Origin: Rubrivivax sp.
GTDB lineage: Bacteria > Pseudomonadota > Gammaproteobacteria > Burkholderiales > Burkholderiaceae_C
Length of the DNA stretch: 64,000 nucleotides
NCBI GenBank assembly: GCA_024641945.1
Contig: JAHECD010000009.1
Location: 1 to 64,000, forward strand
Direction: 5' to 3'
Below the pieces are notes generated by a model. That model had not been told where the DNA came from and did not search any database. It saw only the letters and a list, made by a program, of their open reading frames with translations. Position 1 is the first letter of the stretch; the number at the start of each line of letters is the position of its first letter. Below are positions 1 through 64,000 of this stretch, piece by piece. The position numbers were made by a program, and so were the translations under genes.

Positions 1-118
1 GTCGGATGCGAGATCGTTTCATGAAGTGTGGTGGACGCGTTGATTTGCCCGGATTGAACCCCGAGGCCGCGCGGTGCGTCAATGCGCGCGCGGTGTTGCA
101 CCGCCGCTGGCGGCGCCT

Positions 119-480
119 TCACCCCGCTCGCATCGCCTTCGTCGCGATCTTCTCGATGTTGTGAACCAGGCAGGTCAGCTGCCACTGCGTGCCGACCTTG
201 GCCTTGCCGCGCAGCGTGAAGCGGCGCATGACCTTGTGGTGCCGGATGTTGGCGGACTCCGGCTCGACGGTGGCAATGCGCCGTCTGTACAGCGCAGACA
301 GCGGTCTTGTCATGCAGCGCATCGTCCTTGGCCGAGTAGCTCGCGTTGGTTATGCGCTCGTCGCGCTGGCGCACGGCGTTGTCGGCAATCAGCGCGGGGA
401 TGCGGCGCCCGTGCAGCGCGCGGATGTTGTCGTCGTTGTAGTCGCCGGCGTCGGTGGGCGCGATCTCATTTCTTGGCCGT
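119..480 (-). pseudogene. Remnant of an IS1182-type transposase
   Basis: Two pieces of a DDE transposase lie in different minus-strand frames. The upstream piece (about 480-310) reads DAGDYNDDNIRALHGRRIPA followed by ALIADNAVRQRDER and DALHDKT. The downstream piece (322-119) reads ATVEPESANIRHHK, then RFTLRGKAKVGTQWQL and LVHNIEKIA, the typical C-terminal block of IS1182-family transposases. In intact members roughly a hundred residues separate these blocks; here they are adjacent and out of frame, so the gene has an internal deletion plus a frame change and cannot make an active enzyme. Terminal inverted repeats were not found. Bases 1-118 hold nothing else I can recognise. Confidence 0.72.
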
Positions 481-686
481 GCGGTCCAGGGGCGCCGCCG
501 GTTGGGCTCGCTCTGGCGGGCAGGCCATCGCCGATGCTGATCGTGTCTTGCAGGTGCAAGTCCTCGAGGCAGCGCGCCGAATCTTGAGGCCACGGCACAC
601 GAATCTATGATGCTTCTCTACCGACAGCACGCGGCAGGGGCCCGTGCTTCGTTCTCAACGACGGCACATGCGCCGCACACCCTGAC

Positions 687-2516
687 ATGAATGCAGCAAC
701 CGTGCTCCTGATCATCCTCAGCGCCGGGCTGGCCAGCCAGTGGGTCGCGTGGCGCGTCGGCCTGCCCGGGATCGTGGTGCTGATCGCGTCCGGTTTGGTG
801 CTCGGGCCGGTCACCGGCGTGATCCAACTCAGCCTGTCGCAGGCCGAGTTGACCGAGTTGATCGGCCTGGGCGTGGCCATCATCCTGTTCGAAGGCGGCA
901 TGGACCTGAAGCTCGGCGAGTTCCGGCGCGTCGGCCATGGCGTCGGCCGCCTCACGGTGCTCGGCCCGCCGCTGGCCTGGCTGCTGGGTGCCGTGGCGGC
1001 GCATTACATCGGCGGGCTGAGTTGGCCGGTGGCCGTGGTGCTCGGCGCGATCCTCGTGGTGACCGGGCCCACGGTCATCCTGCCGCTGCTGCGCCAGGCC
1101 AAGCTGGACAAGGAGGCGGCCTCGCTGCTCAAGTGGGAAGGCATCGTCAACGATCCGGTGGCCGTGCTGCTGGCCGTGCTGACGTTCCAGTACCTCACGA
1201 TCGGCGGCGGCTGGCAGGCCACGCTCACCGGCCTGGGGCTGGCCATCGGCGCCGCCGCCGTGCTCGGCGGCGCCGGGGGCTGGCTCATCGGCTGGCTGTA
1301 CCGGCGCGGCGCCGTGCCGGAGCACCTGAAAGCGCCGATCCTGATGGTGCTGGTGCTGGTCGTCTACTGGGCCAGCAATCTGGTGCAGCACGAAGCCGGG
1401 CTGCTGAGCGTCACGCTGATGGGGCTGGTGATCGGCAACATGAAGCTGGTCGAACGCGAGGCGTTGCAGCGCTTCAAGGAGAACCTCACGATCGTGCTGC
1501 TGTCGGTGCTGTTCATCGTGATCCCTTCGCAGTTGAAGGCCGACCAGCTGGCGCTGCTCGACTGGCGCATCCTGGGTTTCGTCCTGGCCGTGCTGCTGGT
1601 CGTGCGGCCGCTGACCGTGGCCCTCGCCACGCTGGGCGCGCCGATGCGGCGCGGCGACAAGCTCCTGCTCGGCTGGATCGCCCCGCGCGGCATCGTGGCC
1701 GCGGCCACCGCGGGCATCTTCGGCCCCGCGCTGGCGGCAGCCGGCTACCCCGACGCGATCAAGCTGTTGCCGGTGACCTTCGCGGTCATCATCGGCACGG
1801 TGCTGGCGCACGGCCTGACCATCGGCCCGCTGGCACGCCGCCTCGGCCTGGCCGCCAAGGACGACAACGGCCTGCTCATTGTCGGCTCCACGCCATGGAC
1901 CTGCGCCCTCGCCCAGGCGCTCAAGAAGCTGGAGGTGGAGGTGCTCGTCGTCGACGGCGCGTATCACCGGCTGAAAGGCGCGCGCATGGCCGGCGTCGGC
2001 GTGTACTACGGCGAGATCCTGTCGGAGCATGCCGAGCACACGCTCGAGACGCAGCACCTGAGCCACGTGCTGTGCGCCACCGACAACGACTTCTACAACG
2101 CGCTGGTGTGCAAGGCGCTCGGCCGGCGCTTCGGCAACCACCGCACGTTCCAGCTCGTCACGGCGCAGGCCGCCGGCGAGGACATGAAGCGCCTGACGCT
2201 GCAGCAGCGCGGCTACTTCGCTTTCGACGGCAACGCGGGCTATGAAACGCTGCACCAGCAGCTGTCCGACGGCTGGACCGTGCAGGTCACCAACCTGAGC
2301 GCCACCTTCGGCTGGGCCGAGCTCAAGAACCGCCTGGGCGAGCCAGGCAAGGCGTGGCAGCTGCTCGGCGGTGTCGAGCCCGACGGCACCTTCAGGCTCT
2401 ACTCCAAGGAGCAGCGCTTCAAGCTGGAGCCGGGATGGAAGGCGATCTACTTCGCGCCGCAGCGGCCGGCCGAGCGCGAGCCGGAGCGCAAGCCGACGGA
2501 GCAGAAGAGCGCCTGA
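687..2516 (+). CDS. Cation:proton antiporter (CPA family) with C-terminal TrkA-N-like domain
   Basis: This 609-residue inner-membrane protein has about a dozen hydrophobic segments in residues 1-385, starting MNAATVLLIILSAGLASQWV, which is the usual Na+/H+ or K+/H+ exchanger fold. The G-rich stretch IASGLVLGPVTG and the later ILVVTGPTVILPLL region are typical of bacterial NhaP/KefB-like exchangers. Residues about 395-500 form a Rossmann-like cytosolic domain (NGLLIVGSTPWTCALAQAL, then an acidic strand end VLVVDG) resembling TrkA-N/RCK domains that gate transport by nucleotide binding. The ion carried cannot be decided from sequence. It opens a group of ion-homeostasis genes (two MscS-like channels and MgtE) and is convergent with mscS. 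Start chosen at the first ATG; no strong ribosome binding site is visible. Confidence 0.85.
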   Translation: MNAATVLLIILSAGLASQWVAWRVGLPGIVVLIASGLVLGPVTGVIQLSLSQAELTELIGLGVAIILFEGGMDLKLGEFRRVGHGVGRLTVLGPPLAWLLGAVAAHYIGGLSWPVAVVLGAILVVTGPTVILPLLRQAKLDKEAASLLKWEGIVNDPVAVLLAVLTFQYLTIGGGWQATLTGLGLAIGAAAVLGGAGGWLIGWLYRRGAVPEHLKAPILMVLVLVVYWASNLVQHEAGLLSVTLMGLVIGNMKLVEREALQRFKENLTIVLLSVLFIVIPSQLKADQLALLDWRILGFVLAVLLVVRPLTVALATLGAPMRRGDKLLLGWIAPRGIVAAATAGIFGPALAAAGYPDAIKLLPVTFAVIIGTVLAHGLTIGPLARRLGLAAKDDNGLLIVGSTPWTCALAQALKKLEVEVLVVDGAYHRLKGARMAGVGVYYGEILSEHAEHTLETQHLSHVLCATDNDFYNALVCKALGRRFGNHRTFQLVTAQAAGEDMKRLTLQQRGYFAFDGNAGYETLHQQLSDGWTVQVTNLSATFGWAELKNRLGEPGKAWQLLGGVEPDGTFRLYSKEQRFKLEPGWKAIYFAPQRPAEREPERKPTEQKSA

Positions 2517-2537
2517 CGCCGCAGGCGCGGGCGGCGT

Positions 2538-3464
2538 TCAGGCGGCAGGCGGCGCCGGGCTCGCGGCACCCGTCTCGAGGCGCACCTTGATTTCGCCGGA
2601 GCGCACATGCAAGTCCCGCTGCGGGAACGGGATCTCGATGCCGGCGCGTCCCAGCTCCTCGTGGATCTGCCACTTGTAGGCCGCCTCGACGCGTGCCGGT
2701 GACGTCGTCGCCTCCGCGCCGACCCAGACCACCAGTTCGAAATCGAGCGACGACGCGCCCATGTCGACCAGCCACACGTCGGAGCGGCGCTGCGCGTCGG
2801 TGATGGTCGTCGGCATGGCTTCGGCCGCGCGCAGTGCGGCGGCCTTGACCGCCTCCTTGTCGCTGCCGTAGGCCACGCCGAACGGCACGTGCATGCGCCG
2901 GAAGTTGCTGCCGAAGGTCCAGTTGACCACCCGCCCGTTGATGAACTCGGTATTCGGCACGATCACGTCGACCTCGTCGTTGGTCGTGATGCGCGTGTAG
3001 CGCAGGCCGATCTCGCGCACGTGGCCGCGGATGCCGGATTCGAGGTCGACAAAATCGCCCTCCTTCAGCGTCTTCTCGAGCAACAGGATGATGCCGGAGA
3101 AGAAGTTGTTGAAGATGTTCTGCAACCCGAAGCCGATGCCCACGCCGATCGCGCCGCCGAGCAGCGCAAAGCTCGCCAGGTCGATGCCGAGGTAATTGAG
3201 CCCGACCAGCGTGGCCACCACCCACACGGCATAACGTGTGACGCGGGCCCACGCATAGACCCCGGCATTGCTGCCCGGCCGATGGCGGGCGACATTGCGA
3301 ATGCCCGACTCGATGCGGCCCGACAGCCACCAGGTACCGAAGAGCAGGAGGATCAGGCCGCCGATCCGCGCGAGGGTCACGGGCGTGTCGCCCACCGTGA
3401 ACAGCGGCGTCATCAGCCACTTCAAAACGACGTCGATTTCAGGCATGCCGAAGTGTCGCAGCAA
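2538..3464 (-). CDS. MscS-family mechanosensitive channel
   Basis: This 308-residue protein carries the complete small-conductance mechanosensitive channel core. It has three hydrophobic segments, the third being the pore helix ALLGGAIGVGIGFGLQNIFN, then the beta domain with GDFVDLESGIRGHVREIGLR and VIVPNTEFINGRVVNW, and an alpha/beta C-terminal region ending near residue 290. These match the family in order and length. The expected role is release of solutes on hypo-osmotic shock. It is divergent from a second MscS-like gene and convergent with the antiporter, so the three form an osmotic/ion cluster. Confidence 0.93.
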   Translation of the reverse strand: MLRHFGMPEIDVVLKWLMTPLFTVGDTPVTLARIGGLILLLFGTWWLSGRIESGIRNVARHRPGSNAGVYAWARVTRYAVWVVATLVGLNYLGIDLASFALLGGAIGVGIGFGLQNIFNNFFSGIILLLEKTLKEGDFVDLESGIRGHVREIGLRYTRITTNDEVDVIVPNTEFINGRVVNWTFGSNFRRMHVPFGVAYGSDKEAVKAAALRAAEAMPTTITDAQRRSDVWLVDMGASSLDFELVVWVGAEATTSPARVEAAYKWQIHEELGRAGIEIPFPQRDLHVRSGEIKVRLETGAASPAPPAA

Positions 3465-3581
3465 TCACGCAAAACGATGACCCGCGTGGCCCGGGCGGAT
3501 GCGACATCGGCATGGGCCTCATGGCCCTGAGACGCAGTGCCCCATCTGTCGTGGCGGCACCTGCGCGGGTTAGCATGGCCC

Positions 3582-4403
3582 ATGGCCAACTTCATCGAGA
3601 CACTCGACCTGGCCGCCACGTCGGTCGTCGACCGGGTGCTGTCCAACCTGCCGCAGTTGCTCGGCGCGCTGGCCTTGTTGCTGGCGGGCTGGTTGCTTGC
3701 ACGCCTGCTGCGCCAGGCCGCCTACCGCGGCGCGGCATTGTTCGATTCGCTGATGGCGCGCGGCGCCGTCAAGTCGCACTGGCGCAGCGGGCGTTCGGGG
3801 CCGGTGCTCGGGGCCATCGTCTATTGGGTGGTGCTGCTCTTCTTCGTGACCGCGGCCACGCAGACACTCGGTCTGCAGAGTTTCACCGACTGGCTCGCAC
3901 GCCTGCTCGACCACCTGCCGACGCTGGCGGCCGGCCTGTTGATCATCGGCGCCGGCTACGTGCTGTCGGGGTTCGTCGCCGAGCTCGTGCAGGCCACCGG
4001 CACCGCGCTGGCACCTGCCCAACGGTCGGCGCTCGCACGCGTGGCGCAGGGCACCACGCTGCTCATCGCACTGCTCATCGGGGCCGACCAGATCGGGCTC
4101 AAGGTCACGTGGTTGGCCATCCTGGCGATCGTGCTGCTGGCGTCGGTGATGTTCGGCATGACGATCGCCATCAGCCTGGGCGCACGCAGCTACGTCTCCA
4201 ACCTGATCGGCGCGTTCTACCTGCGCCAGGCCTTGCGGCTGGGCCAACGCGTGCGCGTGGCCGGGCACGAGGGCCTCATCGTCGGCGTCAGCGCCACCTC
4301 GCTCGTGCTCGAAACCGCCGAAGGGCGTGTCCTGCTGCCAGGGAGCGTGTATCACGACGAGGCCATCCACCTGATGGCCGGCGACGGCCAGGGCACACCG
4401 TGA
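3582..4403 (+). CDS. MscS-like membrane channel protein, minimal form
   Basis: The ATG at 3582 (MANFIETLDL) is preferred over the longer ORF start because the upstream residues are arginine-rich and not membrane-like. The 273-residue product has an N-terminal helix, membrane segments around LPQLLGALALLLAGWLLARL, VLGAIVYWVVLLFFV and TLAAGLLIIGAGYVLSGFV, then a pore-like helix IAISLGARSYVSNLIGAFYL and a short beta domain (GQRVRVAGHEGLIVGVSATS). It stops straight after that domain, lacking the C-terminal cage of MscS. Such proteins are annotated as mechanosensitive-channel-like (CmpX type). Activity as a channel is inferred from family membership only. Confidence 0.8.
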   Translation: MANFIETLDLAATSVVDRVLSNLPQLLGALALLLAGWLLARLLRQAAYRGAALFDSLMARGAVKSHWRSGRSGPVLGAIVYWVVLLFFVTAATQTLGLQSFTDWLARLLDHLPTLAAGLLIIGAGYVLSGFVAELVQATGTALAPAQRSALARVAQGTTLLIALLIGADQIGLKVTWLAILAIVLLASVMFGMTIAISLGARSYVSNLIGAFYLRQALRLGQRVRVAGHEGLIVGVSATSLVLETAEGRVLLPGSVYHDEAIHLMAGDGQGTP

Positions 4404-4521
4404 ATCCACCGGGCGGCCTCGCGCACGAAGGCGGACGTGCACAAGACCAGCGCAAGGGTTGCAGCGCACGTGAACGTTGCGGAGCGCGCGTTCCGGATCG
4501 CTCGGTGCGAGGGTTCGCCCG

Positions 4522-5406
4522 GTGAGCGAGACCCGCGCGCATCCGCTCAGTGCGGCCTTCATGCGCGGGCACCCCGAGCAGGCCGCCGGCGTGCTCGAGA
4601 CACTGCCCGTCGACGAAGCGGCCGCCCTCTTCACCCACGTGCCGGCGCGGCTCGGGGCGCTGGTGCTGGCAGCGATGTTGCCGCGCCGCGCGGCCCGCTG
4701 CATCGCCGTTCTGGACGACCCGCGCGCGCTCGAACTGCTGGCCGCGATGCCGACGCAGCCGTTGGTGGCGTTGCTTCGTCATGTGCCGGAACCGCGGCGC
4801 GGCGCCCTCATCGCCGGCCTCCCGACCGCCGCAGCACTGGCCTCGACGCTGCTGCTCGGGCACCCCGACGACACACTCGGTGCCTGGGCCGACCCCGACG
4901 TGCTGATGCTCCCGGCCGACACCCGCGCGGGCGACGCGATCGAGCGCCTGCGGGAGGCGCGGGCCGCCTACCCGTTGCTGTTCGTGGCCGATCCGCACCG
5001 GCGCCTGGCCGGCATCATCGAGCTCGCGGCATTGCTCGGCGCCCCGGCCGATGCCAGCCTCGGCGGCCTGATGCAGCGCCCCACCGCGGTCCTGCCGGCC
5101 AGCTCACCGCTGGCCGACAGTGCCGCACATCCGGCCTGGGAACAGACGTCGGCGCTGCCCGTCGTCGAGGCGGGCGATCGGCTGGTGGGCGTGCTGACAC
5201 GCGATGCGCTCGCACGCGCGCTTCACCGCGTCGCGCCGCCTGTCACCGACGCTGCGCCGGGCACGCTGGCCGGGCTGGCAGGCAGCGCCTACTGGAATCT
5301 GCTTTCGGGCCTGTTCGACGCTGCATTGGCCCTGCTGCCGCGGGTGCCCGCCGCAGCCGCCATGGGCGCCGAAGCGGACGACGCAGGAGGCTCCGATGGC
5401 CGTTGA
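4522..5406 (+). CDS. Soluble MgtE-like protein (MgtE N-domain plus CBS pair, no membrane domain)
   Basis: The likely start is GTG at 4522 (V-SETRAHPLS) with GAGGG about eight bases upstream; the ORF is open further back but that stretch is arginine-rich. The 294-residue product has a superhelical MgtE N-domain (PEQAAGVLETLPVDEAAALF, residues about 10-120) and a CBS pair (about 135-245; YPLLFVADPHRRLAGIIEL, LPVVEAGDRLVGVLTRDAL). It then ends in one short hydrophobic stretch instead of the five transmembrane helices of MgtE. It overlaps the full mgtE gene by 11 bases, so the two are translationally linked. It may act as a regulatory partner of MgtE; this is inference. Confidence 0.75.
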   Translation: MSETRAHPLSAAFMRGHPEQAAGVLETLPVDEAAALFTHVPARLGALVLAAMLPRRAARCIAVLDDPRALELLAAMPTQPLVALLRHVPEPRRGALIAGLPTAAALASTLLLGHPDDTLGAWADPDVLMLPADTRAGDAIERLREARAAYPLLFVADPHRRLAGIIELAALLGAPADASLGGLMQRPTAVLPASSPLADSAAHPAWEQTSALPVVEAGDRLVGVLTRDALARALHRVAPPVTDAAPGTLAGLAGSAYWNLLSGLFDAALALLPRVPAAAAMGAEADDAGGSDGR

Positions 5407-6751
5407 ACCGATGACGCCCGTTGCCGCGGGCATAGCGCCGCTCGAGCCGGCCGACGCGGCGTTGACGCAGCGTTTCCTGCTCGACTATCCGCACGAAGCG
5501 GCACGTCTCTTCGAGTCGATGCCGGGCCCCGCCGCGGCGGCGCTGCTGGCGGCGCAGCCGCCGCACGCGGCCCTGCGCGCGTGGCAGGCGCTGGCGCCCG
5601 ACGTGGCGGCCACGATGCTCGAATCGCTGCCGTCGGACCTCGCGTCGCATCTGCTGGCCGAGGCCGACCCACAGGACAGCGTGGCGGTGCTGCTGCAGCT
5701 CGATGCCACGGACCGCGACGCCCGGCTGAAGTTCCTGGAGCGCGCGGCGGCCGACGAACTGCGCGAGCTGCTCGCCTACCCCGAAGACACCGCCGGCCGC
5801 ATGATGGACCCGCGGGTCAGCCCGCTGCGCAGCGGCATCACGGTGGCGGACGCCATCGACCGCCTGCAGCAGATCCGCCGCCGCGGCCTGCGCGAACTCT
5901 TCGTCGTCGACGACCAGGGCCGCCTCGTCGGCCGGGTCGAGGTGCACGATCTGGCGCTGGCCGACCGCGCGCTGCCGCTGGCGGACATCACCCGCAGCGT
6001 GATCGCCCACGTGAGCGAGCTCGACCCGCGTGAAGAGGTCGTTGCGCTGCTGCAGACGCAGCCGATCACGACGCTGCCGGTGGTCAACGTCAGCGGGCGC
6101 TTCGTCGGCCTCATCCGGCAGGCCGAGCTGATGGCCGCGGTGGAGGAAGAGACCAGCGTCGACATGCAGACGATGGTGGGCGCGAGCGCCGACGAGCGTG
6201 CGCTGTCGACGGCCGGCTTTGCCGTGCGCAAACGCCTGCCGTGGCTGCAGATCAACCTGCTGACGGCGTTTCTGGCGGCCGCGGTGGTGGGCCTGTTCGA
6301 GAGCACGATCGCGCAGTTCACCGCGCTGGCCGTGCTGCTGCCGGTGGTGGCCGGCCAGTCGGGCAACGCCGGCGCGCAGGCACTCGCCGTCACGATGCGC
6401 GGCCTGGCGCTGCGCGAGATCAGCCTTCGGCACTGGCGCGACGTGGTCGGCAAGGAAGCCATGACCGGCATCGTCAACGGGCTGGCCGTGGCCGCGACCA
6501 CCGGGCTGGCGGTCTACGTGTGGAGCCGCTCGGCCGCGCTGGTGGGCGTCATCATGCTGGCGATGGTGATCTCGATGTTGTCCGCCGGGCTGGCGGGCGC
6601 ACTGGTGCCGATGCTGCTGCGCCGCTTCGGGCAGGACCCGGCCACCGCGTCCTCGATCATCCTCACCACGGTCACCGATATCGTGGGCTTCTTCTCGTTC
6701 CTCGGCATCGCCGCGCTGTGTGCGCCGTTGCTCAGCCAGAGCCTGACGTAG
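5396..6751 (+). CDS. mgtE: Magnesium transporter MgtE
   Basis: The ATG at 5396 follows an AGGAGG ribosome binding site eight bases upstream, so the extra 64 codons of the open frame are not used. The 451-residue product has the full family architecture: superhelical N-domain (residues 1-130), CBS pair (about 135-260; GRMMDPRVSPLRSGITVADA), connecting plug helix and five membrane helices from LPWLQINLLTAFLAAAVVGL onward. VVAGQSGNAGAQALAV matches the conserved pore-region motif of MgtE. It transports Mg2+ across the inner membrane, gated by Mg2+ binding to the cytosolic domains. The start lies inside the end of the preceding soluble paralogue. Confidence 0.95.
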   Translation: MAVEPMTPVAAGIAPLEPADAALTQRFLLDYPHEAARLFESMPGPAAAALLAAQPPHAALRAWQALAPDVAATMLESLPSDLASHLLAEADPQDSVAVLLQLDATDRDARLKFLERAAADELRELLAYPEDTAGRMMDPRVSPLRSGITVADAIDRLQQIRRRGLRELFVVDDQGRLVGRVEVHDLALADRALPLADITRSVIAHVSELDPREEVVALLQTQPITTLPVVNVSGRFVGLIRQAELMAAVEEETSVDMQTMVGASADERALSTAGFAVRKRLPWLQINLLTAFLAAAVVGLFESTIAQFTALAVLLPVVAGQSGNAGAQALAVTMRGLALREISLRHWRDVVGKEAMTGIVNGLAVAATTGLAVYVWSRSAALVGVIMLAMVISMLSAGLAGALVPMLLRRFGQDPATASSIILTTVTDIVGFFSFLGIAALCAPLLSQSLT

Positions 6752-6799
6752 ACCGCCCGCGGCGGCTGGCGCGTCACGCTGCGCGACCCGGTGGCGCGG

Positions 6800-7417
6800 C
6801 TAGGCGTCGCGCTCGAGATAGCTCACGAACACGCCCACGTGCACCAACGCATCGTCCGACGAATCGGGCCACAGGTCGGCGCTGCGGAAACGCACGTCGC
6901 AGGTGGGCTCGTCCTGCGCCGCGACGCCGTGCGCGTGGGCATCGGGGAACGGGTACGCCGGCGACACGCCCACCACCACGCCGGGCTTGCCGCGGATGTA
7001 GCCCGGCATGCGCATATGGCCGGGCACGCTGTCGAGGCGCACGCGCACGCGGTCGCCCACCACGAAGTACTCGCGCGCCGCCACGTTGGTGCGGCCCGGC
7101 GCGCTCGGCAAGGCCAGCGGCACGCGCCCTTGCGCACGGCGCTCGAGTGCTTCTTGCGTGAAGACACCTTTCTCCACGCACAGCGTCGCAAGGCTCGTCA
7201 GCGAGCGTTCGTAGTAGCTTGCCGCGAGGTAGTGGCGCGGCTCCATGCGTTCGATCGCATGGCGGTACTCGTCCATGTTGAACAGGCCCAGCCGCACGGC
7301 ACAGGCGTAGAGCGAGTTGGCCCGTACCTCCCATGACGCATGAAACGCCGGTGCGTCGATCGTGTAGCGCACCGCGCCGAAACCTTGCCGGCCACCGAGG
7401 TCGTGCATGCCGTCCAT
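6800..7417 (-). CDS. nthB: Nitrile hydratase beta subunit
   Basis: The 205-residue protein begins MDGMHDLGGRQGFG, the diagnostic N-terminus of nitrile hydratase beta chains. It contains the helical region with ASYYERSLTSLATLCVEKG and the C-terminal SH3-like barrel from about residue 115 (FVVGDRVRVRL, MPGYIRGKPGVVVGV). With the alpha subunit it hydrates nitriles to amides in the cytoplasm. It lies 21 bases downstream of the alpha gene, in the alpha-beta order common in iron-type operons. No activator (P44K/P47K-like) or small P14K-type gene follows it in this window. Confidence 0.93.
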   Translation of the reverse strand: MDGMHDLGGRQGFGAVRYTIDAPAFHASWEVRANSLYACAVRLGLFNMDEYRHAIERMEPRHYLAASYYERSLTSLATLCVEKGVFTQEALERRAQGRVPLALPSAPGRTNVAAREYFVVGDRVRVRLDSVPGHMRMPGYIRGKPGVVVGVSPAYPFPDAHAHGVAAQDEPTCDVRFRSADLWPDSSDDALVHVGVFVSYLERDA

Positions 7418-7438
7418 CCGTGATGCTCTCGCCGCGAC

Positions 7439-8038
7439 TCAGGGCCGCGCCACGCCGATGAGCGCGTCGCGCGTGACGATCGACGCCAGCCGTTCTTCAC
7501 TCCAGCCCTCGGTGCCAGGCGGGCGCAGCGGCAGCACCATGTAGCGTGTGTCGGCGGTGGTGTCCCAGACACGCACTTCCATCTCCGGCGGCAGGTCGAG
7601 GCCCATCTCGCGCAGGACGGTGCGCGACTGGCGGACGATGCGCGCCCGGTACTCCAGGTCCTTGTACCAGTCCGGCGGCAGGCCGATGAGCGTGAACGCG
7701 GTGCACGAGCACAACGTGCAGCAGATGACGTTGTGCACGGTGGCGGAATTTTCGAGCACCACCAGATGCCGGTGATGCTTGGGCATCGACAAGCCCAGTT
7801 CGGCGACAGCGCTGCGGCCGTCGGCGAGCAGGCGGCCGCGGAAGGCCGCGTCGACCCAGGCCCGCGCGACCACGCGCGCGCCGTTGCGCGGCAGCCATTC
7901 GTCCTGGGCCTGGTGGTCCAGCTCCTGCGCGATCGCCGTCGCACCTAGCCCGCGCTCGTCGAGCAACGACTGGATCGCTTCGACACGCTGTGCCATGGTT
8001 GCGGTTGCTGCTGAACGGTCGCCGGTCGTCATGGTCAT
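7439..8038 (-). CDS. nthA: Nitrile hydratase alpha subunit
   Basis: The metal site reads VICCTLCSCTAF near residue 108. C-T-L-C-S-C with threonine is the signature of cobalt enzymes (iron enzymes have C-S-L-C-S-C). The flanking sequence, however, with GLPPDWYKDLEYRARIVRQS and VWDTTADTRYMVLPLRPPGT, resembles iron-type alpha chains of the Pseudomonas/Rhodococcus kind. An extra cysteine directly precedes the motif. Length (199 residues) is normal. The start at 8038 has AGGAAC upstream. A DMT-family transporter gene lies upstream on the same strand. Metal type is therefore uncertain, while the enzyme class is secure. Confidence 0.92.
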   Translation of the reverse strand: MTMTTGDRSAATATMAQRVEAIQSLLDERGLGATAIAQELDHQAQDEWLPRNGARVVARAWVDAAFRGRLLADGRSAVAELGLSMPKHHRHLVVLENSATVHNVICCTLCSCTAFTLIGLPPDWYKDLEYRARIVRQSRTVLREMGLDLPPEMEVRVWDTTADTRYMVLPLRPPGTEGWSEERLASIVTRDALIGVARP

Positions 8039-8185
8039 GGTGTTCCTGCGTGGCGCTCGAGGCGCCGCCTGTCGGCAGTGTTGGTCAGACCGTCGGTGCG
8101 GTCAAGGTGGGGACGCTCGCTGCGCGACGGCCGCACCTGGCGCCTCAAGCGACCCCGACGACCGCCGCCGCGTTGAAACCCATCG

Positions 8186-9055
8186 TCACGGCGGCCGGCG
8201 CGGCGCCTTGAGGATCACGAGCGCCACCCCGCCGAGCACGACCACCGACGCCACGGCCAGTTGCAGCGTGATCGCCTCGCCGAGCAGCGCCACCGCGCCG
8301 GCCGCGGCAATCACCGGCACGGTGAGTTGCACCACCGCGGCCTGCGTGGCCTTGAGTCCACGCAGCGCCGAGTACCAGATTGCATAGCCGACGCCGGACG
8401 TCACCGCACCGGAGGCCACGGCAGCCGCGGTGCCCGCGCCGTCGAGCCGCGCGTTCGACAGCGCCGCCAGGCTCAACCCGACGGTGATGACCGAAGCGCG
8501 CCAGAAATTGCCGGCCGTCGCAGCCAGCGGGTTGCCCGCGCCGCGCCCACGCAACGAATACACACCCCAGGCCGCACCTGCCACCAGCATCAGCACCGAA
8601 CCCCGCCACGACGGGGCATGCGCACCCGGCAGCAGCAGCGCGACCAGTCCCGCACATGCAGCAACGAACCCGAGTGTCTGCAGCGCCGACAGGCGCTCTC
8701 CCCGCCAGAGGCCGAACCCGATCATCGTGACCTGCACCGCGCCGAAAAGCAGCAGCGCGCCGGTGGCCGCCGACAGGCTCACGTAGGCGTACGAAAACGC
8801 CGCCGCGTAGGCGAACAAGGCCAGCGCCGATGTCCAGTCGCCGCCCCGCGCGGCCGTGCCGCCGCGCCAGCGGACGATCAGCCACAGCACCAGGGCGCCC
8901 GAGACGAGACGCACCGAAGTGAAGCTCGCGGCGTCGATGGTGCTGTCGCGCAAGGCCAGCCGGCACAGCAGCGAATTGCCGGCAAAGGCGAGCATCGCCA
9001 GCGTGGTCAGCACGGCCACGCGGGCCGGCGGCGCGGCGGTTGGATCAAGGGGCAC
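8186..9055 (-). CDS. EamA/DMT-family transporter
   Basis: The 289-residue protein has ten hydrophobic segments arranged as two repeats of the EamA domain, starting AVLTTLAMLAFAGNSLLCRL. Each half carries the glycine/proline-rich helix pattern of drug/metabolite transporters, for example FAYAAAFSYAYVSLSAATGA. It is expected in the inner membrane. The substrate is unknown. It precedes the nitrile hydratase genes on the same strand with a gap of about 150 bases, so an operon moving nitriles, amides or amino acids is possible but unproven. Confidence 0.85.
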   Translation of the reverse strand: MPLDPTAAPPARVAVLTTLAMLAFAGNSLLCRLALRDSTIDAASFTSVRLVSGALVLWLIVRWRGGTAARGGDWTSALALFAYAAAFSYAYVSLSAATGALLLFGAVQVTMIGFGLWRGERLSALQTLGFVAACAGLVALLLPGAHAPSWRGSVLMLVAGAAWGVYSLRGRGAGNPLAATAGNFWRASVITVGLSLAALSNARLDGAGTAAAVASGAVTSGVGYAIWYSALRGLKATQAAVVQLTVPVIAAAGAVALLGEAITLQLAVASVVVLGGVALVILKAPRRPP

Positions 9056-9186
9056 GGCGGTAGCCGGAATGCGGCGGATTCATGCGGGATCGTGAGGCGT
9101 GGAGCCGACGCATGGTACCCAGGCCATCGGCGGCGGCGGCGATGGAACCCATCGCCGCACGCCACCGGGCCGCGCCTGCACGCGGA

Positions 9187-9200
9187 TTGCGCAACGTCAA
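9187..9200. promoter_or_regulatory. Fnr-type palindrome before DUF2934 gene
   Basis: TTGCGCAACGTCAA fits the Fnr/FixK dyad TTGnn-N4-nnCAA. It is about 107 bases upstream of the DUF2934 gene and belongs to a set of similar sites across the window. Confidence 0.5.
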
Positions 9201-9306
9201 TACCCCACCCCGCGCGACGCGCCACGCTGGCCGGTCACGACGTGGCCACCGGTGCCAAGTCGTATGCATGGCCGTCCACGGCCGAACCATCGCCCAAGGA
9301 GTTCCG

Positions 9307-9558
9307 ATGAGCAAACCAGCCAAGTCCACCGCCGCCCCGGTCCAACGCGAAGCAATGATTCGCGAGGCCGCCTACTTTCTTTACGAAAACGACGGCTGCG
9401 TGGACGGCCGTGAACTCGAACATTGGGTCACCGCCGAAGCGCTGATCGACGAGACCCTGAGCGCACCAGCCACACCCGCGGCACCTGCCGACAAGCGGGC
9501 CCCAGCCCGGGCCCCCGCGCGCACGAAGCGGTCCGCCGCCGTCGGCACGGCGCATTGA
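9307..9558 (+). CDS. Small DUF2934-domain protein
   Basis: The ATG at 9307 has AAGGAG seven bases upstream, so the longer open frame is not used. The 83-residue product contains the short DUF2934 helix pair (REAAYFLYENDGCVDGRELE, then HWVTAEALIDE) followed by an alanine/proline/arginine-rich tail. Such proteins are common small cytosolic proteins in Proteobacteria, and their function is unknown. An Fnr-type box lies upstream and an alcohol dehydrogenase gene starts 38 bases downstream, so co-expression under low oxygen is plausible. Confidence 0.8.
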   Translation: MSKPAKSTAAPVQREAMIREAAYFLYENDGCVDGRELEHWVTAEALIDETLSAPATPAAPADKRAPARAPARTKRSAAVGTAH

Positions 9559-9595
9559 GCGTTCCCCACGCCGCCGTGCAGCACCGCCCGGCACC

Positions 9596-10636
9596 GTGAA
9601 GTCCGCGCCCCTGCCCGAACGTTTTGCCGCGATGGCACTCGTCGACGGCGGGGGCAGCCGGCTGCAGCGCATCGACGTGCCGATGCCGGCACTGGCCCCG
9701 CGTCAGGTGCGGCTGCGCGTGCGCGCGTGCGGCGTGTGCCGCACCGATCTGCACCTGGTCGATGGCGAATTGCCGGCACCACGAAGGCCGCGCATCCCCG
9801 GCCACGAAGTCGTGGGCGAGGTTGTCGAGGCCGGCGCCGGCGCCCGGCGTTTTGCCCTCGGCGCGCGCGTCGGCCTGCCATGGCTCTACGGCACGTGCGC
9901 GGCCTGCGCCTACTGCGCGAGCGGGCGCGAAAACCTGTGCGCCGACGCTCGCTTCACCGGCTATACGGTGGACGGCGGTTATGCCGAGTACGTGGCCGCC
10001 GACGAGGATCACGTCTTCGCGATTCCGCCGCAGTACACCGACGAGCAGGCGGCCCCGCTGCTCTGCGCCGGCCTCATCGGGCATCGCGCGCTGAGCATGG
10101 CGCCGGGTGCCGGGGTGCTCGGGATCTTCGGCTTCGGCGCCGCCGGTCACCTGATCGCGCAGGTGGCGCTGGCGCAAGGCCGGCAGGTCTTCGCCTTCAC
10201 CCGGCCGGGTGACGACGCCGCGCAGGCGCTCGCCCGCGACATCGGCGTCCATTGGGCCGGCGACTCCACCATGCGCCCGCCCAGCCGGCTCGACGGCGCC
10301 TTGCTGTTCGCCCCCGTCGGCGACCTCGTGCCACGCGCACTGGAACTCTCTGCGCCGGGGGCCACGGTGGTCTGCGCCGGCATCCACATGAGCGACATCC
10401 CCTCGTTCCCGTACCGGTGGCTGTGGCAGGAGCGCAGCGTGCGCTCGGTAGCGAACCTCACTCGCCGCGACGGCGACGAGTTCATGGCGTGGGCGGCCAG
10501 GCACGCGCTGCAGGTGCACACCCGCAGCTACCCGCTCGAGCAGGCGAACGAAGCACTCGACGATCTGCGCGCCGGGTGCGTGCAGGGCGCCGCCGTGCTG
10601 CGGTGCACCGCAGCGGGCGGGCATGGACCGTCCTGA
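9596..10636 (+). CDS. Zinc-dependent alcohol dehydrogenase
   Basis: The 346-residue medium-chain dehydrogenase starts at GTG 9596, or possibly at ATG 9632. The catalytic zinc ligands are in [11 protein letters not shown] and PGHEVVGEV. The structural zinc lobe has four cysteines in [15 protein letters not shown]. The cofactor fold shows [17 protein letters not shown]. The sequence resembles the AdhA/YogA-like zinc-binding alcohol dehydrogenase group. It oxidises alcohols or reduces aldehydes with NAD(P)H; the substrate is not decidable. It follows the DUF2934 gene and precedes the mini-GroEL gene. Confidence 0.9.
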
Positions 10637-10651
10637 GGGCGCCGTGCGCGG

Positions 10652-10665
10652 TTGCGAATGCTCAA
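10652..10665. promoter_or_regulatory. Fnr-type palindrome before mini-GroEL
   Basis: TTGCGAATGCTCAA lies 85 bases upstream of the truncated GroEL gene, directly after the alcohol dehydrogenase stop. It shares the TTGCG and CTCAA halves with the site before hsp20. Confidence 0.5.
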
Positions 10666-10749
10666 CCCGACGGCGATGCCCGCGGCGCAGGATCGGGCAT
10701 CGGGCGATTGGCCCGGTGGGAGTCCTGGTGGAATGGATGGAGTAACGGC

Positions 10750-11397
10750 ATGTCTGCCAAACCACTCGTCTTTCACGAAGCCGCGCGCGAGAAGATCCGC
10801 CACGGGGTCGACATCCTCGCCGATGCCGTCAAGGTGACACTCGGCCCACGCGGGCGCACCGTGATCCTGGAACGCGACTACGGCACGCCGCAGATCGGGA
10901 ACTCCGGCGTGGTCGTCGCGCGCACCGTCGAACTCGAGGACCGGTTCGAGAACATGGGCGCGCAACTGCTGCGCGAGGTGGCGGCCCGCACCCGCGAGAT
11001 GGCGGGCGGCGGCGTGGCGCTGCTGCGTGCGCGGCGCCTGCTCCACGGTCTGAAGAGCCCGACGCTCGACGAGGATTCCGGCGTGCGCATCGTGATGCGC
11101 GCGCTCGAGGAGCCGCTGCGCTGCATCGTCGCCAATGCCGGCCTCGAGGCGTCGGTCATCGTGCACCGGATCGACGATTCGGCGGAGCGCGGCTACGGCT
11201 ACAACGCCGCCACGCGCGAGTACGGCGACCTGCTGAAGATGGGCGCGGTCGACCCGGTCAAGGTGACCCGGCCCGCACTGCAGAACGCCAGCGCGATTGC
11301 CGGGCACGTGCTCACGACCGACTGCCTGATCGCCAATGCGCCTGCGCCGCGCGGCGGCGCCGCGGCGTCCGAGGGCGGCGCCATGCCCGCCTTCTAG
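10750..11397 (+). CDS. Internally deleted GroEL (equatorial-domain-only chaperonin)
   Basis: Start ATG 10750 ([20 protein letters not shown]). The 215-residue product aligns with GroEL 1-86 ([36 protein letters not shown]) and then jumps at [12 protein letters not shown] to GroEL from about residue 415 to the end ([20 protein letters not shown]). About 330 residues are missing: the DGTTTA ATPase loop, both intermediate segments and the whole apical substrate-binding domain. The catalytic Asp52 position is Ser (IGNSG instead of TKDG). The frame is intact and the rest is well conserved. It could be a decaying gene or a small protein acting on full GroEL rings. An Fnr-type box lies upstream; cfa follows 12 bases later. 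Confidence 0.85.
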
Positions 11398-11409
11398 CGC
11401 CGGCTCGCC

Positions 11410-12597
11410 ATGACCAAGCTCACGTTCGCACATGGCGCTGGCACCTCTGCCGGCGCGGCGGTGCGAAAGCGGCCGTGCGCCGCCCCGCCGGGGCCGATCG
11501 CGCGGCTGTTCGACGCCGCCGGCGTCGAGGTCGGCGGCAGCGCACCGTGGGACATCCAGGTGCTCGACGGCACACTCTGGCGGCGCATGCTGCGGCACGG
11601 CACGCTCGGCTTCGGCGAGGCCTACATGGACGGGCAGTGGGAATGCGAACGCCTGGACGAGCTCGTCTGCCGCATGCTGCTGGCCGATGGCGACCGCCTC
11701 ATGCCGCCGCGCCAGATTCCCAACCGGCTGGCGCAGTGGCTGCGCCACGGCCTCGTGAACCTGCAGACGGTGTCGCGCGCCTTCCAGGTCGCTCACCGCC
11801 ACTACGACATCGGCAACGACCTCTTCGCCGCGATGCTCGACTCGCGCATGATGTATTCGTGCGCCTACTGGGCCCATGCGGCCGACCTCGAGCAGGCGCA
11901 GGCGCACAAGCTCGAGCTGATCGGCCGCAAGCTCGAGCTGCGCCAGGGCGAGCGGCTGCTCGACGTGGGCTGCGGCTGGGGCGGTCTGGCCGTCCACGCG
12001 GCCCGCCATTTCGGTTGCAGCGTCGTCGGCGCCACCGTATCGCAGGAGCAGGCGGTGCTGGCGCGCGAGCGCTGCGCCGGGCTGCCGGTGTCCATCGAGG
12101 TCGCCGACTGGCGTTCGCTGCAAGGGCGTTATGACAAGGTGGTGTCGGTCGGGATGTTCGAACACGTCGGCCCGAAGAACTACCGTGCCTACTTCGAGCG
12201 CCTGCGTGACCTGCTCGACCCCGAAGGCCTGTTCCTGCTGCACACGATCGGCAGCCACCGCACGGAGGCCGCCACCAACGCGTGGACCGAACGCTACATC
12301 TTCCCCAACGGCAGGCTGCCGTCCGCCGCGCAGCTCACGGCCGCACTCGACGGCGTGCTGCTGATCGAGGACTGGCACAACTTCGGGCCCGACTACGACC
12401 GCACGCTGATGGCCTGGTGGGCGCGCTTCGAGCGCGCCTGGCCGAGCCTGCGCGCCGCCTACGGTGAACGCTTCTTCCGGATGTGGAAGTTCTACCTTCT
12501 TTCGAGCGCCGGCTTCTTCCGCTCGCGCCAGGGCCAGCTCTGGCAGATCGTGCTGTCTCCGCGCAGCCGCTCGCACGAGTACCGGTCGGTACGTTGA
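11410..12597 (+). CDS. cfa: Cyclopropane-fatty-acyl-phospholipid synthase
   Basis: The 395-residue protein transfers a methylene group from S-adenosylmethionine to unsaturated acyl chains of membrane phospholipids. The SAM-binding motif is LLDVGCGWGGLAVHAARHFG near residue 180, preceded by the family block SHRHYDIGNDLFAAMLDSRM-like sequence (YDIGNDLFAAMLDSRMMYSC). Later family motifs include VSVGMFEHVGPKNY and RTEAATNAWTERYIFPNG. Length is normal. It starts 12 bases after the mini-GroEL gene and is followed 31 bases later by a Usp gene, consistent with a stress operon that toughens the membrane. Confidence 0.94.
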   Translation: MTKLTFAHGAGTSAGAAVRKRPCAAPPGPIARLFDAAGVEVGGSAPWDIQVLDGTLWRRMLRHGTLGFGEAYMDGQWECERLDELVCRMLLADGDRLMPPRQIPNRLAQWLRHGLVNLQTVSRAFQVAHRHYDIGNDLFAAMLDSRMMYSCAYWAHAADLEQAQAHKLELIGRKLELRQGERLLDVGCGWGGLAVHAARHFGCSVVGATVSQEQAVLARERCAGLPVSIEVADWRSLQGRYDKVVSVGMFEHVGPKNYRAYFERLRDLLDPEGLFLLHTIGSHRTEAATNAWTERYIFPNGRLPSAAQLTAALDGVLLIEDWHNFGPDYDRTLMAWWARFERAWPSLRAAYGERFFRMWKFYLLSSAGFFRSRQGQLWQIVLSPRSRSHEYRSVR

Positions 12598-12628
12598 AGC
12601 CCCGCGACATCACCCACAGGAGCCCTTC

Positions 12629-13090
12629 ATGTACAACAAGATTCTCGTACCCGTCGACGGCAGCCCCACCAGTGAACGCGGGCTGGACGAAGCCATCGAC
12701 CTGGCCCGCGCGCTCGGCTCGCAACTCGTGCTGCTGCACGTGGTGGATACCGTTCCCATGGTGTTCGAGATGGCCACCGCGGCCACCTGGAAGGATGTCG
12801 GCGACGGCCTGCGCCAGGCCGGGCAGGCGGTGCTCGACCGTGCGCGCCAGCGGGTCATCGACCACGGAGTGGCCGCCGACGCACACCTCGTGGAAGAACG
12901 CCCCGAGCGCGTGGCCGACATCGTCCTGGACGAGGCCCGCGCCAAGGGTTGCAGCCTCGTCGTGATGGGCAGCCACGGCCGCCGCGGCTTCAGCCGCGTG
13001 ATGATGGGCAGCGACGCCGAGCGCGTGGCGCGCCAATGCCCGGTGCCGCTGCTGCTGGTGCGGCACGTGGACGCCGGCACGGCGGCCTGA
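12629..13090 (+). CDS. Universal stress protein, UspA family
   Basis: ATG 12629 follows CAGGAG. The 153-residue single-domain protein begins YNKILVPVDGSPTSERGLDE and ends with the ATP-binding signature VMGSHGRRGFSRVMMGSDAE (G-x2-G-x9-G-S/T type), then CPVPLLLVRH. It is therefore the nucleotide-binding subtype. Cytosolic Usp proteins accumulate under starvation and low oxygen. It is the third gene of the run mini-groEL, cfa, uspA, and a hairpin follows the stop. Confidence 0.93.
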   Translation: MYNKILVPVDGSPTSERGLDEAIDLARALGSQLVLLHVVDTVPMVFEMATAATWKDVGDGLRQAGQAVLDRARQRVIDHGVAADAHLVEERPERVADIVLDEARAKGCSLVVMGSHGRRGFSRVMMGSDAERVARQCPVPLLLVRHVDAGTAA

Positions 13091-13107
13091 CGCAGCGCCG
13101 CCGGCGG

Positions 13108-13133
13108 GTGCAGCCTGCGTGCGCGGGCTGCAC
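13108..13133 (+). terminator. Hairpin after uspA, possible terminator
   Basis: GTGCAGCC and GGCTGCAC form a perfect 8-bp stem with a 10-base loop, 17 bases after the uspA stop codon. There is no T-run, so it may be a stability or Rho-related hairpin rather than an intrinsic terminator. Confidence 0.4.
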
Positions 13134-13880
13134 GAGGCCTGATGGCCCTGAAGGGGCTCGGATCCGGGTCGACGGTGCAGAGGCGTCTGACGGCGACGGC
13201 GTGGTTCCACCAGATCGACGGCCGCATCGCCGGTGACCGTGGGCGCGCCATCGAACGGGCCACTGACACGGCCCCACGGACGATGGCGAACGTCCCCTTG
13301 GGTCCCCTTGGCGGCAACGCTTCACCGTGAACGAAGCGCCACGCTGAAACGCCCCCGGCAACATCGCGACGACGAAGTCGCTGCCGGACTCGTCAACGCC
13401 GGCCCAGGGTGACCGAATCTGCACACGCACCGGCCATGTCGTGGTCGCGTTCGACTGCCGCATGGAACGAGGCCACGCTCCGTTAGGAACGTGGCCCCGA
13501 GAACCACAAGGCACAGGCGACAAGGGCGCCAGTGCCCCGGGGCTGTGTCTTCAGTTGCCGCCGATCTCCAACTCGCCCGTCGTGCTCGTCGTGCGCGTCG
13601 AATCGACGACCGTGGTTGCCAGGTTCGGCGGCACGTCGTCGAATGCGGTATCGCCTTCCACGTGCACGGTCTGCCCTTCACGGAGACCGTGTCCTGCACA
13701 CGGTTCATCGCTCTGATCGGCCCTTGCACGCAGCCGCATTGGTTGACGCCTCGGCTGGTCGGCGTCGAGGACGGCCGGGTTCATTCCCGCGCAAGCGTGC
13801 CGTCGCACGTCGATTGATCGTCCTCACCCCCGGGGCACCGCGGGCCGGTGACATTGGGTTTTTGCCAAACGAGGACTGTC
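13134..13880. other. Intergenic stretch without a convincing gene
   Basis: About 750 bases. Several overlapping open frames exist on both strands, none with family resemblance, a good ribosome binding site and sensible composition together. The least bad is the minus-strand frame 13808-13551 (tail VVDSTRTTSTTGELEIGGN), which I do not call. No Fnr-type box was seen. The promoter of the unknown gene at 13881 must lie here. Confidence 0.5.
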
Positions 13881-15161
13881 ATGGCCGCCGCGATCTGTGA
13901 AGACTTCATCTACGAGCCTGCACTGGACGGCCGGCTCGTCATCAACCGCACGCTGGAGGGCCCGCCGCTGGCGACGGTGTCCGACGACTTCGACCTCGGG
14001 GGCCTGATGCTCGCCGGCGCGCAGGCGGTGCCGTACATCAAGTTCGGCTTCCTGACGACGTGGGCCCCGAAGGAAGCGCTCATCGGCCCGGCACGCTCGA
14101 TCCTCGGGCTGGCGCCGGGCGAGGAGTTGACGATCGACGTCACGATCGCCTACCAGTTCGACTATGCGGCGGCGGTGACCAATACCGCCGAGTATTCGCA
14201 GACGGTCGACACCACGCAGCGCGATTACACCGAGACCGGCGACGTCACGTCCAAGGCGACCGAGACGACGACCACCGACTCCGACTCGGTCGACCTCGGG
14301 CCGTTGGGCAGCTGGGGAAAGAGCGGCGATACCGGCACGTCAACGATCTCGGAAATCATCGAGCACACCAGCACGTCGATCTCCGAGATGCTCAAGTCGG
14401 TGAGCACGACGCAGACCAACGGCAAGTGCGTCGAGGTCTCGATGAGCGCCGGCATGCAGCGCGAGAACACGGTCACGCGCCGCGTCGTCAACCCCTACCG
14501 CGACCGCTCGCTCGAACTGCGCTTCCACCCCGTGTTCCGCCGATTCGAGGTCACCACCGTCGTGCTCGAGGCTTTCGAGATCGGCTTGTCGATGGTCGTC
14601 GGCGCCGCCAAGTTCGCGCCCCGCGTCGCGCTGATGCACGCGGACTTCCTCGACCGCACGGTGCGTGACCGTGCCGCGCTCGGCGCATACCAAGCGCAGA
14701 TCCTCGAAACGCACGAGCCCGAGGCCTCCACCGGGGCGCGCATCCTGCAGGCGCACCTGGACGCCAACGCACCGCACTACACCGCGGCATTCCTGGCCGA
14801 GACCGTGCGACTCGGCGGCCGCTCTGCCGCCAAGGGCTGCGCGCAACAGATGCTGGAGCGCATGCCCGGGCTGGCTCGAAGCCGCTCACGCAACGTGCAC
14901 AGCGCGCTGGCGTTCGACAGGATGCGGGTGCAGTCGGGGCGCATCCTGCTGCCGGCGCGCAACCTGGCGGACTTCAAGAACGCGCTCAAGCTGCCACGCT
15001 GGGAACTGGGAATCGTCGACGACCTGGCGGCTGCCGGCAGGGCGACTGCGCTGCCGAAGATCTCGGTATCGAAGCAGGACGTGAGGCTGTTCATGGGCAC
15101 GCACGTCGAGGCCATGGCCGGGTCCTGCGTGCTGCAGGATCTTCCGGCCGCGACGGCGTGA
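13881..15161 (+). CDS. Protein of unknown function, coupled to a PhoD-like gene
   Basis: ATG 13881 (MAAAICEDFIYEPALDGRLV) is preferred, with GAGG upstream; an earlier ATG at 13848 lacks one. I do not recognise a named family. The 426-residue product has no signal peptide or membrane helix. Residues about 60-110 look like beta strands (GFLTTWAPKEALIGPARSIL, then LTIDVTIAYQFDYAAAVTNT). Residues 110-190 are extremely rich in Thr, Ser, Asp and Glu (TSKATETTTTDSDSVDLGPL), and the C-terminal half is helical and Arg/Ala-rich. Its stop overlaps the GTG start of the PhoD-like gene (GTGA), implying linked expression and perhaps function. A structural or surface-assembly role is possible but speculative. 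Confidence 0.75.
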   Translation: MAAAICEDFIYEPALDGRLVINRTLEGPPLATVSDDFDLGGLMLAGAQAVPYIKFGFLTTWAPKEALIGPARSILGLAPGEELTIDVTIAYQFDYAAAVTNTAEYSQTVDTTQRDYTETGDVTSKATETTTTDSDSVDLGPLGSWGKSGDTGTSTISEIIEHTSTSISEMLKSVSTTQTNGKCVEVSMSAGMQRENTVTRRVVNPYRDRSLELRFHPVFRRFEVTTVVLEAFEIGLSMVVGAAKFAPRVALMHADFLDRTVRDRAALGAYQAQILETHEPEASTGARILQAHLDANAPHYTAAFLAETVRLGGRSAAKGCAQQMLERMPGLARSRSRNVHSALAFDRMRVQSGRILLPARNLADFKNALKLPRWELGIVDDLAAAGRATALPKISVSKQDVRLFMGTHVEAMAGSCVLQDLPAATA

Positions 15162-17047
15162 CCGCGAAACGCGATCCGCTGCAACCGCTGGGGCCGCGGC
15201 ACCAGGACCGGCCGGGCCCCGCCCCGCGGCTCGTGCTGGGTCCGATGCTGCGCCACGTCGATCACGACAGCGCCGTGCTCTGGGTGCAGGTGTCGCACGC
15301 GTGCCAGGTCGAGTGGCGCCTGCGCCGCAACGGCCGCGCGGAACGCCGCTTCACGGCCATGACCTTCTGCGTGCACGGGCGCCACTACGCCCTCATCGCC
15401 GCCAAGGGCCTGTTTGCGGGCTGGTGGTACGAGTACGACGTGTGGGCGCAGCGGCGCGGCGGTGCGCTCACGGGAGTGTGGCCCGACGCACGCGCCACGG
15501 GCGCGCGGCTGCCACCGAGCAGCTTTCGCACGTTGCCGTCCGGCGGCGGGGGCGAGGTGCGGCTGGCCGTGGTGTCGTGCCGCGCGCCCGAGAGCCACGA
15601 TGCGGACGGCGACAAGGAGATCGGCGTCGACGCCCTGAAGCTTCTGGCAAGACGCCTGAAGCGCCAGTACCCGATGCGGCGCATCGCCTGGCCGCAAGCG
15701 CTGCTGGAAATCGGCGACCAGGTGTATGCCGACAGCGTCTCGCGCGCGATGGAGGCCGTGCTGAAGACCCCGCACGAAAGAATCGGCGTGCCGGTCAACG
15801 AGGTCGTCTCCTTCCCCGAGTTCGCGGAGCTCTACGCAGAGGCCTGGGGCGACGACGACATCCGCTGGATGCGCTCGTGCATCCCGAGCATCGGCATCTT
15901 CGACGACCACGAGATCGTCGACGACTGGAATATCAACAGCGCATGGGTGGACGAGCAGCGCGCCCAGCCCTGGCGCATGGCGCGCATCCGCGCGGGGCTG
16001 CTGGCCTACTGGGTCTACCAGGGCGCAGGCAACCTGGCACCCGAGGCCTGGAGCGGCGACGAACGCATGCAGGCGCTCAGAAGCCCGGGCGCGCTGCTCG
16101 CCGCCGGGAAGCAGCGCGACGTTACGCGCAGCGCCGAATCGCTGTTCGCACGTTATGCCGTGGGCACGCGCAAGGCCCGCTGGAGCTACGAGCGGCCCAT
16201 CGGCCCGGTGCGCCTGATCGTCGGCGACTGCCGCACGCGGCGCGACCTGAAGGCCAACCGCCTGATGGACGACGACGAGTGGTCGTGGTTCCGCGATGCG
16301 GTGCTCGACGCCAAGGAGTCGCATCTGCTGCTCGTGCTGACCTTGCCCGTGCTCCTGCCCGACGGCATCCGTGAACTGGAGTCGTCGTCGGCCGCGTCGC
16401 GCGAGTTCCCGTGGACGCTCGACCCGCTGGCGGCGATCATCGACGCGGCGTTCGAAGCCGGAGAAGACAAGCCGCTGCGGCGCTATATGCAGGAGCGTGT
16501 CGACCTCGAGCATTGGCCCGCCTTCCCGGCATCCTTCGACGACTTCATCAGTCTTCTCGAGGACCGCCTGATGGCGCCGGGCCGCACGACGCGCTCGCTG
16601 GTGCTGCTGTCGGGCGACGTGCACTTCAGCTACTGCATGACGGCCCGGCTTGCCAAGGCGCCCGGCCGCCCGGTTCATCAGTTCGTCGTCTCGCCCGCGC
16701 GCAACCGGCTGAGCCCGGGCAACGAGTCGCTGTTCCGCGTGATGGCCGGGCCGCACGGGCGCGCCCTGGTCGACCTCGGACGCGCACTCGTGGCGGCGCA
16801 CGGCGGCGCCGGCGTGCTGCCGGTCAACCCGAAGGCCGACGCCACGAATGCGCGGATCGTGACGACCCTGCTGTCGCTCGGCGGGCGCAACCTGCTCTTC
16901 GACAACGTCTTCGCGATGCTGCGCACCGGGCCGGCCGGCGGCGAACTGCGCTTCGAGGCCGCCGGCGGCACGGCAGGGCGCGAGGTGGAAGCTTATGGCA
17001 GCCGCACGCTGCGCCCTGCCGGGCGCGTGCGGGTGGCCTTGGCGTGA
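15158..17047 (+). CDS. PhoD-like metallophosphoesterase
   Basis: The start is GTG 15158, overlapping the previous stop by four bases. The 629-residue protein has an N-terminal beta domain (LVLGPMLRHVDHDSAVLWVQ) and a metallophosphatase domain with the PhoD-family ligand motifs: AVVSCRAPES, LLEIGDQVYADSVS, GIFDDHEIVDDWN and LLSGDVHFSY. No Tat or Sec signal peptide is visible, unlike classic secreted PhoD alkaline phosphatase, so it probably works in the cytoplasm or with its unknown partner. It should hydrolyse phosphate mono- or diesters; the substrate is unknown. Confidence 0.85.
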   Translation: MTAKRDPLQPLGPRHQDRPGPAPRLVLGPMLRHVDHDSAVLWVQVSHACQVEWRLRRNGRAERRFTAMTFCVHGRHYALIAAKGLFAGWWYEYDVWAQRRGGALTGVWPDARATGARLPPSSFRTLPSGGGGEVRLAVVSCRAPESHDADGDKEIGVDALKLLARRLKRQYPMRRIAWPQALLEIGDQVYADSVSRAMEAVLKTPHERIGVPVNEVVSFPEFAELYAEAWGDDDIRWMRSCIPSIGIFDDHEIVDDWNINSAWVDEQRAQPWRMARIRAGLLAYWVYQGAGNLAPEAWSGDERMQALRSPGALLAAGKQRDVTRSAESLFARYAVGTRKARWSYERPIGPVRLIVGDCRTRRDLKANRLMDDDEWSWFRDAVLDAKESHLLLVLTLPVLLPDGIRELESSSAASREFPWTLDPLAAIIDAAFEAGEDKPLRRYMQERVDLEHWPAFPASFDDFISLLEDRLMAPGRTTRSLVLLSGDVHFSYCMTARLAKAPGRPVHQFVVSPARNRLSPGNESLFRVMAGPHGRALVDLGRALVAAHGGAGVLPVNPKADATNARIVTTLLSLGGRNLLFDNVFAMLRTGPAGGELRFEAAGGTAGREVEAYGSRTLRPAGRVRVALA

Positions 17048-17138
17048 CAGGCGGCGCCGACGCCATGGACGGAACCTCTGCCGCCCGCAACCGCGAAGGG
17101 CCGATCAGCCTCCCAGCGGCCGCGCGCATCCGGCGGCC

Positions 17139-17152
17139 TTGATCGATCGCAA
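17139..17152. promoter_or_regulatory. Fnr-type palindrome before ABC operon
   Basis: TTGATCGATCGCAA has a perfect Fnr left half (TTGAT) and a CGCAA right half. It lies about 104 bases upstream of the ABC ATPase gene. Confidence 0.5.
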
Positions 17153-17255
17153 ACGCATACCGTCATGGGTATGCAAACATCTGGCTCGTCTATGACCGCT
17201 GCCGACCGTGCTCGCCACGAACCGGTCCGGTCCACACGAACAAGGAAACCTCTGC

Positions 17256-17942
17256 ATGGCCATGATCGAAGCGCGCGGCATCTCACGTGTCTACAAGACC
17301 GGCAGCGTGGAGGTCATGGCGTTGCGCGACGTCAGCGTCGACATCGACGCGCGCGAGTTCGTCGCCTTCGTCGGCCCTTCGGGCAGCGGCAAGTCGACGC
17401 TGCTGAACATGGTGGGTTGCCTGGATCACCCCAGCAGCGGCACGCTGTCGGTGCTGGGCAGCGATGTCGCCGCGCTGGACCGGGCGCACGCGGCCGCGTT
17501 CCGCGGCGAGTACCTGGGTTTCGTCTTCCAGGAATTCAATCTCGTGCCGGTGCTTTCGGCCTTCGAGAACGTCGAATACCCGTTGCTGATGATCCGCAGC
17601 TGGCCGCCCGACCGGCGCCGCGCGCAGGTCATGAAGCTGCTCGACGCCGTGGGCATGGCCGACCAGGCGCACAAGCGGCCGGACGAGCTATCCGGCGGCC
17701 AGAAGCAGCGCGTCGCCGTGGCACGCGCCCTCGTCTCCGAGCCCAAGCTCGTACTGGCCGACGAACCCACCGCCAACCTCGACCACGACAGTGCGCACAA
17801 GGTGCTCGACCTGATGAAGCGCATGCGCGACGACTTCGGCACCACGTTCGTCTTCTCGACCCACGACCCCAAGATCATGCAGGCCGCCGAGCGCACGCTG
17901 ACGCTCGAGGATGGCCGCCTGGTCCGGGAGCAGCGCGCATGA
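17256..17942 (+). CDS. ABC transporter ATP-binding protein, LolD/MacB type
   Basis: ATG 17256 with AAGGAA upstream is preferred over the ORF start at 17208. The 228-residue ATPase has Walker A VGPSGSGKSTLLNMV, the Q-loop FVFQEFNLVP, signature LSGGQKQRVAVARAL, Walker B LVLADEPT with ANLD, and switch histidine STHD. The sequence class is that of LolD/MacB exporters, which pull lipoproteins or other amphiphiles out of the inner membrane. It overlaps the permease gene by four bases (ATGA) and starts a four-gene envelope operon. Confidence 0.93.
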   Translation: MAMIEARGISRVYKTGSVEVMALRDVSVDIDAREFVAFVGPSGSGKSTLLNMVGCLDHPSSGTLSVLGSDVAALDRAHAAAFRGEYLGFVFQEFNLVPVLSAFENVEYPLLMIRSWPPDRRRAQVMKLLDAVGMADQAHKRPDELSGGQKQRVAVARALVSEPKLVLADEPTANLDHDSAHKVLDLMKRMRDDFGTTFVFSTHDPKIMQAAERTLTLEDGRLVREQRA

Positions 17943-19183
17943 TGGCCACGCTCAAGCTTTCGGCGCGCAACCTCATGCGCTACCGCCGCCGCACGCTGCT
18001 GACGGCCGGCCTGATCACGATCGGCGTCGTCGCCATGCTCCTGTTCGTCTCGGCCGCGGGGTCGTTCAAGCAGGTGATGATCGGGCAGATCACCGACAGC
18101 ATGCTGGGGCACCTGCAGGTGCACCGCAAGGGCTACGTCGCTTCGGTCGACAACCTGCCGCTGAACCTGAACATCGGCGCCAGGATGCTCGAGCGCGTGA
18201 ACACCGAACTCGCTGCCCAGCCCGGCATCGCCGCCAGCTCGGTGCGCATCAAGCTGGGCGCGATGTTCAGCAACTTCAGCGAGACGACCAGCATCCGGCT
18301 GAACGGCGTCGATCCGGCGGCGGAGGACGCCGCCGCACCGGGCCTGCGCCAGCGCATCATCGACGGCGCGCGCGACGGCCCGCTGGTCGGGCCCGGCCAG
18401 TTGCTGATCCCCGACCTGATCGCCAAGGGCATGAAGGTCAAGGTCGGCGACAGCGTGGTGCTGGTGGCCACCAACCGCGACGGCTCGGTCAACGGGAAGA
18501 ATTTCACCGTGCGCGGCGTGCTCGAGCCGGTGACCGGACCGGGCGGACGCGACGGCTATCTGCACCAGGACGACGCGCGCGAACTGCTGCGCATGGACGA
18601 ACCCGAAGCGATGGAAATCGCGATCCGGCTGCAGGACATGGGCAGGCTGGACGCCGTGGAATCCGCGCTGACCGCGCGCCTGCAGGCGCTGGTCAACAAG
18701 GACGGCAAGCCCGTGCTCGAGCTGCACAGCTGGAAGGCCCTGTCGCCATTCGCCAATATCGCCAACATGATCGACCTGATGACCCTGTTCATCCGCGTCA
18801 TGCTGGTGGCCATCGTGCTGGTCAGCGTGATGAACGTGATGCTGATGGCTGTGTACGAACGCATCCGCGAGATCGGCACGCTGGCGGCCATCGGCACGCC
18901 GCCGCGGCGCATCCTGGGTCTGTACGTCGGCGAAGGGCTGCTGCTGGGCCTGCTGGGCGCGGCCATCGGCGTGGCGCTCAGTCTCGCCGTCGTCGCCTTG
19001 CTCAACCTGCACCCGCTGCAGTTTCCGTTCGGCCGCCAGATGATCACGCTGCAGCCGACGCTGGCACCCACCGAGATCGCGACCGTCGCGCTGCTGGTCA
19101 TCGGCATGGCCGTGCTGGCCAGCCTGCAGCCGGCCTGGCGCGCGTCGCGCATGGATCCGATCCAGGCGCTGCGCCACATCTGA
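17939..19183 (+). CDS. ABC transporter permease, FtsX/LolE-like
   Basis: Starts at ATG 17939, overlapping the ATPase stop. The 414-residue protein has one N-terminal membrane helix (TLLTAGLITIGVVAMLLFVS), a large periplasmic MacB-type domain (about residues 45-270) and three C-terminal helices of the FtsX domain (IRVMLVAIVLVSVMNVMLMA, VGEGLLLGLLGAAIGVALSL). The cytosolic coupling motif YERIREIGTLAAIGTPPRRI is typical. It is expected to work mechanically, driven by the preceding ATPase, to deliver a substrate to the downstream periplasmic LolA-like protein. Confidence 0.92.
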   Translation: MMATLKLSARNLMRYRRRTLLTAGLITIGVVAMLLFVSAAGSFKQVMIGQITDSMLGHLQVHRKGYVASVDNLPLNLNIGARMLERVNTELAAQPGIAASSVRIKLGAMFSNFSETTSIRLNGVDPAAEDAAAPGLRQRIIDGARDGPLVGPGQLLIPDLIAKGMKVKVGDSVVLVATNRDGSVNGKNFTVRGVLEPVTGPGGRDGYLHQDDARELLRMDEPEAMEIAIRLQDMGRLDAVESALTARLQALVNKDGKPVLELHSWKALSPFANIANMIDLMTLFIRVMLVAIVLVSVMNVMLMAVYERIREIGTLAAIGTPPRRILGLYVGEGLLLGLLGAAIGVALSLAVVALLNLHPLQFPFGRQMITLQPTLAPTEIATVALLVIGMAVLASLQPAWRASRMDPIQALRHI

Positions 19184-19193
19184 GGACCCCCCC

Positions 19194-19928
19194 ATGAAGA
19201 CGATCCGACGCCTGCTGGTGCTGGCAGCCCTTTTCCCCCCGAGTGCCTTCGCGCTCGACGGCCGCGCGTTGCTCGAGCAGGTCGACCGCAACCTCGAGCC
19301 CGAGTCGTACGAGATGACACGCAAGCTCATCAACGAGGAGCCCGACGGCCGGCGCAAGGAGTTCATCCTGTATTCGGTGAAGAAGGGCCGCGACAAGGTG
19401 GCGGCGCTGTTCCTCGCGCCGGCCAGCGACATGGGCCGCGCCACGCTGCGCCAGGGCGACAACATGTGGCTGTACATCCCCAACGTCGGCAAGCCGGTGC
19501 GCATCACCAGCCTGCAGAGCGTCACCGGCGGGGTGTTCAACAACGCCGACATCCTGCGCGTGGACTACTCGCAGGAATACAACGTCACGTCCGCCAGCGA
19601 GGACGGCCCGGCCTACCTGCTCGACCTCAAGGCCAAGACCGGCAACGTGGCCTACGACCGCCTCAAGCTGACGATCGATCGCAAGACCGTGCTGCCGACC
19701 GTGATCGAGGCGTACGCCGCCAGCGGCATGCTCGTGAAGACCCTGCGTTTCAAGGACATCAAGGATTTCGGCGCCGGCATCCGCCGGCCGGCCACGGTGG
19801 AAACCGACAGCCCGTTGAACAAGGGCTACAAGTCGGTGATGCTCTACGCAGCCGTCAAGAAGCGCGAGGTGCCCGACGAGGTCTTCACGCTGAACTACCT
19901 GGCGCGGCTGGAAGAGCTGCGCAAGTGA
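19194..19928 (+). CDS. Periplasmic outer-membrane lipoprotein-sorting (LolA-like) protein
   Basis: The 244-residue protein has a Sec signal peptide ending SAFA before LDGRALL. The mature part has the alternating strands of the LolA-like fold, with the family blocks DNMWLYIPNVGKPVRITSLQ, GGVFNNADILRVDYSQEYNV and TVLPTVIEAYAASGMLVKTL. Proteins of this group bind an acyl or lipid moiety in a half-barrel and are usually encoded next to an ABC exporter. It starts 10 bases after the permease gene and overlaps the barrel gene by four bases. Confidence 0.88.
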   Translation: MKTIRRLLVLAALFPPSAFALDGRALLEQVDRNLEPESYEMTRKLINEEPDGRRKEFILYSVKKGRDKVAALFLAPASDMGRATLRQGDNMWLYIPNVGKPVRITSLQSVTGGVFNNADILRVDYSQEYNVTSASEDGPAYLLDLKAKTGNVAYDRLKLTIDRKTVLPTVIEAYAASGMLVKTLRFKDIKDFGAGIRRPATVETDSPLNKGYKSVMLYAAVKKREVPDEVFTLNYLARLEELRK

Positions 19929-21238
19929 GCGGCCGGCTGCGCCTGCACCGGCGCCTGCGTGCCGCCGCGGCGCTGGTGGCCGCCGCAGCGGGCGTCGCGC
20001 CGGCGGCGCAGGCCGCCGACTACAGCTTCGACCTCTCCGAGATCGCGCCCAGTCCTTGGCAGGCGAGCGGCTTCGTCGAGGCCAAGGCGGAATCGTTCCG
20101 CCTGCGCAGCGATGCGGCGCTCTACCCGCTGACCTTCGCCGGCGCGACCCCACGCCGCACGCTGGACCGTGGCACCGCGAGCTTCGAGCTCGCGGGAAGG
20201 TACAAACAGGGGATCTTCACCGCCCAGGGCCGGATCACTGGCACCAGCGCGACGGACAGCGACGTGACGAACAGCACGGGCGCGGTGCTGGAGGCCGTCC
20301 TGCGCGCCAGCCCGGCCGAAGGGCTGTCCTTCGATGTCGGCAAGCAGGTGCAACGCTGGGGCAAGGGCTACGCGTGGAGCCCGGTGGCGTTCTTCGAGCG
20401 GCCCAAGGACCCGAACGACCCGCAACTTTCACGCGAGGGCTACGTGATGGTCAGCGCCGACGCGGTGAAGAGCCTGTCGGGCACGCTGGCGGCCGTCGGC
20501 TTCACGCCGGTGGTGCTGCCGGTGTCTTCGGATCTCAATCGCGACTTCGGCATGCGCGGTCACACCAATGTCGGCGCCAAGCTCTACCTGCTGTGGGACG
20601 ACACCGACATCGACCTGCTGTGGGCCGCCAGGGGCAGCCGACCCGAGCGCGTGGGGCTGGACTTCTCGCGCAACTTCGGCAACCAGCTCGAGGTGCATGG
20701 CGAATGGGCGCGCACCCTCGGTGCCACGTTGCGGGACCTCGGCGCGGGTGGCAGCGTCACGACGCACACCGGCAACGCCGACAGCTGGCTGCTCGGCGCG
20801 CGGTACCTGACGGAGAACGAGATCACGTTCATCGCCGAGTTCTACCGCAACGGTGGTGGCCAGGACGACGGCCAGCTCGCGTCGTTCTACGGGCTGCTCG
20901 ACAGCGCCTTCGGGCCGGCCGGCACGCAGGCACTGCAAGCCCAGGTCCGGTCGCTTGCACAGTCCGGCTACGCGCGCACCAACCCGGGCCGGCACTACGC
21001 CTATCTGCGCGTGGCAGTGAAGGACCCGTTCGACTGGCTGTACCTGACGCCCGCACTGACGACCATCGTCAACCTCGACGACCACAGCTTCCAGGTGACG
21101 CCGGAGGTCCTGTACACCGGCTGGCAGAACGTCGAGTTGCGTGCGCGCGCCATCGTGCTGAAGGGCCGCAACGGCAGCGAGTTTGGCGAGAAACCCGCCG
21201 CGCGGCGGCTCGAACTCGCCCTGAAGCTCTACTTCTGA
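19925..21238 (+). CDS. Outer-membrane beta-barrel protein of the ABC/LolA operon
   Basis: Starts at GTG 19925 (GTGA overlap). The 437-residue product has a signal peptide ending AAQA before ADYSFDL, then a run of amphipathic strands with aromatic belts, and ends in an aromatic residue (LELALKLYF), the usual barrel-assembly signal. Segments such as FDVGKQVQRWGKGYAWSPVA and HYAYLRVAVKDPFDWLYLTP suggest a porin-like barrel. I do not recognise a named family. The operon context suggests an outer-membrane end point for whatever the ABC and LolA-like proteins move, or a receptor for it. Confidence 0.8.
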   Translation: MSGRLRLHRRLRAAAALVAAAAGVAPAAQAADYSFDLSEIAPSPWQASGFVEAKAESFRLRSDAALYPLTFAGATPRRTLDRGTASFELAGRYKQGIFTAQGRITGTSATDSDVTNSTGAVLEAVLRASPAEGLSFDVGKQVQRWGKGYAWSPVAFFERPKDPNDPQLSREGYVMVSADAVKSLSGTLAAVGFTPVVLPVSSDLNRDFGMRGHTNVGAKLYLLWDDTDIDLLWAARGSRPERVGLDFSRNFGNQLEVHGEWARTLGATLRDLGAGGSVTTHTGNADSWLLGARYLTENEITFIAEFYRNGGGQDDGQLASFYGLLDSAFGPAGTQALQAQVRSLAQSGYARTNPGRHYAYLRVAVKDPFDWLYLTPALTTIVNLDDHSFQVTPEVLYTGWQNVELRARAIVLKGRNGSEFGEKPAARRLELALKLYF

Positions 21239-21309
21239 CGGACACCCCGGGACACCCGCCCCTCGTGCGTGCCACACGGCCCGCGGCGGGACGTCTCGCC
21301 CGGCCTGCC

Positions 21310-21786
21310 CTATCCGCCGTATTCGCGCAGCGCTTGCGTGACGCGGTGCTGCAGATCAGCGCCTTCGTACGACGTCAGGTCCAACGGCACGCCCGCACGC
21401 AGCAGGTGCGTCGTCGCCGGCCCGAGGTGCGCTCGCAACTCGCCGAGGAACGCGTTCGACGCGATCAGGTCGATGCGCGGATAGCGGTGCGCCAGCGCGG
21501 CCTCTTCGAGATGCGCGGCGAGCTCGCGCGCAAACTGCGTGTGTTCCTTCTCGTGCACGTCGGTGTGCGGCGCGAACTGCGTGCTGGCCGCACTCTTGCG
21601 CACCATGCCGCCGCGGTCGCCAGCCAGCGCCTGGCCCTTGAGCCGGCTGGCCGGGTGGACAAATGCGCTCAGCTCGCGCATCGCGTGGTTGTCCGGGTCG
21701 CGCACGAAGCTGCGTGCACGCGCGGCGTTGGCCACCAACACCCAACCGAGCGGGCTCGGCGTCTTGTTGCTCGATCTTTCGGTCAT
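21310..21786 (-). CDS. Host-attachment / baeRF-like protein
   Basis: Of a much longer open frame, only the part from ATG 21786 (MTERSSNKTPSPLGWVLVAN) is the gene: 158 residues. The pattern WVLVANAARARSFV followed by HEKEHTQFARELAAHLEEAA and IDLIASNAFLGELRAHLG matches the family annotated as required for attachment to host cells, a domain related to release-factor-like (baeRF) proteins. The role is poorly known. It follows lon by 26 bases on the same strand and may be co-transcribed with it under the palindrome upstream of lon. Confidence 0.82.
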   Translation of the reverse strand: MTERSSNKTPSPLGWVLVANAARARSFVRDPDNHAMRELSAFVHPASRLKGQALAGDRGGMVRKSAASTQFAPHTDVHEKEHTQFARELAAHLEEAALAHRYPRIDLIASNAFLGELRAHLGPATTHLLRAGVPLDLTSYEGADLQHRVTQALREYGG

Positions 21787-21812
21787 CACTGCTCCCACCG
21801 CGCCTTGCGCGG

Positions 21813-24194
21813 TCACATCAATTCGAAGCGCGGCCGCGTCTGCAGGGCCGTGACGTTCCCGAACACGCTGTGCAGCGCGTCCTGCACGTTGTCCAGCCAG
21901 ACGAATTGCATCGCGGCACGCGTGGACTCGGGCACGTCGCGCACGTCCTTGCGGTTGCGCGCCGGCAGCAGCACCAGGCCGATGCCGGCGCGCTGTGCGG
22001 CGAGCACCTTCTCCTTGACGCCGCCCACGGGCAGCACCAGCCCGCGAAGGCTGATCTCGCCGGTCATCGCGGCGTCGTGGCGCACCGCACGGTTCCCGAA
22101 CAACGAAGCCAGCGCGATGAACATCGCCACACCGGCGCTCGGCCCGTCCTTGGGAATCGCGCCGGCCGGCACGTGCAGATGTACGTCCACCGCGTCGAAG
22201 GCGGTGGCCGGCACCTTGAGCTCGGACGCCATCGACTTGACCAGCGTCAGCGCGGCTTGCGCGCTCTCCTTCATCACCTCGCCCAACTGGCCCGTGAGGA
22301 TGAGCCGGCCGCTGCCGGCCACACGCGTGGCCTCGATGAAGAGGATGTCGCCGCCCGCCGGCGTCCACGCCAGTCCGGTGGCCACGCCGGGCAGCGCCGT
22401 ACGCAGCGCCACCTCCTGCTCGAACGGCGCCGGGCCGAGGATCTCGTCCAAGTCTGCCGCCTGTACGTTCACGGCAGTGGCGTCACCCTGCGCCACGCGC
22501 GTCGCGGCCCAGCGCAGCACGCGCGCGATCTCGCGCTCGAGCTGGCGCACGCCCGCCTCGCGGGTGTAGCCGGCGGCCAGCGCCTGCAACACGTCGTCGT
22601 CGAGTTCGCACTGCGCCGCCTGCAGGCCGTTCGCGTCGAGCTGTCGGTGCAGCAGGTAGCGGTGCGCGATCTCGATCTTCTCTTCCTGCGTATATCCCGG
22701 CAGCTCGATCACCTCCATGCGGTCGCGCACTGGCGGCGACACGGTATCCATGCGGTTGGCGGTGGCGATGAAGACCACCCGGCTCAGGTCGAAGGGCACG
22801 CCGAGGTAGTTGTCTCGGAAGGTCGAGTTCTGCTCCGGGTCCAGCACTTCCAGCAGCGCGGCCGAAGGGTCGCCCTGGTAGCTGGCGGTCATCTTGTCGA
22901 CTTCGTCGAGCATCATCACGCAGTCGCGCGCGCCGGCCTTGCGCAGGCCCTGCACGATGTTGCCCGGCAGCGCCCCCACGTAGGTGCGGCGGTGGCCGCG
23001 CATCTCGGCCTCGTCGTGCAGGCCGCCGAGCGACACACGCACAAACGGCCGCTGCAACGCCCGCGCGATGCTCTGCCCCAGCGACGTCTTGCCCACGCCC
23101 GGCGGCCCGACGAAACACAGGATCGGAGCGCGCCCCTGCGGATTGAGCTTCTTCACCGCAAGGAACTCGAGGACGCGGCGCTTGACGCGGTCGAGACCGA
23201 AGTGGTCGGCCTCCAGCGTGGCACGCGCGGCCGCCAGGTCGATCGGCGCGCTCTCGGGCACGGTCCACGGCAACTCGGTCATCCACTCGATCCATGTCTG
23301 CAGCGGGCCGGTCTCGCCACCGCCGCCTGCCATGCGGCGCAGGCGCTGCAATTCCTTGCGCACGTGCGCCTCGGTGTCGATCGGCATGCCGGCCTTGGCG
23401 ATCGCCTGCTCGAGCTTCTCCATCTCGGGCTCGTGCTCGCCGTTTTCACCCAGCTCCTTCTGGATCGTCTTGAGCTGCTCGCGCAGGATGAACTTGCGCT
23501 CTCGGTCCTGCAACTGCTCCTTGGTGCGCTCGCCGATCTCCTGCGACAGGCGCAGCACCTCGATGCGGTGCGTCAGCAACTCGAGCACCTTGTGCAGGCG
23601 CTCCTCGGGCGACAGCAGCTCGAGCAGCATCTGCTTTTCGGCCAGCTCCACGTCCATCAGGCTGGCCGTGATATCGGCCAGCTGCGACGGCGCGCGGGTG
23701 GCCTGCAGGGCATGCGCCAACTCGGCCGGCACGCCCGGCAACAGCGAAAGAATCTCGACCGCGCGTTCTCGCAACTGCATACCCAGCGCCTCGGCTTCGG
23801 TGGACGGCTGTGCCGGCTCCTCGATGCGCTCGATGCGTCCGGCCAGGAAGTCATGTCCCGGCACGAGTTCGCGCAACCGGTAGCGCTGCAGCCCCTGGCA
23901 CACGGCATGCACCTGGCCTTCGGAAGCGGCCACCTCGCGCATCACGCTGGCCAATGTGCCCACCGTGCAGAGTTCGTCGAAGCCCGGCTCGTCGACCGCT
24001 GCATCCTTCTGCAGCACGATGCCCACCGGTGTCTTGGCGGCGATGGCCTGGCGCAGCGCCGCCAGCGATGGCCTGCGACCCACGGTGATGGGCATCAGGA
24101 CGTGCGGGAAAAGCACCAGATTGCGCATCGGCACGAGTGGCACGATGTCCTCGGGTAAATGGACCGGGACTGGAATGGACGCCTTGTTTTCCAT
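21813..24194 (-). CDS. lon: ATP-dependent protease Lon
   Basis: The 793-residue protein has all Lon domains in order: N-terminal substrate domain (LPEDIVPLVPMRNLVLFPHV), coiled-coil (about 190-270), AAA+ module with Walker A FVGPPGVGKTSLG, Walker B MMLDEVDKM and sensor ATANRMD, and the protease domain with catalytic Ser in KDGPSAGVAMF and Lys in GGVKEKVLAA. It degrades damaged and regulatory proteins in the cytosol. The perfect palindrome TTGCGCATGCGCAA lies 57 bases upstream. Such genomes often have another lon with clpP/clpX, so this may be a second, stress-linked copy; that cannot be checked here. Confidence 0.96.
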   Translation of the reverse strand: MENKASIPVPVHLPEDIVPLVPMRNLVLFPHVLMPITVGRRPSLAALRQAIAAKTPVGIVLQKDAAVDEPGFDELCTVGTLASVMREVAASEGQVHAVCQGLQRYRLRELVPGHDFLAGRIERIEEPAQPSTEAEALGMQLRERAVEILSLLPGVPAELAHALQATRAPSQLADITASLMDVELAEKQMLLELLSPEERLHKVLELLTHRIEVLRLSQEIGERTKEQLQDRERKFILREQLKTIQKELGENGEHEPEMEKLEQAIAKAGMPIDTEAHVRKELQRLRRMAGGGGETGPLQTWIEWMTELPWTVPESAPIDLAAARATLEADHFGLDRVKRRVLEFLAVKKLNPQGRAPILCFVGPPGVGKTSLGQSIARALQRPFVRVSLGGLHDEAEMRGHRRTYVGALPGNIVQGLRKAGARDCVMMLDEVDKMTASYQGDPSAALLEVLDPEQNSTFRDNYLGVPFDLSRVVFIATANRMDTVSPPVRDRMEVIELPGYTQEEKIEIAHRYLLHRQLDANGLQAAQCELDDDVLQALAAGYTREAGVRQLEREIARVLRWAATRVAQGDATAVNVQAADLDEILGPAPFEQEVALRTALPGVATGLAWTPAGGDILFIEATRVAGSGRLILTGQLGEVMKESAQAALTLVKSMASELKVPATAFDAVDVHLHVPAGAIPKDGPSAGVAMFIALASLFGNRAVRHDAAMTGEISLRGLVLPVGGVKEKVLAAQRAGIGLVLLPARNRKDVRDVPESTRAAMQFVWLDNVQDALHSVFGNVTALQTRPRFELM

Positions 24195-24250
24195 GGCATT
24201 GGGCTGAGATCAGGTCGACTGCAGGCTAGCTCCGACGGCAGGCAAGGCGA

Positions 24251-24264
24251 TTGCGCATGCGCAA
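24251..24264. promoter_or_regulatory. Perfect palindrome before lon (Fnr-type spacing)
   Basis: TTGCGCATGCGCAA is a perfect 14-bp palindrome with the 5-4-5 layout of Fnr sites but TTGCG halves. It lies 57 bases upstream of the lon ATG. Confidence 0.5.
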
Positions 24265-24462
24265 CGCCGGCGCGCCCGACGAGTTCGACCCATGCCGCGA
24301 CCGGCCGATTGACAGGCACCACGTTGCGCCGGCGCCGGCGACGTCCTCAAAAGCCAGATCGCGTTGGGTCAAGCTGGAACGATCGACAGATCACGGCCTT
24401 TGCGGTCGTTCGTACATTGGGTTGGAGACGTTGCGCGGGCCGAGGCCGCCGCGCGAGTGCCT

Positions 24463-24665
24463 CCGCTCATGTCCCCCGGGCTGGGCTGCGCCCAGCCCTC
24501 CTCCTTTACTTCGCTGCGGCACTCGCCCGGCGTCGTCGGCCCCACACCGGGTGTACGCGCCACCGTCGAACCGCCCACACGCATCGGGTCAGGGTGGCGG
24601 GGCGTTCTCTGGAGCGAAGTAAAGGAGGAGGGTCGGCCGCAGGCCGGCCCGGGGGACATGAGCGG
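24463..24665. repeat. 53-bp inverted repeat, each arm with an inner hairpin
   Basis: Arms at 24463-24515 and 24613-24665 are inverted copies separated by 97 bases. Each has an identical 18-base outer part (CCGCTCATGTCCCCCGGG), a variable centre and an identical 18-base inner part (CTCCTCCTTTACTTCGCT). The centres form different small hairpins, CTGGGC-TGC-GCCCAG in one arm and CGGCC-TGC-GGCCG in the other, so stem changes compensate. It fills the gap between lon and the gene at 24771 and looks like a REP/BIME-type or transcript-end element. Nothing else was seen in 24265-24770. Confidence 0.75.
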
Positions 24666-24770
24666 AAGAGATCGCCCCGGCACCCTGATACCGCACAGGG
24701 CATCGAACGCGAACGGCCGCAACGGGCCGGGTGCCGTCAGTCAACCGATCCGATGGTGCAGCAGGCGGAA

Positions 24771-25145
24771 TCATTCTTCCGTCAACAGGTAATCGATCGC
24801 CGGGTAGGACACGCCGGGCTGCTCGTCGTGATCTTGCTCGTGTTCGAGCTGAGGGTGATGTTTGCCGACGACGTGCCTGAATTCTGCAAAGGCGCCGGTC
24901 GGCAGGTACACCGTCTGGCTCGAATCCAGCTCGGCCGAGGTCCACGCACTGCCGCTGCCCGCCGGCTGGCGCTCGGCCGCCGCAAGGCCGGCGTCGAGAA
25001 GTTCGGCCACGAGTTCGTGGCGCGGGCGTTGCGGGTGCATCTCGCACCAAGCGGCCAGACGGGCCGCCACGGGCAGTGGCAGGCGCAGCGTGGTTCGCGG
25101 CAGTTTGTCGTGCGAAGCGGGCTCGCGCTTCCTGGCGGTTGGCAT
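24771..25145 (-). CDS. Small protein with possible ribbon-helix-helix N-terminus
   Basis: ATG 25145 has AGGAGA upstream (ACAGGAGATCACATCG), so the longer open frame is not used. The 124-residue product has a strand-helix-helix-like segment KLPRTTLRLPLPVAARLAAW then [16 protein letters not shown], which resembles DNA-binding RHH proteins. A histidine/glutamate/aspartate-rich stretch (HHPQLEHEQDHDEQPG) precedes the C-terminus. A regulator role is a guess. It follows homospermidine synthase by 79 bases on the same strand. Confidence 0.65.
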   Translation of the reverse strand: MPTARKREPASHDKLPRTTLRLPLPVAARLAAWCEMHPQRPRHELVAELLDAGLAAAERQPAGSGSAWTSAELDSSQTVYLPTGAFAEFRHVVGKHHPQLEHEQDHDEQPGVSYPAIDYLLTEE

Positions 25146-25224
25146 CGATGTGATCTCCTGTCGGCGCTTGGTGCCGAATGGCTGGGTTGCACGCAACCTA
25201 GGCCACGAGAAAGTTGCCGAACTG

Positions 25225-26619
25225 CTACGGGTCGGTGCGATCGAGCACCTCGTCGAAAAGCGCGCCGCGGTCCCGCAGCGGTGTCCAGTCGGTGAACTTG
25301 CCATAGAGCTGGCCCAGGTAAGGACGGCAATGCGCGATCACCTCGTCGAACGGCAGTTCTTCGGGCTCGACGACACCACGCCGCGGGTGGGTCATGGCCC
25401 AGACCACGCCGGCCATGACGGACGCGGCGACCTGCAAGGTGGTGGCGTTGTTGAACGGCACACATTCACGCGCCTGATCGATCGACAGCCGCGAGCCATA
25501 CCAGTAGGCGTTGCGCGCATGGCCCATCAGCAGCACGCCGAGTTCGTCCTCGCCTTCGTCGATCTCGGGGCCCAGGATGCGCTGGCAACCCTGCAGGCGC
25601 CCGCTGCGCGCCGCCAGGTCGTCGAGCGACAGCATCGCGTCATCGCAGGGGTGGTAGGCATAGTGCACGGTAGGCCGGTAGTCGGGTGCCTGCCGGCAGC
25701 CCAGCGTCAGGTAGTCGGCAAGCGATATCGCCTCGGCATGCGAGATCAACAGGCCATGCTGCGGGCCGGCCAGCGGCGTCCAGCTGCGCACGCGCGTGGC
25801 CAGGCCCGGGCGCATCAGGAAGATCGCGGCGCCGCAGCCGTCCGCGTGCCGCCGGGCGTCGGGTGGCAGGTGGCGCTCGTGAGTGCCCCAGCCAAGCTCG
25901 GCCGGTTGCAGCGCCTCGCTCACCAGGCCGCGCACCGACCACGTATTGACGAATTCGCCCAGTCCACGGTGGCGTGCCGACGCCTGCGTGTCACGTTCGG
26001 CGATGTGGATCACGCGTACGCCGAGGTCACGCGCGAGGCACGCCCAGCCCTCGCGATCCACTGGTGCGACCGGCCTCGTGCCGGTCGCCCGCGCCACATC
26101 CAGCAATGCCTGCTTGACGAAGTGCGATACGAGCCCGGGGTTCGCGCCGTGCGTCGACACGGCCGTCGGGCTCTCGCGGCCGGGCGTGCGCAGCGCCAGC
26201 ACCGCTTCGCGCCGTGCGTAATTCGTGCAACGATCCGGCGCAGATTGCGCGTCGGCAGGACGCCGCGCCCACGGCTCGGTACATGTGTCCAGATACAGCG
26301 CGCCACGCTCGCGACACCAGGCCATCAACGCCGTGCTGCTGACGTCGACCGACAGGTTGATCAGGAAATCGCCGTCGGACAGCAGCGGGGCCAGCACGTC
26401 GGCCAGGTTGTCCTGCGTGATCGTGCACACCTGCAACGCCACGCCGAAGCCCTGCGCTGTGCCGCCGCCGTCGCCATGGGCGTTGACGATCGTGATCTGG
26501 CCCGGTGCGATGTCGATGTGCCGCAGCAGCAGCGGCAGCACACGCTGACCGATCGAGCCGAACCCGACCATCAGCAACCGGCCCCTGAATTTCGGTCGTT
26601 TGACCGTGCCGTCCGCCAT
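25225..26619 (-). CDS. hss: Homospermidine synthase
   Basis: Translation from ATG 26619 gives 464 residues, close to the usual length for bacterial Hss; upstream codons of the open frame are arginine-rich and overlap the neighbouring gene. The Rossmann motif is LLMVGFGSIGQRVLPLLL. Family blocks include AVSTHGANPGLVSHFVKQAL, EFVNTWSVRGLVSEALQPAE and MGHARNAYWYGSRLS. The enzyme makes the polyamine homospermidine from putrescine using NAD+ as a prosthetic redox cofactor. An Fnr-type palindrome lies 34 bases upstream. Confidence 0.92.
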   Translation of the reverse strand: MADGTVKRPKFRGRLLMVGFGSIGQRVLPLLLRHIDIAPGQITIVNAHGDGGGTAQGFGVALQVCTITQDNLADVLAPLLSDGDFLINLSVDVSSTALMAWCRERGALYLDTCTEPWARRPADAQSAPDRCTNYARREAVLALRTPGRESPTAVSTHGANPGLVSHFVKQALLDVARATGTRPVAPVDREGWACLARDLGVRVIHIAERDTQASARHRGLGEFVNTWSVRGLVSEALQPAELGWGTHERHLPPDARRHADGCGAAIFLMRPGLATRVRSWTPLAGPQHGLLISHAEAISLADYLTLGCRQAPDYRPTVHYAYHPCDDAMLSLDDLAARSGRLQGCQRILGPEIDEGEDELGVLLMGHARNAYWYGSRLSIDQARECVPFNNATTLQVAASVMAGVVWAMTHPRRGVVEPEELPFDEVIAHCRPYLGQLYGKFTDWTPLRDRGALFDEVLDRTDP

Positions 26620-26652
26620 GCCGCGACAGTAGGCGCGGCGCGGTGCCACGCG

Positions 26653-26666
26653 TTGACATCGCTCAA
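26653..26666. promoter_or_regulatory. Fnr-type palindrome before hss
   Basis: TTGACATCGCTCAA has TTGAC and CTCAA half-sites. It lies 34 bases before the hss start and includes the stop codon region of the isochorismatase-like gene. Confidence 0.5.
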
Positions 26667-27307
26667 TCCGGCAGGAGCGCCGATTCGTCGGACCATGCGG
26701 TGACCAACGCCCCGCGAGCACGCATCTCGGCCAGCGCGCGCGCGCCATCGCCCCGCTGCAGGTCGCGCGCCGCCGTCGCATCCTCCAGGACTACCACGCA
26801 CAACCCCATGGCCAGCGCGTCGAGCACGGTGCGCAGGACGCTGCCTTCGGTCGTGAGCCCGACGACGAAGAGGCGCCGCACACGACAGGCGCGCAGCCGG
26901 CGCGGCAGGTCGGTGCCATGAAAAGCCGACATCGACGCTCGGTCACCGCTGCAGCCCTTGGAGACGATGCCTGTGCCGCTAGGCAGGTGCAGTCCGGGCG
27001 CGAACCCGGCCCCTGCAGTGCCTGCCACGCAACAGGCCGACCCGGTATCGCCCTGCTCGATGAACATCGGTTGCGCCTGCGGATACCAGCCGCGCGACAC
27101 GTAGACCGGCAACCCGTGCTGCCGGAAAAGGGCCAGCCACGTGTTCACCAAAGGCAAGACCCCTGCGCTGCCCGCCACGGCAAAGTCGCCGCCGGGGAAA
27201 TAGGCCCGCTGCATGTCGACGACGAGCAACGCGTCGGTGGCGCGAAGCAACCCCTGCGAACCTTCCGGCGGCGCGAAGTGCAAGTCCGGAATCTTCATGA
27301 GTCCCAT
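26663..27307 (-). CDS. Isochorismatase-like hydrolase lacking the usual cysteine
   Basis: The start is ATG 27307 or 27298 (MGLMKIPDLHFAPP); the 108 codons before it in the open frame are not protein-like for this family. The 214-residue product has the cysteine-hydrolase fold: Asp in LLVVDMQRAYFPGGDF, Lys in GIVSKGCSGDRASMSAF, and the segment FVVGLTTEGSVLRTVLDALA. In nicotinamidases that segment ends Y-C-V; here it is G-S-V, so the nucleophilic cysteine is absent, as in true isochorismatases. Substrate unknown. It precedes hss on the same strand. Confidence 0.82.
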   Translation of the reverse strand: MGLMKIPDLHFAPPEGSQGLLRATDALLVVDMQRAYFPGGDFAVAGSAGVLPLVNTWLALFRQHGLPVYVSRGWYPQAQPMFIEQGDTGSACCVAGTAGAGFAPGLHLPSGTGIVSKGCSGDRASMSAFHGTDLPRRLRACRVRRLFVVGLTTEGSVLRTVLDALAMGLCVVVLEDATAARDLQRGDGARALAEMRARGALVTAWSDESALLPD

Positions 27308-27580
27308 GTTCACACCGGCCCCACAGCCCGAATTGAGTACACGCAAACCGCCCGATCGGCGCAGCGCCGGCAGCGCGATGCAGCGCGTTGAGGTCGGGCG
27401 ATGGCCTCGCAGGCCAGATCCCGCTTGGCACGTGGCTGTGGCGGCGAACGCGTGCGAGCGGTGAAGCGCAGGGTCCGTCTGGCCCGTCATCGGCACCAAG
27501 ACAGGCCTGCAGGGGACGCCGTTCGGGGGCACCGCGTCGGCGCTGCGTGGGACGCGTCGGCCCCGCGCCGGTGAGCGACC

Positions 27581-27594
27581 TTGCGCGCGCTCAA
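27581..27594. promoter_or_regulatory. Fnr-type palindrome before hsp20
   Basis: TTGCGCGCGCTCAA lies 92 bases upstream of the Hsp20 start and repeats the TTGCG-N4-CTCAA form seen before mini-GroEL. Confidence 0.45.
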
Positions 27595-27685
27595 TCCGCC
27601 CTTGCCAGCGCTTCGCAGAATGATCGTGCACGGGCCGGCGGCTTCTCGCCGCCGCCTGAAGGCAATCCCATCAAGGAGATCGACC

Positions 27686-28111
27686 ATGAACGAACTTCGC
27701 ACTTTCGACCCGTTCTCGTTCGAACCCATCGAAGATACGCTGCGCTCCATGATGCGGCCGTGGCGGATGGAGTCGGCGGACGGCGCCCCGCGCATTCGCA
27801 TCGACCTGAGCGAAGAAGACGGCAGCTACGACATCAAGGCCGAGATCCCCGGCGTGCGCAAGGAAGACATCGACGTGCGCGTCGATGGCAACGTGGTCAC
27901 GATCGGCGCCGAGGTGAAAGCCGAGAAGGAAGAAAAGGAAGGCACACGGGTGTTGCGCCGCGAGCGCCACCACGGTTATGCCAGCCGCAGTTTCACGCTT
28001 GCCTGCCCGGTGGACGAAGCCAAGGCGCAGGCCAGGTACGAAAACGGCGTGCTCGACCTGAGGCTTCCGAAGAAGGCGTCCGAGGCCACGAAGCGCCTGT
28101 CCATCCAATGA
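27686..28111 (+). CDS. Small heat-shock protein, Hsp20 family
   Basis: ATG 27686 with AAGGAGA upstream. The 141-residue protein has a short N-terminal arm (FDPFSFEPIEDTLRSMM), an alpha-crystallin domain (about 35-125; SYDIKAEIPGVRKEDIDVRV, YENGVLDLRLPKK) and a short tail ending KRLSIQ. It binds unfolding proteins in the cytosol without ATP. The canonical G-V-L motif is present as NGVLDLRLPK. It is followed 69 bases later by a CBS-domain gene on the same strand, a pairing also seen elsewhere in this window's stress genes. Confidence 0.94.
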   Translation: MNELRTFDPFSFEPIEDTLRSMMRPWRMESADGAPRIRIDLSEEDGSYDIKAEIPGVRKEDIDVRVDGNVVTIGAEVKAEKEEKEGTRVLRRERHHGYASRSFTLACPVDEAKAQARYENGVLDLRLPKKASEATKRLSIQ

Positions 28112-28180
28112 CCTGACCGGGCCTGCGACGGGCACGTCGTCGCGGCTCGCCGCACGCTGCCCGGTCGTCTGGAGACTGCC

Positions 28181-28642
28181 ATGAATGGCAACCTGAACGC
28201 CGGCGATCTGTGCACGCGGATCGTCACGATCGCCGACCGTGGCATGGGCGTGGTGCAGGCAGCGCAGTTGATGCGCGAGCGCCACGTCGGCTGCCTGGTG
28301 GTGGTCGACGAGACCTCGCAGGGGCGCCTCGTCGTCGGCATGCTGACCGACCGCGACATCGTCACGTCGATCGTCGCGAAAGCCATCGACACGGACGTGC
28401 TGGTGGTCGAGGACGCCATGACCACCGACGTGGCGACCGCGGGCGAGAGCGACTCGATGGCCGACCTGCTGGCCACGATGCGGCGCAAGGGCCTGCGCCG
28501 CCTGCCCGTCACCACGCCGCAGGGCGTGCTGATCGGCCTCGTCACGCTGGACGACCTGCTGGTCGTGATGGCCGAGCAATTGCAGGCAATGGCTGCGGTG
28601 GTCGACAACGAACAACGGCGCGAGCGCGAGCGGCGCGGGTGA
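28181..28642 (+). CDS. CBS-domain pair protein
   Basis: The 153-residue protein consists almost only of two CBS motifs: GVVQAAQLMRERHVGCLVVV with VGMLTDRDIVTSIV, and VEDAMTTDVATAGESDSMAD with RRLPVTTPQGVLIGLVTLDD. Stand-alone CBS pairs bind adenine nucleotides and act as energy sensors. It ends in a short Arg/Glu-rich helix. Together with the second CBS gene at 43884 it suggests nucleotide sensing in this stress region. It is probably co-transcribed with hsp20. Confidence 0.9.
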   Translation: MNGNLNAGDLCTRIVTIADRGMGVVQAAQLMRERHVGCLVVVDETSQGRLVVGMLTDRDIVTSIVAKAIDTDVLVVEDAMTTDVATAGESDSMADLLATMRRKGLRRLPVTTPQGVLIGLVTLDDLLVVMAEQLQAMAAVVDNEQRRERERRG

Positions 28643-28733
28643 GCAGCCGGCCTGCGCGTCCAGGCATCCGACACAACCCGACACATCGTCAGGCAGCGTT
28701 GCGCCATGTCGGGGTGTCTGTTCGCGTGCGGCG

Positions 28734-28747
28734 TTGACGCAGGTCAA
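28734..28747. promoter_or_regulatory. Fnr-type palindrome before the sensor kinase
   Basis: TTGACGCAGGTCAA has perfectly inverted TTGAC/GTCAA halves with a 4-base spacer. It lies 65 bases before the kinase start, a usual activating distance. Confidence 0.65.
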
Positions 28748-28811
28748 GTACCTGGCCGTCGCCATGCCGGCCCAGAGTTGGGTTGCCTAGAATTGCACCC
28801 ATGTGGGCCCC

Positions 28812-30305
28812 ATGAACAAGGCACCGGCATCGCAAGCGTTGATCGGCCTCTTCGACATACCGCTCGGCGCGATTGCCGATGCGACATTGGAGGGGATCTT
28901 CGTGCTCGACCGGCAATCCAAGATCCTTGCTGCCAATGCGGCGGCGCTGGATGCCTTTGGATATTTGCAGGCCGAACTGATCGGCCGCCCGCTCGACATG
29001 CTGATCCCCGAGCGCCTGCGCAACCTGCATGCGGCGCAGGTGCGCCAGTTCAGCGCATCGGGGGCGGATCATCTGCCGGCCCGGCGCGGGACGCCGCTTC
29101 TGGGCGTGCGCAAGGACGGCACCGAGTTCCCGATCGACGTGGCGGTGTCGCGCGTGGGCTTGCCGATCGGTGGCGACGGCGGCGGCAGCGGTGACTGCTA
29201 CGTCGCCATCATGTGCGACCTCACCGCGGTGCATCCCGCAGCGGGTCAACTCGCGGTGGCGAGCAAGCGCTTTCGTGACCTTCTCGAACTGACGCCGGTG
29301 GCGATGTGGATCACCGAAGGCGAGTACGTGCGCTTCGCCAACCGGGCCGCCCATCACCTGTTCGGGCTGCCAAGCGAAGAGCCCCTCGCCGGCCGGTCGG
29401 TCTTCTCGCTCGTGAGCCAAGCAGAACATGACCTGTTGCGCCGGCAGCTTGAGCGCGCACAGGACAGCGACCCGCAGGCGCAGGTCGTGCAGGGGCATAT
29501 CGTGCGCGCCGACGGTGAAAGGCGCGAGGTGGAGATCGCGACCGTCGCGCTGCCCGACCACGGGCACACGGTGATGCAGATGGTCATCACCGACATCACC
29601 AGGCGTCAGAGTCAACTGCGCGAATTCGTCCAGCACCGCAGCGAGTTGCGGCGCCTGTCGGCCAATGTGGTCGACGCCCGCGAAGAAGAGCGCCGACGGA
29701 TTGCGCGCGAGCTGCACGACGAGCTCGGCCAGCGGCTCACTGCGCTGAAGATGGAGTTGTCGAGCCTGCGTGAGGACGGCGTGCGCCGCGGGCAGGCCGA
29801 CCGTGTGGACCACATGCTCGGGATGATCGACGACACCGTGGCTGCGGTGCGTCGCATCTCGGCCGACCTGCGCCCTTTGATGCTCGACGACCTCGGCCTG
29901 AATGCGGCAATCGAATCGCTGGCGCGCCATGCCGCGAGCCACATGCACATCGAGGTCACCGTGCGCCTCGACGAAGAAGACCCGCCCACGTCGGACGCGG
30001 CCAGGATCGCGCTCTACCGCATCGTGCAGGAGGCGCTGACCAACGTGGCCCGGCACGCGCGTGCCTCCGAAGTTCGCATCCAGCTCACATGCGACGGCCA
30101 GGAGATCGTGCTGACGGTGCAGGACAACGGCGTGGGCTTTCCCAAGGGCGCCGATGGCGCCACCGGCCGGTATGGCCTGCTGGGCATACGCGAGCGCGCG
30201 ATCATGCTGGGCGGGCACATGGAAATAGACAACCCCCAGGGCGGCGGCGGGCGCATCACGGTCCGCCTGCCCCTCGTGCCACCCCCGCCCGAAAGTGCTT
30301 CATGA
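28812..30305 (+). CDS. PAS-domain sensor histidine kinase (NarL-partner type)
   Basis: ATG 28812 (MNKAPASQALIGLF), or GTG 28803, gives about 497 residues. Two PAS domains (about 20-145 and 160-275) are followed by a HisKA_3 dimerisation region with the phosphorylated His in EEERRRIARELHDELGQRL and an ATPase domain with DNGVGFPKGADGATGRYGLL. No membrane helix is visible, so it is cytosolic. PAS1 has a His in ERLRNLHAAQVRQF where oxygen-sensing FixL carries its haem ligand, though many non-haem PAS domains share it. It overlaps its regulator gene by four bases. Confidence 0.9.
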   Translation: MNKAPASQALIGLFDIPLGAIADATLEGIFVLDRQSKILAANAAALDAFGYLQAELIGRPLDMLIPERLRNLHAAQVRQFSASGADHLPARRGTPLLGVRKDGTEFPIDVAVSRVGLPIGGDGGGSGDCYVAIMCDLTAVHPAAGQLAVASKRFRDLLELTPVAMWITEGEYVRFANRAAHHLFGLPSEEPLAGRSVFSLVSQAEHDLLRRQLERAQDSDPQAQVVQGHIVRADGERREVEIATVALPDHGHTVMQMVITDITRRQSQLREFVQHRSELRRLSANVVDAREEERRRIARELHDELGQRLTALKMELSSLREDGVRRGQADRVDHMLGMIDDTVAAVRRISADLRPLMLDDLGLNAAIESLARHAASHMHIEVTVRLDEEDPPTSDAARIALYRIVQEALTNVARHARASEVRIQLTCDGQEIVLTVQDNGVGFPKGADGATGRYGLLGIRERAIMLGGHMEIDNPQGGGGRITVRLPLVPPPPESAS

Positions 30306-31030
30306 CGACATCGACGATCCCCACCCGCACCGCAGCTGCACCTCGCCTGCTGCTCGTGGACGACCACACGATCGTGCGCGACGGCCTTCGGCGCATCCTC
30401 GAGACCACGCCCGAACATTGGTCGGTGACCGAGGAGAGTTCCGGCTTCCAGGCGCTGGAATCGCTGCGGCGCGCCACGTTCGACCTGGCCATCGTCGACC
30501 TGTCGATGCCCGGCATGGGCGGCATCGAGCTGATCCAGCGCATACGTGCCGAATGGCCTCACATGCCGGTGCTGGTGCTGAGCATGCACGCCGAACAGGA
30601 GTACGCGCTGCGTGCGTTCAAGGCTGGCGCCAACGGCTACATCACGAAGGACAGCGCCGCGCAGGAGCTGAACGTGGCCGTGCGCAAGGTGGCCGGCGGT
30701 GGCACCTACGTCACGGCCAGCCTGGCGGAGCGTGTGGTGCAGCAGCTCAACGGCAGCATCGACGTACCGCACCACGCCAGGCTGTCGAACCGCGAGCTCG
30801 AGGTGCTGCGCCGCATCGTCGGCGGCCAGCGCTCGAACCAGATCGCGCAGGAGCTGCACCTGTCGGCCAAGACGATCAGCACGCACAAGACGCGCATCAT
30901 GGACAAGCTGCAGGTCTCGAGCACGGCCGCGCTCGTCCGCTACGGCATCGAACACGGCCTGTGCGGCGACGAGCCAGCGGATCCGTCCGCCGTCTGGGCC
31001 GCGAGCACAGGGCCGGGCGGTCTGGCCTGA
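30302..31030 (+). CDS. NarL/LuxR-family response regulator
   Basis: Starts at ATG 30302 inside the kinase stop. The 242-residue protein has a receiver domain (LLLVDDHTIVRDGLRRIL, phospho-acceptor in LAIVDLSMPGMGGIEL, Lys in GYITKDSAAQEL) and a C-terminal LuxR helix-turn-helix (LSNRELEVLRRIVGGQRSNQ, LHLSAKTISTHKTRIMDKL). It is the partner of the PAS kinase. Its targets are unknown; the hydrolase and the Crp/Fnr gene downstream are candidates. Confidence 0.94.
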   Translation: MTTSTIPTRTAAAPRLLLVDDHTIVRDGLRRILETTPEHWSVTEESSGFQALESLRRATFDLAIVDLSMPGMGGIELIQRIRAEWPHMPVLVLSMHAEQEYALRAFKAGANGYITKDSAAQELNVAVRKVAGGGTYVTASLAERVVQQLNGSIDVPHHARLSNRELEVLRRIVGGQRSNQIAQELHLSAKTISTHKTRIMDKLQVSSTAALVRYGIEHGLCGDEPADPSAVWAASTGPGGLA

Positions 31031-31186
31031 GTGCGCCGAGGCCAACGCCAAGGACGGCCACACCACATGGCTTCGGAGGCGCAGGCAATGTGCGCCGCTT
31101 CACCAAGAAGGCGCGCAAGATCATCAGCCCGTGCGACACCGGCACCGGCCTGAAGTTGACGCGCGGTCGGGTGCCAGGCGACGTCA

Positions 31187-31957
31187 TCACAGTCGCACGG
31201 CGCCCCGCAGGTGGCTCGCAAACCAACTGCCCGCCAGGTGGGCGACCGTCTCCAGTGCCCCGGGCTCCTCGAATTGGTGTGTCGCACCGGGCACGACCTC
31301 CAGCCGCGTGGCGCAATGCATGCGCTGCTGGGCATTGCGGTTCAGGCGCAGTACCTCGCGGTCGCGTCCGCCGACGATGAACAGCGTCGGCGCCTGCACC
31401 TGTCCCAGGCGCGGCGCTGCGAGGTCGGGCCGCCCACCCCGGGATACCGCAGCGTCGACCCAGGAAGGGTGGTCGGCAGCCACGTTCAAGGCCGCCGCCG
31501 AGCCGATGCCGGTGCCGAGCAGGCCGACTCGCAAGGTGGCCAGCCCGTCGTCCGCGCGCAGCCACGAAACAGCCGCACACAGCCGCTCGCCCATTCGCGC
31601 CACCTCGTAGTCATTGCGGCGTCGTGCCACGTCGCCAGCGGTCAGCAGGTCGACCAGCAGCGTTGCGAAACCGTAGTCGTGCAGCACGTCGGCCACGAAG
31701 TGGATGCGGCTGCCATTCGAGCCGCCATGGTCGCCTTGCGCAAACACCACCAGCCCCAGCGGGTGCGCCACCTGCGAAAGCGTTCCATGCAACCGATCGG
31801 TGCCTGTGAACAGCTCCCAATCCTGCGCGGCGGGACTGGGCGACGCCGCGCCGGGACCGGGAGTCCACCTTGACTGGACATGCTTGTCGGTCGCCGCCAC
31901 GCGGTGACGCCGCGGGCGATAGCCCCAAGCGCCGATGGTCGTGACACCACTGCTCAT
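31187..31957 (-). CDS. Alpha/beta hydrolase fold protein with nucleophile replaced
   Basis: The start is uncertain: ATG 31957 (MSSGVTTIGAWG) or 31987. About 256 residues. The fold resembles dienelactone-hydrolase-like proteins: oxyanion region LGLVVFAQGDHGGSNGSR, nucleophile elbow VGLLGTGIGSAAALNVA, Asp in LFIVGGRDREVL and His in VPGATHQFEEPG. The elbow normally reads G-x-S-x-G; here it is G-T-G-I-G, so the catalytic serine is missing while Asp and His remain. An Fnr-type box lies upstream. The enzyme may be inactive or use a neighbouring Ser. Confidence 0.78.
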   Translation of the reverse strand: MSSGVTTIGAWGYRPRRHRVAATDKHVQSRWTPGPGAASPSPAAQDWELFTGTDRLHGTLSQVAHPLGLVVFAQGDHGGSNGSRIHFVADVLHDYGFATLLVDLLTAGDVARRRNDYEVARMGERLCAAVSWLRADDGLATLRVGLLGTGIGSAAALNVAADHPSWVDAAVSRGGRPDLAAPRLGQVQAPTLFIVGGRDREVLRLNRNAQQRMHCATRLEVVPGATHQFEEPGALETVAHLAGSWFASHLRGAVRL

Positions 31958-32070
31958 CTGCAATGCTTTCGCGTGGGTTGTCCGCATCGCGCACGATATC
32001 GTCCAGACCTCTCGCACGCTGCTCGTTCCGCAACCATGTCGGCATCTTGCAAAGTCGGGCCCGGCGTGCG

Positions 32071-32084
32071 TTGACAACTCGCAA
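32071..32084. promoter_or_regulatory. Fnr-type palindrome, divergent region hydrolase/crp-fnr
   Basis: TTGACAACTCGCAA lies about 114 bases upstream of the hydrolase start and 216 bases upstream of the Crp/Fnr gene. Apart from this and the next site, the 31958-32299 gap shows no gene. Confidence 0.45.
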
Positions 32085-32257
32085 CGGACGCCGGGATCAG
32101 CCCTTGGACCTGGGGTCTGGGATGCACATGTCCACGCCGCAATCCAGACTATTCCTACGGCCAACCGGACTGCGCCCAAAGCTGCGGCGCTCCGCTCTGA
32201 CACCACGCAGGACCATCGGCCGATTGAATCGGACAGGGTTCACCCGCATGCTTCATT

Positions 32258-32273
32258 TGTGATGAAAGTCACG
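32258..32273. promoter_or_regulatory. CRP-type box before the Crp/Fnr gene
   Basis: TGTGATGAAAGTCACG fits TGTGA-N6-TCACA with one mismatch. It is centred about 35 bases upstream of the Crp/Fnr ATG and could serve a cAMP-type regulator or autoregulation. Confidence 0.45.
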
Positions 32274-32299
32274 GCCCAGCTTGCCAACTTGGAGTTCAC

Positions 32300-33130
32300 A
32301 TGACCGACCTCGACCGTGCCTGCGACAGCCAGGAATCGACGCTTTGGGCGGGCGTGCGCTGCACCGCCAGCGACGTGTTGCGATGGGCAGGGCTGCCGGC
32401 GCAGGCCAGCGCCGCCACCGACGAGGTCTACTTTCCCATGCGCCGTGTGCGGGCCGGGCAGGCGCTCATCCACGAGGGCCAGACGTTCGAGCGGCTTCAC
32501 GTGGTCGGCAGTGGCAGCTTCAAGTTCGTGCAGACCGACATCGAAGGTTACGAGCAGGTGCTGGGTTTCGCGATCCACGGTGACTTCGTCGGCCTCGACG
32601 GTCTGGGTCAGGCCTGCCATGCAGCGAGTGTCGTCGCGCTCGAGGATTCATCGGTCGCCGTGCTGCCTTTTGCCGAAATGCTGGCCTGGTCGCACCGCCT
32701 GCCGGTGCTCGAGTCCTTGCTGCACCGGGCCGCCGGGGCGGAGGTTCAGCGGCGCGGCGATACGCAGTACCTGATGTCGGCACCGAGTTCTGAGGTTCGC
32801 GTGGCCCGCTTTCTGCTCCAGATGGCGCACCGTCAGGCGGCGCTGGGGTACTCGCACCGGCGCCTGTATCTGCGCATGACGCGGCGCGATATCGCCAGCC
32901 ACCTGGGCATCGCACACGAAACCGTGAGTCGTGCCTTCACGGCGCTGGCTAACGACGGCTGCATCCACGTCTCGCAGCGCGACATCGAACTCGTCGATCT
33001 GCCCGCACTGCTCGACCTGCAACGGGTGACACGCGGCCGCCACGCCGCTGAACGGCACGACGAGCATCCTCACGGCGCCTCCATCGACAAGCCGGCACGT
33101 GCGGCTTCGGGTGGCTCGCGGGTGCATTGA
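32300..33130 (+). CDS. Crp/Fnr-family transcriptional regulator, Fnr-like reader without Fe-S cysteines
   Basis: ATG 32300 with GGAG upstream. The 276-residue protein has a cyclic-nucleotide-type barrel (RAGQALIHEGQTFERLHVVG, GFAIHGDFVGLDGLGQACHA) and a winged helix with recognition helix HLGIAHETVSRAFTAL. E-x-x-S-R is the Fnr set that reads TTGAT-type halves. The N-terminal cysteine cluster of Fnr is absent (only two Cys near 9 and 20) and the internal Cys position is Ala (EDSSVAVLPF). It is therefore more like FixK or Dnr, and is the obvious candidate for the palindromes listed here. Confidence 0.92.
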   Translation: MTDLDRACDSQESTLWAGVRCTASDVLRWAGLPAQASAATDEVYFPMRRVRAGQALIHEGQTFERLHVVGSGSFKFVQTDIEGYEQVLGFAIHGDFVGLDGLGQACHAASVVALEDSSVAVLPFAEMLAWSHRLPVLESLLHRAAGAEVQRRGDTQYLMSAPSSEVRVARFLLQMAHRQAALGYSHRRLYLRMTRRDIASHLGIAHETVSRAFTALANDGCIHVSQRDIELVDLPALLDLQRVTRGRHAAERHDEHPHGASIDKPARAASGGSRVH

Positions 33131-33250
33131 CGGACCTGCCGTCGCCTTTGCGCAACAGACACAATCCTCCTCTACCATCGTCAGCGTTGTCCACCGCCCA
33201 CCGTCCAAGGGCGTTGGCGGGAATGCGCACCCTGCGCGAGAAGGATCGAA

Positions 33251-33898
33251 ATGAATCGTCGGGAATTTGCCGCCGGCCTGGCCGCCGCCCCCCTGTTGCC
33301 TTTGGCGCCTGGCGCGGTCGCCCAGAGTGCGGCGCTGGCCGTCGAAGGCCGCACCTACAAACGTCTGTCGCAGGGCGTGCCCGTCGCGGTACCCGGCAAG
33401 ATCGAAGTGATCGAGTTCTTCGGCTATTGGTGCCCGCACTGCAACGACTTCGAGCCCAAACTCGAAGCGTGGGTGAAGAAGCTGCCCAAGGACGTGAATT
33501 TCCGGCGCATGCCGGTGGCCTGGCAGGCTGCGCAGGTGCCTTACCAGAAGCTGTACTTCGCGCTCGAGACGATGGGCCTGGTCGACAGCCTCCAGCAGAA
33601 GGTCTTCGATGCGGTGCACAAGCAGCGGTTGCATCTCGAGGTCGATGCCGGGCTCGCTGCGTTCGCCGCGGCCAATGGGGTCGACAAGGCCAAGCTCGTG
33701 GACCACATGAACGGCTTCACCGTGGCCTCCAAGCTGCGCATGGCCGGCCAGCTCTGGTCCGCCTACGATCTCGACGGCGTGCCGGCACTCACGGTGAACG
33801 GTCGCTATGTCACATCGCCGGCCACCGCCAATGGCGAAGACCAGGCGCTTCGGGTCGTCGACGAGCTGATCCAGAAATCCCGCTCGCCAGGCACCTGA
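33251..33898 (+). CDS. dsbA: Periplasmic thiol:disulfide oxidoreductase DsbA
   Basis: The 215-residue protein has a signal peptide (MNRREFAAGLAAAPLLPLAP, cleavage after AVAQ) and a thioredoxin fold with active site FFGYWCPHCNDFEP; CPHC is the DsbA dithiol. A helical insert follows, and the cis-Pro loop is DGVPALTVNG. It introduces disulfides into exported proteins and would be reoxidised by DsbB, which is not in the window. Start chosen with AGAAGGAT upstream. Confidence 0.93.
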   Translation: MNRREFAAGLAAAPLLPLAPGAVAQSAALAVEGRTYKRLSQGVPVAVPGKIEVIEFFGYWCPHCNDFEPKLEAWVKKLPKDVNFRRMPVAWQAAQVPYQKLYFALETMGLVDSLQQKVFDAVHKQRLHLEVDAGLAAFAAANGVDKAKLVDHMNGFTVASKLRMAGQLWSAYDLDGVPALTVNGRYVTSPATANGEDQALRVVDELIQKSRSPGT

Positions 33899-34010
33899 CG
33901 CTGCCCCCTGCGGGCGGTTGTCGATTGACCGGGGGCGAAGGGTTGCCGATGATTCGCGCGCCTTCACCCCTGGGCCGCCATCGGCCCGCCTGATCGAGCG
34001 ACACGCAAAG

Positions 34011-35273
34011 ATGAAACGTCTGGACGATTTCCGCCTGCGCATGGGCCGGCACGAACTGGTGCCCATCGTCATCGGCGGCATGGGGGTGGACATTTCTTCC
34101 GCCGACCTTGCCGTGGAAGCGGCGCGTCTCGGCGGCGTGGGGCATATCTCCGACGCGATGGTCAAGACGGTGACCGACCGGCGCTACAAGACCAAGTTCG
34201 TCAAGGCCAAGCAGGCGCAGTTCCAGTACAACGTGGCGTCGCAGGACAAGTCGGCCGTCAAGTTCAACCTGGAGCATCTGGCCGAAGCGACGCGGCTGCA
34301 CGTCGAAGGCACCATGGCTCGAAAGACGGGCAGCGGCCTGATCTTCATCAACTGCATGGAAAAGCTGACGATGAACGGGCCGAAGGAGACGCTGAGCGTA
34401 CGCATGCGCACCGCGCTCGACGCCGGCATCGACGGCATCACGCTCGCCGCCGGGCTGCACCTGGGCTCGCTGGCACTGGTCGCGGACCACCCCCGATTCC
34501 GCGACGCCAAGCTCGGCATCATCGTGTCGTCGCTGCGCGCGCTCCAGCTTTTCCTGAAGAAGAACGCCCGCCTGGCCCGATTGCCCGACTACGTGGTCGT
34601 CGAAGGGCCGCTGGCTGGCGGTCACCTGGGTTTCGGCATGGACTGGGCGCAGTACGACCTCGCCACGATCGTGGCCGAGATCGTGGGTTACCTGAAGCAG
34701 GAGTCGCTGGACATCCCGGTGATCCCCGCCGGCGGCATCTTCACCGGCAGCGATGCGGTGCGGTTTCTCGAACTCGGCGGCGCCGGCGTTCAGGTGGCGA
34801 CGCGCTTCACGGTCACGCGCGAATGCGGCCTGCCCGACCCGATCAAGCAGGAATATTTCAAGGCCGGCGCGGACGATATCGAGGTCAACCAGATCTCCCC
34901 CACGGGCTACCCGATGCGCATGATCAGGTCCAGCCCGGGCATCGGCGACGGCATCCGCCCCAACTGCGAGGCCTACGGCTACCTGCTCGACGCCAACGGC
35001 AAGTGCGACTACATCACGGCCTACAACCGCGAAGTGGCTGCGCATCCCGACCAGAAACGTGTGTCGGTGATGGACAAGACCTGTTTGTGCACGCACATGC
35101 GGAATTTCGACATCTGGACCTGCGGGGATTCGGCGTCGCGGCTGAAAGAGACGTCGGTGCGCCGTGCCGACGGCACCTACCAGCTGCTGACCGCGCAGCA
35201 CGTCTTCCAGGACTACCAGTTCAGTACCGACGGCCACGTGCAACTGCCCGAGGCCGAAGCGCTGCCCGCCTAG
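34011..35273 (+). CDS. Nitronate monooxygenase (NMO/2-nitropropane dioxygenase family)
   Basis: ATG 34011 (MKRLDDFRLRMGRHELVPIV) is preferred over the longer frame. The 420-residue flavoprotein has the TIM-barrel FMN motifs of the family: IVIGGMGVDISSADLAVEAA, VVVEGPLAGGHLGFGMDWAQ with the conserved His, and VIPAGGIFTGSDAVRFLELG. It is longer than typical class I enzymes owing to a C-terminal extension with cysteines (DKTCLCTHMRNFDIWTCGDS). It may oxidise nitronates or act as a related enoyl reductase-like enzyme. It is convergent with the AbiGi-like gene across a hairpin. Confidence 0.85.
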   Translation: MKRLDDFRLRMGRHELVPIVIGGMGVDISSADLAVEAARLGGVGHISDAMVKTVTDRRYKTKFVKAKQAQFQYNVASQDKSAVKFNLEHLAEATRLHVEGTMARKTGSGLIFINCMEKLTMNGPKETLSVRMRTALDAGIDGITLAAGLHLGSLALVADHPRFRDAKLGIIVSSLRALQLFLKKNARLARLPDYVVVEGPLAGGHLGFGMDWAQYDLATIVAEIVGYLKQESLDIPVIPAGGIFTGSDAVRFLELGGAGVQVATRFTVTRECGLPDPIKQEYFKAGADDIEVNQISPTGYPMRMIRSSPGIGDGIRPNCEAYGYLLDANGKCDYITAYNREVAAHPDQKRVSVMDKTCLCTHMRNFDIWTCGDSASRLKETSVRRADGTYQLLTAQHVFQDYQFSTDGHVQLPEAEALPA

Positions 35274-35296
35274 CGGCCGGGCGCGGCCGCTAGGCG
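35267..35296. terminator. Hairpin between convergent genes
   Basis: CGCCTAGCGGCC and GGCCGCTAGGCG form a perfect 12-bp stem with a 6-base loop, spanning the stop codon of the nitronate monooxygenase gene. It could end or protect transcripts from both sides. There is no T-run. Confidence 0.55.
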
Positions 35297-35314
35297 GGGG
35301 CGGGTCCGCGGCGC

Positions 35315-36073
35315 TCAGATGTCGCCCATGATCTGCTCGCGTGTGAGCAGGCGCGTGGTCAGGCGGTCGACGTCGTCGTACGAATACTGCGGGCCCTTGA
35401 CGCTGCGAAGGTGCTGCACGAATTCGCGGATCTCGTGATCGTTGTCGATGATGATGTACTTGATGTCGTTGGCGGTGAACTCGAGGCGCAGGTCAACCAC
35501 GGCCGCATCCACGGCGGCCTTGTTTTCGGGCACGGCGTAGTAGTCGCCACCGACCACCATGTCGCACTCGACTTCATACGACGGCACGTGGCGCCACTCG
35601 CGCTCGTCCGAGAACCGGTAGTTGGCGATGGTCCCACCCTTGCGGACGAGGTTGCCCTCGTAGTTCTTGATGTAGCGCAGCACGTCGACGACCGCCTTCT
35701 GCTCGCGCGTCCAGTTGTCCGGATCACCGTCACCAGGGCCACCACGCCCGCGCGCAAAGTGGTTGTAGGCCAGGCGATAACTCGCCGAAAGCGTCGAGCC
35801 GCTGGCCACGTACAGCACCGGGTTGAGGCCCATCTTGTTGCCCCATGCCTTGGTCAGGCCGATGCCGTAGTGGCCGTACTTGGCGATATGGTCCTTCACC
35901 TCGGACAGCGGGATGTCGCAGAAGCTGACCATCGGTACGTGAAAGACGGTCGGATTGCCGTCGAGCACGATCGACTCCTTGCAATAGAAGACGCGGAAGC
36001 TCTCGATGAGGATCTTCTTCAACGCCTCCTTGTCGTGCGTGAAGTGGATCAGCGTGTTCGCACTCAGCGGCAT
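35315..36073 (-). CDS. AbiGi-like abortive-infection antitoxin family protein
   Basis: ATG 36073 has AAGGAG upstream. The 252-residue protein begins SANTLIHFTHDKEALKKILI and has VPMVSFCDIPLSEVKDHIAK and YGHYGIGLTKAWGNKMGLNP, the pattern of the AbiGi family, the antitoxin half of AbiG phage-exclusion systems of Gram-positive bacteria. The middle contains a charged helix (REQKAVVDVLRYIKNYEGN) and SDEREWRHVPSYE. No AbiGii-type nucleotidyltransferase toxin is adjacent. The unknown gene 58 bases upstream is on the same strand and may be its partner. Function here is unproven. Confidence 0.72.
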   Translation of the reverse strand: MPLSANTLIHFTHDKEALKKILIESFRVFYCKESIVLDGNPTVFHVPMVSFCDIPLSEVKDHIAKYGHYGIGLTKAWGNKMGLNPVLYVASGSTLSASYRLAYNHFARGRGGPGDGDPDNWTREQKAVVDVLRYIKNYEGNLVRKGGTIANYRFSDEREWRHVPSYEVECDMVVGGDYYAVPENKAAVDAAVVDLRLEFTANDIKYIIIDNDHEIREFVQHLRSVKGPQYSYDDVDRLTTRLLTREQIMGDI

Positions 36074-36131
36074 GTTCGTGCTCCTTCATCAGGTTCGACG
36101 CTCGTCCGCACAGTGGCGGGCGCCAGGCGGG

Positions 36132-36668
36132 CTAGCGCCCTCGGCGCTGGACCTTCCAGCCGGTGCGGTGCGGCTTGACGCTGGCGATGCACACGGCGTG
36201 TGCCAGGCCGCATCCGGGTGTGCCCGGCCACCGGGCGCCGTGGCGCGCCGACGGATTGACCGGCAAGAGCACCACCTGGGCCTCCTCGCGGGTACGCGTG
36301 AATTCCACGTCGCCGCCCACTGCGGGCATCGGCTTCACGGCGGTTTCGGCATAGGCGACGGCCACGAACTGTGGCACGACCAGGCCCGTCAACGACAACC
36401 GCGTCTCGGCCGCGACGACGATCTCGTTGCCCGCACAGTCGATGGCCAGCCCGGGTTTCACACGCACCTGCTCGGGCGATTCGAGGCTCACGTCCAACCC
36501 GCCCACGACGCCCCAACCATGCAGGAACCGGTTGTGCCGTCGCAACCGCGCGAGCAGGTACTGCTGCTCCTGTTGCAGGTCTTCGACCGAGAGCAACTGC
36601 CCGGTGAAATAGCGCACGCGTTCGAGGTTGCCTTCGATGTCCAATTCGCTCTCCCGGTGATGGGTCAT
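36132..36668 (-). CDS. Protein of unknown function upstream of the AbiGi-like gene
   Basis: The start is ATG 36668 (MTHHRESELDIEGNLERVRY); upstream residues in the open frame are not used. The 178-residue protein has a helical N-terminal segment YFTGQLLSVEDLQQEQQYLL followed by HNRFLHGWGVVGGLDVSLES, a block I have seen in uncharacterised proteins, some linked with phage-tail-like clusters, but cannot assign with certainty. The rest alternates strands (VRVKPGLAIDCAGNEIVVAA). No signal peptide. It lies 58 bases before the AbiGi-like gene on the same strand. Confidence 0.65.
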   Translation of the reverse strand: MTHHRESELDIEGNLERVRYFTGQLLSVEDLQQEQQYLLARLRRHNRFLHGWGVVGGLDVSLESPEQVRVKPGLAIDCAGNEIVVAAETRLSLTGLVVPQFVAVAYAETAVKPMPAVGGDVEFTRTREEAQVVLLPVNPSARHGARWPGTPGCGLAHAVCIASVKPHRTGWKVQRRGR

Positions 36669-36687
36669 TCCACCATGAGGTGTCGTC

Positions 36688-36972
36688 TCAAGCCTTGCTG
36701 TCGCGCGGCCCGAATCGGGCCACGGCCCGTTCCCGCGCCTTGGCCGCCTCGACATCGCGGTGCTTCGGCCCGGCGGTGGTGACGAGCGAGGCGATCAGGA
36801 GCCGCGCGGACGCTGCCACCTCGTCCACCGCGCGGTCGAAGGCGGCCGCATTGGCCTGTGACGGCACGTTGAAACCGCTGAGCTTGCGCACGAACTGGAG
36901 CGACGCGTCACGTATCTCCAGTTCCGTTGCCGGCGGCGAGAAATTGAAAAGGGTCTTGATGCTTCTGCACAT
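36688..36972 (-). CDS. DUF2277 family protein
   Basis: The true start is ATG 36972 (MCRSIKTLFNFSPPATELEI). The 94-residue product fits DUF2277 from end to end, with LQFVRKLSGFNVPSQANAAA and FDRAVDEVAASARLLI followed by an Arg/Ala/Lys tail. These small cytosolic helical proteins are widespread and uncharacterised. The longer open frame is Cys/Arg-rich and not real. It lies 19 bases upstream of the unknown gene at 36132 on the same strand. Confidence 0.88.
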   Translation of the reverse strand: MCRSIKTLFNFSPPATELEIRDASLQFVRKLSGFNVPSQANAAAFDRAVDEVAASARLLIASLVTTAGPKHRDVEAAKARERAVARFGPRDSKA

Positions 36973-37064
36973 GGCCAAGATCGCTCCATCCACGGGTCGA
37001 TCGCATCGTAGCGCCGCATCCGGACAGCGCTCACACGCCTCTGGCGCGGCGCCGTGGGCGCGCG

Positions 37065-37271
37065 TCACTTTCTGTGTTCTGGTCGGAGCAGGCGCACGGC
37101 CCACAGACAAAGGCCGCCCGACACCAGCGTCGAAATGACGAAGAACGGGTCGGTCAACACATGACCCCCCTCGACGGCAAGACGCACCAGGTGAATCGCA
37201 ACGACAAGTCCATAGACCACACCGCTCGCAATCAGATAAGGCTTCAAGGTGTCCTCCGGAAACCGCGCCAC
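37065..37271 (-). CDS. Small two-helix membrane protein
   Basis: The 68-residue product MARFPEDTLKPYLIASGVVY... has two hydrophobic helices, one ending YGLVVAIHLVRLAVEGG and one FFVISTLVSGGLCLWAVRLL, and a basic tail. It has GGA upstream of the ATG. No named family is recognised, but composition and compact form support a real inner-membrane protein. Confidence 0.6.
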   Translation of the reverse strand: MARFPEDTLKPYLIASGVVYGLVVAIHLVRLAVEGGHVLTDPFFVISTLVSGGLCLWAVRLLRPEHRK

Positions 37272-37387
37272 GTCCGCCGCGTTCGACTGGCGGCCACGGC
37301 AGCATCGAGTGTGTCACGACCGGCGTCGCGCAGTTCGACGGCCGCACATCGGCGCTTTGCGCCGAGGCACCGGCGACTGCCAACCGA

Positions 37388-38017
37388 TCAGCGCCGGGGC
37401 TCGAGTGCCAGGATCGACAGTCCGGCGGCGATGAAGGTCGCGCCGGCGCCGATATTGGCGGCCGCCACGGCGCGCGGCCGCCGCTCGAGCCAGCCGGACA
37501 GTTGTGCTGCGAAGCTGCCGAGCAGCGTGAAGATCACGGCGGTCAACAGCGCGAAGATGGCGCCGTAGACGAGCATCTGCACGTGGACCGGCCCACGCGC
37601 CACGGATACGAACTGCGGGATGAACGCCACGACGAAGAGCCCCGGCTTCGGGTTCAGCACATTGGACAGCAGCCCCGTCGCAAAGATGCGCCACAGCGGC
37701 TGCCGGCTGGCGGGCACGAAGGACACCAGATTCCTCGACCGGATGGCCTTGAACCCGAGCCACACCAGGTACGCCGCGCCCGCGGCCTTGACGACCCAGA
37801 ACGCCGCGGGCGACGTCTGCAGCACCAGCGCCAGGCCGAGCGTGGCGGCCAGCGTATGGACCATGATGCCCAGCCCGGCGCCGACCGAACTCAGCGCTGC
37901 GGCGGCGCGCCCCTGGCTCAGCCCGCGGCTGATCGCGAGCAGGTTGTCGGGGCCGGGCGCGATGACGACGACCATCACCGCCGTCAGGTAGGCGGCCAGG
38001 ATTTCAGGCGGGAACAT
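37388..38017 (-). CDS. LysE/RhtB-family amino-acid exporter
   Basis: ATG 38017 (MFPPEILAAYLTAVMVVVIA) starts a 209-residue protein with the family N-terminal motif APGPDNLLAISRGLSQGRAA, then hydrophobic segments VGAGLGIMVHTLAATLGLAL, AAGAAYLVWLGFKAIRSR and FATGLLSNVLNPKPGLFVVA. LysE/RhtB proteins export amino acids such as lysine, homoserine or threonine through the inner membrane. The substrate is not predictable here. The longer upstream open frame belongs to the overlapping VOC gene. Confidence 0.9.
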   Translation of the reverse strand: MFPPEILAAYLTAVMVVVIAPGPDNLLAISRGLSQGRAAAALSSVGAGLGIMVHTLAATLGLALVLQTSPAAFWVVKAAGAAYLVWLGFKAIRSRNLVSFVPASRQPLWRIFATGLLSNVLNPKPGLFVVAFIPQFVSVARGPVHVQMLVYGAIFALLTAVIFTLLGSFAAQLSGWLERRPRAVAAANIGAGATFIAAGLSILALEPRR

Positions 38018-38052
38018 GCCGGCGAGTGTAGGAGCCTGCAGTTCCCTGGGTT

Positions 38053-38445
38053 TCAGGTACGCGGCAGCGGTTGGAGCATGCTGACGCGGTTGCCCTCGGT
38101 GTCCATGAACGACACATACCGGCCGACGCCCGGAATGTCCATCGGTTCGCCGAGCACCTTGCCGCCGGCCTGGCGCACCTTCTGCATCGATGCGCCGAGT
38201 TCCTCCACCGCGATCACGACCGAGGGGCAAGGCGACGGAATGTCCGGTCGTTTCTCGAAGAAGCCGCCGTTGATGGCGCCGGGCTCGGTCGGCCGACTGC
38301 CGACCGTGGGCGTCGTCGTGGCGAGCACGTAGTGGCCCATCTGGGCCCCCAGCGCCTGCATGCCCCAGCCGAAGGCACGCTCGTAGAACGACGCGGCGCG
38401 GGCCGGGTCTTCGTAGGGCATCTCGAAATGAACCACGGGATCCAT
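38053..38445 (-). CDS. VOC-family (glyoxalase-like) protein
   Basis: Starts at ATG 38445 (MDPVVHFEMPYEDPARAASF) behind GAGGAGA. The 130-residue product has the paired beta-alpha-beta modules of the vicinal-oxygen-chelate superfamily: FYERAFGWGMQALGAQMGHY and VGRYVSFMDTEGNRVSMLQP. The last part holds the typical D-x-E-G-N turn. Function among VOC proteins (lyase, dioxygenase, resistance) cannot be told. LysE lies 35 bases downstream on the same strand. Confidence 0.88.
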   Translation of the reverse strand: MDPVVHFEMPYEDPARAASFYERAFGWGMQALGAQMGHYVLATTTPTVGSRPTEPGAINGGFFEKRPDIPSPCPSVVIAVEELGASMQKVRQAGGKVLGEPMDIPGVGRYVSFMDTEGNRVSMLQPLPRT

Positions 38446-38536
38446 GGGCGGTCTCCTCTGCAAGGTTGAACCGTTGGCTGCGAGGCCGCGGGTCAGCGGT
38501 GCGGGCGGTCGAAGCGCCGCGCTGCAAGCGGTCTCG

Positions 38537-39001
38537 TCACGCCGTCTGCGGACGCCGGATATCGACCTTCATCGTCTTGAAGTCGGCCGGCCCGGAGGTA
38601 TGTTCGTGCACGATCTTCCAGACGCCACCGCGCCGGACGAGCACGATCGTCAGCCGGTTGTTCAGCGAGCGCAAAGGGCGGCCGTCGGGCGACAGCGCGG
38701 TGAAGGTGAGAAAGGCCTGCGCCGTCGCCACATCGTGGCCGGCATGCACCCGCAGGTCGTCCACGCCGACCGCCACGCGCTCGTCGCCCAGCGAGCCGAA
38801 CCAGCCTTGCGCCATGGCGCGCCAGGCGTCGATGCCGTCATGCGACCAGGCGCCCCACATGTCGTAGACCTGCACGTCGTGTGTGTACAGCGCGACGAAG
38901 GTGTCGACGTCCTTGGCCAGCACGGCCGCCTGGTAGGCGGCGAGCACGGCTTCGATCGACGCGACAGCGTTGGCGGTGTGATCGGTTTCCTGGGTCTTCA
39001 T
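38537..39001 (-). CDS. SnoaL-like/NTF2-fold protein
   Basis: ATG 39001 (MKTQETDHTANAVASIEAVL) gives 154 residues with the SnoaL/ketosteroid-isomerase-like layout: helix AVLAAYQAAVLAKDVDTFVA, then VYDMWGAWSHDGIDAWRAMA and strands ending in GGVWKIVHEHTSGPADF. This is the pattern of the SgcJ/EcaC-type group. It could bind or isomerise a small hydrophobic molecule; the substrate is unknown. It is upstream of the VOC gene on the same strand. Confidence 0.85.
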   Translation of the reverse strand: MKTQETDHTANAVASIEAVLAAYQAAVLAKDVDTFVALYTHDVQVYDMWGAWSHDGIDAWRAMAQGWFGSLGDERVAVGVDDLRVHAGHDVATAQAFLTFTALSPDGRPLRSLNNRLTIVLVRRGGVWKIVHEHTSGPADFKTMKVDIRRPQTA

Positions 39002-39091
39002 GGCATCAGCCGCGTCGGCAAAGGACAGCCCTTCGACTCCACGACGCACGGGCAACAGAAAAATCGACAACCTTTGCATGCATGGCGCCCC

Positions 39092-39367
39092 TCAGCGCCG
39101 CGTCTTGCGCTGACGGTCGTACTTGGGCCAATACTGGAACTCGTCCTCGTGGACCTCGATGTCCACCTCCGCCACGCGCATCTGCAGCCGCTCCTGCACA
39201 TCCGCGACGGCCTTGTTGTAGATGCTCGGCCCCACTTCTTCGAGGAAAAAGCCCAGCAGTCCGCTCGCAGCGATATTGCCGATCTTTTCGTCCATGTTTT
39301 CGAGGAAATAGCGCTCGAGCGACGCCACGGCTTCCTTGTGCACGTCCTTGGGCAGTTCGATCGGCAT
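39092..39367 (-). CDS. DUF2164 family protein
   Basis: The 91-residue protein MPIELPKDVHKEAVASLERY... continues with FLENMDEKIGNIAASGLLGF and FFLEEVGPSIYNKAVADVQE, matching DUF2164, small cytosolic helical proteins of Proteobacteria without known function. It has AGGAGAC upstream of the ATG. It is between the SnoaL-like and DUF488 genes on the same strand. Confidence 0.88.
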   Translation of the reverse strand: MPIELPKDVHKEAVASLERYFLENMDEKIGNIAASGLLGFFLEEVGPSIYNKAVADVQERLQMRVAEVDIEVHEDEFQYWPKYDRQRKTRR

Positions 39368-39389
39368 CGTGTCTCCTGTTCGTTCGTCT

Positions 39390-39776
39390 TCAACCCACGT
39401 CGGCGCCGCTCGCCGCCAGCAGTTCGCGCAGCACCGAGCGATGGCAATGCGTTTCGTCCGCGCAATAGCAGCCGACGGAAAAGTGGTTCTGCCGCGAGAG
39501 CGCCGCGAGCAGCGCGATCGTGTGTGCGTTCTCCGGCGCCGCCATTTCGGCGCGGTACTTGCGCACGAACACGGCCCACTGCGCCGGTGTCGCGGCCGCC
39601 TGGCCGAGCTTCATCGTCTGCGCGCTCGGTGCAAGGTTGGGGAACCAGACGTCGTACCAATCCTGCGATGCGAACGCCGCCTTGGGCACGCCGCGCGGCG
39701 GGCGCCGCACGGTACCGATGCGCACGCCCTCGCCCGCCTGACGCGGGCTGCCGAGCCTGAGGATGCGAACCGCCAT
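39390..39776 (-). CDS. DUF488 family protein
   Basis: The start is ATG 39776 (MAVRILRLGSPRQAGEGVRI) with CAGGAGT upstream. The 128-residue product has the family features RIGTVRRPPRGVPKAAFASQ, DVWFPNLAPS and the C-terminal VGCYCADETHCHRSVLRELL, whose Cys-x-Cys and Cys-His pairs are typical of DUF488. Biochemical role unknown; some members are linked to stress or nucleic-acid metabolism. Confidence 0.87.
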   Translation of the reverse strand: MAVRILRLGSPRQAGEGVRIGTVRRPPRGVPKAAFASQDWYDVWFPNLAPSAQTMKLGQAAATPAQWAVFVRKYRAEMAAPENAHTIALLAALSRQNHFSVGCYCADETHCHRSVLRELLAASGADVG

Positions 39777-39894
39777 CGAAGACTCCTGTTCAGACCATGT
39801 TGGAGACGCGCGATCCGCCTCGAAGTACGCACTGTGCCTGCCCGCCGACGTGGTGCGCCTTGGACACGGCACCGAGGTCGATCTCATCGGCCGC

Positions 39895-40233
39895 CTACTT
39901 GCCAGCCTTCGGCGGCAGCGTGGCCACGAACCGCATGCACCGATCGACCCAGAAAGCCAGCGCGTCATCGGTCTCGATGCCCGGGGCATCGATGAAGACG
40001 TAGCCGTTCATCGGCCGACCTGTGAAGTCCATCTCCCGGACGTGTGGGCGGCGCAGCGAATCGGCATGGGCGTCCTTGCCGACGCGGGCCATCAGCGCCG
40101 TGCCCGACACACCGACGACCATCGAGCCGTGCAGCAGAAACGCGATGCCGCCGAACATCCGCTTCTCGGACACGCCCACGCGTCCGGCGACCGACTCCCG
40201 GATGCGCTGCGCAAGACCTTCGTCGTAAGCCAT
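39895..40233 (-). CDS. TfoX N-terminal domain protein
   Basis: ATG 40233 (MAYDEGLAQRIRESVAGRVG) gives 112 residues. SEKRMFGGIAFLLHGSMVVG and VREMDFTGRPMNGYVFID are the hallmark blocks of TfoX N-terminal domain proteins. The C-terminal TfoX domain is absent, as is common in stand-alone members, so a competence role should not be assumed. It lies 51 bases downstream of an exported-protein gene on the same strand. Confidence 0.88.
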   Translation of the reverse strand: MAYDEGLAQRIRESVAGRVGVSEKRMFGGIAFLLHGSMVVGVSGTALMARVGKDAHADSLRRPHVREMDFTGRPMNGYVFIDAPGIETDDALAFWVDRCMRFVATLPPKAGK

Positions 40234-40283
40234 GGGTTCCCCTGGTGTCCAGTTCGACGTTCGACCGCGTGACGTTCGGATCG

Positions 40284-40817
40284 TCAGCGCGGGTAGGCGC
40301 AGACCATGAGCTGCGCGGTCGAATCCCGGCCAGCCCGCGGCGGCGGCGCCATCGTCCCGGTGCACTGGCTGCGCTCGCCGGGATAGGCGCGTGCCACGCC
40401 CATGCCGCCGGCGGCGCCGCTGCCGGCCGCCCAGTTGTCCGCCAGCAGCACGAAGTTCTCGGTACGCCGGCGCGGCTTGGCGTTCGTGGTACCGGGCTCC
40501 ACCGCCCTGACATAACCGACGAATACGACCACGCGATGGACACGCTGGCCGGCACGCGCCTGCGCAGACAATGCGCGCAGCCGGTCGCGCAGACCCGAGA
40601 GCAGCCGCTTCGCCTCGGAGACCGACTTGCCCTCGAGGCTGGGAGCCACGGCCTCGAATTCCATCCGGACATCACGCGTGAGCAGCGCCGTGGCCTGCGG
40701 GCCGCCGCCGGGCTGCGCATGCGACAGGGGCGTGACGAACAGCGCTGCCAGCAACAAGAGCCACGCCCATGTGCATGCGCCCCGCAGCCCTGCGCGCGCC
40801 GGCAGTCCGCCGTTCAT
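40284..40817 (-). CDS. Exported protein of unknown function
   Basis: The start at ATG 40817 overlaps the stop of the upstream membrane gene (ATGA). The 177-residue product has a signal peptide (ACTWAWLLLLAALFVTPLSH, cleavage after SHAQ) and a mature part with helix SVSEAKRLLSGLRDRLRALS followed by strands VHRVVVFVGYVRAV and NFVLLADNWAAG. No family recognised. Translational coupling suggests it works with the two membrane proteins encoded before it. Confidence 0.65.
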   Translation of the reverse strand: MNGGLPARAGLRGACTWAWLLLLAALFVTPLSHAQPGGGPQATALLTRDVRMEFEAVAPSLEGKSVSEAKRLLSGLRDRLRALSAQARAGQRVHRVVVFVGYVRAVEPGTTNAKPRRRTENFVLLADNWAAGSGAAGGMGVARAYPGERSQCTGTMAPPPRAGRDSTAQLMVCAYPR

Positions 40818-41086
40818 GTCAGCGCAGCCACACTGCCCAGCACGCTGGCCCAGAGAGCCGCGAGGACGCCAAGAAAGCGCCGAGCAGTCCGCTCCCGACG
40901 CGCGGCAGCCGCGTGCACGAGCCAGGCCAGCACGGGCACCTGACCAACCATGAGCAACTGGAAGACGTGCGCCGCAGCGCCCTCGTCCTGATCGTGAACG
41001 ATGCCGAAGACCACGGCATGCCCGAGCACCAGCACGAGCGCCGCCAGGCACATGCCGATGGCCGCCATGCCGCTCAGGCGGCTCAT
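40814..41086 (-). CDS. Small membrane protein, coupled to exported protein
   Basis: ATG 41086 (MSRLSGMAAIGMCLAALVLV) has AGGGGAG six bases upstream; an earlier ATG at 41110 is possible. The 90-residue product has about three hydrophobic helices: AAIGMCLAALVLVLGHAVVF, HVFQLLMVGQVPVLAWLVHA and FLGVLAALWASVLGSVAAL. No family recognised. Its stop overlaps the start of the exported-protein gene. Confidence 0.65.
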   Translation of the reverse strand: MSRLSGMAAIGMCLAALVLVLGHAVVFGIVHDQDEGAAAHVFQLLMVGQVPVLAWLVHAAAARRERTARRFLGVLAALWASVLGSVAALT

Positions 41087-41221
41087 GCGACTCCCCTGCA
41101 AAGTCACCATGGTGTCGATCCTTTCGCCGGTGGGCACTGCGTCGTCGAAAGCACCCCGATTCGCATCCGATCGTAGGGGATGGCCACGGCACCGGCAACC
41201 CGCTGCGGCAATGGTGCGCCG

Positions 41222-41899
41222 TCAGGCGCGTCGTCGACCGTCGCCCGAACCGCTGACCCCGCGGCGGAAGATGTCCGCCATCAGCGCGGCGGCGACAGGG
41301 AACAGCACCGCATACCCCACGATGCCGATATCGCGCACCCGCATGTCGGCGAGCGGCACGCCGGCCAACCCCGCGAAGGAAAGTACGGCGCTCGCCAGCA
41401 ACAGACGGCGCACGACCCGACGCCGGCCCGGGCCGTGCACGGACCACGCCAGGCACCAGGCCGCGAGCGCGAACAGCACGTCCCAGGCGAGGATGTCGAG
41501 CGCATAGGCGACCGACGGCCACTCGAACGCAAAAACCTGCCGCGCCCAGGGCGCGCCCGCGAACGCCGCCTGACCGCCGAGCGTGAGGATTGAAAAATGG
41601 ACCACACAGGTGACCCCGGCCGACATGCCCATGAAGGCCACGCCGGCCCCCGCCAGGGCCTTGCGCGGCGCACCCGCCGCTGCGTAGATCGCCACGGCGA
41701 ACACCACCATCGCCGGCGCGATGGCCAGGATCAGGACCTCCATCAGCGTGAACCATGGCGCCTGGATCGGACGATCCGGCGCCGGCAACGTGGCCAGCCC
41801 CACGCCGAGCACGACGGTATACAGCAGGCACAGCACCGCGACCGTGGCGCCAGCCATGGCCCCCAGGCGCTGCACGGTGGGCTCGCGGGCGTCGCTCAT
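41222..41899 (-). CDS. Polytopic membrane protein of unknown function
   Basis: ATG 41899 (MSDAREPTVQRLGAMAGATV) starts a 225-residue protein with about six hydrophobic segments, including ATVAVLCLLYTVVLGVGLAT, LILAIAPAMVVFAVAIYAAA and LLLASAVLSFAGLAGVPLAD. No charged-residue motif of a known transporter is evident. It is upstream of the small membrane gene and the exported-protein gene on the same strand. Confidence 0.7.
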   Translation of the reverse strand: MSDAREPTVQRLGAMAGATVAVLCLLYTVVLGVGLATLPAPDRPIQAPWFTLMEVLILAIAPAMVVFAVAIYAAAGAPRKALAGAGVAFMGMSAGVTCVVHFSILTLGGQAAFAGAPWARQVFAFEWPSVAYALDILAWDVLFALAAWCLAWSVHGPGRRRVVRRLLLASAVLSFAGLAGVPLADMRVRDIGIVGYAVLFPVAAALMADIFRRGVSGSGDGRRRA

Positions 41900-41948
41900 G
41901 GCGGCGGCGCTACCGCACCGGCAAACGCCTCTGCACGGCGCCGCATGC

Positions 41949-42458
41949 TCAGGGAAACATCGGGATCTGGGGCTCGATACCTTCGAGTTCCGATTCCGGG
42001 TGGTGCCGCTTGATGAGTGATTCGATGGCCTCGACACGGCTGCGGGGCACGTCGATCATCATCAACAGTTCGCCACGTGCGATCGCCTCTTCGAACTTCT
42101 GCAATCGGCCGCTCGGCAGGGCGACACCGATCATGCTGGACATCCAGGCGCCGAAGCCGGCACCGAAAACCGTCAACCCGAGCAGCGCGCCGCCACCCAG
42201 CACCAGCCCTGCAGGCGGGAACGTGACCGCGGCGACGCCCGCGAGCAAGCCCACCAGACCACCGGCCCCCACGCCGCGCTGGAGCGACGGCACGAGGTCC
42301 GTTCGCTGCGCGACGCCGGCGGCGGGCAGGTCCTCCATCGGCGTGCCATCCCGGGCCACGACGTGCAGATGACGCTCCTCGATGCGGGCCAGCAGCAGAT
42401 CGTCGACGATCGCGCGCGCGGTATTGACGTCCGGTGCCAGAAAGTAGAGCCTGCGCAT
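41949..42458 (-). CDS. DUF1269-like protein with glycine-rich membrane segment
   Basis: ATG 42458 (MRRLYFLAPDVNTARAIVDD) with GAGGTC upstream gives 169 residues; ATG 42476 is an alternative. The N-terminal ferredoxin-like alpha/beta part (LARIEERHLHVVARDGTPME) is followed by a glycine-rich hydrophobic stretch (GVGAGGLVGLLAGVAAVTFP, GGGALLGLTVFGAGFGAWM) and a second alpha/beta part ending in LIKRHHPESELEG. This resembles DUF1269/general-stress-type membrane proteins. An Fnr-type palindrome lies about 70 bases upstream. Confidence 0.72.
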   Translation of the reverse strand: MRRLYFLAPDVNTARAIVDDLLLARIEERHLHVVARDGTPMEDLPAAGVAQRTDLVPSLQRGVGAGGLVGLLAGVAAVTFPPAGLVLGGGALLGLTVFGAGFGAWMSSMIGVALPSGRLQKFEEAIARGELLMMIDVPRSRVEAIESLIKRHHPESELEGIEPQIPMFP

Positions 42459-42526
42459 GATCGACCTCACTTTCATGCTGTGGAGAGTGCGATGACGCAA
42501 CTTACGCATCCTGTGCCGGTGACGCC

Positions 42527-42540
42527 TTGACGGCGCGCAA
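42527..42540. promoter_or_regulatory. Fnr-type palindrome before DUF1269-like gene
   Basis: TTGACGGCGCGCAA lies about 69 bases upstream of the DUF1269-like start. Half-sites are TTGAC and CGCAA. Confidence 0.4.
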
Positions 42541-42662
42541 TGCCCCGCGGCACCGACACCGCTAAGCGGGCGCATCACGCGCCTGGTCTGCGGCGATACA
42601 AGCGGCGCGCCGCGTGTCCCACGTGGCGGACCCATGCCGGAACACGCCTTTGACCGGACGGT

Positions 42663-43007
42663 CTACGCCGGATATTCACGCGGGCGTGGCTTCTCGTCAC
42701 CGCGGCGCTTGCGGACGAGGTCCTCAAGACGGCGTGTCATATCGTCGAAGGCATCGCGCAGCGCGACGTAGACGTCCTCCCGCTCCACGCGGTCGACCAC
42801 GAGCTCGTGGCCGGGCAGCGTGAGGTCGATGCGCACGCCGAAGGGGCGCCCCTGCTGCTGATGCTTCTGCAGCAGGTCTACGACGACGCGGCACGACACG
42901 ATGTCGCTCGCAAAACGGTCGAGCTTCTCGGCCCTTCTGCGCACCGCGTCCTGCACGGCGTCCGAGCGCTCCATGCCATGAAAGTTGATCTGCAAGGTCT
43001 GTTTCAT
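42663..43007 (-). CDS. hpf: Ribosome hibernation-promoting factor, short form
   Basis: The start is ATG 43007 (MKQTLQINFHGMERSDAVQD) behind GGAGGG. The 114-residue product has the beta-alpha-beta-beta-beta-alpha fold of HPF/RaiA, with VRRRAEKLDRFASDIVSCRV and FGVRIDLTLPGHELVVDRVE, and a basic tail. It lacks the dimerisation domain of long HPF. It should bind the 30S decoding centre and inactivate ribosomes during starvation or low oxygen. A weak palindrome is about 115 bases upstream (see rejected list). Confidence 0.88.
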   Translation of the reverse strand: MKQTLQINFHGMERSDAVQDAVRRRAEKLDRFASDIVSCRVVVDLLQKHQQQGRPFGVRIDLTLPGHELVVDRVEREDVYVALRDAFDDMTRRLEDLVRKRRGDEKPRPREYPA

Positions 43008-43277
43008 CGGGCCCTCCGTGGTCGGCGCGCCCCCGGGCCCCTTCATGACGCCGTCACCGGCGCCGAGGACACGGTATCGCGCCCGTTACCGACACGCTAC
43101 TGCGCGCGGCGAGGCACGCCATTGACGCAGCGCAGCCCGCGGTCTTGCGCCAGCGCGCACCGCACGTCCAGGGGAATCGCGGCCGCCAAGCGCGCGTGGA
43201 GCCAGACGACGTACCCGGCGAACCGGTCTTGGCTGCAGCCGGCAGAATGTGCGCCGGCACCCCAAGGAGATGGGCAC

Positions 43278-43844
43278 ATGACGCAGACGTTGATGGACGC
43301 GATCCGAAGTGGCGACATGGCCGAGGTCGGCCGGCTGGCGAGCCCGCAGGCCGTCGACCTGGCGGGACCCGGCGGCATGACGCCGCTCATGCAGGCGGCG
43401 GTGCTGGGGCGGGTGGAGGTCGTCGACCGGCTGATCGCCGCCGGCGCCGATGTGAATGCCGCTGACGAACGCGGCTTCACCCCGCTGTTCCACGGTTGTT
43501 ACGACCCCGACGAAGACCGCGGCCACCCCGATGTGGTCGAGCGCCTTTTGCAGGCCGGCGCCGACAAGGAGGCGAAGATCGGCTTCGGCGTGCGCCCCCT
43601 CATGTACGCGGCAGGCAACGGCGAGGCGGGCGTCGTGGAGGTGCTGCTGCGCGCTGGTGCCGACCCGCTGGCCCGCAACGAGGTCGGGCGCACGGCATTG
43701 ATGATGGTGAAGGACCGCGACTACGTCGATGTGATCAACATCCTGCACGAGGCCGAGGCGAACGTGCAGACCGCCGACTGCTCGTCGCGCAATCCGCCCG
43801 ACATGCAGGTGGTCACGTTCATGAAGCCGCAGCGCAAGCCCTGA
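43278..43844 (+). CDS. Ankyrin-repeat protein
   Basis: ATG 43278 has AAGGAGA upstream. The 188-residue protein has about four ankyrin repeats: GGMTPLMQAAVLGRVEVVDR, ERGFTPLFHGCYDPDEDRGH, FGVRPLMYAAGNGEAGVVEV and VGRTALMMVKDRDYVDVINI, each followed by a LIAAGADVNA-like loop. There is no signal peptide, so it is a cytosolic protein-binding scaffold. The partner is unknown. It is convergent with the CBS gene. Confidence 0.9.
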   Translation: MTQTLMDAIRSGDMAEVGRLASPQAVDLAGPGGMTPLMQAAVLGRVEVVDRLIAAGADVNAADERGFTPLFHGCYDPDEDRGHPDVVERLLQAGADKEAKIGFGVRPLMYAAGNGEAGVVEVLLRAGADPLARNEVGRTALMMVKDRDYVDVINILHEAEANVQTADCSSRNPPDMQVVTFMKPQRKP

Positions 43845-43883
43845 CGGTCGCTTGCAGCCGCGCCGCTTCACGCGCCGGTTGCA

Positions 43884-44324
43884 TCAGCCCTTGTCGCCGG
43901 CGATGTAGTGCTCGAGCTGTTCGATGATGAACTGCTGCTCGGAAATGATGTCCTTGACGAGGTCGCCGATCGAAATGATCCCGATGAGCCGGCCACCGTC
44001 CATGACGGGCAGGTGGCGAACCCGGCTGTCGGTCATCAACGCCATGCATTCTTCGGTGGTGTGCTCGGGCCGCACGCACAGCACCTGCGACGTCATGATC
44101 TCCCGCACCGGCGTTTCCCGGGAAGACCGCGACATGAGCGCGATCTTGCGCGCATAGTCGCGCTCGGTGACGAGTCCGGCAACCCGGTCGCCGGTCATGA
44201 CGATCAGCGCACCGATGTCGTTGTCGGCCATTCGCTTGACGGCGTCGTAGACCGAGTCTTCGGGGCTGATCGTGTGGACGTGCGGGCTGGCCTTCGATTT
44301 CAGGATGGAAGCGGTTGTCTTCAA
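43884..44324 (-). CDS. CBS-domain pair protein with TTG start
   Basis: The only strong ribosome binding site (AAGGAGG) precedes TTG at 44324, giving MKTTASILKSKASPHVHTIS; the ATG at 44354 adds ten Arg-rich codons and has no such site. The 146-residue product has two CBS motifs (SVYDAVKRMADNDIGALIVM with VAGLVTERDYARKIAL, and VREIMTSQVLCVRPEHTTEE with VRHLPVMDGGRLIGIISIGD) and a C-terminal helix. It is a nucleotide sensor of the CBP type. An Fnr box lies 127 bases upstream. Confidence 0.9.
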   Translation of the reverse strand: MKTTASILKSKASPHVHTISPEDSVYDAVKRMADNDIGALIVMTGDRVAGLVTERDYARKIALMSRSSRETPVREIMTSQVLCVRPEHTTEECMALMTDSRVRHLPVMDGGRLIGIISIGDLVKDIISEQQFIIEQLEHYIAGDKG

Positions 44325-44450
44325 TGTGAACCTCCTTCGCGATGACGGCCGCATGCGCAGCCCGAAGACCGGCGCGCCACGACCATGGGTGCGATCCGAG
44401 CATCACACCGGCCCACGCCAGGAGATTCCCCCCGAAACCGAACCTGGGGG

Positions 44451-44464
44451 TTGATATCACTCAA
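44451..44464. promoter_or_regulatory. Fnr-type palindrome before the TTG-start CBS gene
   Basis: TTGATATCACTCAA has a perfect Fnr half (TTGAT) and CTCAA. It sits between the GFA gene stop and the CBS gene, 127 bases upstream of the CBS start. Confidence 0.6.
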
Positions 44465-44489
44465 TCCCCCACGCCCGCATTTCCGTTGC

Positions 44490-44924
44490 TCATCCCGAAG
44501 GCGGAGGCGGAATCGGCGCGGTCGCCGGCTGTTCGGCAAAGGCCGTCAGGTCCTGCAGGCGGACCAGCCAAGGTTGTGCGGAGCGATGCCAGATCTGCAT
44601 TGCCGGCACGAGCTCGGCCCGTTGCCTGACGCAGCCGAGCCGGATGACGACCTGCGTCGCGCCGTCGACGGCGGTGGAATACAGCGGCGTACCGCATTCG
44701 GGGCAGAACACCTGGGCGCGCCGGTTCCCGTTCTCGGCCACCTTGACATAGCTCCGCGGCTCGCCGATGAGCGCCAAGGTCTCGATCGGCGCCATGACGT
44801 TGGCGCGAAACGGTGCACCCGAAAGCACCTGGCAATCGCTGCAATGGCAGACCATGACCTTCGAGCGGTCGACGACCGCGGTGAACGAGATCCTGCCGCA
44901 GTGGCAGGCACCGTCGATGTTCAT
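44490..44924 (-). CDS. GFA-family (glutathione-dependent formaldehyde-activating-like) protein
   Basis: ATG 44924 (MNIDGACHCGRISFTAVVDR) gives 144 residues. The zinc-binding cysteines fit the family: GACHCGR, VCHCSDCQVLSGAPF and VFCPECGTPLYST. Most members are not true S-hydroxymethylglutathione synthases, so only the fold is certain. A proline-rich tail ends the protein. Confidence 0.9.
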   Translation of the reverse strand: MNIDGACHCGRISFTAVVDRSKVMVCHCSDCQVLSGAPFRANVMAPIETLALIGEPRSYVKVAENGNRRAQVFCPECGTPLYSTAVDGATQVVIRLGCVRQRAELVPAMQIWHRSAQPWLVRLQDLTAFAEQPATAPIPPPPSG

Positions 44925-45038
44925 CGTGGACCCTTCATCGAGCATTCCGGTCTCTACCTCGAGATGCGTCGCGCCCGAGCATGGGTGCCCCGCGCGCCAA
45001 CGCCAATCCGTGCGCCGAAGCGACGGGGCCGGTGCCCC

Positions 45039-45419
45039 TCAACGCTTGCAGGGGCCGTCCTTGTACACACGCCCATCGAAGCACTCGGTAATGATCACCT
45101 CACGCGGTGGCCGGGTGCCCGTGACGCGGTCGGTGGGTGGGGTCGCGGCGGACGGTGTCGGGGGCGATTCCGAGCCCCTTGCGTAGATGATCTTCTTCTC
45201 GCCTTGCTGGCAATTGCCGACGACGCGCCCTTCCACTTTCGCGGCGCTGTCGACCACGACCACGCTGAAGTCCGTGACGCCGTTGCCCAGGATCCGCTGC
45301 TCGATCGCGGCCCGGAGTTCCTCGCAGGCGGCGGCGTGCACGGGACCGGCGTAGGCGGTGACGACCGCCAGGACGACCAGCGGGATGCCCGATAGCCGGG
45401 CGCAATTCTGAACGGTCAT
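45039..45419 (-). CDS. Exported DUF1161-like protein
   Basis: ATG 45419 starts a 126-residue protein with a signal peptide (LSGIPLVVLAVVTAYAGPVH, cleavage near VHAA) followed by ACEELRAAIEQRILGNGVTD and VVGNCQQGEKKIIYARG, the core of DUF1161 periplasmic proteins with two conserved cysteines. After it comes a Pro/Thr-rich linker and a short Cys-containing tail (TECFDGRVYKDGPCKR). Function unknown. Confidence 0.8.
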   Translation of the reverse strand: MTVQNCARLSGIPLVVLAVVTAYAGPVHAAACEELRAAIEQRILGNGVTDFSVVVVDSAAKVEGRVVGNCQQGEKKIIYARGSESPPTPSAATPPTDRVTGTRPPREVIITECFDGRVYKDGPCKR

Positions 45420-45570
45420 GATCGGTGCAGGGCCCTCTATAAGCAAGGCGCACTGCTTGCGGCGCGCCAGTGACGGATGACACACCATAAACCGCCGTGC
45501 TCCAGGGCGCAAACGGCGCTCGCCAACGCCCGCAAGACACGTGTGCCACGGCGGCGCATGGGCCGGCATG

Positions 45571-46293
45571 TCAGGTCTCGTCATGGACGTCCTCGTAACG
45601 CAGCATCGCCATCAAGCGCTGCTCCCTCGAGTCGTCGAACCCGCAGGAGTGCAACCACTCCTTCGGGTTTTCGTAGGTGCCGAACAGCATGTCCCAACAG
45701 GTGATGTCGCCGTAGTTGTTGCGGTGATGGCCGTGCCGGTGGTGGATGCGGTGCATCTCCGGCCGCTGGAAGAACCATCCGATCCACCGCGGCGTGCGGA
45801 CGTTGGTGTGATAGAAGAATTCACCCAGAGCCGTGCAAAGTGTGTAGACCGCGCCGGCTTCGAGCGAAAGCCCGAGCAGCGAATATACGAGCGCACTGCC
45901 GATGAGCGAATTGACGACCATTTCGCCGGGGTGCTTGTAGAACGACGTGATGACCTCGAGCCGCTGCGGACTGTGGTGGATCTGGTGGAAACCGCGCCAC
46001 AGAAGATCGTTCTCGTGGCGCCAACGGTGCCACCAGTAGAAGACGAACGTCGCGATGAAATAGGCGATGAGCCCGCCCACGGCTGGCGAGACGTGCCGGC
46101 TCAACTGGAAAACGCTGGCCGATGCGAACCAGTGCTCCCAGGACCACCCGCCAACGAGCACCACGCCCAGCTGCACCGCGTTCACGAGCAGCACCCGCGT
46201 CGGCCAGGTCTTTACCTTCGGCAGAGGCCAGCCAGGCAACACCCGCTCCAGGGCAAAACAGAATACGAACGTCGCGATGATGATGGCGAGCAT
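45571..46293 (-). CDS. Sterol desaturase/fatty acid hydroxylase family protein
   Basis: ATG 46293 has CGGAGG upstream. The 240-residue membrane protein has four hydrophobic segments and the His clusters of the di-iron superfamily: WWHRWRHENDLLWRGFHQIH with HHSPQ, then MHRIHHRHGHHRNNYGDITC. It probably hydroxylates or desaturates a membrane lipid using oxygen. The substrate (fatty acid, sterol-like or hopanoid) is not decidable. Confidence 0.9.
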   Translation of the reverse strand: MLAIIIATFVFCFALERVLPGWPLPKVKTWPTRVLLVNAVQLGVVLVGGWSWEHWFASASVFQLSRHVSPAVGGLIAYFIATFVFYWWHRWRHENDLLWRGFHQIHHSPQRLEVITSFYKHPGEMVVNSLIGSALVYSLLGLSLEAGAVYTLCTALGEFFYHTNVRTPRWIGWFFQRPEMHRIHHRHGHHRNNYGDITCWDMLFGTYENPKEWLHSCGFDDSREQRLMAMLRYEDVHDET

Positions 46294-46501
46294 GCCAACC
46301 TCCGCTGTGTGCCGACCGTCGCCGCGCAGATCGTGCGACCGTGCAGCCTGTCGATGAGACAGTCTGCGCGTGCGCTTGGTGCGCCAGCAAGCAAAAGGCA
46401 AGAAGTGCCTCCCGGCGGGCGTCGCCGTATCGCGGGGCGGTACGAAACGGCCGCCGCCGGACATTCATAATTGCCGAAACAGACCTGTCAGGAGAGCGTA
46501 G

Positions 46502-47008
46502 GTGGAGTCATCGGCAGACGGAACCAAGGCACGGTTCTCAGCATTCACGTCCATCCTCCGGTCGTCCGGGCTGCGTGCGGCGCTGGCCGACTTGCTCGCA
46601 CCCACGGACTACCGGTTCATCGCCATCTTCCGGTTCCAGGGCGACCGGGCCAATGCCGCCGTGTACTACGACCGCGAGAATCCACACGTATTGACGACGG
46701 ACGAGGTGCCGGCCAGCGCCACCTACTGCAGCTTTGCGCGCAACGACCGCGGCGCCTTCGTCACGGCCGACGCCATGCAGGACGAACGGCTCGCCGGGCA
46801 TGTGGCGCGCGAACACGTGCGGGCCTACTGCGGCGTGCCCATCATGACGCCCGAGGGCGAGATCCTAGGCACCTTGTGCCACTATGACCTGGTGCCGCGC
46901 GACCCGTCGCAGATCGACCTGGCGCTGATGTGCGAGGTTGCGAGCGCGCTGGAGCAGGGTCGGCACGTGCCGCCGTATCCATCCGCGCCGGCGCCAGGCG
47001 CGGCTTGA
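46502..47008 (+). CDS. GAF-domain protein
   Basis: Starts at GTG 46502 behind CAGGAGAG. The 168-residue protein is a single GAF domain: YRFIAIFRFQGDRANAAVYY, VPASATYCSFARNDRGAFVT, and the C-terminal CGVPIMTPEGEILGTLCHYD. It has no kinase or output domain, so it may be a small-ligand or redox sensor acting through a partner. It is convergent with the oxidoreductase operon. Confidence 0.88.
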   Translation: MESSADGTKARFSAFTSILRSSGLRAALADLLAPTDYRFIAIFRFQGDRANAAVYYDRENPHVLTTDEVPASATYCSFARNDRGAFVTADAMQDERLAGHVAREHVRAYCGVPIMTPEGEILGTLCHYDLVPRDPSQIDLALMCEVASALEQGRHVPPYPSAPAPGAA

Positions 47009-47057
47009 CACTGCCGGGCACCGCCGAGCGCGGATGCCCCTGGTCTCGCACCGGCGG

Positions 47058-48689
47058 TCAAACCTCTTCGGGCACCATCTCGATCGCCCCGCACGGACAT
47101 TCGGCCACGCACACGCCGCAGCCCTTGCAGTAGTCGTAGTTGAACTGGAAGCGCTTGCCCGGACCCAGCTTGATGACGGCATTGTCGGGACACACGCCGT
47201 AGCAGTTGTCGCACTCGAAGCAGTTGCCGCAGCTCAGGCAGCGGCGGGCTTCGAAGAGGGCGTTGTCCTCGGTCAGGCCACCCTGCACCTCGTCGAAGCT
47301 GCTGGTGCGCCGGGCGATGTCGAGTTGCGGGCGCAACGTCTTGGGCGCGTCGCTGTAATACCAGGGGTTCAGGCGCTCGAAGGTTGCCAGGGCGTGCTTG
47401 GGCGCGGCTTGCACGGTCTCGCCGCGCAGCCACGCGTCGATGCTGGCCGCCGCCTTCTTGCCGTGCCCCACCGCCACGGTCACGTTGCGCTCGGCGGGCA
47501 CCATGTCGCCCCCCGCGAACAGCCCCGCGCGGCCGGTCATCAGGGTGGCCGGATCGACCTGCACCACGCCGTCGTTCAGGGCCAGCCCGGGCACGCCTTC
47601 CAGCAGGCCCAGGTCCACGTCCTGCCCGAGCGCAAGCACCAGGCTGTCGGACTCCAGCGTCTCGAATTCGCCCGTGGGCTGCGGGTTGCCTTTCTCGTCC
47701 AGCGTCATCTTCTCGATGGTCAGCGTGCCCTGCTCGCCTTGCTGCTTGATGGTCGACAGCCACTTGACCATCACACCTTCCTGCAGGGCCTCTTCCACCT
47801 CGAAATCATGCGCCGGCATGCGCTCGCGCGTGCGGCGGTAGACGATGATGGCCTCGGTGGCCCCCAGGCGCTTGGCGGTGCGCGCCACGTCGATGGCGGT
47901 ATTGCCGCCGCCGTAGACCACCACGCGGCGGCCCAGCATGGGCTTGTCCTCGCCTTCCATGCTGCGAAGCACCGACACGGCGTCGAGGATGCGGCTCGAA
48001 TCCTTGGCCGGTATGAAGGTGCGTTTGCCGATGTGCGCGCCGACGGCGAGAAAGGCGGCGTCGTAGGCCTGCATCGTGTCCTCGATGCGGCTGACCTTGG
48101 CGTTCAGCTGCACCGTCACGCCCATGGCCGCGATGCGCTGCATCTCGGCATCGAGCACGTCGCGCGGAAGGCGGTACTGCGGGATGCCGAAGCGCATCAT
48201 GCCGCCCATCATCGGGCCGGCTTCCATCACGGTGACCTGGTGGCCGCGCCGCCGCAGGTGGTACGCCGCGCTCATGCCCGAAGGTCCCGCGCCGACGATC
48301 AGCACACGCTTGCCGGTCTCCTGCGCCGGGGGCTCGAAATGCCAGCCGCGCTTGAGGGCCTCGTCGCCCAGGAAGCGCTCGACCGAATTGATGCCCACGG
48401 CCGCGTCCAGCTTGCCCCGGTTGCACACGCCTTCGCAGGAGTGATAGCAGACCCGGCCCATGATGGCCGGAAAGGGGTTGTCGCGCGTGAGGTGCCGCCA
48501 TGCGGCCTCGTAGTCGCCGCCTTCGGCATGGAAGAGCCAGCCCTGGATGTCCTCGCCCGCGGGACACTGTGCATTGCACGGCGGCAGGCGGTCCACGTAC
48601 ACCGGACGCTCGGTGCGCCAGCTGCCCGTCTTGTTGGCCAGCGACGAGCCCGGGTCGAGCGTGATCGCGAAGGGCTTGTGCATGGTCAT
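47058..48689 (-). CDS. GltD-like FAD/Fe-S oxidoreductase of the por operon
   Basis: The 543-residue protein has an N-terminal Fe-S domain (PPCNAQCPAGEDIQGW, RVCYHSCEGVCNRGK), an FAD site (RVLIVGAGPSGMSAAYHLRR), an NAD(P)H Rossmann motif (RRVVVYGGGNTAIDVARTAK), and a C-terminal ferredoxin domain with two 4Fe-4S motifs (CDNCYGVCP, CKGCGVCVAECPCGAIEM). This is the glutamate-synthase small-subunit type of electron transferase. As the last gene of a por operon it likely links ferredoxin-level electrons to NAD(P)H rather than making glutamate. Confidence 0.9.
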   Translation of the reverse strand: MTMHKPFAITLDPGSSLANKTGSWRTERPVYVDRLPPCNAQCPAGEDIQGWLFHAEGGDYEAAWRHLTRDNPFPAIMGRVCYHSCEGVCNRGKLDAAVGINSVERFLGDEALKRGWHFEPPAQETGKRVLIVGAGPSGMSAAYHLRRRGHQVTVMEAGPMMGGMMRFGIPQYRLPRDVLDAEMQRIAAMGVTVQLNAKVSRIEDTMQAYDAAFLAVGAHIGKRTFIPAKDSSRILDAVSVLRSMEGEDKPMLGRRVVVYGGGNTAIDVARTAKRLGATEAIIVYRRTRERMPAHDFEVEEALQEGVMVKWLSTIKQQGEQGTLTIEKMTLDEKGNPQPTGEFETLESDSLVLALGQDVDLGLLEGVPGLALNDGVVQVDPATLMTGRAGLFAGGDMVPAERNVTVAVGHGKKAAASIDAWLRGETVQAAPKHALATFERLNPWYYSDAPKTLRPQLDIARRTSSFDEVQGGLTEDNALFEARRCLSCGNCFECDNCYGVCPDNAVIKLGPGKRFQFNYDYCKGCGVCVAECPCGAIEMVPEEV

Positions 48690-48765
48690 ACGAACTCCTG
48701 CCGGTTCTGCGCGACAGCGCCCGGTGCCTGGCCGGACCGCAGCGACCGCTGTGGAAGTGGGAGCC

Positions 48766-49776
48766 TCATGCCTGCACCTCCTCGTCGAGCAGGTCGAAGC
48801 GGCGGATGTTGCGGTCGGCGTCGGCCTGGATCTGCTTCAGCATCTCCGGCTGTCCCGGCGAGCTGCCGCTCGCGAACAGGTGCGCAAACCGCTTCTGCGG
48901 CCTGAGGTACTCGTCCACCGGCACGCGGTGCCGGATCCGGGTCACCTGCGTCACCTCGCCGCGCTCGGCCTCGAAGACCGGGAAGATGCCGGTCTCGCGC
49001 GCCAGCCGCGCCAGGCGGATGGTGTCGTGGCTGGCCGCGCCCCAGCCGAGCGGGCATGGCACGAGGACGTGCAGGTAACGCGCGCCATGCATCGTCATGG
49101 CCTTGGTGACCTTGGCTTCGAGGTCGCGCAGGTCGGCCACGGTGGCAGTGGCGACGTAGGGAATCTCGTGCGCCATCGCGATCAGCGGCAGGTTCTTGCC
49201 CTTGCCGAAATCCGCGCCGGGCTGTGCGCCCACGGCCATCGTGGTGGCCGTGCGCGCGGCCGGCGGCGTGGCACTGCTGCGCTGCACGCCGGTATTCATG
49301 TAGGCCTCGTTGTCGTAGCAGATGTAGAGCACGTCATCGTTGCGCTCGAACATGCCGCTCAGGCAGCCGAAGCCGATGTCGGTGGTGCCGCCGTCGCCGC
49401 CCTGGGCGATCACACGCACGTCTTTCCTGCCCTTGACCTTCATCGCCGCGGCAATGCCGGTGCCCACGGCCGCGGCATTGCCGAACAGGCTGTGGATCCA
49501 CGGCAGCTGCCAGCTCGTCTCGGGGTACGGGGTGGAGAAGACCTCGAGGCAGCCGGTGGCGTTGGCGGCGATCAGCTGGTTGTTCGTCGCACGCATCGCG
49601 GCGTCGACCGCATATCGCGCACCCAGCGCCTCGCCGCAGCCCTGGCAGGCGCGGTGCCCGCTGTCGATGGAGTTGCTGCGCTCGGGGCTGGACTGCACGC
49701 TGCGCTGCTCGGGCGCGAGCAGCCGGTTGCCGACGGTGAAGGTGCCGGTCTGGTAGAACTTGACGGGGGCGGTCAT
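48766..49776 (-). CDS. porB: 2-oxoacid:ferredoxin oxidoreductase beta subunit
   Basis: The 336-residue subunit carries the thiamine-diphosphate site (VIAQGGDGGTTDIGFGCLSG, DVLYICYDNEAYMNTGVQRS) and the N-terminal CQGCGEALGARYAVD block. Conserved cysteines for the proximal 4Fe-4S cluster are in QGCGE and TGCLEV. It pairs with PorA and PorG to oxidise pyruvate or another 2-oxoacid to acyl-CoA with low-potential electrons. The enzyme is oxygen-sensitive in most bacteria, so its presence suggests anaerobic or micro-oxic use. Confidence 0.92.
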   Translation of the reverse strand: MTAPVKFYQTGTFTVGNRLLAPEQRSVQSSPERSNSIDSGHRACQGCGEALGARYAVDAAMRATNNQLIAANATGCLEVFSTPYPETSWQLPWIHSLFGNAAAVGTGIAAAMKVKGRKDVRVIAQGGDGGTTDIGFGCLSGMFERNDDVLYICYDNEAYMNTGVQRSSATPPAARTATTMAVGAQPGADFGKGKNLPLIAMAHEIPYVATATVADLRDLEAKVTKAMTMHGARYLHVLVPCPLGWGAASHDTIRLARLARETGIFPVFEAERGEVTQVTRIRHRVPVDEYLRPQKRFAHLFASGSSPGQPEMLKQIQADADRNIRRFDLLDEEVQA

Positions 49777-49785
49777 ACGGACTCC

Positions 49786-49862
49786 TGCCGGGCCGCCCCA
49801 AAGGAGGCCGAGCCCCCTGGGCCGCGAAGTGGCCCCTGACGGGTCCGGGGGGCAGCGAACAT
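49786..49862. repeat. GC-rich interspersed-type element inside the por operon
   Basis: Between porA and porB lies GGAGGCCGAGCCCCCTGGG followed by GGGTCCGGGGGGCAGCGAAC. I recall similar short elements scattered through Burkholderiales genomes, but no second copy is in this window. It lengthens an otherwise compact operon by about 80 bases. Confidence 0.4.
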
Positions 49863-49885
49863 CGTGAGCGTGGGGGTGGTCATCG

Positions 49886-51139
49886 CTAGTTCACCTTCGA
49901 TGCGACGGTGCCGACGTCGCGCAGCAGGTTTTCGGCAATCGGGCCGCTGCGCCGGGTGGCGGCTTCGCGTTCGAGCTGGCGGTTGACGATGCGCCAGTCG
50001 AGGTCCATGAAAGTCAGCGAGGGGAGTTTGTCGGCGATCGCCTCGGTCAGCGTGCGCACGATCGACGCCTTGGTGATCGCCCGTCCGCCCAGGCCCGCGA
50101 CGACCGTGTAGCCATGCTGGCCCAGGCGGTGCAGCGCCAGCCGCACGTCGGTGGAGACCACGCCGCCCAGGCCGACGCTGAAGCTCTTTTCCAGCACGAC
50201 CACGCGTTTCGCATGCTGCAGCGCCTCGCGCACCGCAGCGAGCGGGAACGGGCGGAACGAGTGGATGCCCAGCACGCCGATCTTGACGTCGTCGTTGCGC
50301 ATCTCGTCGACGGCGTCCTTGATCGTGCCGATCACCGAGCCGAGTGCGACGACGATGGTCTCGGCGTCTTCGGTCCTGTAGGGCCGCACCAGGCCGCCGG
50401 TGTTGCGGCCGAAGATGCCCTGGAATTCGGCCGCGATCTGCGGGATGCGTTCCAGCGCCATCAGCTGCTTGGCGTGTGCCAGGTAGCGCACTTCCATGAA
50501 GGCCTCGGGGCCGACCATCGCGCCGATGCTCACCGGGTCTGCCGGGTCCAGCACCTGGCGCGGCTCGTAGGGCGGCAGGAAGGCGTCGACCTGTGCCTGC
50601 GTGGGCATGTCCACACGCTCGTAGGCGTGCGTCAGGATGAAGCCGTCCATGCACACCATCACCGGCATGCTCAGCTCCTCGGCCAGCTTGAAGGCCTGGA
50701 TGTGCAGGTCCAGTGCCTCCTGGTTGTGCGCGGCGAAAAGCTGGATCCAGCCGCAGTCGCGCTGGCTCATGCTGTCGCTGTGGTCGTTCCAGATATTGAT
50801 CGGCGCGCCGATCGCGCGGTTGGCCACCGTCATCACGATCGGCAGGCCCAGGCCGCTGGCGTTGTAGACCGCCTCGGCCATGAACAGCAGGCCCTGGCTC
50901 GCGGTGGCGGTGTAGCTGCGTGCACCCGCTGCACTGCTGCCGATGGCCACGCTCATCGCGGCGAACTCGCTCTCGACGTTGATGAACTCGCAGGGCTGCA
51001 GTTGCCCGCTCTTCACCAGTTCGCCCAGGCCTTCGACGATGTGCGTCTGCGGGCTGATCGGGTACGCACAGATCACCTCGGGCCGGCACAGCGCCACGGC
51101 TTCGGCCACGGCGCGGGAGCCTTCCATCTGCTTAAGCAT
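49886..51139 (-). CDS. porA: 2-oxoacid:ferredoxin oxidoreductase alpha subunit
   Basis: The 417-residue subunit shows the family N-terminus (MEGSRAVAEAVALCRPEVIC, AYPISPQTHIVEGLGEL), the pyrimidine-binding TPP region FINVESEFAAMSVAIGSSAA with the conserved Glu, and TATASQGLLFMAEAVYNASG. The later domain (TIVVALGSVIGTIKDAVDEM) is the transketolase C-like domain. It overlaps the porG stop by eight bases. The order porG-porA-porB-oxidoreductase is a usual arrangement. Confidence 0.94.
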   Translation of the reverse strand: MLKQMEGSRAVAEAVALCRPEVICAYPISPQTHIVEGLGELVKSGQLQPCEFINVESEFAAMSVAIGSSAAGARSYTATASQGLLFMAEAVYNASGLGLPIVMTVANRAIGAPINIWNDHSDSMSQRDCGWIQLFAAHNQEALDLHIQAFKLAEELSMPVMVCMDGFILTHAYERVDMPTQAQVDAFLPPYEPRQVLDPADPVSIGAMVGPEAFMEVRYLAHAKQLMALERIPQIAAEFQGIFGRNTGGLVRPYRTEDAETIVVALGSVIGTIKDAVDEMRNDDVKIGVLGIHSFRPFPLAAVREALQHAKRVVVLEKSFSVGLGGVVSTDVRLALHRLGQHGYTVVAGLGGRAITKASIVRTLTEAIADKLPSLTFMDLDWRIVNRQLEREAATRRSGPIAENLLRDVGTVASKVN

Positions 51140-51713
51140 GGTCGAGCTCCTTCATCTCGTTCTCGACGAACGCATGGGCCTCAGCCGCGGCGTCCACGTT
51201 GGCGTCGGCCACCTTGCCCTTGAACTTGTCGTTGATCGCGTGCGATACGGCATCCAGCGTGATCAGCCCGGACAGCGCCGCAAAACCGCCCAGCAGCACG
51301 GCATTCGGCAGTGGGCGCCCCAGGTGCCTGAGGGCGATCTCGGTGGCCGGCACCGTGACCAGGCGCTCGCGGCGGAAGCGGCTCGCCAGATCGGCCAGGC
51401 CGAGTTCGTCGAACGTGCGCTTGCTGTTGATGAGCACGTAGCCGTCCGGCTTGAGGCCCTGGAAGACGTCCACCTGGTGCAGCAGCGTCGGGTCCTGCAC
51501 GATCAGCACGTCCGGCTCGAGGATGGGCTCGCGCAGCCGGATCTCCTTGTCGTCGATGCGGCAGAAAGCAACCACCGGCGCGCCGGTACGCTCGGAGCCG
51601 AAACTCGGAAAGGCCTGTGCATGGCGGCCCTGCTCGAAGGCCGCGATCGACAACATCTCGGCGGCCGTGACGACGCCCTGCCCCCCTCGACCGTGGATTC
51701 GGATCTGAAGCAT
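51132..51713 (-). CDS. porG: 2-oxoacid:ferredoxin oxidoreductase gamma subunit
   Basis: ATG 51713 (MLQIRIHGRGGQGVVTAAEM) gives 193 residues and starts at the universal gamma-subunit motif GRGGQGVVTAAEMLS. Other family blocks are FPSFGSERTGAPVVAFCRID and LPNAVLLGGFAALSGLITLD. It binds CoA and completes the enzyme core. A near-perfect Fnr box lies 59 bases upstream, so the operon is probably induced at low oxygen. Confidence 0.93.
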   Translation of the reverse strand: MLQIRIHGRGGQGVVTAAEMLSIAAFEQGRHAQAFPSFGSERTGAPVVAFCRIDDKEIRLREPILEPDVLIVQDPTLLHQVDVFQGLKPDGYVLINSKRTFDELGLADLASRFRRERLVTVPATEIALRHLGRPLPNAVLLGGFAALSGLITLDAVSHAINDKFKGKVADANVDAAAEAHAFVENEMKELDHA

Positions 51714-51771
51714 GGGCAGGCACTCCGTGAACGACGTGGGGCGATTCTTCGCCGCCCGGTGTTCAGCAGGC

Positions 51772-51785
51772 TTGAGACGCATCAA
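51772..51785. promoter_or_regulatory. Fnr-type palindrome before the por operon
   Basis: TTGAGACGCATCAA has TTGAG and a perfect ATCAA half. It lies 59 bases before the porG ATG, a usual activating position. Confidence 0.6.
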
Positions 51786-51898
51786 TGCGCGCGGGATTGA
51801 CGCGCCGGATGGGTCGCCACCGCTGTTCGCGCAATCCGTCGCCCAACGCCAGTGCGTGCATGGCCTTGGCGCACTGCCGCCGGGCGCTCAACGTGCGG

Positions 51899-52888
51899 TC
51901 AATGGGCCGTCTCGGCCGTGCGCCACCAACCGGGCACGTCGGCATTGAGCCGGATCCAGGCGAGGGCCAGCACACCCTGCCCCGCCGCCAGCCGATCGGT
52001 CGCCGCCAGGAGCTGCTGTACGGCCTCGAGCACATCGGCCTGCGAGGCATCGCCCGCGGCCTGAAGGCGCTGTGCGGCCTGCACTTCTAGCTGCCGCGCT
52101 TGAACCCGCTGCAGGTCGGCGGTGGCATTGCGACCGGCATCGACGAGTTGGCGCAGGCTGGACGCCACGTCCTGGCCCGCCTGACGGACGGTCTGCTCGA
52201 CCGACAGCTCGTCGCCCGGCAGTTCGATGGGCGGCAGGTCGGCGGCCGGGCCGATCCATCCGGACAAGCCGCCACGCACGCCGGCCGCGGCCACGTCGGC
52301 GCGGGTCAGCAGCACGACAGCCGGCAGCCGCTGTGGGACGGGCTGGTGAAAGCCGGGCCAGCGTGTGTCGGCGACGGCATCGCGCAGCGCGAACGCGGCA
52401 TCGCCCGGCGCGCCGGCAGTCATCTGCGCCAGCACGTCGGCAAAGTGGTCGCGCAACTGTGCGAATCCTTCGGCACTGCTCGTGGCGCCCGCGATGCGCC
52501 GGTCGAGCTCGGCCAGCGGTTGCGCGGCGTCCCTTCGCGGCGGCTGCGCGGCCAGCAGGTCGCGTGCGTCCTGCGCAGCCTCGCGCAGCGCCAGCGCGTT
52601 GCGCAGACGCAGGCTGTGGATGCGCAGGCCCACGTACGCCGCCGCCACATCGGCCGGCGCCGCGGTCGATGCGCCTTCGCGCGGCGCCTGGGCGCAGGTC
52701 TGCAGCGTATCCAGCGCTGCTTCGTCGAAGCCGGTCCACCAGGAGTTCGACGCCGTCACCACCGGCGGCGGCGCGCCTGGTTCGATGCCGGGTTGCCATG
52801 CCTGTTCGGTCGCGGCCGCGGCCGGAAAGACCGCGCCGCCCAGCGAGATCGTTGCGACGAATAGCGGAATGACCAGGCGTCGATTCAT
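51899..52888 (-). CDS. Short TolC/NodT-like outer-membrane efflux protein
   Basis: ATG 52888 starts a 329-residue protein with signal peptide (LVIPLFVATISLGGAVFPAA). It opens with SNSWWTGFDEAALDTL, the usual first motif of NodT-type efflux channels, then helices such as AYVGLRIHSLRLRNALALRE, and the second-half block RQLEVQAAQRLQAAGDASQA. Full TolC-like channels have about 460 residues; part of the barrel and helices is missing, and there is no lipobox Cys. No efflux pump genes are adjacent. It may be a reduced or decaying channel. Confidence 0.6.
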   Translation of the reverse strand: MNRRLVIPLFVATISLGGAVFPAAAATEQAWQPGIEPGAPPPVVTASNSWWTGFDEAALDTLQTCAQAPREGASTAAPADVAAAYVGLRIHSLRLRNALALREAAQDARDLLAAQPPRRDAAQPLAELDRRIAGATSSAEGFAQLRDHFADVLAQMTAGAPGDAAFALRDAVADTRWPGFHQPVPQRLPAVVLLTRADVAAAGVRGGLSGWIGPAADLPPIELPGDELSVEQTVRQAGQDVASSLRQLVDAGRNATADLQRVQARQLEVQAAQRLQAAGDASQADVLEAVQQLLAATDRLAAGQGVLALAWIRLNADVPGWWRTAETAH

Positions 52889-52990
52889 CGCGGAATCCGA
52901 AAATGCAGTCACCGCACTCTGGCGCCGGGCCGTGCGCGGCGTGCTGCCGCCGCGTCAAGATTCGTAAACCGGGCCGAGTCGGCCTCGCGC

Positions 52991-53875
52991 TCAACGGCTG
53001 CGCGCAGCGTTCTCGCGGATGCCGTCGGCAAAATGCTCGAGCAGCGGCGCGGGCAGGTCGTGCCCCATGCCGGGCACGATGTCGGACACCGCGCCGTCGA
53101 TGCGCGCGGCCAGGTCCTGCCCGCAGGCCACCGGCACGAGCGGATCGTCCCGCCCATGGATGATTCGCGTCGGCGCGGCAATCCGCCGCAGCAGCGGTGT
53201 ACGGTCACCGTCGGCAATGATGGCCAGCAACTGGCGTGCAACACCCGCCGGGTGGTACGCCCGCCGCACGTTGGCGAGCAGGCGCGCGTGCAGCCACGCG
53301 GGATCGGGCGGATAGGCCGGGCTGCCAATGATGCCGAGCACACGCTGCAGATGTGACGCGGCGGCTTCGGGGTCGTTGCCCTGCGGCCGCGACATCAATG
53401 CGCGCCGCACCGCCAGGCTCGGCTGCGGCAGCCGGCGCGAACCCGACGTGGTCATCATCAGGGTCAGGCTCTTCAGGCGATGCGCATGGCCCGCCGCAAC
53501 GTGCTGCGCGATCATGCCGCCCATCGACGCGCCGCAGACATGTGCGCGCTCGATGCCCAGCGCATCGAGCACACCCACCGCGTCGGCCGCCATGTCGGCC
53601 AGCGCATACGGGCTCCTGACCGGCAGGTGCAGCGAATGCCGGAGTGCCGCCCACACCAGGCTGGGGACGTCCCGATCGTCGAAATATCGGCTCAGCCCGA
53701 TGTCGCGGTTGTCGAACCGGACGACGCGGAACCCGCGCACCACGAGCAACTGCACCAGCTCCTCGGGCCAGCCGACGAGCTGCATGCCAAGGCCCATGAT
53801 CATGAGCAGCGGCTCGGCGCCCGCCGGGCCCTGGTCGTCGACCTCGATCTCGATGCCGTTGGCCACGACCCTCAT
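52991..53875 (-). CDS. Alpha/beta hydrolase
   Basis: The 294-residue protein has the canonical fold: PLLMIMGLGMQLVGWPEELV (oxyanion region), VVRFDNRDIGLSRYFD, nucleophile elbow ERAHVCGASMGGMIAQHVAA, acid in RIIHGRDDPLVPVACG and His in VPGMGHDLPAPL. It is close to the esterase/aclacinomycin-methylesterase-like group. The substrate is unknown. It is 13 bases downstream of a second hydrolase gene, so both may serve lipid or ester turnover with the downstream-oriented DGAT cluster. Confidence 0.9.
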   Translation of the reverse strand: MRVVANGIEIEVDDQGPAGAEPLLMIMGLGMQLVGWPEELVQLLVVRGFRVVRFDNRDIGLSRYFDDRDVPSLVWAALRHSLHLPVRSPYALADMAADAVGVLDALGIERAHVCGASMGGMIAQHVAAGHAHRLKSLTLMMTTSGSRRLPQPSLAVRRALMSRPQGNDPEAAASHLQRVLGIIGSPAYPPDPAWLHARLLANVRRAYHPAGVARQLLAIIADGDRTPLLRRIAAPTRIIHGRDDPLVPVACGQDLAARIDGAVSDIVPGMGHDLPAPLLEHFADGIRENAARSR

Positions 53876-53888
53876 GCGGCTGCGGCCA

Positions 53889-54719
53889 TCAATACGTCTC
53901 CGTCACGGATTCGGGCTGGTGCGCCACCTTGAAGAACCAGCGCCGCGCGCCCTGCACGTCGAACCGTTTCCAATGTGCGGGGTCCTGGCGCAGGCGGTCG
54001 AAGATCGCATACAGCGCCAGTGGGTTCATGCCCATGCCGAGATGGCTCGCGTGGACCTCGATGTTCTCGGTATGGGCGTGCCTGGTCGGATTGATGCTGC
54101 ACTGCCAGGACACGACGCCATCGGTCTTGCTGTAGATCGACGTGGTCGGCACGGGCGGCGGCTTGCGCACCTCGGCGAGCAGGTCCTCGTCGTGCGGCTG
54201 GTGCCCGCTGACGAATTGGTAGAAGCGCCACGCATTGGTGGCCTTGGGGTGGCCGGTAAAGGGCGTCCCCAGCGTGATGACGCAGCGCACGAGGTCGGGC
54301 ACTTCCTTGGCCATCTCACGGGCGTAGATGCCGCCCAGGCTCCAACCGAGGAGGCTCACACGCCCGCCGTGGCGCGAGTGCACTTTTTCGATCAGCGAAC
54401 GGCACTGCTCGAGCACGCCTTCGCGCGGTCCGAGGTTGAGGCCCTGGTCCCAGGGATAGGGCGAATAGCCCTGGTGTCGAAGGAAGCTGCGCAGCGCGAA
54501 GGTGCTGGTGTCGCCGGCACCGAGGCCGGGAAAGACGATCACCGCGTGGCCGTCGCCCGATGGCAAGCGCGACATCCACGGCGATACGGCCATCAGCGCG
54601 AGCGCTTCCCAAGGCGCCCGCGCCTCCATCATCATGAGCCAGGCGTTCGGCGCGCCGGCGGCCACGTCGCCATCGTCGTGCGGCGCGGGCGGCGGTTTGC
54701 TTCGATGCAGAAATGACAT
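53889..54719 (-). CDS. Alpha/beta hydrolase, lipase-like
   Basis: The 276-residue protein has VIVFPGLGAGDTSTFALRSF, the nucleophile elbow RVSLLGWSLGGIYAREMAKE (G-x-S-x-G) and LGTPFTGHPKATNAWRFYQF. This PGRP-free lipase-like arrangement is typical of esterases acting on lipids. Asp in YSKTDGVVSW and His in VHASHLGMGMNP complete the triad. It follows the wax ester synthase/DGAT gene by 30 bases, suggesting a role in neutral-lipid metabolism. Confidence 0.85.
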   Translation of the reverse strand: MSFLHRSKPPPAPHDDGDVAAGAPNAWLMMMEARAPWEALALMAVSPWMSRLPSGDGHAVIVFPGLGAGDTSTFALRSFLRHQGYSPYPWDQGLNLGPREGVLEQCRSLIEKVHSRHGGRVSLLGWSLGGIYAREMAKEVPDLVRCVITLGTPFTGHPKATNAWRFYQFVSGHQPHDEDLLAEVRKPPPVPTTSIYSKTDGVVSWQCSINPTRHAHTENIEVHASHLGMGMNPLALYAIFDRLRQDPAHWKRFDVQGARRWFFKVAHQPESVTETY

Positions 54720-54749
54720 GCAAGCAGTGTCGGGGGTGTTGCTCCGATC

Positions 54750-56414
54750 CTAGCGAGAACGGCGCCGCGGGGCTGGAGCGCTTGCCCTATTCTTGCGTGT
54801 CACACCGGCGACAGTTCTCGACACGGCCTGGTCGATGGCCGCGTCGACGATTCCGCGTGCGGCGCGCGGCAGCGCCTGCCCCACGGTCTTGCCGACCAGG
54901 CCCCCCACGGCGCCGGTGATCGAGCGCGTGGCACGACTCACGCGTTCGACGGTCGATTCGTCGTCGGCCTCGCCCGGCAACGACAGCGCCCGCAGGTCGT
55001 CGAAGGCGATCTCGATCGCCTGCGCCAACGCCTTGACATCGGGCATGGCCTGGGCATCGGCGATCAGGCCGAAATCGAGCGACTGGTCGTAGCTCTGCAC
55101 GGTGATGTTCAGCGCCATGCCGTGCACCACGATCGAAGTGGGGTAGTTGGTGAGCATGTGCGCGCCCGCCATGTACAGCGGCACCGGAGGCCCGGGCACG
55201 TTGGAGATGACCACATTGGCCACCTGCGGAATCTTGTCGGCCACCTTGGCCTTGCCGTAAAGCGCCGCCGCAGCTTCCATCAGCCAGGGCACGCCGAGCG
55301 ACGGGAAATCGGTCGGCAGGATGCTCTTGACGCTGCCCATCGTGCTCTTCATGGCCGCGGTAGCCGCCTTCACATGCTCGAGCCGCTGGTGCGTGTCGGC
55401 GATATTCGTGCCCAGGCTGATGAGGCTCATCGACGCCTGGTTGTCGCTCGTCGAGTCGCCTGCCTCGCGCAGCGAGATCGGCACCGCCGCGATCAGGCTC
55501 TTGCGCGGCAACGTGCGCTTCTTGCTGAAGTAGCGCCGCAGCGCGCTCGAGCACACCATCAGCACCATGTCGTTGATGGTGGCACCGTGCTGCCGGCCGA
55601 GCGCCTTGAGTTCCTTCAGCGGCAACGTGACGGCGGCAAAGGCGCGACCGGGGGTGATCGACACATTGAACGGCGTCTTCGGCGCGAGCGTGAGGTTGCT
55701 CGGGCGCTTCTTGCCGCCAAACAAGGCCGTGCCGCCGATCGCCGTGCGGGCCGCACCGGAGAGCGTGCCGACCGTCGACGGCAACCCCTTGACGATGCCC
55801 GAGACCTGCGCGATCTGGTTGGCCAGTGCGCCGCGCAGCATCTCGGTCATGTCGAGCCTGAAGGTCTTGGTGCGCCTCGATGGCCGCAATTCGATGGCGC
55901 GCGGCTCCGGCGACGTGTCGAGCAGCACGTTGGCCAGTGCCACCGCGGCCTGGCCATCGACGGCCGCATGGTGCAACTGGGTGTAGAGCGCGACCCGCTT
56001 GCACCCGTTGGCGCCCGGCGCGAGGCCTTCGAAGACATGCATCTTCCAGAGCGGTCGGCGGCGGTCGAGCAGCACCGGATGCAAGAGCCCCACCTGCGTC
56101 TCCAATGCGGCCAGGCCGTCGCCGCTGCGCGCGTCCTTGGGCAGCTTGATCTCGACGATGTGCTTGGTGAGGTCGGGCTCGGCATCGACCCAGGCCGGAT
56201 TCGCCAGGTTCAGCGGCATCCACCACAGGCGCCGGCGCAGCACCGGTGCGGCCTGCAGGCGCGACGCGATGTGTTTGCGCAGGTCACGCACGAAACGGCC
56301 CTTGTAGCCCTCGGGAAGCTCCAGGACGTGCAGCGCGCCCACGTGCATGGGCATCTCCGGCGTTTCGAGATAGAGGAAAGAGGCATCCAGGCCGGACAGC
56401 TGCTTCATGGTCAT
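54750..56414 (-). CDS. Wax ester synthase/diacylglycerol acyltransferase
   Basis: ATG 56414 (MTMKQLSGLDASFLYLETPE) has CAGGAG upstream. The 554-residue enzyme has the catalytic HHxxxDG motif in YTQLHHAAVDGQAAVALANV, the conserved VPISLREAG, and the family end VISNVPGPPVPLYMAGAHML. It makes wax esters or triacylglycerol from acyl-CoA. About 70 extra residues at the C-terminus are Gly/Ala-rich with a basic tail (GAVGGLVGKTVGQALPRAAR), perhaps a membrane or lipid-droplet anchor. A lipase-like gene follows. Confidence 0.93.
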   Translation of the reverse strand: MTMKQLSGLDASFLYLETPEMPMHVGALHVLELPEGYKGRFVRDLRKHIASRLQAAPVLRRRLWWMPLNLANPAWVDAEPDLTKHIVEIKLPKDARSGDGLAALETQVGLLHPVLLDRRRPLWKMHVFEGLAPGANGCKRVALYTQLHHAAVDGQAAVALANVLLDTSPEPRAIELRPSRRTKTFRLDMTEMLRGALANQIAQVSGIVKGLPSTVGTLSGAARTAIGGTALFGGKKRPSNLTLAPKTPFNVSITPGRAFAAVTLPLKELKALGRQHGATINDMVLMVCSSALRRYFSKKRTLPRKSLIAAVPISLREAGDSTSDNQASMSLISLGTNIADTHQRLEHVKAATAAMKSTMGSVKSILPTDFPSLGVPWLMEAAAALYGKAKVADKIPQVANVVISNVPGPPVPLYMAGAHMLTNYPTSIVVHGMALNITVQSYDQSLDFGLIADAQAMPDVKALAQAIEIAFDDLRALSLPGEADDESTVERVSRATRSITGAVGGLVGKTVGQALPRAARGIVDAAIDQAVSRTVAGVTRKNRASAPAPRRRSR

Positions 56415-56476
56415 CGGGGCTCCTGGCAAAGGCCAAGCCGATGCTAGGCCGCGCGACGCTTGCCCCGGCCCCGGGC

Positions 56477-57373
56477 TCACCCTATGGCGGGCCGGCGTAT
56501 CGACAAGGCCGCATTCGCCGCCAGCGCGCCGAGCACCAGCGCCCCACCGCCGAGTGAGGCCACGCCCGGTGCCTCGCCCGCACCGAGCCAGGCCCAGGCG
56601 ACACCGAAGACCACCTCGAGCAGCGACAGCAGCGACGCCTCGGGCGCACTGAGCGCACGTGCCGCGCTGACCGCCATCAGGCACGGCACCGCCAGTTGCA
56701 CGACACCAAGCAAGCCGAGCAAACCCAGGTCGTGCGGCGACGCCGCGAAGGGCAGCGCCGGCGCCAACGTGGCCATCGCAGAGAGCGCCGCGCCGACCAT
56801 CACGGCGGCCAGCATGTCGCCCTGCTGCGCACCGCCGGGCGAGCGCGCGGCGGTGTGCTGCAACAGCGTCCAATTGGCGGCCGCGGCCAGCGGCACACCG
56901 AGCGCCACCAGCGTGCCCAGCAGGTGGCGCGGGTCGCCGGCGCTGATCTGGCTGCCGTACATCCAGGCAATGCCGACGCCGGCGAGCAGCACCGCGCCCC
57001 AGGTGTGTGCGGGCATCCGATGACCGAGCGCGACCCGGGCAAGCAGTGCCGTGAAGATCGGTGCGAGCGACATCGTGATCAACACGTTGGCGACCGTGGT
57101 CAACGTGAGCGCCAGCATGAAATTGGTGTACATCACCGACCAGCACAACGCCGACAGCCAGAGGGCACGCCCGCCCGTGCGCACCGATCGCCACAGCGCC
57201 GCGGGTCCCCGCAGCCACGACAGCAGCACGACCAGCGCCAGCGCGTTGAACAAGCTGCGCCAGAACGTGACTTCGAAGCTGCGCGCCGCCTCGAGATGGC
57301 GCGTGACCACGCCGGCGATGCTCCACATGAGCGTCGCCGCCAGCATCAGAAGAAGAGCGCGCCGATGGGTCAC
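56477..57373 (-). CDS. EamA/DMT-family transporter
   Basis: The 298-residue protein has ten hydrophobic helices in two EamA repeats, beginning ALLLMLAATLMWSIAGVVTR and SLFNALALVVLLSWLRG. Internal repeats FMLALTLTTVANVLITMSLA and ARALSAPEASLLSLLEVVFG are typical. Inner-membrane exporter of unknown substrate. It is distinct in sequence from the DMT gene at 8186. Confidence 0.87.
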   Translation of the reverse strand: MTHRRALLLMLAATLMWSIAGVVTRHLEAARSFEVTFWRSLFNALALVVLLSWLRGPAALWRSVRTGGRALWLSALCWSVMYTNFMLALTLTTVANVLITMSLAPIFTALLARVALGHRMPAHTWGAVLLAGVGIAWMYGSQISAGDPRHLLGTLVALGVPLAAAANWTLLQHTAARSPGGAQQGDMLAAVMVGAALSAMATLAPALPFAASPHDLGLLGLLGVVQLAVPCLMAVSAARALSAPEASLLSLLEVVFGVAWAWLGAGEAPGVASLGGGALVLGALAANAALSIRRPAIG

Positions 57374-57483
57374 GACGGTTCGGGGAATCGCAGGGCGGTC
57401 CGGGTTTCAGGCCAATCACGACCCGCCGCCCGGTGGGGAGCCGCGGGCGCCGGGGATCGCCGGCGGCGTGGTGAAGGACGCGG

Positions 57484-59301
57484 TTACGCGGCTTCGCGGC
57501 TGGCGCGCTTGCGATCGTGTTCCTTCAGCCAGCGCTTGCGGATCCGGATCGACTTTGGCGTGATCTCCACCAATTCGTCGTCGGCGATGAACTCCACCGC
57601 GTACTCCAGCGTGAGCTGGATCGGCGGCGTGATCTTGATGGCGTCTTCCTTGCCGCTGACGCGGAAGTTGGTGAGCTGTTTCTGGCGCACGGCGTTGACG
57701 ACGAGATCGTTGTCGCGGCTGTGGATGCCCACGATCATGCCCTCGTAGACCGGATCGCCCGGCTTGACGAACATGCGGCCGCGGTCGTCGAGCTTGCCGA
57801 GCGCGTAGGTCACGATCTCGCCGTCGTCCATGCTGATCAGCACGCCGTTCTTGCGCCCCTCGATGTCGCCCTTGAAGGCCTCGTAGCCGTCGAAGATGTG
57901 GCTCATCAGGCCCGTGCCGCGCGTGAGCGTGAGGAATTCGCCCTGGAAGCCGATGAGGCCGCGCGCCGGGATGCGGTATTCCAGCCGCACGCGCCCGCGC
58001 CCGTCGGGCTGCATGTCCACGAGCTCGCCCTTGCGCAGGCCGAGCTCCTGCATCACGCCGCCCTGGTGGGTGTCTTCCACGTCCACCGTCAGCAGCTCGA
58101 TCGGCTCGTGTTTCTCGCCATTCACGTCGTGCAGCAGCACACGCGGGCGGGAGACGGCCAGTTCATAGCCCTCGCGCCGCATGTTCTCGAGCAGGATCGT
58201 CAGGTGCAGCTCGCCGCGGCCGTTCACCTCGAAGATGCCGTCCTCATCGGTGTCGTTGACACGCAGCGCGACGTTGCTCTGCAGCTCGCGGTCGAGCCGG
58301 TCGCGCAGCTGGCGGCTGGTGACGAACTTGCCTTCGCGCCCGGCCAGGGGCGAGTTGTTGACGCAGAAATTCATCGTCAGCGTGGGTTCGTCGATGCGCA
58401 GCATCGGCAGCGGGCGCGGCTCGTCCAGGCTCGTGATCGTCACGCCGATGCCGATGTCCTCGATGCCGTTGATGAGCACGATGTCGCCCGGGCCGGCGAC
58501 CTCCGCCTGCATGCGCTCCAGCCCCTCGAACTTGAGCACCTGGTTGATGCGAGCCTTGCGTGGTGTGCTGTCCGGGCCTTCGTAGACGGCCACGTCGGTG
58601 CCCGGACGCAAGGTGCCACTGTGAATACGGCCCACGCCGATACGGCCCACGTAGGTCGAATATTCGAGCGAGCAGATCTGCAACTGCAGCGGCTCGTTCT
58701 CGTCGCCCTCGTGCGGCGGCACGTACTGCAGCACGGCCTCGAACAGCGGCGCCAGGTCGGTACCCACCTCGCCCGGCTCCATCGTCGCCCAGCCGTTCAG
58801 GCCCGAGGCGTAGACGACGGGAAAGTCGAGCTGGCTCTCGGTGGCACCGAGCTTGTCGAAGAGGTCGAACGTGGCGTTGATCACATAGTCCACGCGCGAG
58901 CCCGGGCGATCGACCTTGTTCACGACGACGATCGGCTTCAGCCCGAGCGCGAGCGCCTTCTTCGTCACGAAGCGCGTCTGCGGCATCGGGCCCTCGACCG
59001 CATCGACCAGCAGCAGCACGCCGTCGACCATCGACAGCACACGCTCGACCTCGCCGCCGAAGTCGGCGTGGCCGGGGGTGTCGACGATGTTGATGTGCGT
59101 GCCCTGCCAGGTGACGGCGCAGTTCTTGGCCAGGATCGTGATGCCACGTTCCTTCTCCAGGTCGTTGCTGTCCATCACGCGCTCGGCCACCTTCTCGTTC
59201 TCGCGGAAGGTGCCGCTCTGGCGCAGGAGCTGGTCCACGAGCGTGGTCTTGCCATGGTCGACGTGCGCGATGATGGCGATGTTGCGAATCTGCTTGTTCA
59301 T
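57484..59301 (-). CDS. typA: Translational GTPase TypA/BipA
   Basis: The 605-residue protein has G1 [19 protein letters not shown]2 [16 protein letters not shown]3 [15 protein letters not shown] and G4 [11 protein letters not shown], then domains II, III and V and the BipA-specific C-terminal domain ([20 protein letters not shown]). It assists 50S assembly and stress adaptation, notably at low temperature. It lies at the end of the nusA-infB-rbfA-truB-typA block, nine bases after truB. Confidence 0.97.
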
Positions 59302-59309
59302 GGTGTTCG

Positions 59310-60263
59310 TCAGGCGGCCAGCGCCTGGACTTCGAGGGGACTGAGGAGCCGGTCGGCGATGAGTTCGCCTGCGGTGATGTGGGCGCTGCCTAGAAAGACG
59401 TCTTGCGCGGCGCCCCGCGCGGCATTCGTCGTGGGATTCGGTGCCGGGCCGTAGACCCGCACGGCCGGCGCGTCGGACAGCTGCACCCGACGGCGCAACC
59501 CCGAGAGGAACCGCCCGGCCTCGTCGTCGGGCAGATGCACCGCAGGCCAGTTCAGCAGCAGGCTGTCGGCCGGGCGCAGCAGGGCCTCGCGCGCCGGCTC
59601 GTCGAGAGCGGCCAGTTGGTCGAGCGACACCGCATCATCGAGCTGCAGCGCGCCGACGGCCGTGCGGCGCAACGCGCTCAAGTGCGCGCCGCAGCCGAGC
59701 GCCTCGCCCAGGTCCTCGGCCAGGGTGCGCACGTAAGTACCTTTGCTGCAGGTGACGTCGAGCACCAGGCGCTCGGCCTGCCACTCGACGCATGCCAGCC
59801 GGTGGATCACCACGGCGCGCGGTGCGCGCACGATCTCGACCCCGGCGCGGGCATATTCATAGAGGGCCTTGCCTTCGTGCTTGAGCGCCGACTGCATCGG
59901 CGGCACCTGCTCGATGGCGCCTGTGAAGCGGTCCAGCGCGGCATCGAGCGCGGCGCGGTCGAAGTCCAGCGGGCGCTCGCGCAGGATCTCGCCTTCGAGG
60001 TCGCCGCCGGTGCGCGTGACGCCGAGATGCAGCGTGGCGCGGTAGGTCTTGTCCGCCTCCAGGCTGACCTGCGAGAACTTGGTCGCGGCGCCGAAGCACA
60101 GCGGCAACAGGCCCGAGGCCAAGGGGTCGAGCGTGCCCGTGTGCCCGCCTTTCTCGGCGCGCAAGAGCCGCTTGGCCTTCCACAGCGCATCGTGGCTGGA
60201 CAGGCCCAACGGCTTGTCGAGCAGCAGCACGCCGTGCACGGGACGCCGCGCGACCTTGTTCAT
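59310..60263 (-). CDS. truB: tRNA pseudouridine(55) synthase TruB
   Basis: ATG 60263 ([20 protein letters not shown]) overlaps the rbfA stop as ATGA, so the longer frame is not used. The 317-residue enzyme has the [18 protein letters not shown] start, the catalytic Asp in [20 protein letters not shown] and [20 protein letters not shown]. It makes pseudouridine 55 in the T-loop of tRNAs. Confidence 0.96.
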
Positions 60264-60631
60264 CAGTCGTCCTTCGCGCGCGTGGCGTTGGCGCGCGCGA
60301 TCAGCGCATTGAGGTCCGCGGCACGCTCGGTGGTGCGGTCGAAATGGAAGTGCAGCGTCGGCACGGTGTGGATCTGCAGGCGCTTGAACAGGCCGTTGCG
60401 CAAGAAGCCGGCGGCCTCGTTGAGCGCGGTCTCGCACGCCTCGTGGTCGCCCACGAGCAACGAGAACAGCACCTTCGCGTGGGCGTAGTCGGCCGAGACC
60501 TCGACCGCATTGATCGTGACCATGCCGATGCGCGGGTCCTTCAGCTCGCGAATCAGCTCGGCCAGATCGCGCTGGATCTGGTCGGCGATGCGGAAGCTGC
60601 GATTGGGGATGGCTCTTTTGTGGCGTGTCAT
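60263..60631 (-). CDS. rbfA: Ribosome-binding factor A
   Basis: The 122-residue protein [20 protein letters not shown]... has the KH-like fold, ending in [20 protein letters not shown]. It assists 16S rRNA 5' processing and cold adaptation by binding the 30S. It sits between infB and truB as usual and overlaps truB by one base of start and stop. Confidence 0.96.
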
Positions 60632-60652
60632 CGGGTGGACCCCTTCAACGAC

Positions 60653-60684
60653 AAACCCCGCCGTCTGGGCAGAGGGCGGGGTTT
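60653..60684 (-). terminator. GC hairpin between infB and rbfA
   Basis: AAACCCCGCC and GGCGGGGTTT form a perfect 10-bp stem with a 12-base loop, 24 bases after the infB stop and 22 bases before rbfA. On the minus strand the stem ends in TTT followed by G, so it could be an intrinsic terminator or attenuator that lowers rbfA-truB expression. Confidence 0.6.
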
Positions 60685-60707
60685 GCTCGGGTGAGGCGAA
60701 CTCCGCA

Positions 60708-63554
60708 CTACAAGGTGCGTGCGACTTCCTTGATCTCGAAGAATTCCAGCTGGTCGCCCTGCGCGATGTCGTTGTAGTTCTTCAGCTTGATGCCGCACTC
60801 GAAGCCTTCCTTGACTTCGCGCACGTCGTCCTTCATCCGCTTGACCGACTCGACCTCGCCCGTGTAGATGACCACGTTCTCGCGCAGCAGGCGGAAGCGC
60901 GCGTTGCGCGTCACCTGGCCGGCGGTGATCATGCAACCGGCGACCGTGCCGATCTTCGAGGCGACGAACACCGTGCGGATCTCGGCCGTTCCGATGACCT
61001 CTTCGCGCTGCTCCGGCGCCAGCATGCCGGCCATCGCCGCCTTGACGTCGTCGACGGCGTCGTAGATGACGTTGTAGTAGCGGATATCGACGCCGTTGCC
61101 GTCCGCCAGCTTGCGCGCCAGCACGTCGGCGCGGACGTTGAAACCCACGATGACGGCCTTGGACGCGATCGCCAGGTTGACGTCGCTCTCGCTGATGCCG
61201 CCCACGGCCGCGTGCACGATCTGCACCTTGACCTCCGGCGTGCTGAGCTTGAGCAGCGACTGCGCAAGCGCTTCCTGCGAGCCCTGCACGTCCGCCTTGA
61301 CGATGAGCGCCAGCGTCTGCGCCTGGCCCTCGCCCATGGTGTCGAACATGTTCTCGAGCTTGGCGGCCTGGCGCTTGTTGAGCGTGACCTCGCGGTACTT
61401 GCCCTGGCGGAAGGTGGCGATCTCGCGTGCACGACGCTCGTCGGACAGCACCATGAAATCGTCGCCCGCCTGCGGCACCTCGGTCAGGCCCTGGATCTCG
61501 ACCGGGATCGACGGGCCGGCCGAGTCCGTGGCCTTGCCGTCCTCGTCGAGCATGGCCCGCACGCGGCCAAAGCTGCTGCCGGCCAGAACGATGTCGCCCT
61601 TCTTCAGCGTGCCGCTCTGCACCAGCACCGTGGCCACGGGGCCGCGCCCCTTGTCGAGCTTGGCTTCGATGACAAGGCCCTTGGCCATGGCGTCGGTCGG
61701 CGCCTTCAGCTCCAGCACCTCGGCCTGCAACAGCACCTGCTCGAGCAGGTCATCGACACCCTGGCCGGTCTTGGCCGACACGGAAACAAACGGTGATTCG
61801 CCGCCGAACTCCTCGGGCACGACCTGTTCCGACACGAGCTCGTTCTTCACGCGCTCGAGGTTGGCATCGGGCTTGTCGATCTTGTTGATGGCCACGACCA
61901 GCGGCACACCCGCGGCCTTGGCGTGCGAGATCGCTTCCTTGGTCTGCGGCATCACGCCGTCGTCTGCCGCCACCACGAGGATGACGATGTCGGTGGCCTT
62001 GGCGCCGCGTGCACGCATCGCCGTGAATGCGGCGTGGCCCGGGGTGTCGAGGAAGGTGATCATCCCGCGCGGCGTCTCGACGTGATACGCGCCGATGTGC
62101 TGCGTGATGCCGCCCGCCTCGCCCGCGGCCACACGGGCCCGCCGGATGTAGTCGAGCAATGAGGTCTTGCCGTGGTCGACGTGGCCCATCACGGTCACCA
62201 CCGGCGCACGTGGCAGTTCCTCGGCCGTCGATGCGGCTTGTTCTTCCTCGGTGAAGGCTTCCGGATCGTCCAGCTTGGCGGCAAAGGCCTTGTGGCCCAT
62301 TTCCTCGACCACGATCATCGCGGTCTCCTGGTCGAGCTGCTGGTTGATCGTGACCATCTGGCCCAGCTTCATCAGCTGCTTGATCACCTCGCTCGCCTTG
62401 ACACTCATCTTGTGCGCAAGGTCGGCCACGCTGATGGTCTCGGGCACGTGCACTTCCTGCACCTGCGCCTCGACCGGGGCGCTGAACGAGCCACCGTCGT
62501 CGGTCCGTTCACCTCGCCGTGCGCCGCGCGGCGCACGCCAGCCCGGGCGCCCGCCACCCGCGTCGCCGCGGGTCTTGAGTGCACGCTTCTTGGCCGCATC
62601 GTCGGCCCAGCTCGAAGACAGCTTCTCGCTCTTGACCTGTTTCTTGTCGCCCGGCTTGGCCGCCGTGGCGGATGCCGGCGCACCCGGCTTGGCGGCGGGC
62701 TTGTGGATCGTGCCCTTGATGCCCGCGGCATCCGCCGGCTTGGCCTCTTCAGGCTTCTTGGCCGTGAGCACCTGGCGCGGACGCGACATCATCTCGCGGA
62801 TCGCCGCGGCCTCGGTCTCGGCCCGCTTGCGCCGGGCGTCGGAGTCGGCCTGGGCCTGCCTGGCGCTGGCGTCGGCATCCGCCGCCTTGACCACACGCAG
62901 ACCGGGTTTGACCGGCTCAGGAGCAGGTGCCGGCACGGGTGCCGCAGCCTCGACGGCTGACGGCTCTTCGGCAGGCTTGTCCCCGGCGTCGGCGGAAGCC
63001 GGCGCCCTGGCGTCGCGCTCGGCTGCAGCAGCCGCAGCGGCCGCCTCTTCGGCGGCCACGCGGGCCGCTTCGCGCGCAGCGGCCTCCTCGGCCTCACGCT
63101 GCGCAGCGGCTTCGGCCTGGCGCTGTCGCTCGGCCGCGTCTTCAGTCTGGCGACGGATCAGTGCCGCCTGGGCCTCGGCCTCCGCATCGCGCCGGGCCTG
63201 CTCCTCTTCGTCGATGGTCGGGACGAGCACCTCCTCGACAGACGCAGGCGCATCGTCGCGCTTGACGAAGGTTCGCTTCTTGCGCACCTCGACCTGGATC
63301 GTGCGTGCCTTGCCGGAGGCGTCGGCCTGCTTGATCTCGCTAGTGCTCTTGCGTGTGAGCACGATCTTCTTGCGGTCAGGCGTGGCGGTGCCGTGCGCCG
63401 TGCGCAGGTATTCGAGCAGGCGTTCCTTGTCGCCGTCGGTCAGCGCGTCGTCGGGCGACTGCTTGGCGACGCCGGCCGACTGCAGCTGCTCGATCAACGC
63501 CGACGTGGGGCGGTTGAGCTGTGCGGCGAACTGAGCGACGGTGGTCACTGCCAT
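60708..63554 (-). CDS. infB: Translation initiation factor IF-2
   Basis: The 948-residue protein has an N-terminal helical domain ([20 protein letters not shown]), a long Ala/Glu/Arg/Pro-rich linker (about 100-400), a second N-domain ([20 protein letters not shown]) and the GTPase core with [30 protein letters not shown] and AINKIDKPD, followed by domains II, III and the fMet-tRNA-binding C2 domain ([20 protein letters not shown]). It places initiator tRNA on the 30S subunit. Confidence 0.97.
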
Positions 63555-63617
63555 GGATTGCGGTTCCTTCGGGTTTCCGGGCCGGCTTCGGGGTCTTGTG
63601 GACGTCCGTGCCGACGA

Positions 63618-64000
63618 TCAGGCGGTGAACCAGTGTTCACGCGCCTTCATGATGAGCTCACGCGCCTGCGCATCGTCGACGCCCGACATCTCGGTCAGCT
63701 CGTCGACGGCCAGGTCGGCCAGGTCGTCACGGGTATGCACGCCGCCGACCGCCAGCTTGGCGATCAGCTCGGGCGTCACGCCTTCGAGGTCGCGCAGGTC
63801 CTGCGAGACCTCCTCGACCTTCTCTTCTTTTTCGATCTCCATCGTCAACAGCGCATCCTTCGCTCGGGTGCGCAACTCGTTGACGGTGTCCTCGTCGAAG
63901 GATTCGATCTCCAGCATTTCCTGGAGCGGCACGTAGGCCACTTCTTCCAGGCTCGTGAAGCCCTCGGCGATGAGGATGTCGGCGACCTCCTCGTCGACGT
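63618..64000 (-). CDS. nusA: Transcription factor NusA, C-terminal part (runs off the window)
   Basis: Only the 3' end of the gene is present; it continues beyond base 64000 in the same frame. The C-terminal repeats with helix-hairpin-helix character are visible: YVPLQEMLEIESFDEDTVNE, DLEGVTPELIAKLAVGGVHT and VDELTEMSGVDDAQARELIM, ending KAREHWFTA. NusA regulates pausing, termination and antitermination. It lies 63 bases upstream of infB as in most Burkholderiales. Confidence 0.95.
   Translation of the reverse strand, partial: VDEEVADILIAEGFTSLEEVAYVPLQEMLEIESFDEDTVNELRTRAKDALLTMEIEKEEKVEEVSQDLRDLEGVTPELIAKLAVGGVHTRDDLADLAVDELTEMSGVDDAQARELIMKAREHWFTA

Follow-up and report, generated by a model that had tools for sequence, protein, structure and literature searches.

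A compact protein of the unnamed LAPGE superfamily translationally overlapping a signal-less DUF7800-PhoD phosphoesterase in Rubrivivax

Gene X and the overlapping phosphoesterase gene

The window, by which we mean the whole 64,000-nucleotide stretch of Rubrivivax sp. contig JAHECD010000009.1 that was analyzed, contains two forward-strand genes that share four bases. The first, gene X, starts at an ATG located 6 bases past a GAGGA element, and its TGA stop overlaps the GTG start of a phosphoesterase gene, as the initial annotation had reported. The features of the locus are as follows.

13870..13874, + strand: GAGGA ribosome-binding site of X (sequence)
13881..15161, + strand: gene X, 426 aa, assigned as a compact member of the unnamed LAPGE superfamily (ORF and profile searches)
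14109..14123, + strand: LAPGE motif, residues 77-81 of X, the best conserved block of the superfamily (alignment)
14178..14447, + strand: Ser/Thr/Asp-rich segment, residues 100-189 of X (composition)
14487..14513, + strand: VNPYRDRSL motif of X, aligned with N.N..HAL of relatives (alignment)
15096..15122, + strand: C-terminal GTHVEAMAG motif of X, aligned with G[VT][FHL].EA..G of relatives (alignment)
15158..15161, + strand: GTGA overlap of the X stop (TGA) and the phosphatase start (GTG) (sequence)
15158..17047, + strand: signal-less DUF7800 and PhoD metallophosphoesterase, 629 aa (ORF, Pfam and motifs)

Both genes are host-like in codon use (GC3 0.91), and no sigma-70-like promoter or terminator pattern was found, such patterns being uninformative at this GC content. 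The low-complexity segment that had been singled out in X proved to be a genuine feature and is not due to chance. The sequence ETTTTDSDSVD (residues 128-138) lies at the center of a stretch of about 90 residues rich in Ser, Thr and Asp, and residues 100-189 hold 43 of these amino acids in 90, the highest value among all proteins of the window (the next reaches 26) and one that 2,000 shuffles of X never produced; the 11-mer alone is weaker against shuffles (11/2,000). The segment also carries an LGPLG tip, which in alignments falls on the Gly-rich tip (LGPIA type) seen in relatives.

Profile searches for a known, unrelated family to which X might belong gave zero matches at E<10 in Pfam, NCBIfam and PADLOC. 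No match was obtained against PDB sequences, and PHROGs yielded only a weak one, to phrog_6191 (E=0.001, function unknown). Searches of phages, plasmids and viral contigs with X found nothing, and a scan of GTDB contigs with the X alignment, limited to pattern matches, returned solely a same-genus relative that was already known; close orthologues were found neither in these collections nor, among pattern matches, in the GTDB species scan.

The second gene encodes a DUF7800 domain (PF25077; residues 23-111, E=2.4e-19, 69.7 bits versus a gathering score of 27) and a PhoD domain (PF09423; E=3.4e-12, 46.6 bits versus a gathering score of 27). The motifs SCR (140), GDQVYAD (186), DDHEIVDDW (249) and SGDVHFSY (485) occur in this order, are common to three homologues (Nonomuraea, Gordonia and Rubrobacter) and, from family knowledge, are presumably the metal-site regions of PhoD. 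The active-site motifs are intact, and the predicted substrate, by analogy with the PhoD family, would be a phosphodi- or monoester. The same arrangement of Cys (SCR), GDQ.YAD, DDHE and SGDVH characterizes the PhoD family (PF09423), including Bacillus subtilis PhoD, and the PhoD crystal structure contains Fe3+ and two Ca2+ (PMC4223295). Unlike the Bacillus subtilis type, the window enzyme has an N-terminal DUF7800 domain and no Tat signal, and its similarity to a solved secreted PhoD-type phosphatase is weak (E=0.017). The claim that the Tat signal of classic PhoD is missing was borne out by the first 60 residues, which contain neither a twin-arginine (RR) motif nor a hydrophobic leader; as a control, a classical PhoD encoded elsewhere in this genome (contig C197) carries a RRRAFMRLGSAAFGAVA leader.

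The closest PhoD relatives are actinobacterial DUF7800-PhoD proteins (the Nonomuraea, Gordonia and Rubrobacter homologues), which share 34-36% identity over about 500 residues, the same domain order and the lack of a signal peptide. The Gordonia and Rubrobacter copies are annotated as “alkaline phosphatase D family protein,” and the Nonomuraea copy falls in a region without annotation. Compared with them, the window enzyme is longer at both ends, by 24 residues at the N-terminus and by additional residues at the C-terminus. Of the gene coordinates, the phosphatase start is the least secure. The overlapping GTG is the first in-frame start and the favored one, but homologues start near residue 22-25, which leaves some room for a start further downstream.

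The superfamily to which X is assigned

The earlier description of X as an unknown protein holds in that X falls in no catalogued family, but it needs amending in another respect, since profile comparisons indicate that X is not an orphan and place it, as a compact and divergent form, in a large superfamily that has no name. Two same-genus genomes encode larger proteins with an X-related core (E=3.3e-12 and 3.8e-6). A profile built from X and these two relatives found members in 6/301 genomes of the family and 10/369 of the class, the window's own genome being one of them in each case, which amounts to about 2-3% of sampled relatives; X itself is missing from 398 of 399 related genomes. When one large member was used as the query, the search reached plasmids of Streptomyces, Embleya, Haladaptatus, Nostoc, Polaromonas, Psychrobacter and Novosphingobium, and the superfamily is spread over Proteobacteria, actinobacteria, cyanobacteria and haloarchaea (for instance, WP_231406031 from Streptomyces clavuligerus, WP_276248611 from Haladaptatus and BAY35375 from Nostoc).

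The assignment of X was also obtained with a profile from which X and its two nearest relatives had been removed, which matches X at E=3.6e-6, compared with a best E of 0.011 among 200 shuffles of X preserving local composition. The hhalign comparison of X alone with the superfamily gave E=1.5e-5 and a probability of 80%, not higher; a value of 99.8% between two superfamily alignments was set aside as circular because both contain the same relative. The motifs of X follow the family order (LAPGE at 77, N....L at 203-204 and G...EA..G at 406), and its LAPGE-to-N spacing is 127 residues versus 127-155 in the family.

All members have in common F.Q.W...G...LAPGE (or close variants) and TR.V.N....L...F..V..F.V.T, and many, not all, have the C-terminal G...EA..G. 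X resembles them in W...G...LAPGE, TR.V.N....L...F, the Ser/Thr-rich middle seen in most members and the C-terminal motif, here in a shortened form. It differs in its coupling to PhoD and in its size, as members are mostly 630-1990 aa, with a few of about 420-450 (two besides X, of 418 and 453 aa), and X has neither the long insert nor the additional domains of the larger ones. At 426 aa, X is a minimal version of the superfamily core and tractable for structural and functional work.

A Ser/Thr-rich, Gly-tipped segment is usual in the superfamily, and Ser/Thr enrichment of the middle segment was seen in all but one (L027) of ten members measured. The low-complexity segment of X is therefore usual for its superfamily, including members without PhoD nearby, which makes a special substrate tail for the phosphatase unlikely. 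This bears on the proposal that PhoD dephosphorylates or processes X, at phospho-Ser/Thr of this segment, or acts on a phosphate polymer. The dense Ser/Thr/Asp stretch coupled to a phosphoesterase would suit it, but none of the X-like proteins measured has PhoD nearby, no evident kinase gene lies beside the pair, and the solved PhoD is a phosphodiesterase/phospholipase-D-like enzyme rather than a protein phosphatase (PMC4223295). We consider this proposal very improbable.

No Pfam or NCBIfam model matches the core in any member scanned. The sole PDB profile match of the superfamily, stomatin (E=0.02, over a C-terminal stretch), was judged spurious, and literature searches on the superfamily found nothing. 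Larger members are fused to OmpA, DUF2272, Tectonin or a regulatory-like domain; an OmpA-domain gene adjoins the superfamily member at locus L028 and a phage tail-collar gene the one at L062. These fusions to Tectonin, OmpA and DUF2272, together with the Gly-rich hydrophobic tip that the large relatives carry between Ser/Thr/Gln-rich stretches, would fit X being a membrane-inserting or surface-binding, effector-like protein (a helical hairpin with a Gly-rich tip), with PhoD, whose relatives include a phospholipase D, as its phospholipid-cutting companion. We hold this to be very improbable, as the tip of X is short and weakly hydrophobic, neither gene has a secretion signal, the defense library (PADLOC) gives no match, no evident toxin, immunity or injection genes adjoin the pair (judged by eye), and AlphaFold, run on an alignment of X with one relative only, returned a mean pLDDT of 32 and no usable model.

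Around the superfamily loci, no neighbor family recurs generally. The only recurring neighbors seen directly beside a superfamily gene are related proteins of 335-408 aa in two distant bacteria (L026, 3593-4600, and L046, 8192-9418). At L023 (80-7703), two 1189-aa superfamily proteins stand in tandem around a small gene, with core regions 55% identical, and adjoin genes that by eye resemble the imuA/imuB/dnaE2 type.

Pairing of X with PhoD

The initial annotation had envisaged X and the phosphatase as a two-gene system, a view that our survey does not bear out as an established arrangement, since at the superfamily level the two genes occur mostly apart. In the 5.6-20 kb surrounding each of 23 other loci that carry X-superfamily members, no gene resembling PhoD turned up. 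The other PhoD-like genes examined had no X-like gene nearby, and the two did not co-occur in independent genomes at the loci examined; the pairing is not conserved at this level. Literature searches on DUF7800 pairs also found nothing. Weak as the case for the pair is, following it up brought to light a superfamily whose core has no match in Pfam, NCBIfam or PDB sequences.

Our tentative account, to which we give somewhat less than an even chance, is that of a rare two-gene unit in which X is a structural or accessory protein made together with a PhoD-like phosphoesterase that it tethers or positions. The unit was probably acquired horizontally. Its second gene would supply an intracellular (or non-classically released) DUF7800-PhoD metallophosphoesterase, and X would most likely be structural or accessory, its putative strand-rich halves (the LAPGE side and the N....L...F side) flanking an extended, polar stretch rich in Ser/Thr whose tip contains Gly; in larger relatives, this core is joined to modules associated with the envelope or with glycans. 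The OmpA, DUF2272 and Tectonin fusions and the OmpA-domain and tail-collar neighbors noted above speak for this account, as do the GTGA overlap, the matching codon use and the rarity of both genes among related genomes. Translational coupling may deliver X and the enzyme in a fixed ratio, with X holding the phosphoesterase in place. The physical partnership is plausible but unproven: we found no characterized relative or solved structure that fixes the function of X, and the low-confidence AlphaFold result provides no fold or interface to back a scaffold role. Should X bind PhoD, this would be the first clue to what the superfamily does and to why certain PhoD enzymes remain intracellular.

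The data are accounted for about as well by an accidental operon, which we likewise place a little short of even. X and PhoD would then be independently acquired and functionally unrelated genes on one transcript, PhoD acting as a stand-alone cytosolic phosphoesterase and X having a separate role. This agrees with the closest PhoD relatives, the actinobacterial copies, having no X-like neighbor, and with superfamily members standing without PhoD and without any common partner. Short gene overlaps are common in bacterial operons generally. However, the exact 4-bp overlap joins X to PhoD although each is missing from almost every related genome, which makes chance adjacency less likely: at E<=1e-15 the phosphatase was found in none of the other genomes sampled from the same phylum (missing from 398 of 399), and at E<=1e-12 in only one other genome sampled from the same order (missing from 328 of 330).

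A second DUF7800-PhoD locus and other genes of the window

The same genome carries a second signal-less DUF7800-PhoD, of 1010 aa, on contig C178 (1-7037), with its DUF7800 match just under the cut-off. The next gene encodes a DUF6603 protein (E=4.3e-44), and the third gene, after it, is truncated at the end of the contig. This order, with 4-bp overlaps, occurs on plasmid NZ_CP100462 of the haloarchaeon Salinigranum marinum (334581-344424), and DUF6603 and the third gene recur in plasmids of Streptomyces, Rhizobium and Halobellus without an obvious PhoD. PhoD, DUF6603 and the third gene are possibly an undescribed conserved cluster; literature searches on DUF6603 found nothing.

Like the X-PhoD locus, this cluster joins a signal-less DUF7800-PhoD to a large uncharacterized protein, but the partner is DUF6603, which follows PhoD, and neither of these clusters contains an X domain. 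The overlaps suggest that signal-less PhoD can couple translationally to large uncharacterized proteins, with differing partners. A broader reading, which we regard as rather unlikely, would combine both loci: X would be the compact branch of an undescribed bacterial and haloarchaeal superfamily, and signal-less DUF7800-PhoD, repeatedly coupled to large proteins (X or DUF6603), would define an unrecognized class of phosphoesterase-scaffold cassettes.

Downstream of the pair, positions 17256-21238 (+ strand) hold an ABC ATPase, a permease, an outer-membrane-lipoprotein-type gene and a large fourth gene, which form one module kept in three same-genus genomes without X-PhoD. A single operon of X-PhoD with this transporter was rejected, as the four-gene module occurs without X-PhoD in relatives. 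Elsewhere in the window, positions 36132-36668 (- strand) encode a 178-aa protein with FTGQLLSVEDLQQEQQYLLARLRRHNRFLHGWGVVGGLDV and no Pfam match. Additionally, a 215-aa GroEL-like protein is encoded at 10750-11397 (+ strand), between alcohol dehydrogenase-like and cyclopropane-fatty-acid synthase-like genes; its GroEL-like N-terminus is fused to a segment that matches positions 368-488 of the Cpn60 model, so that its apical domain seems to be missing.
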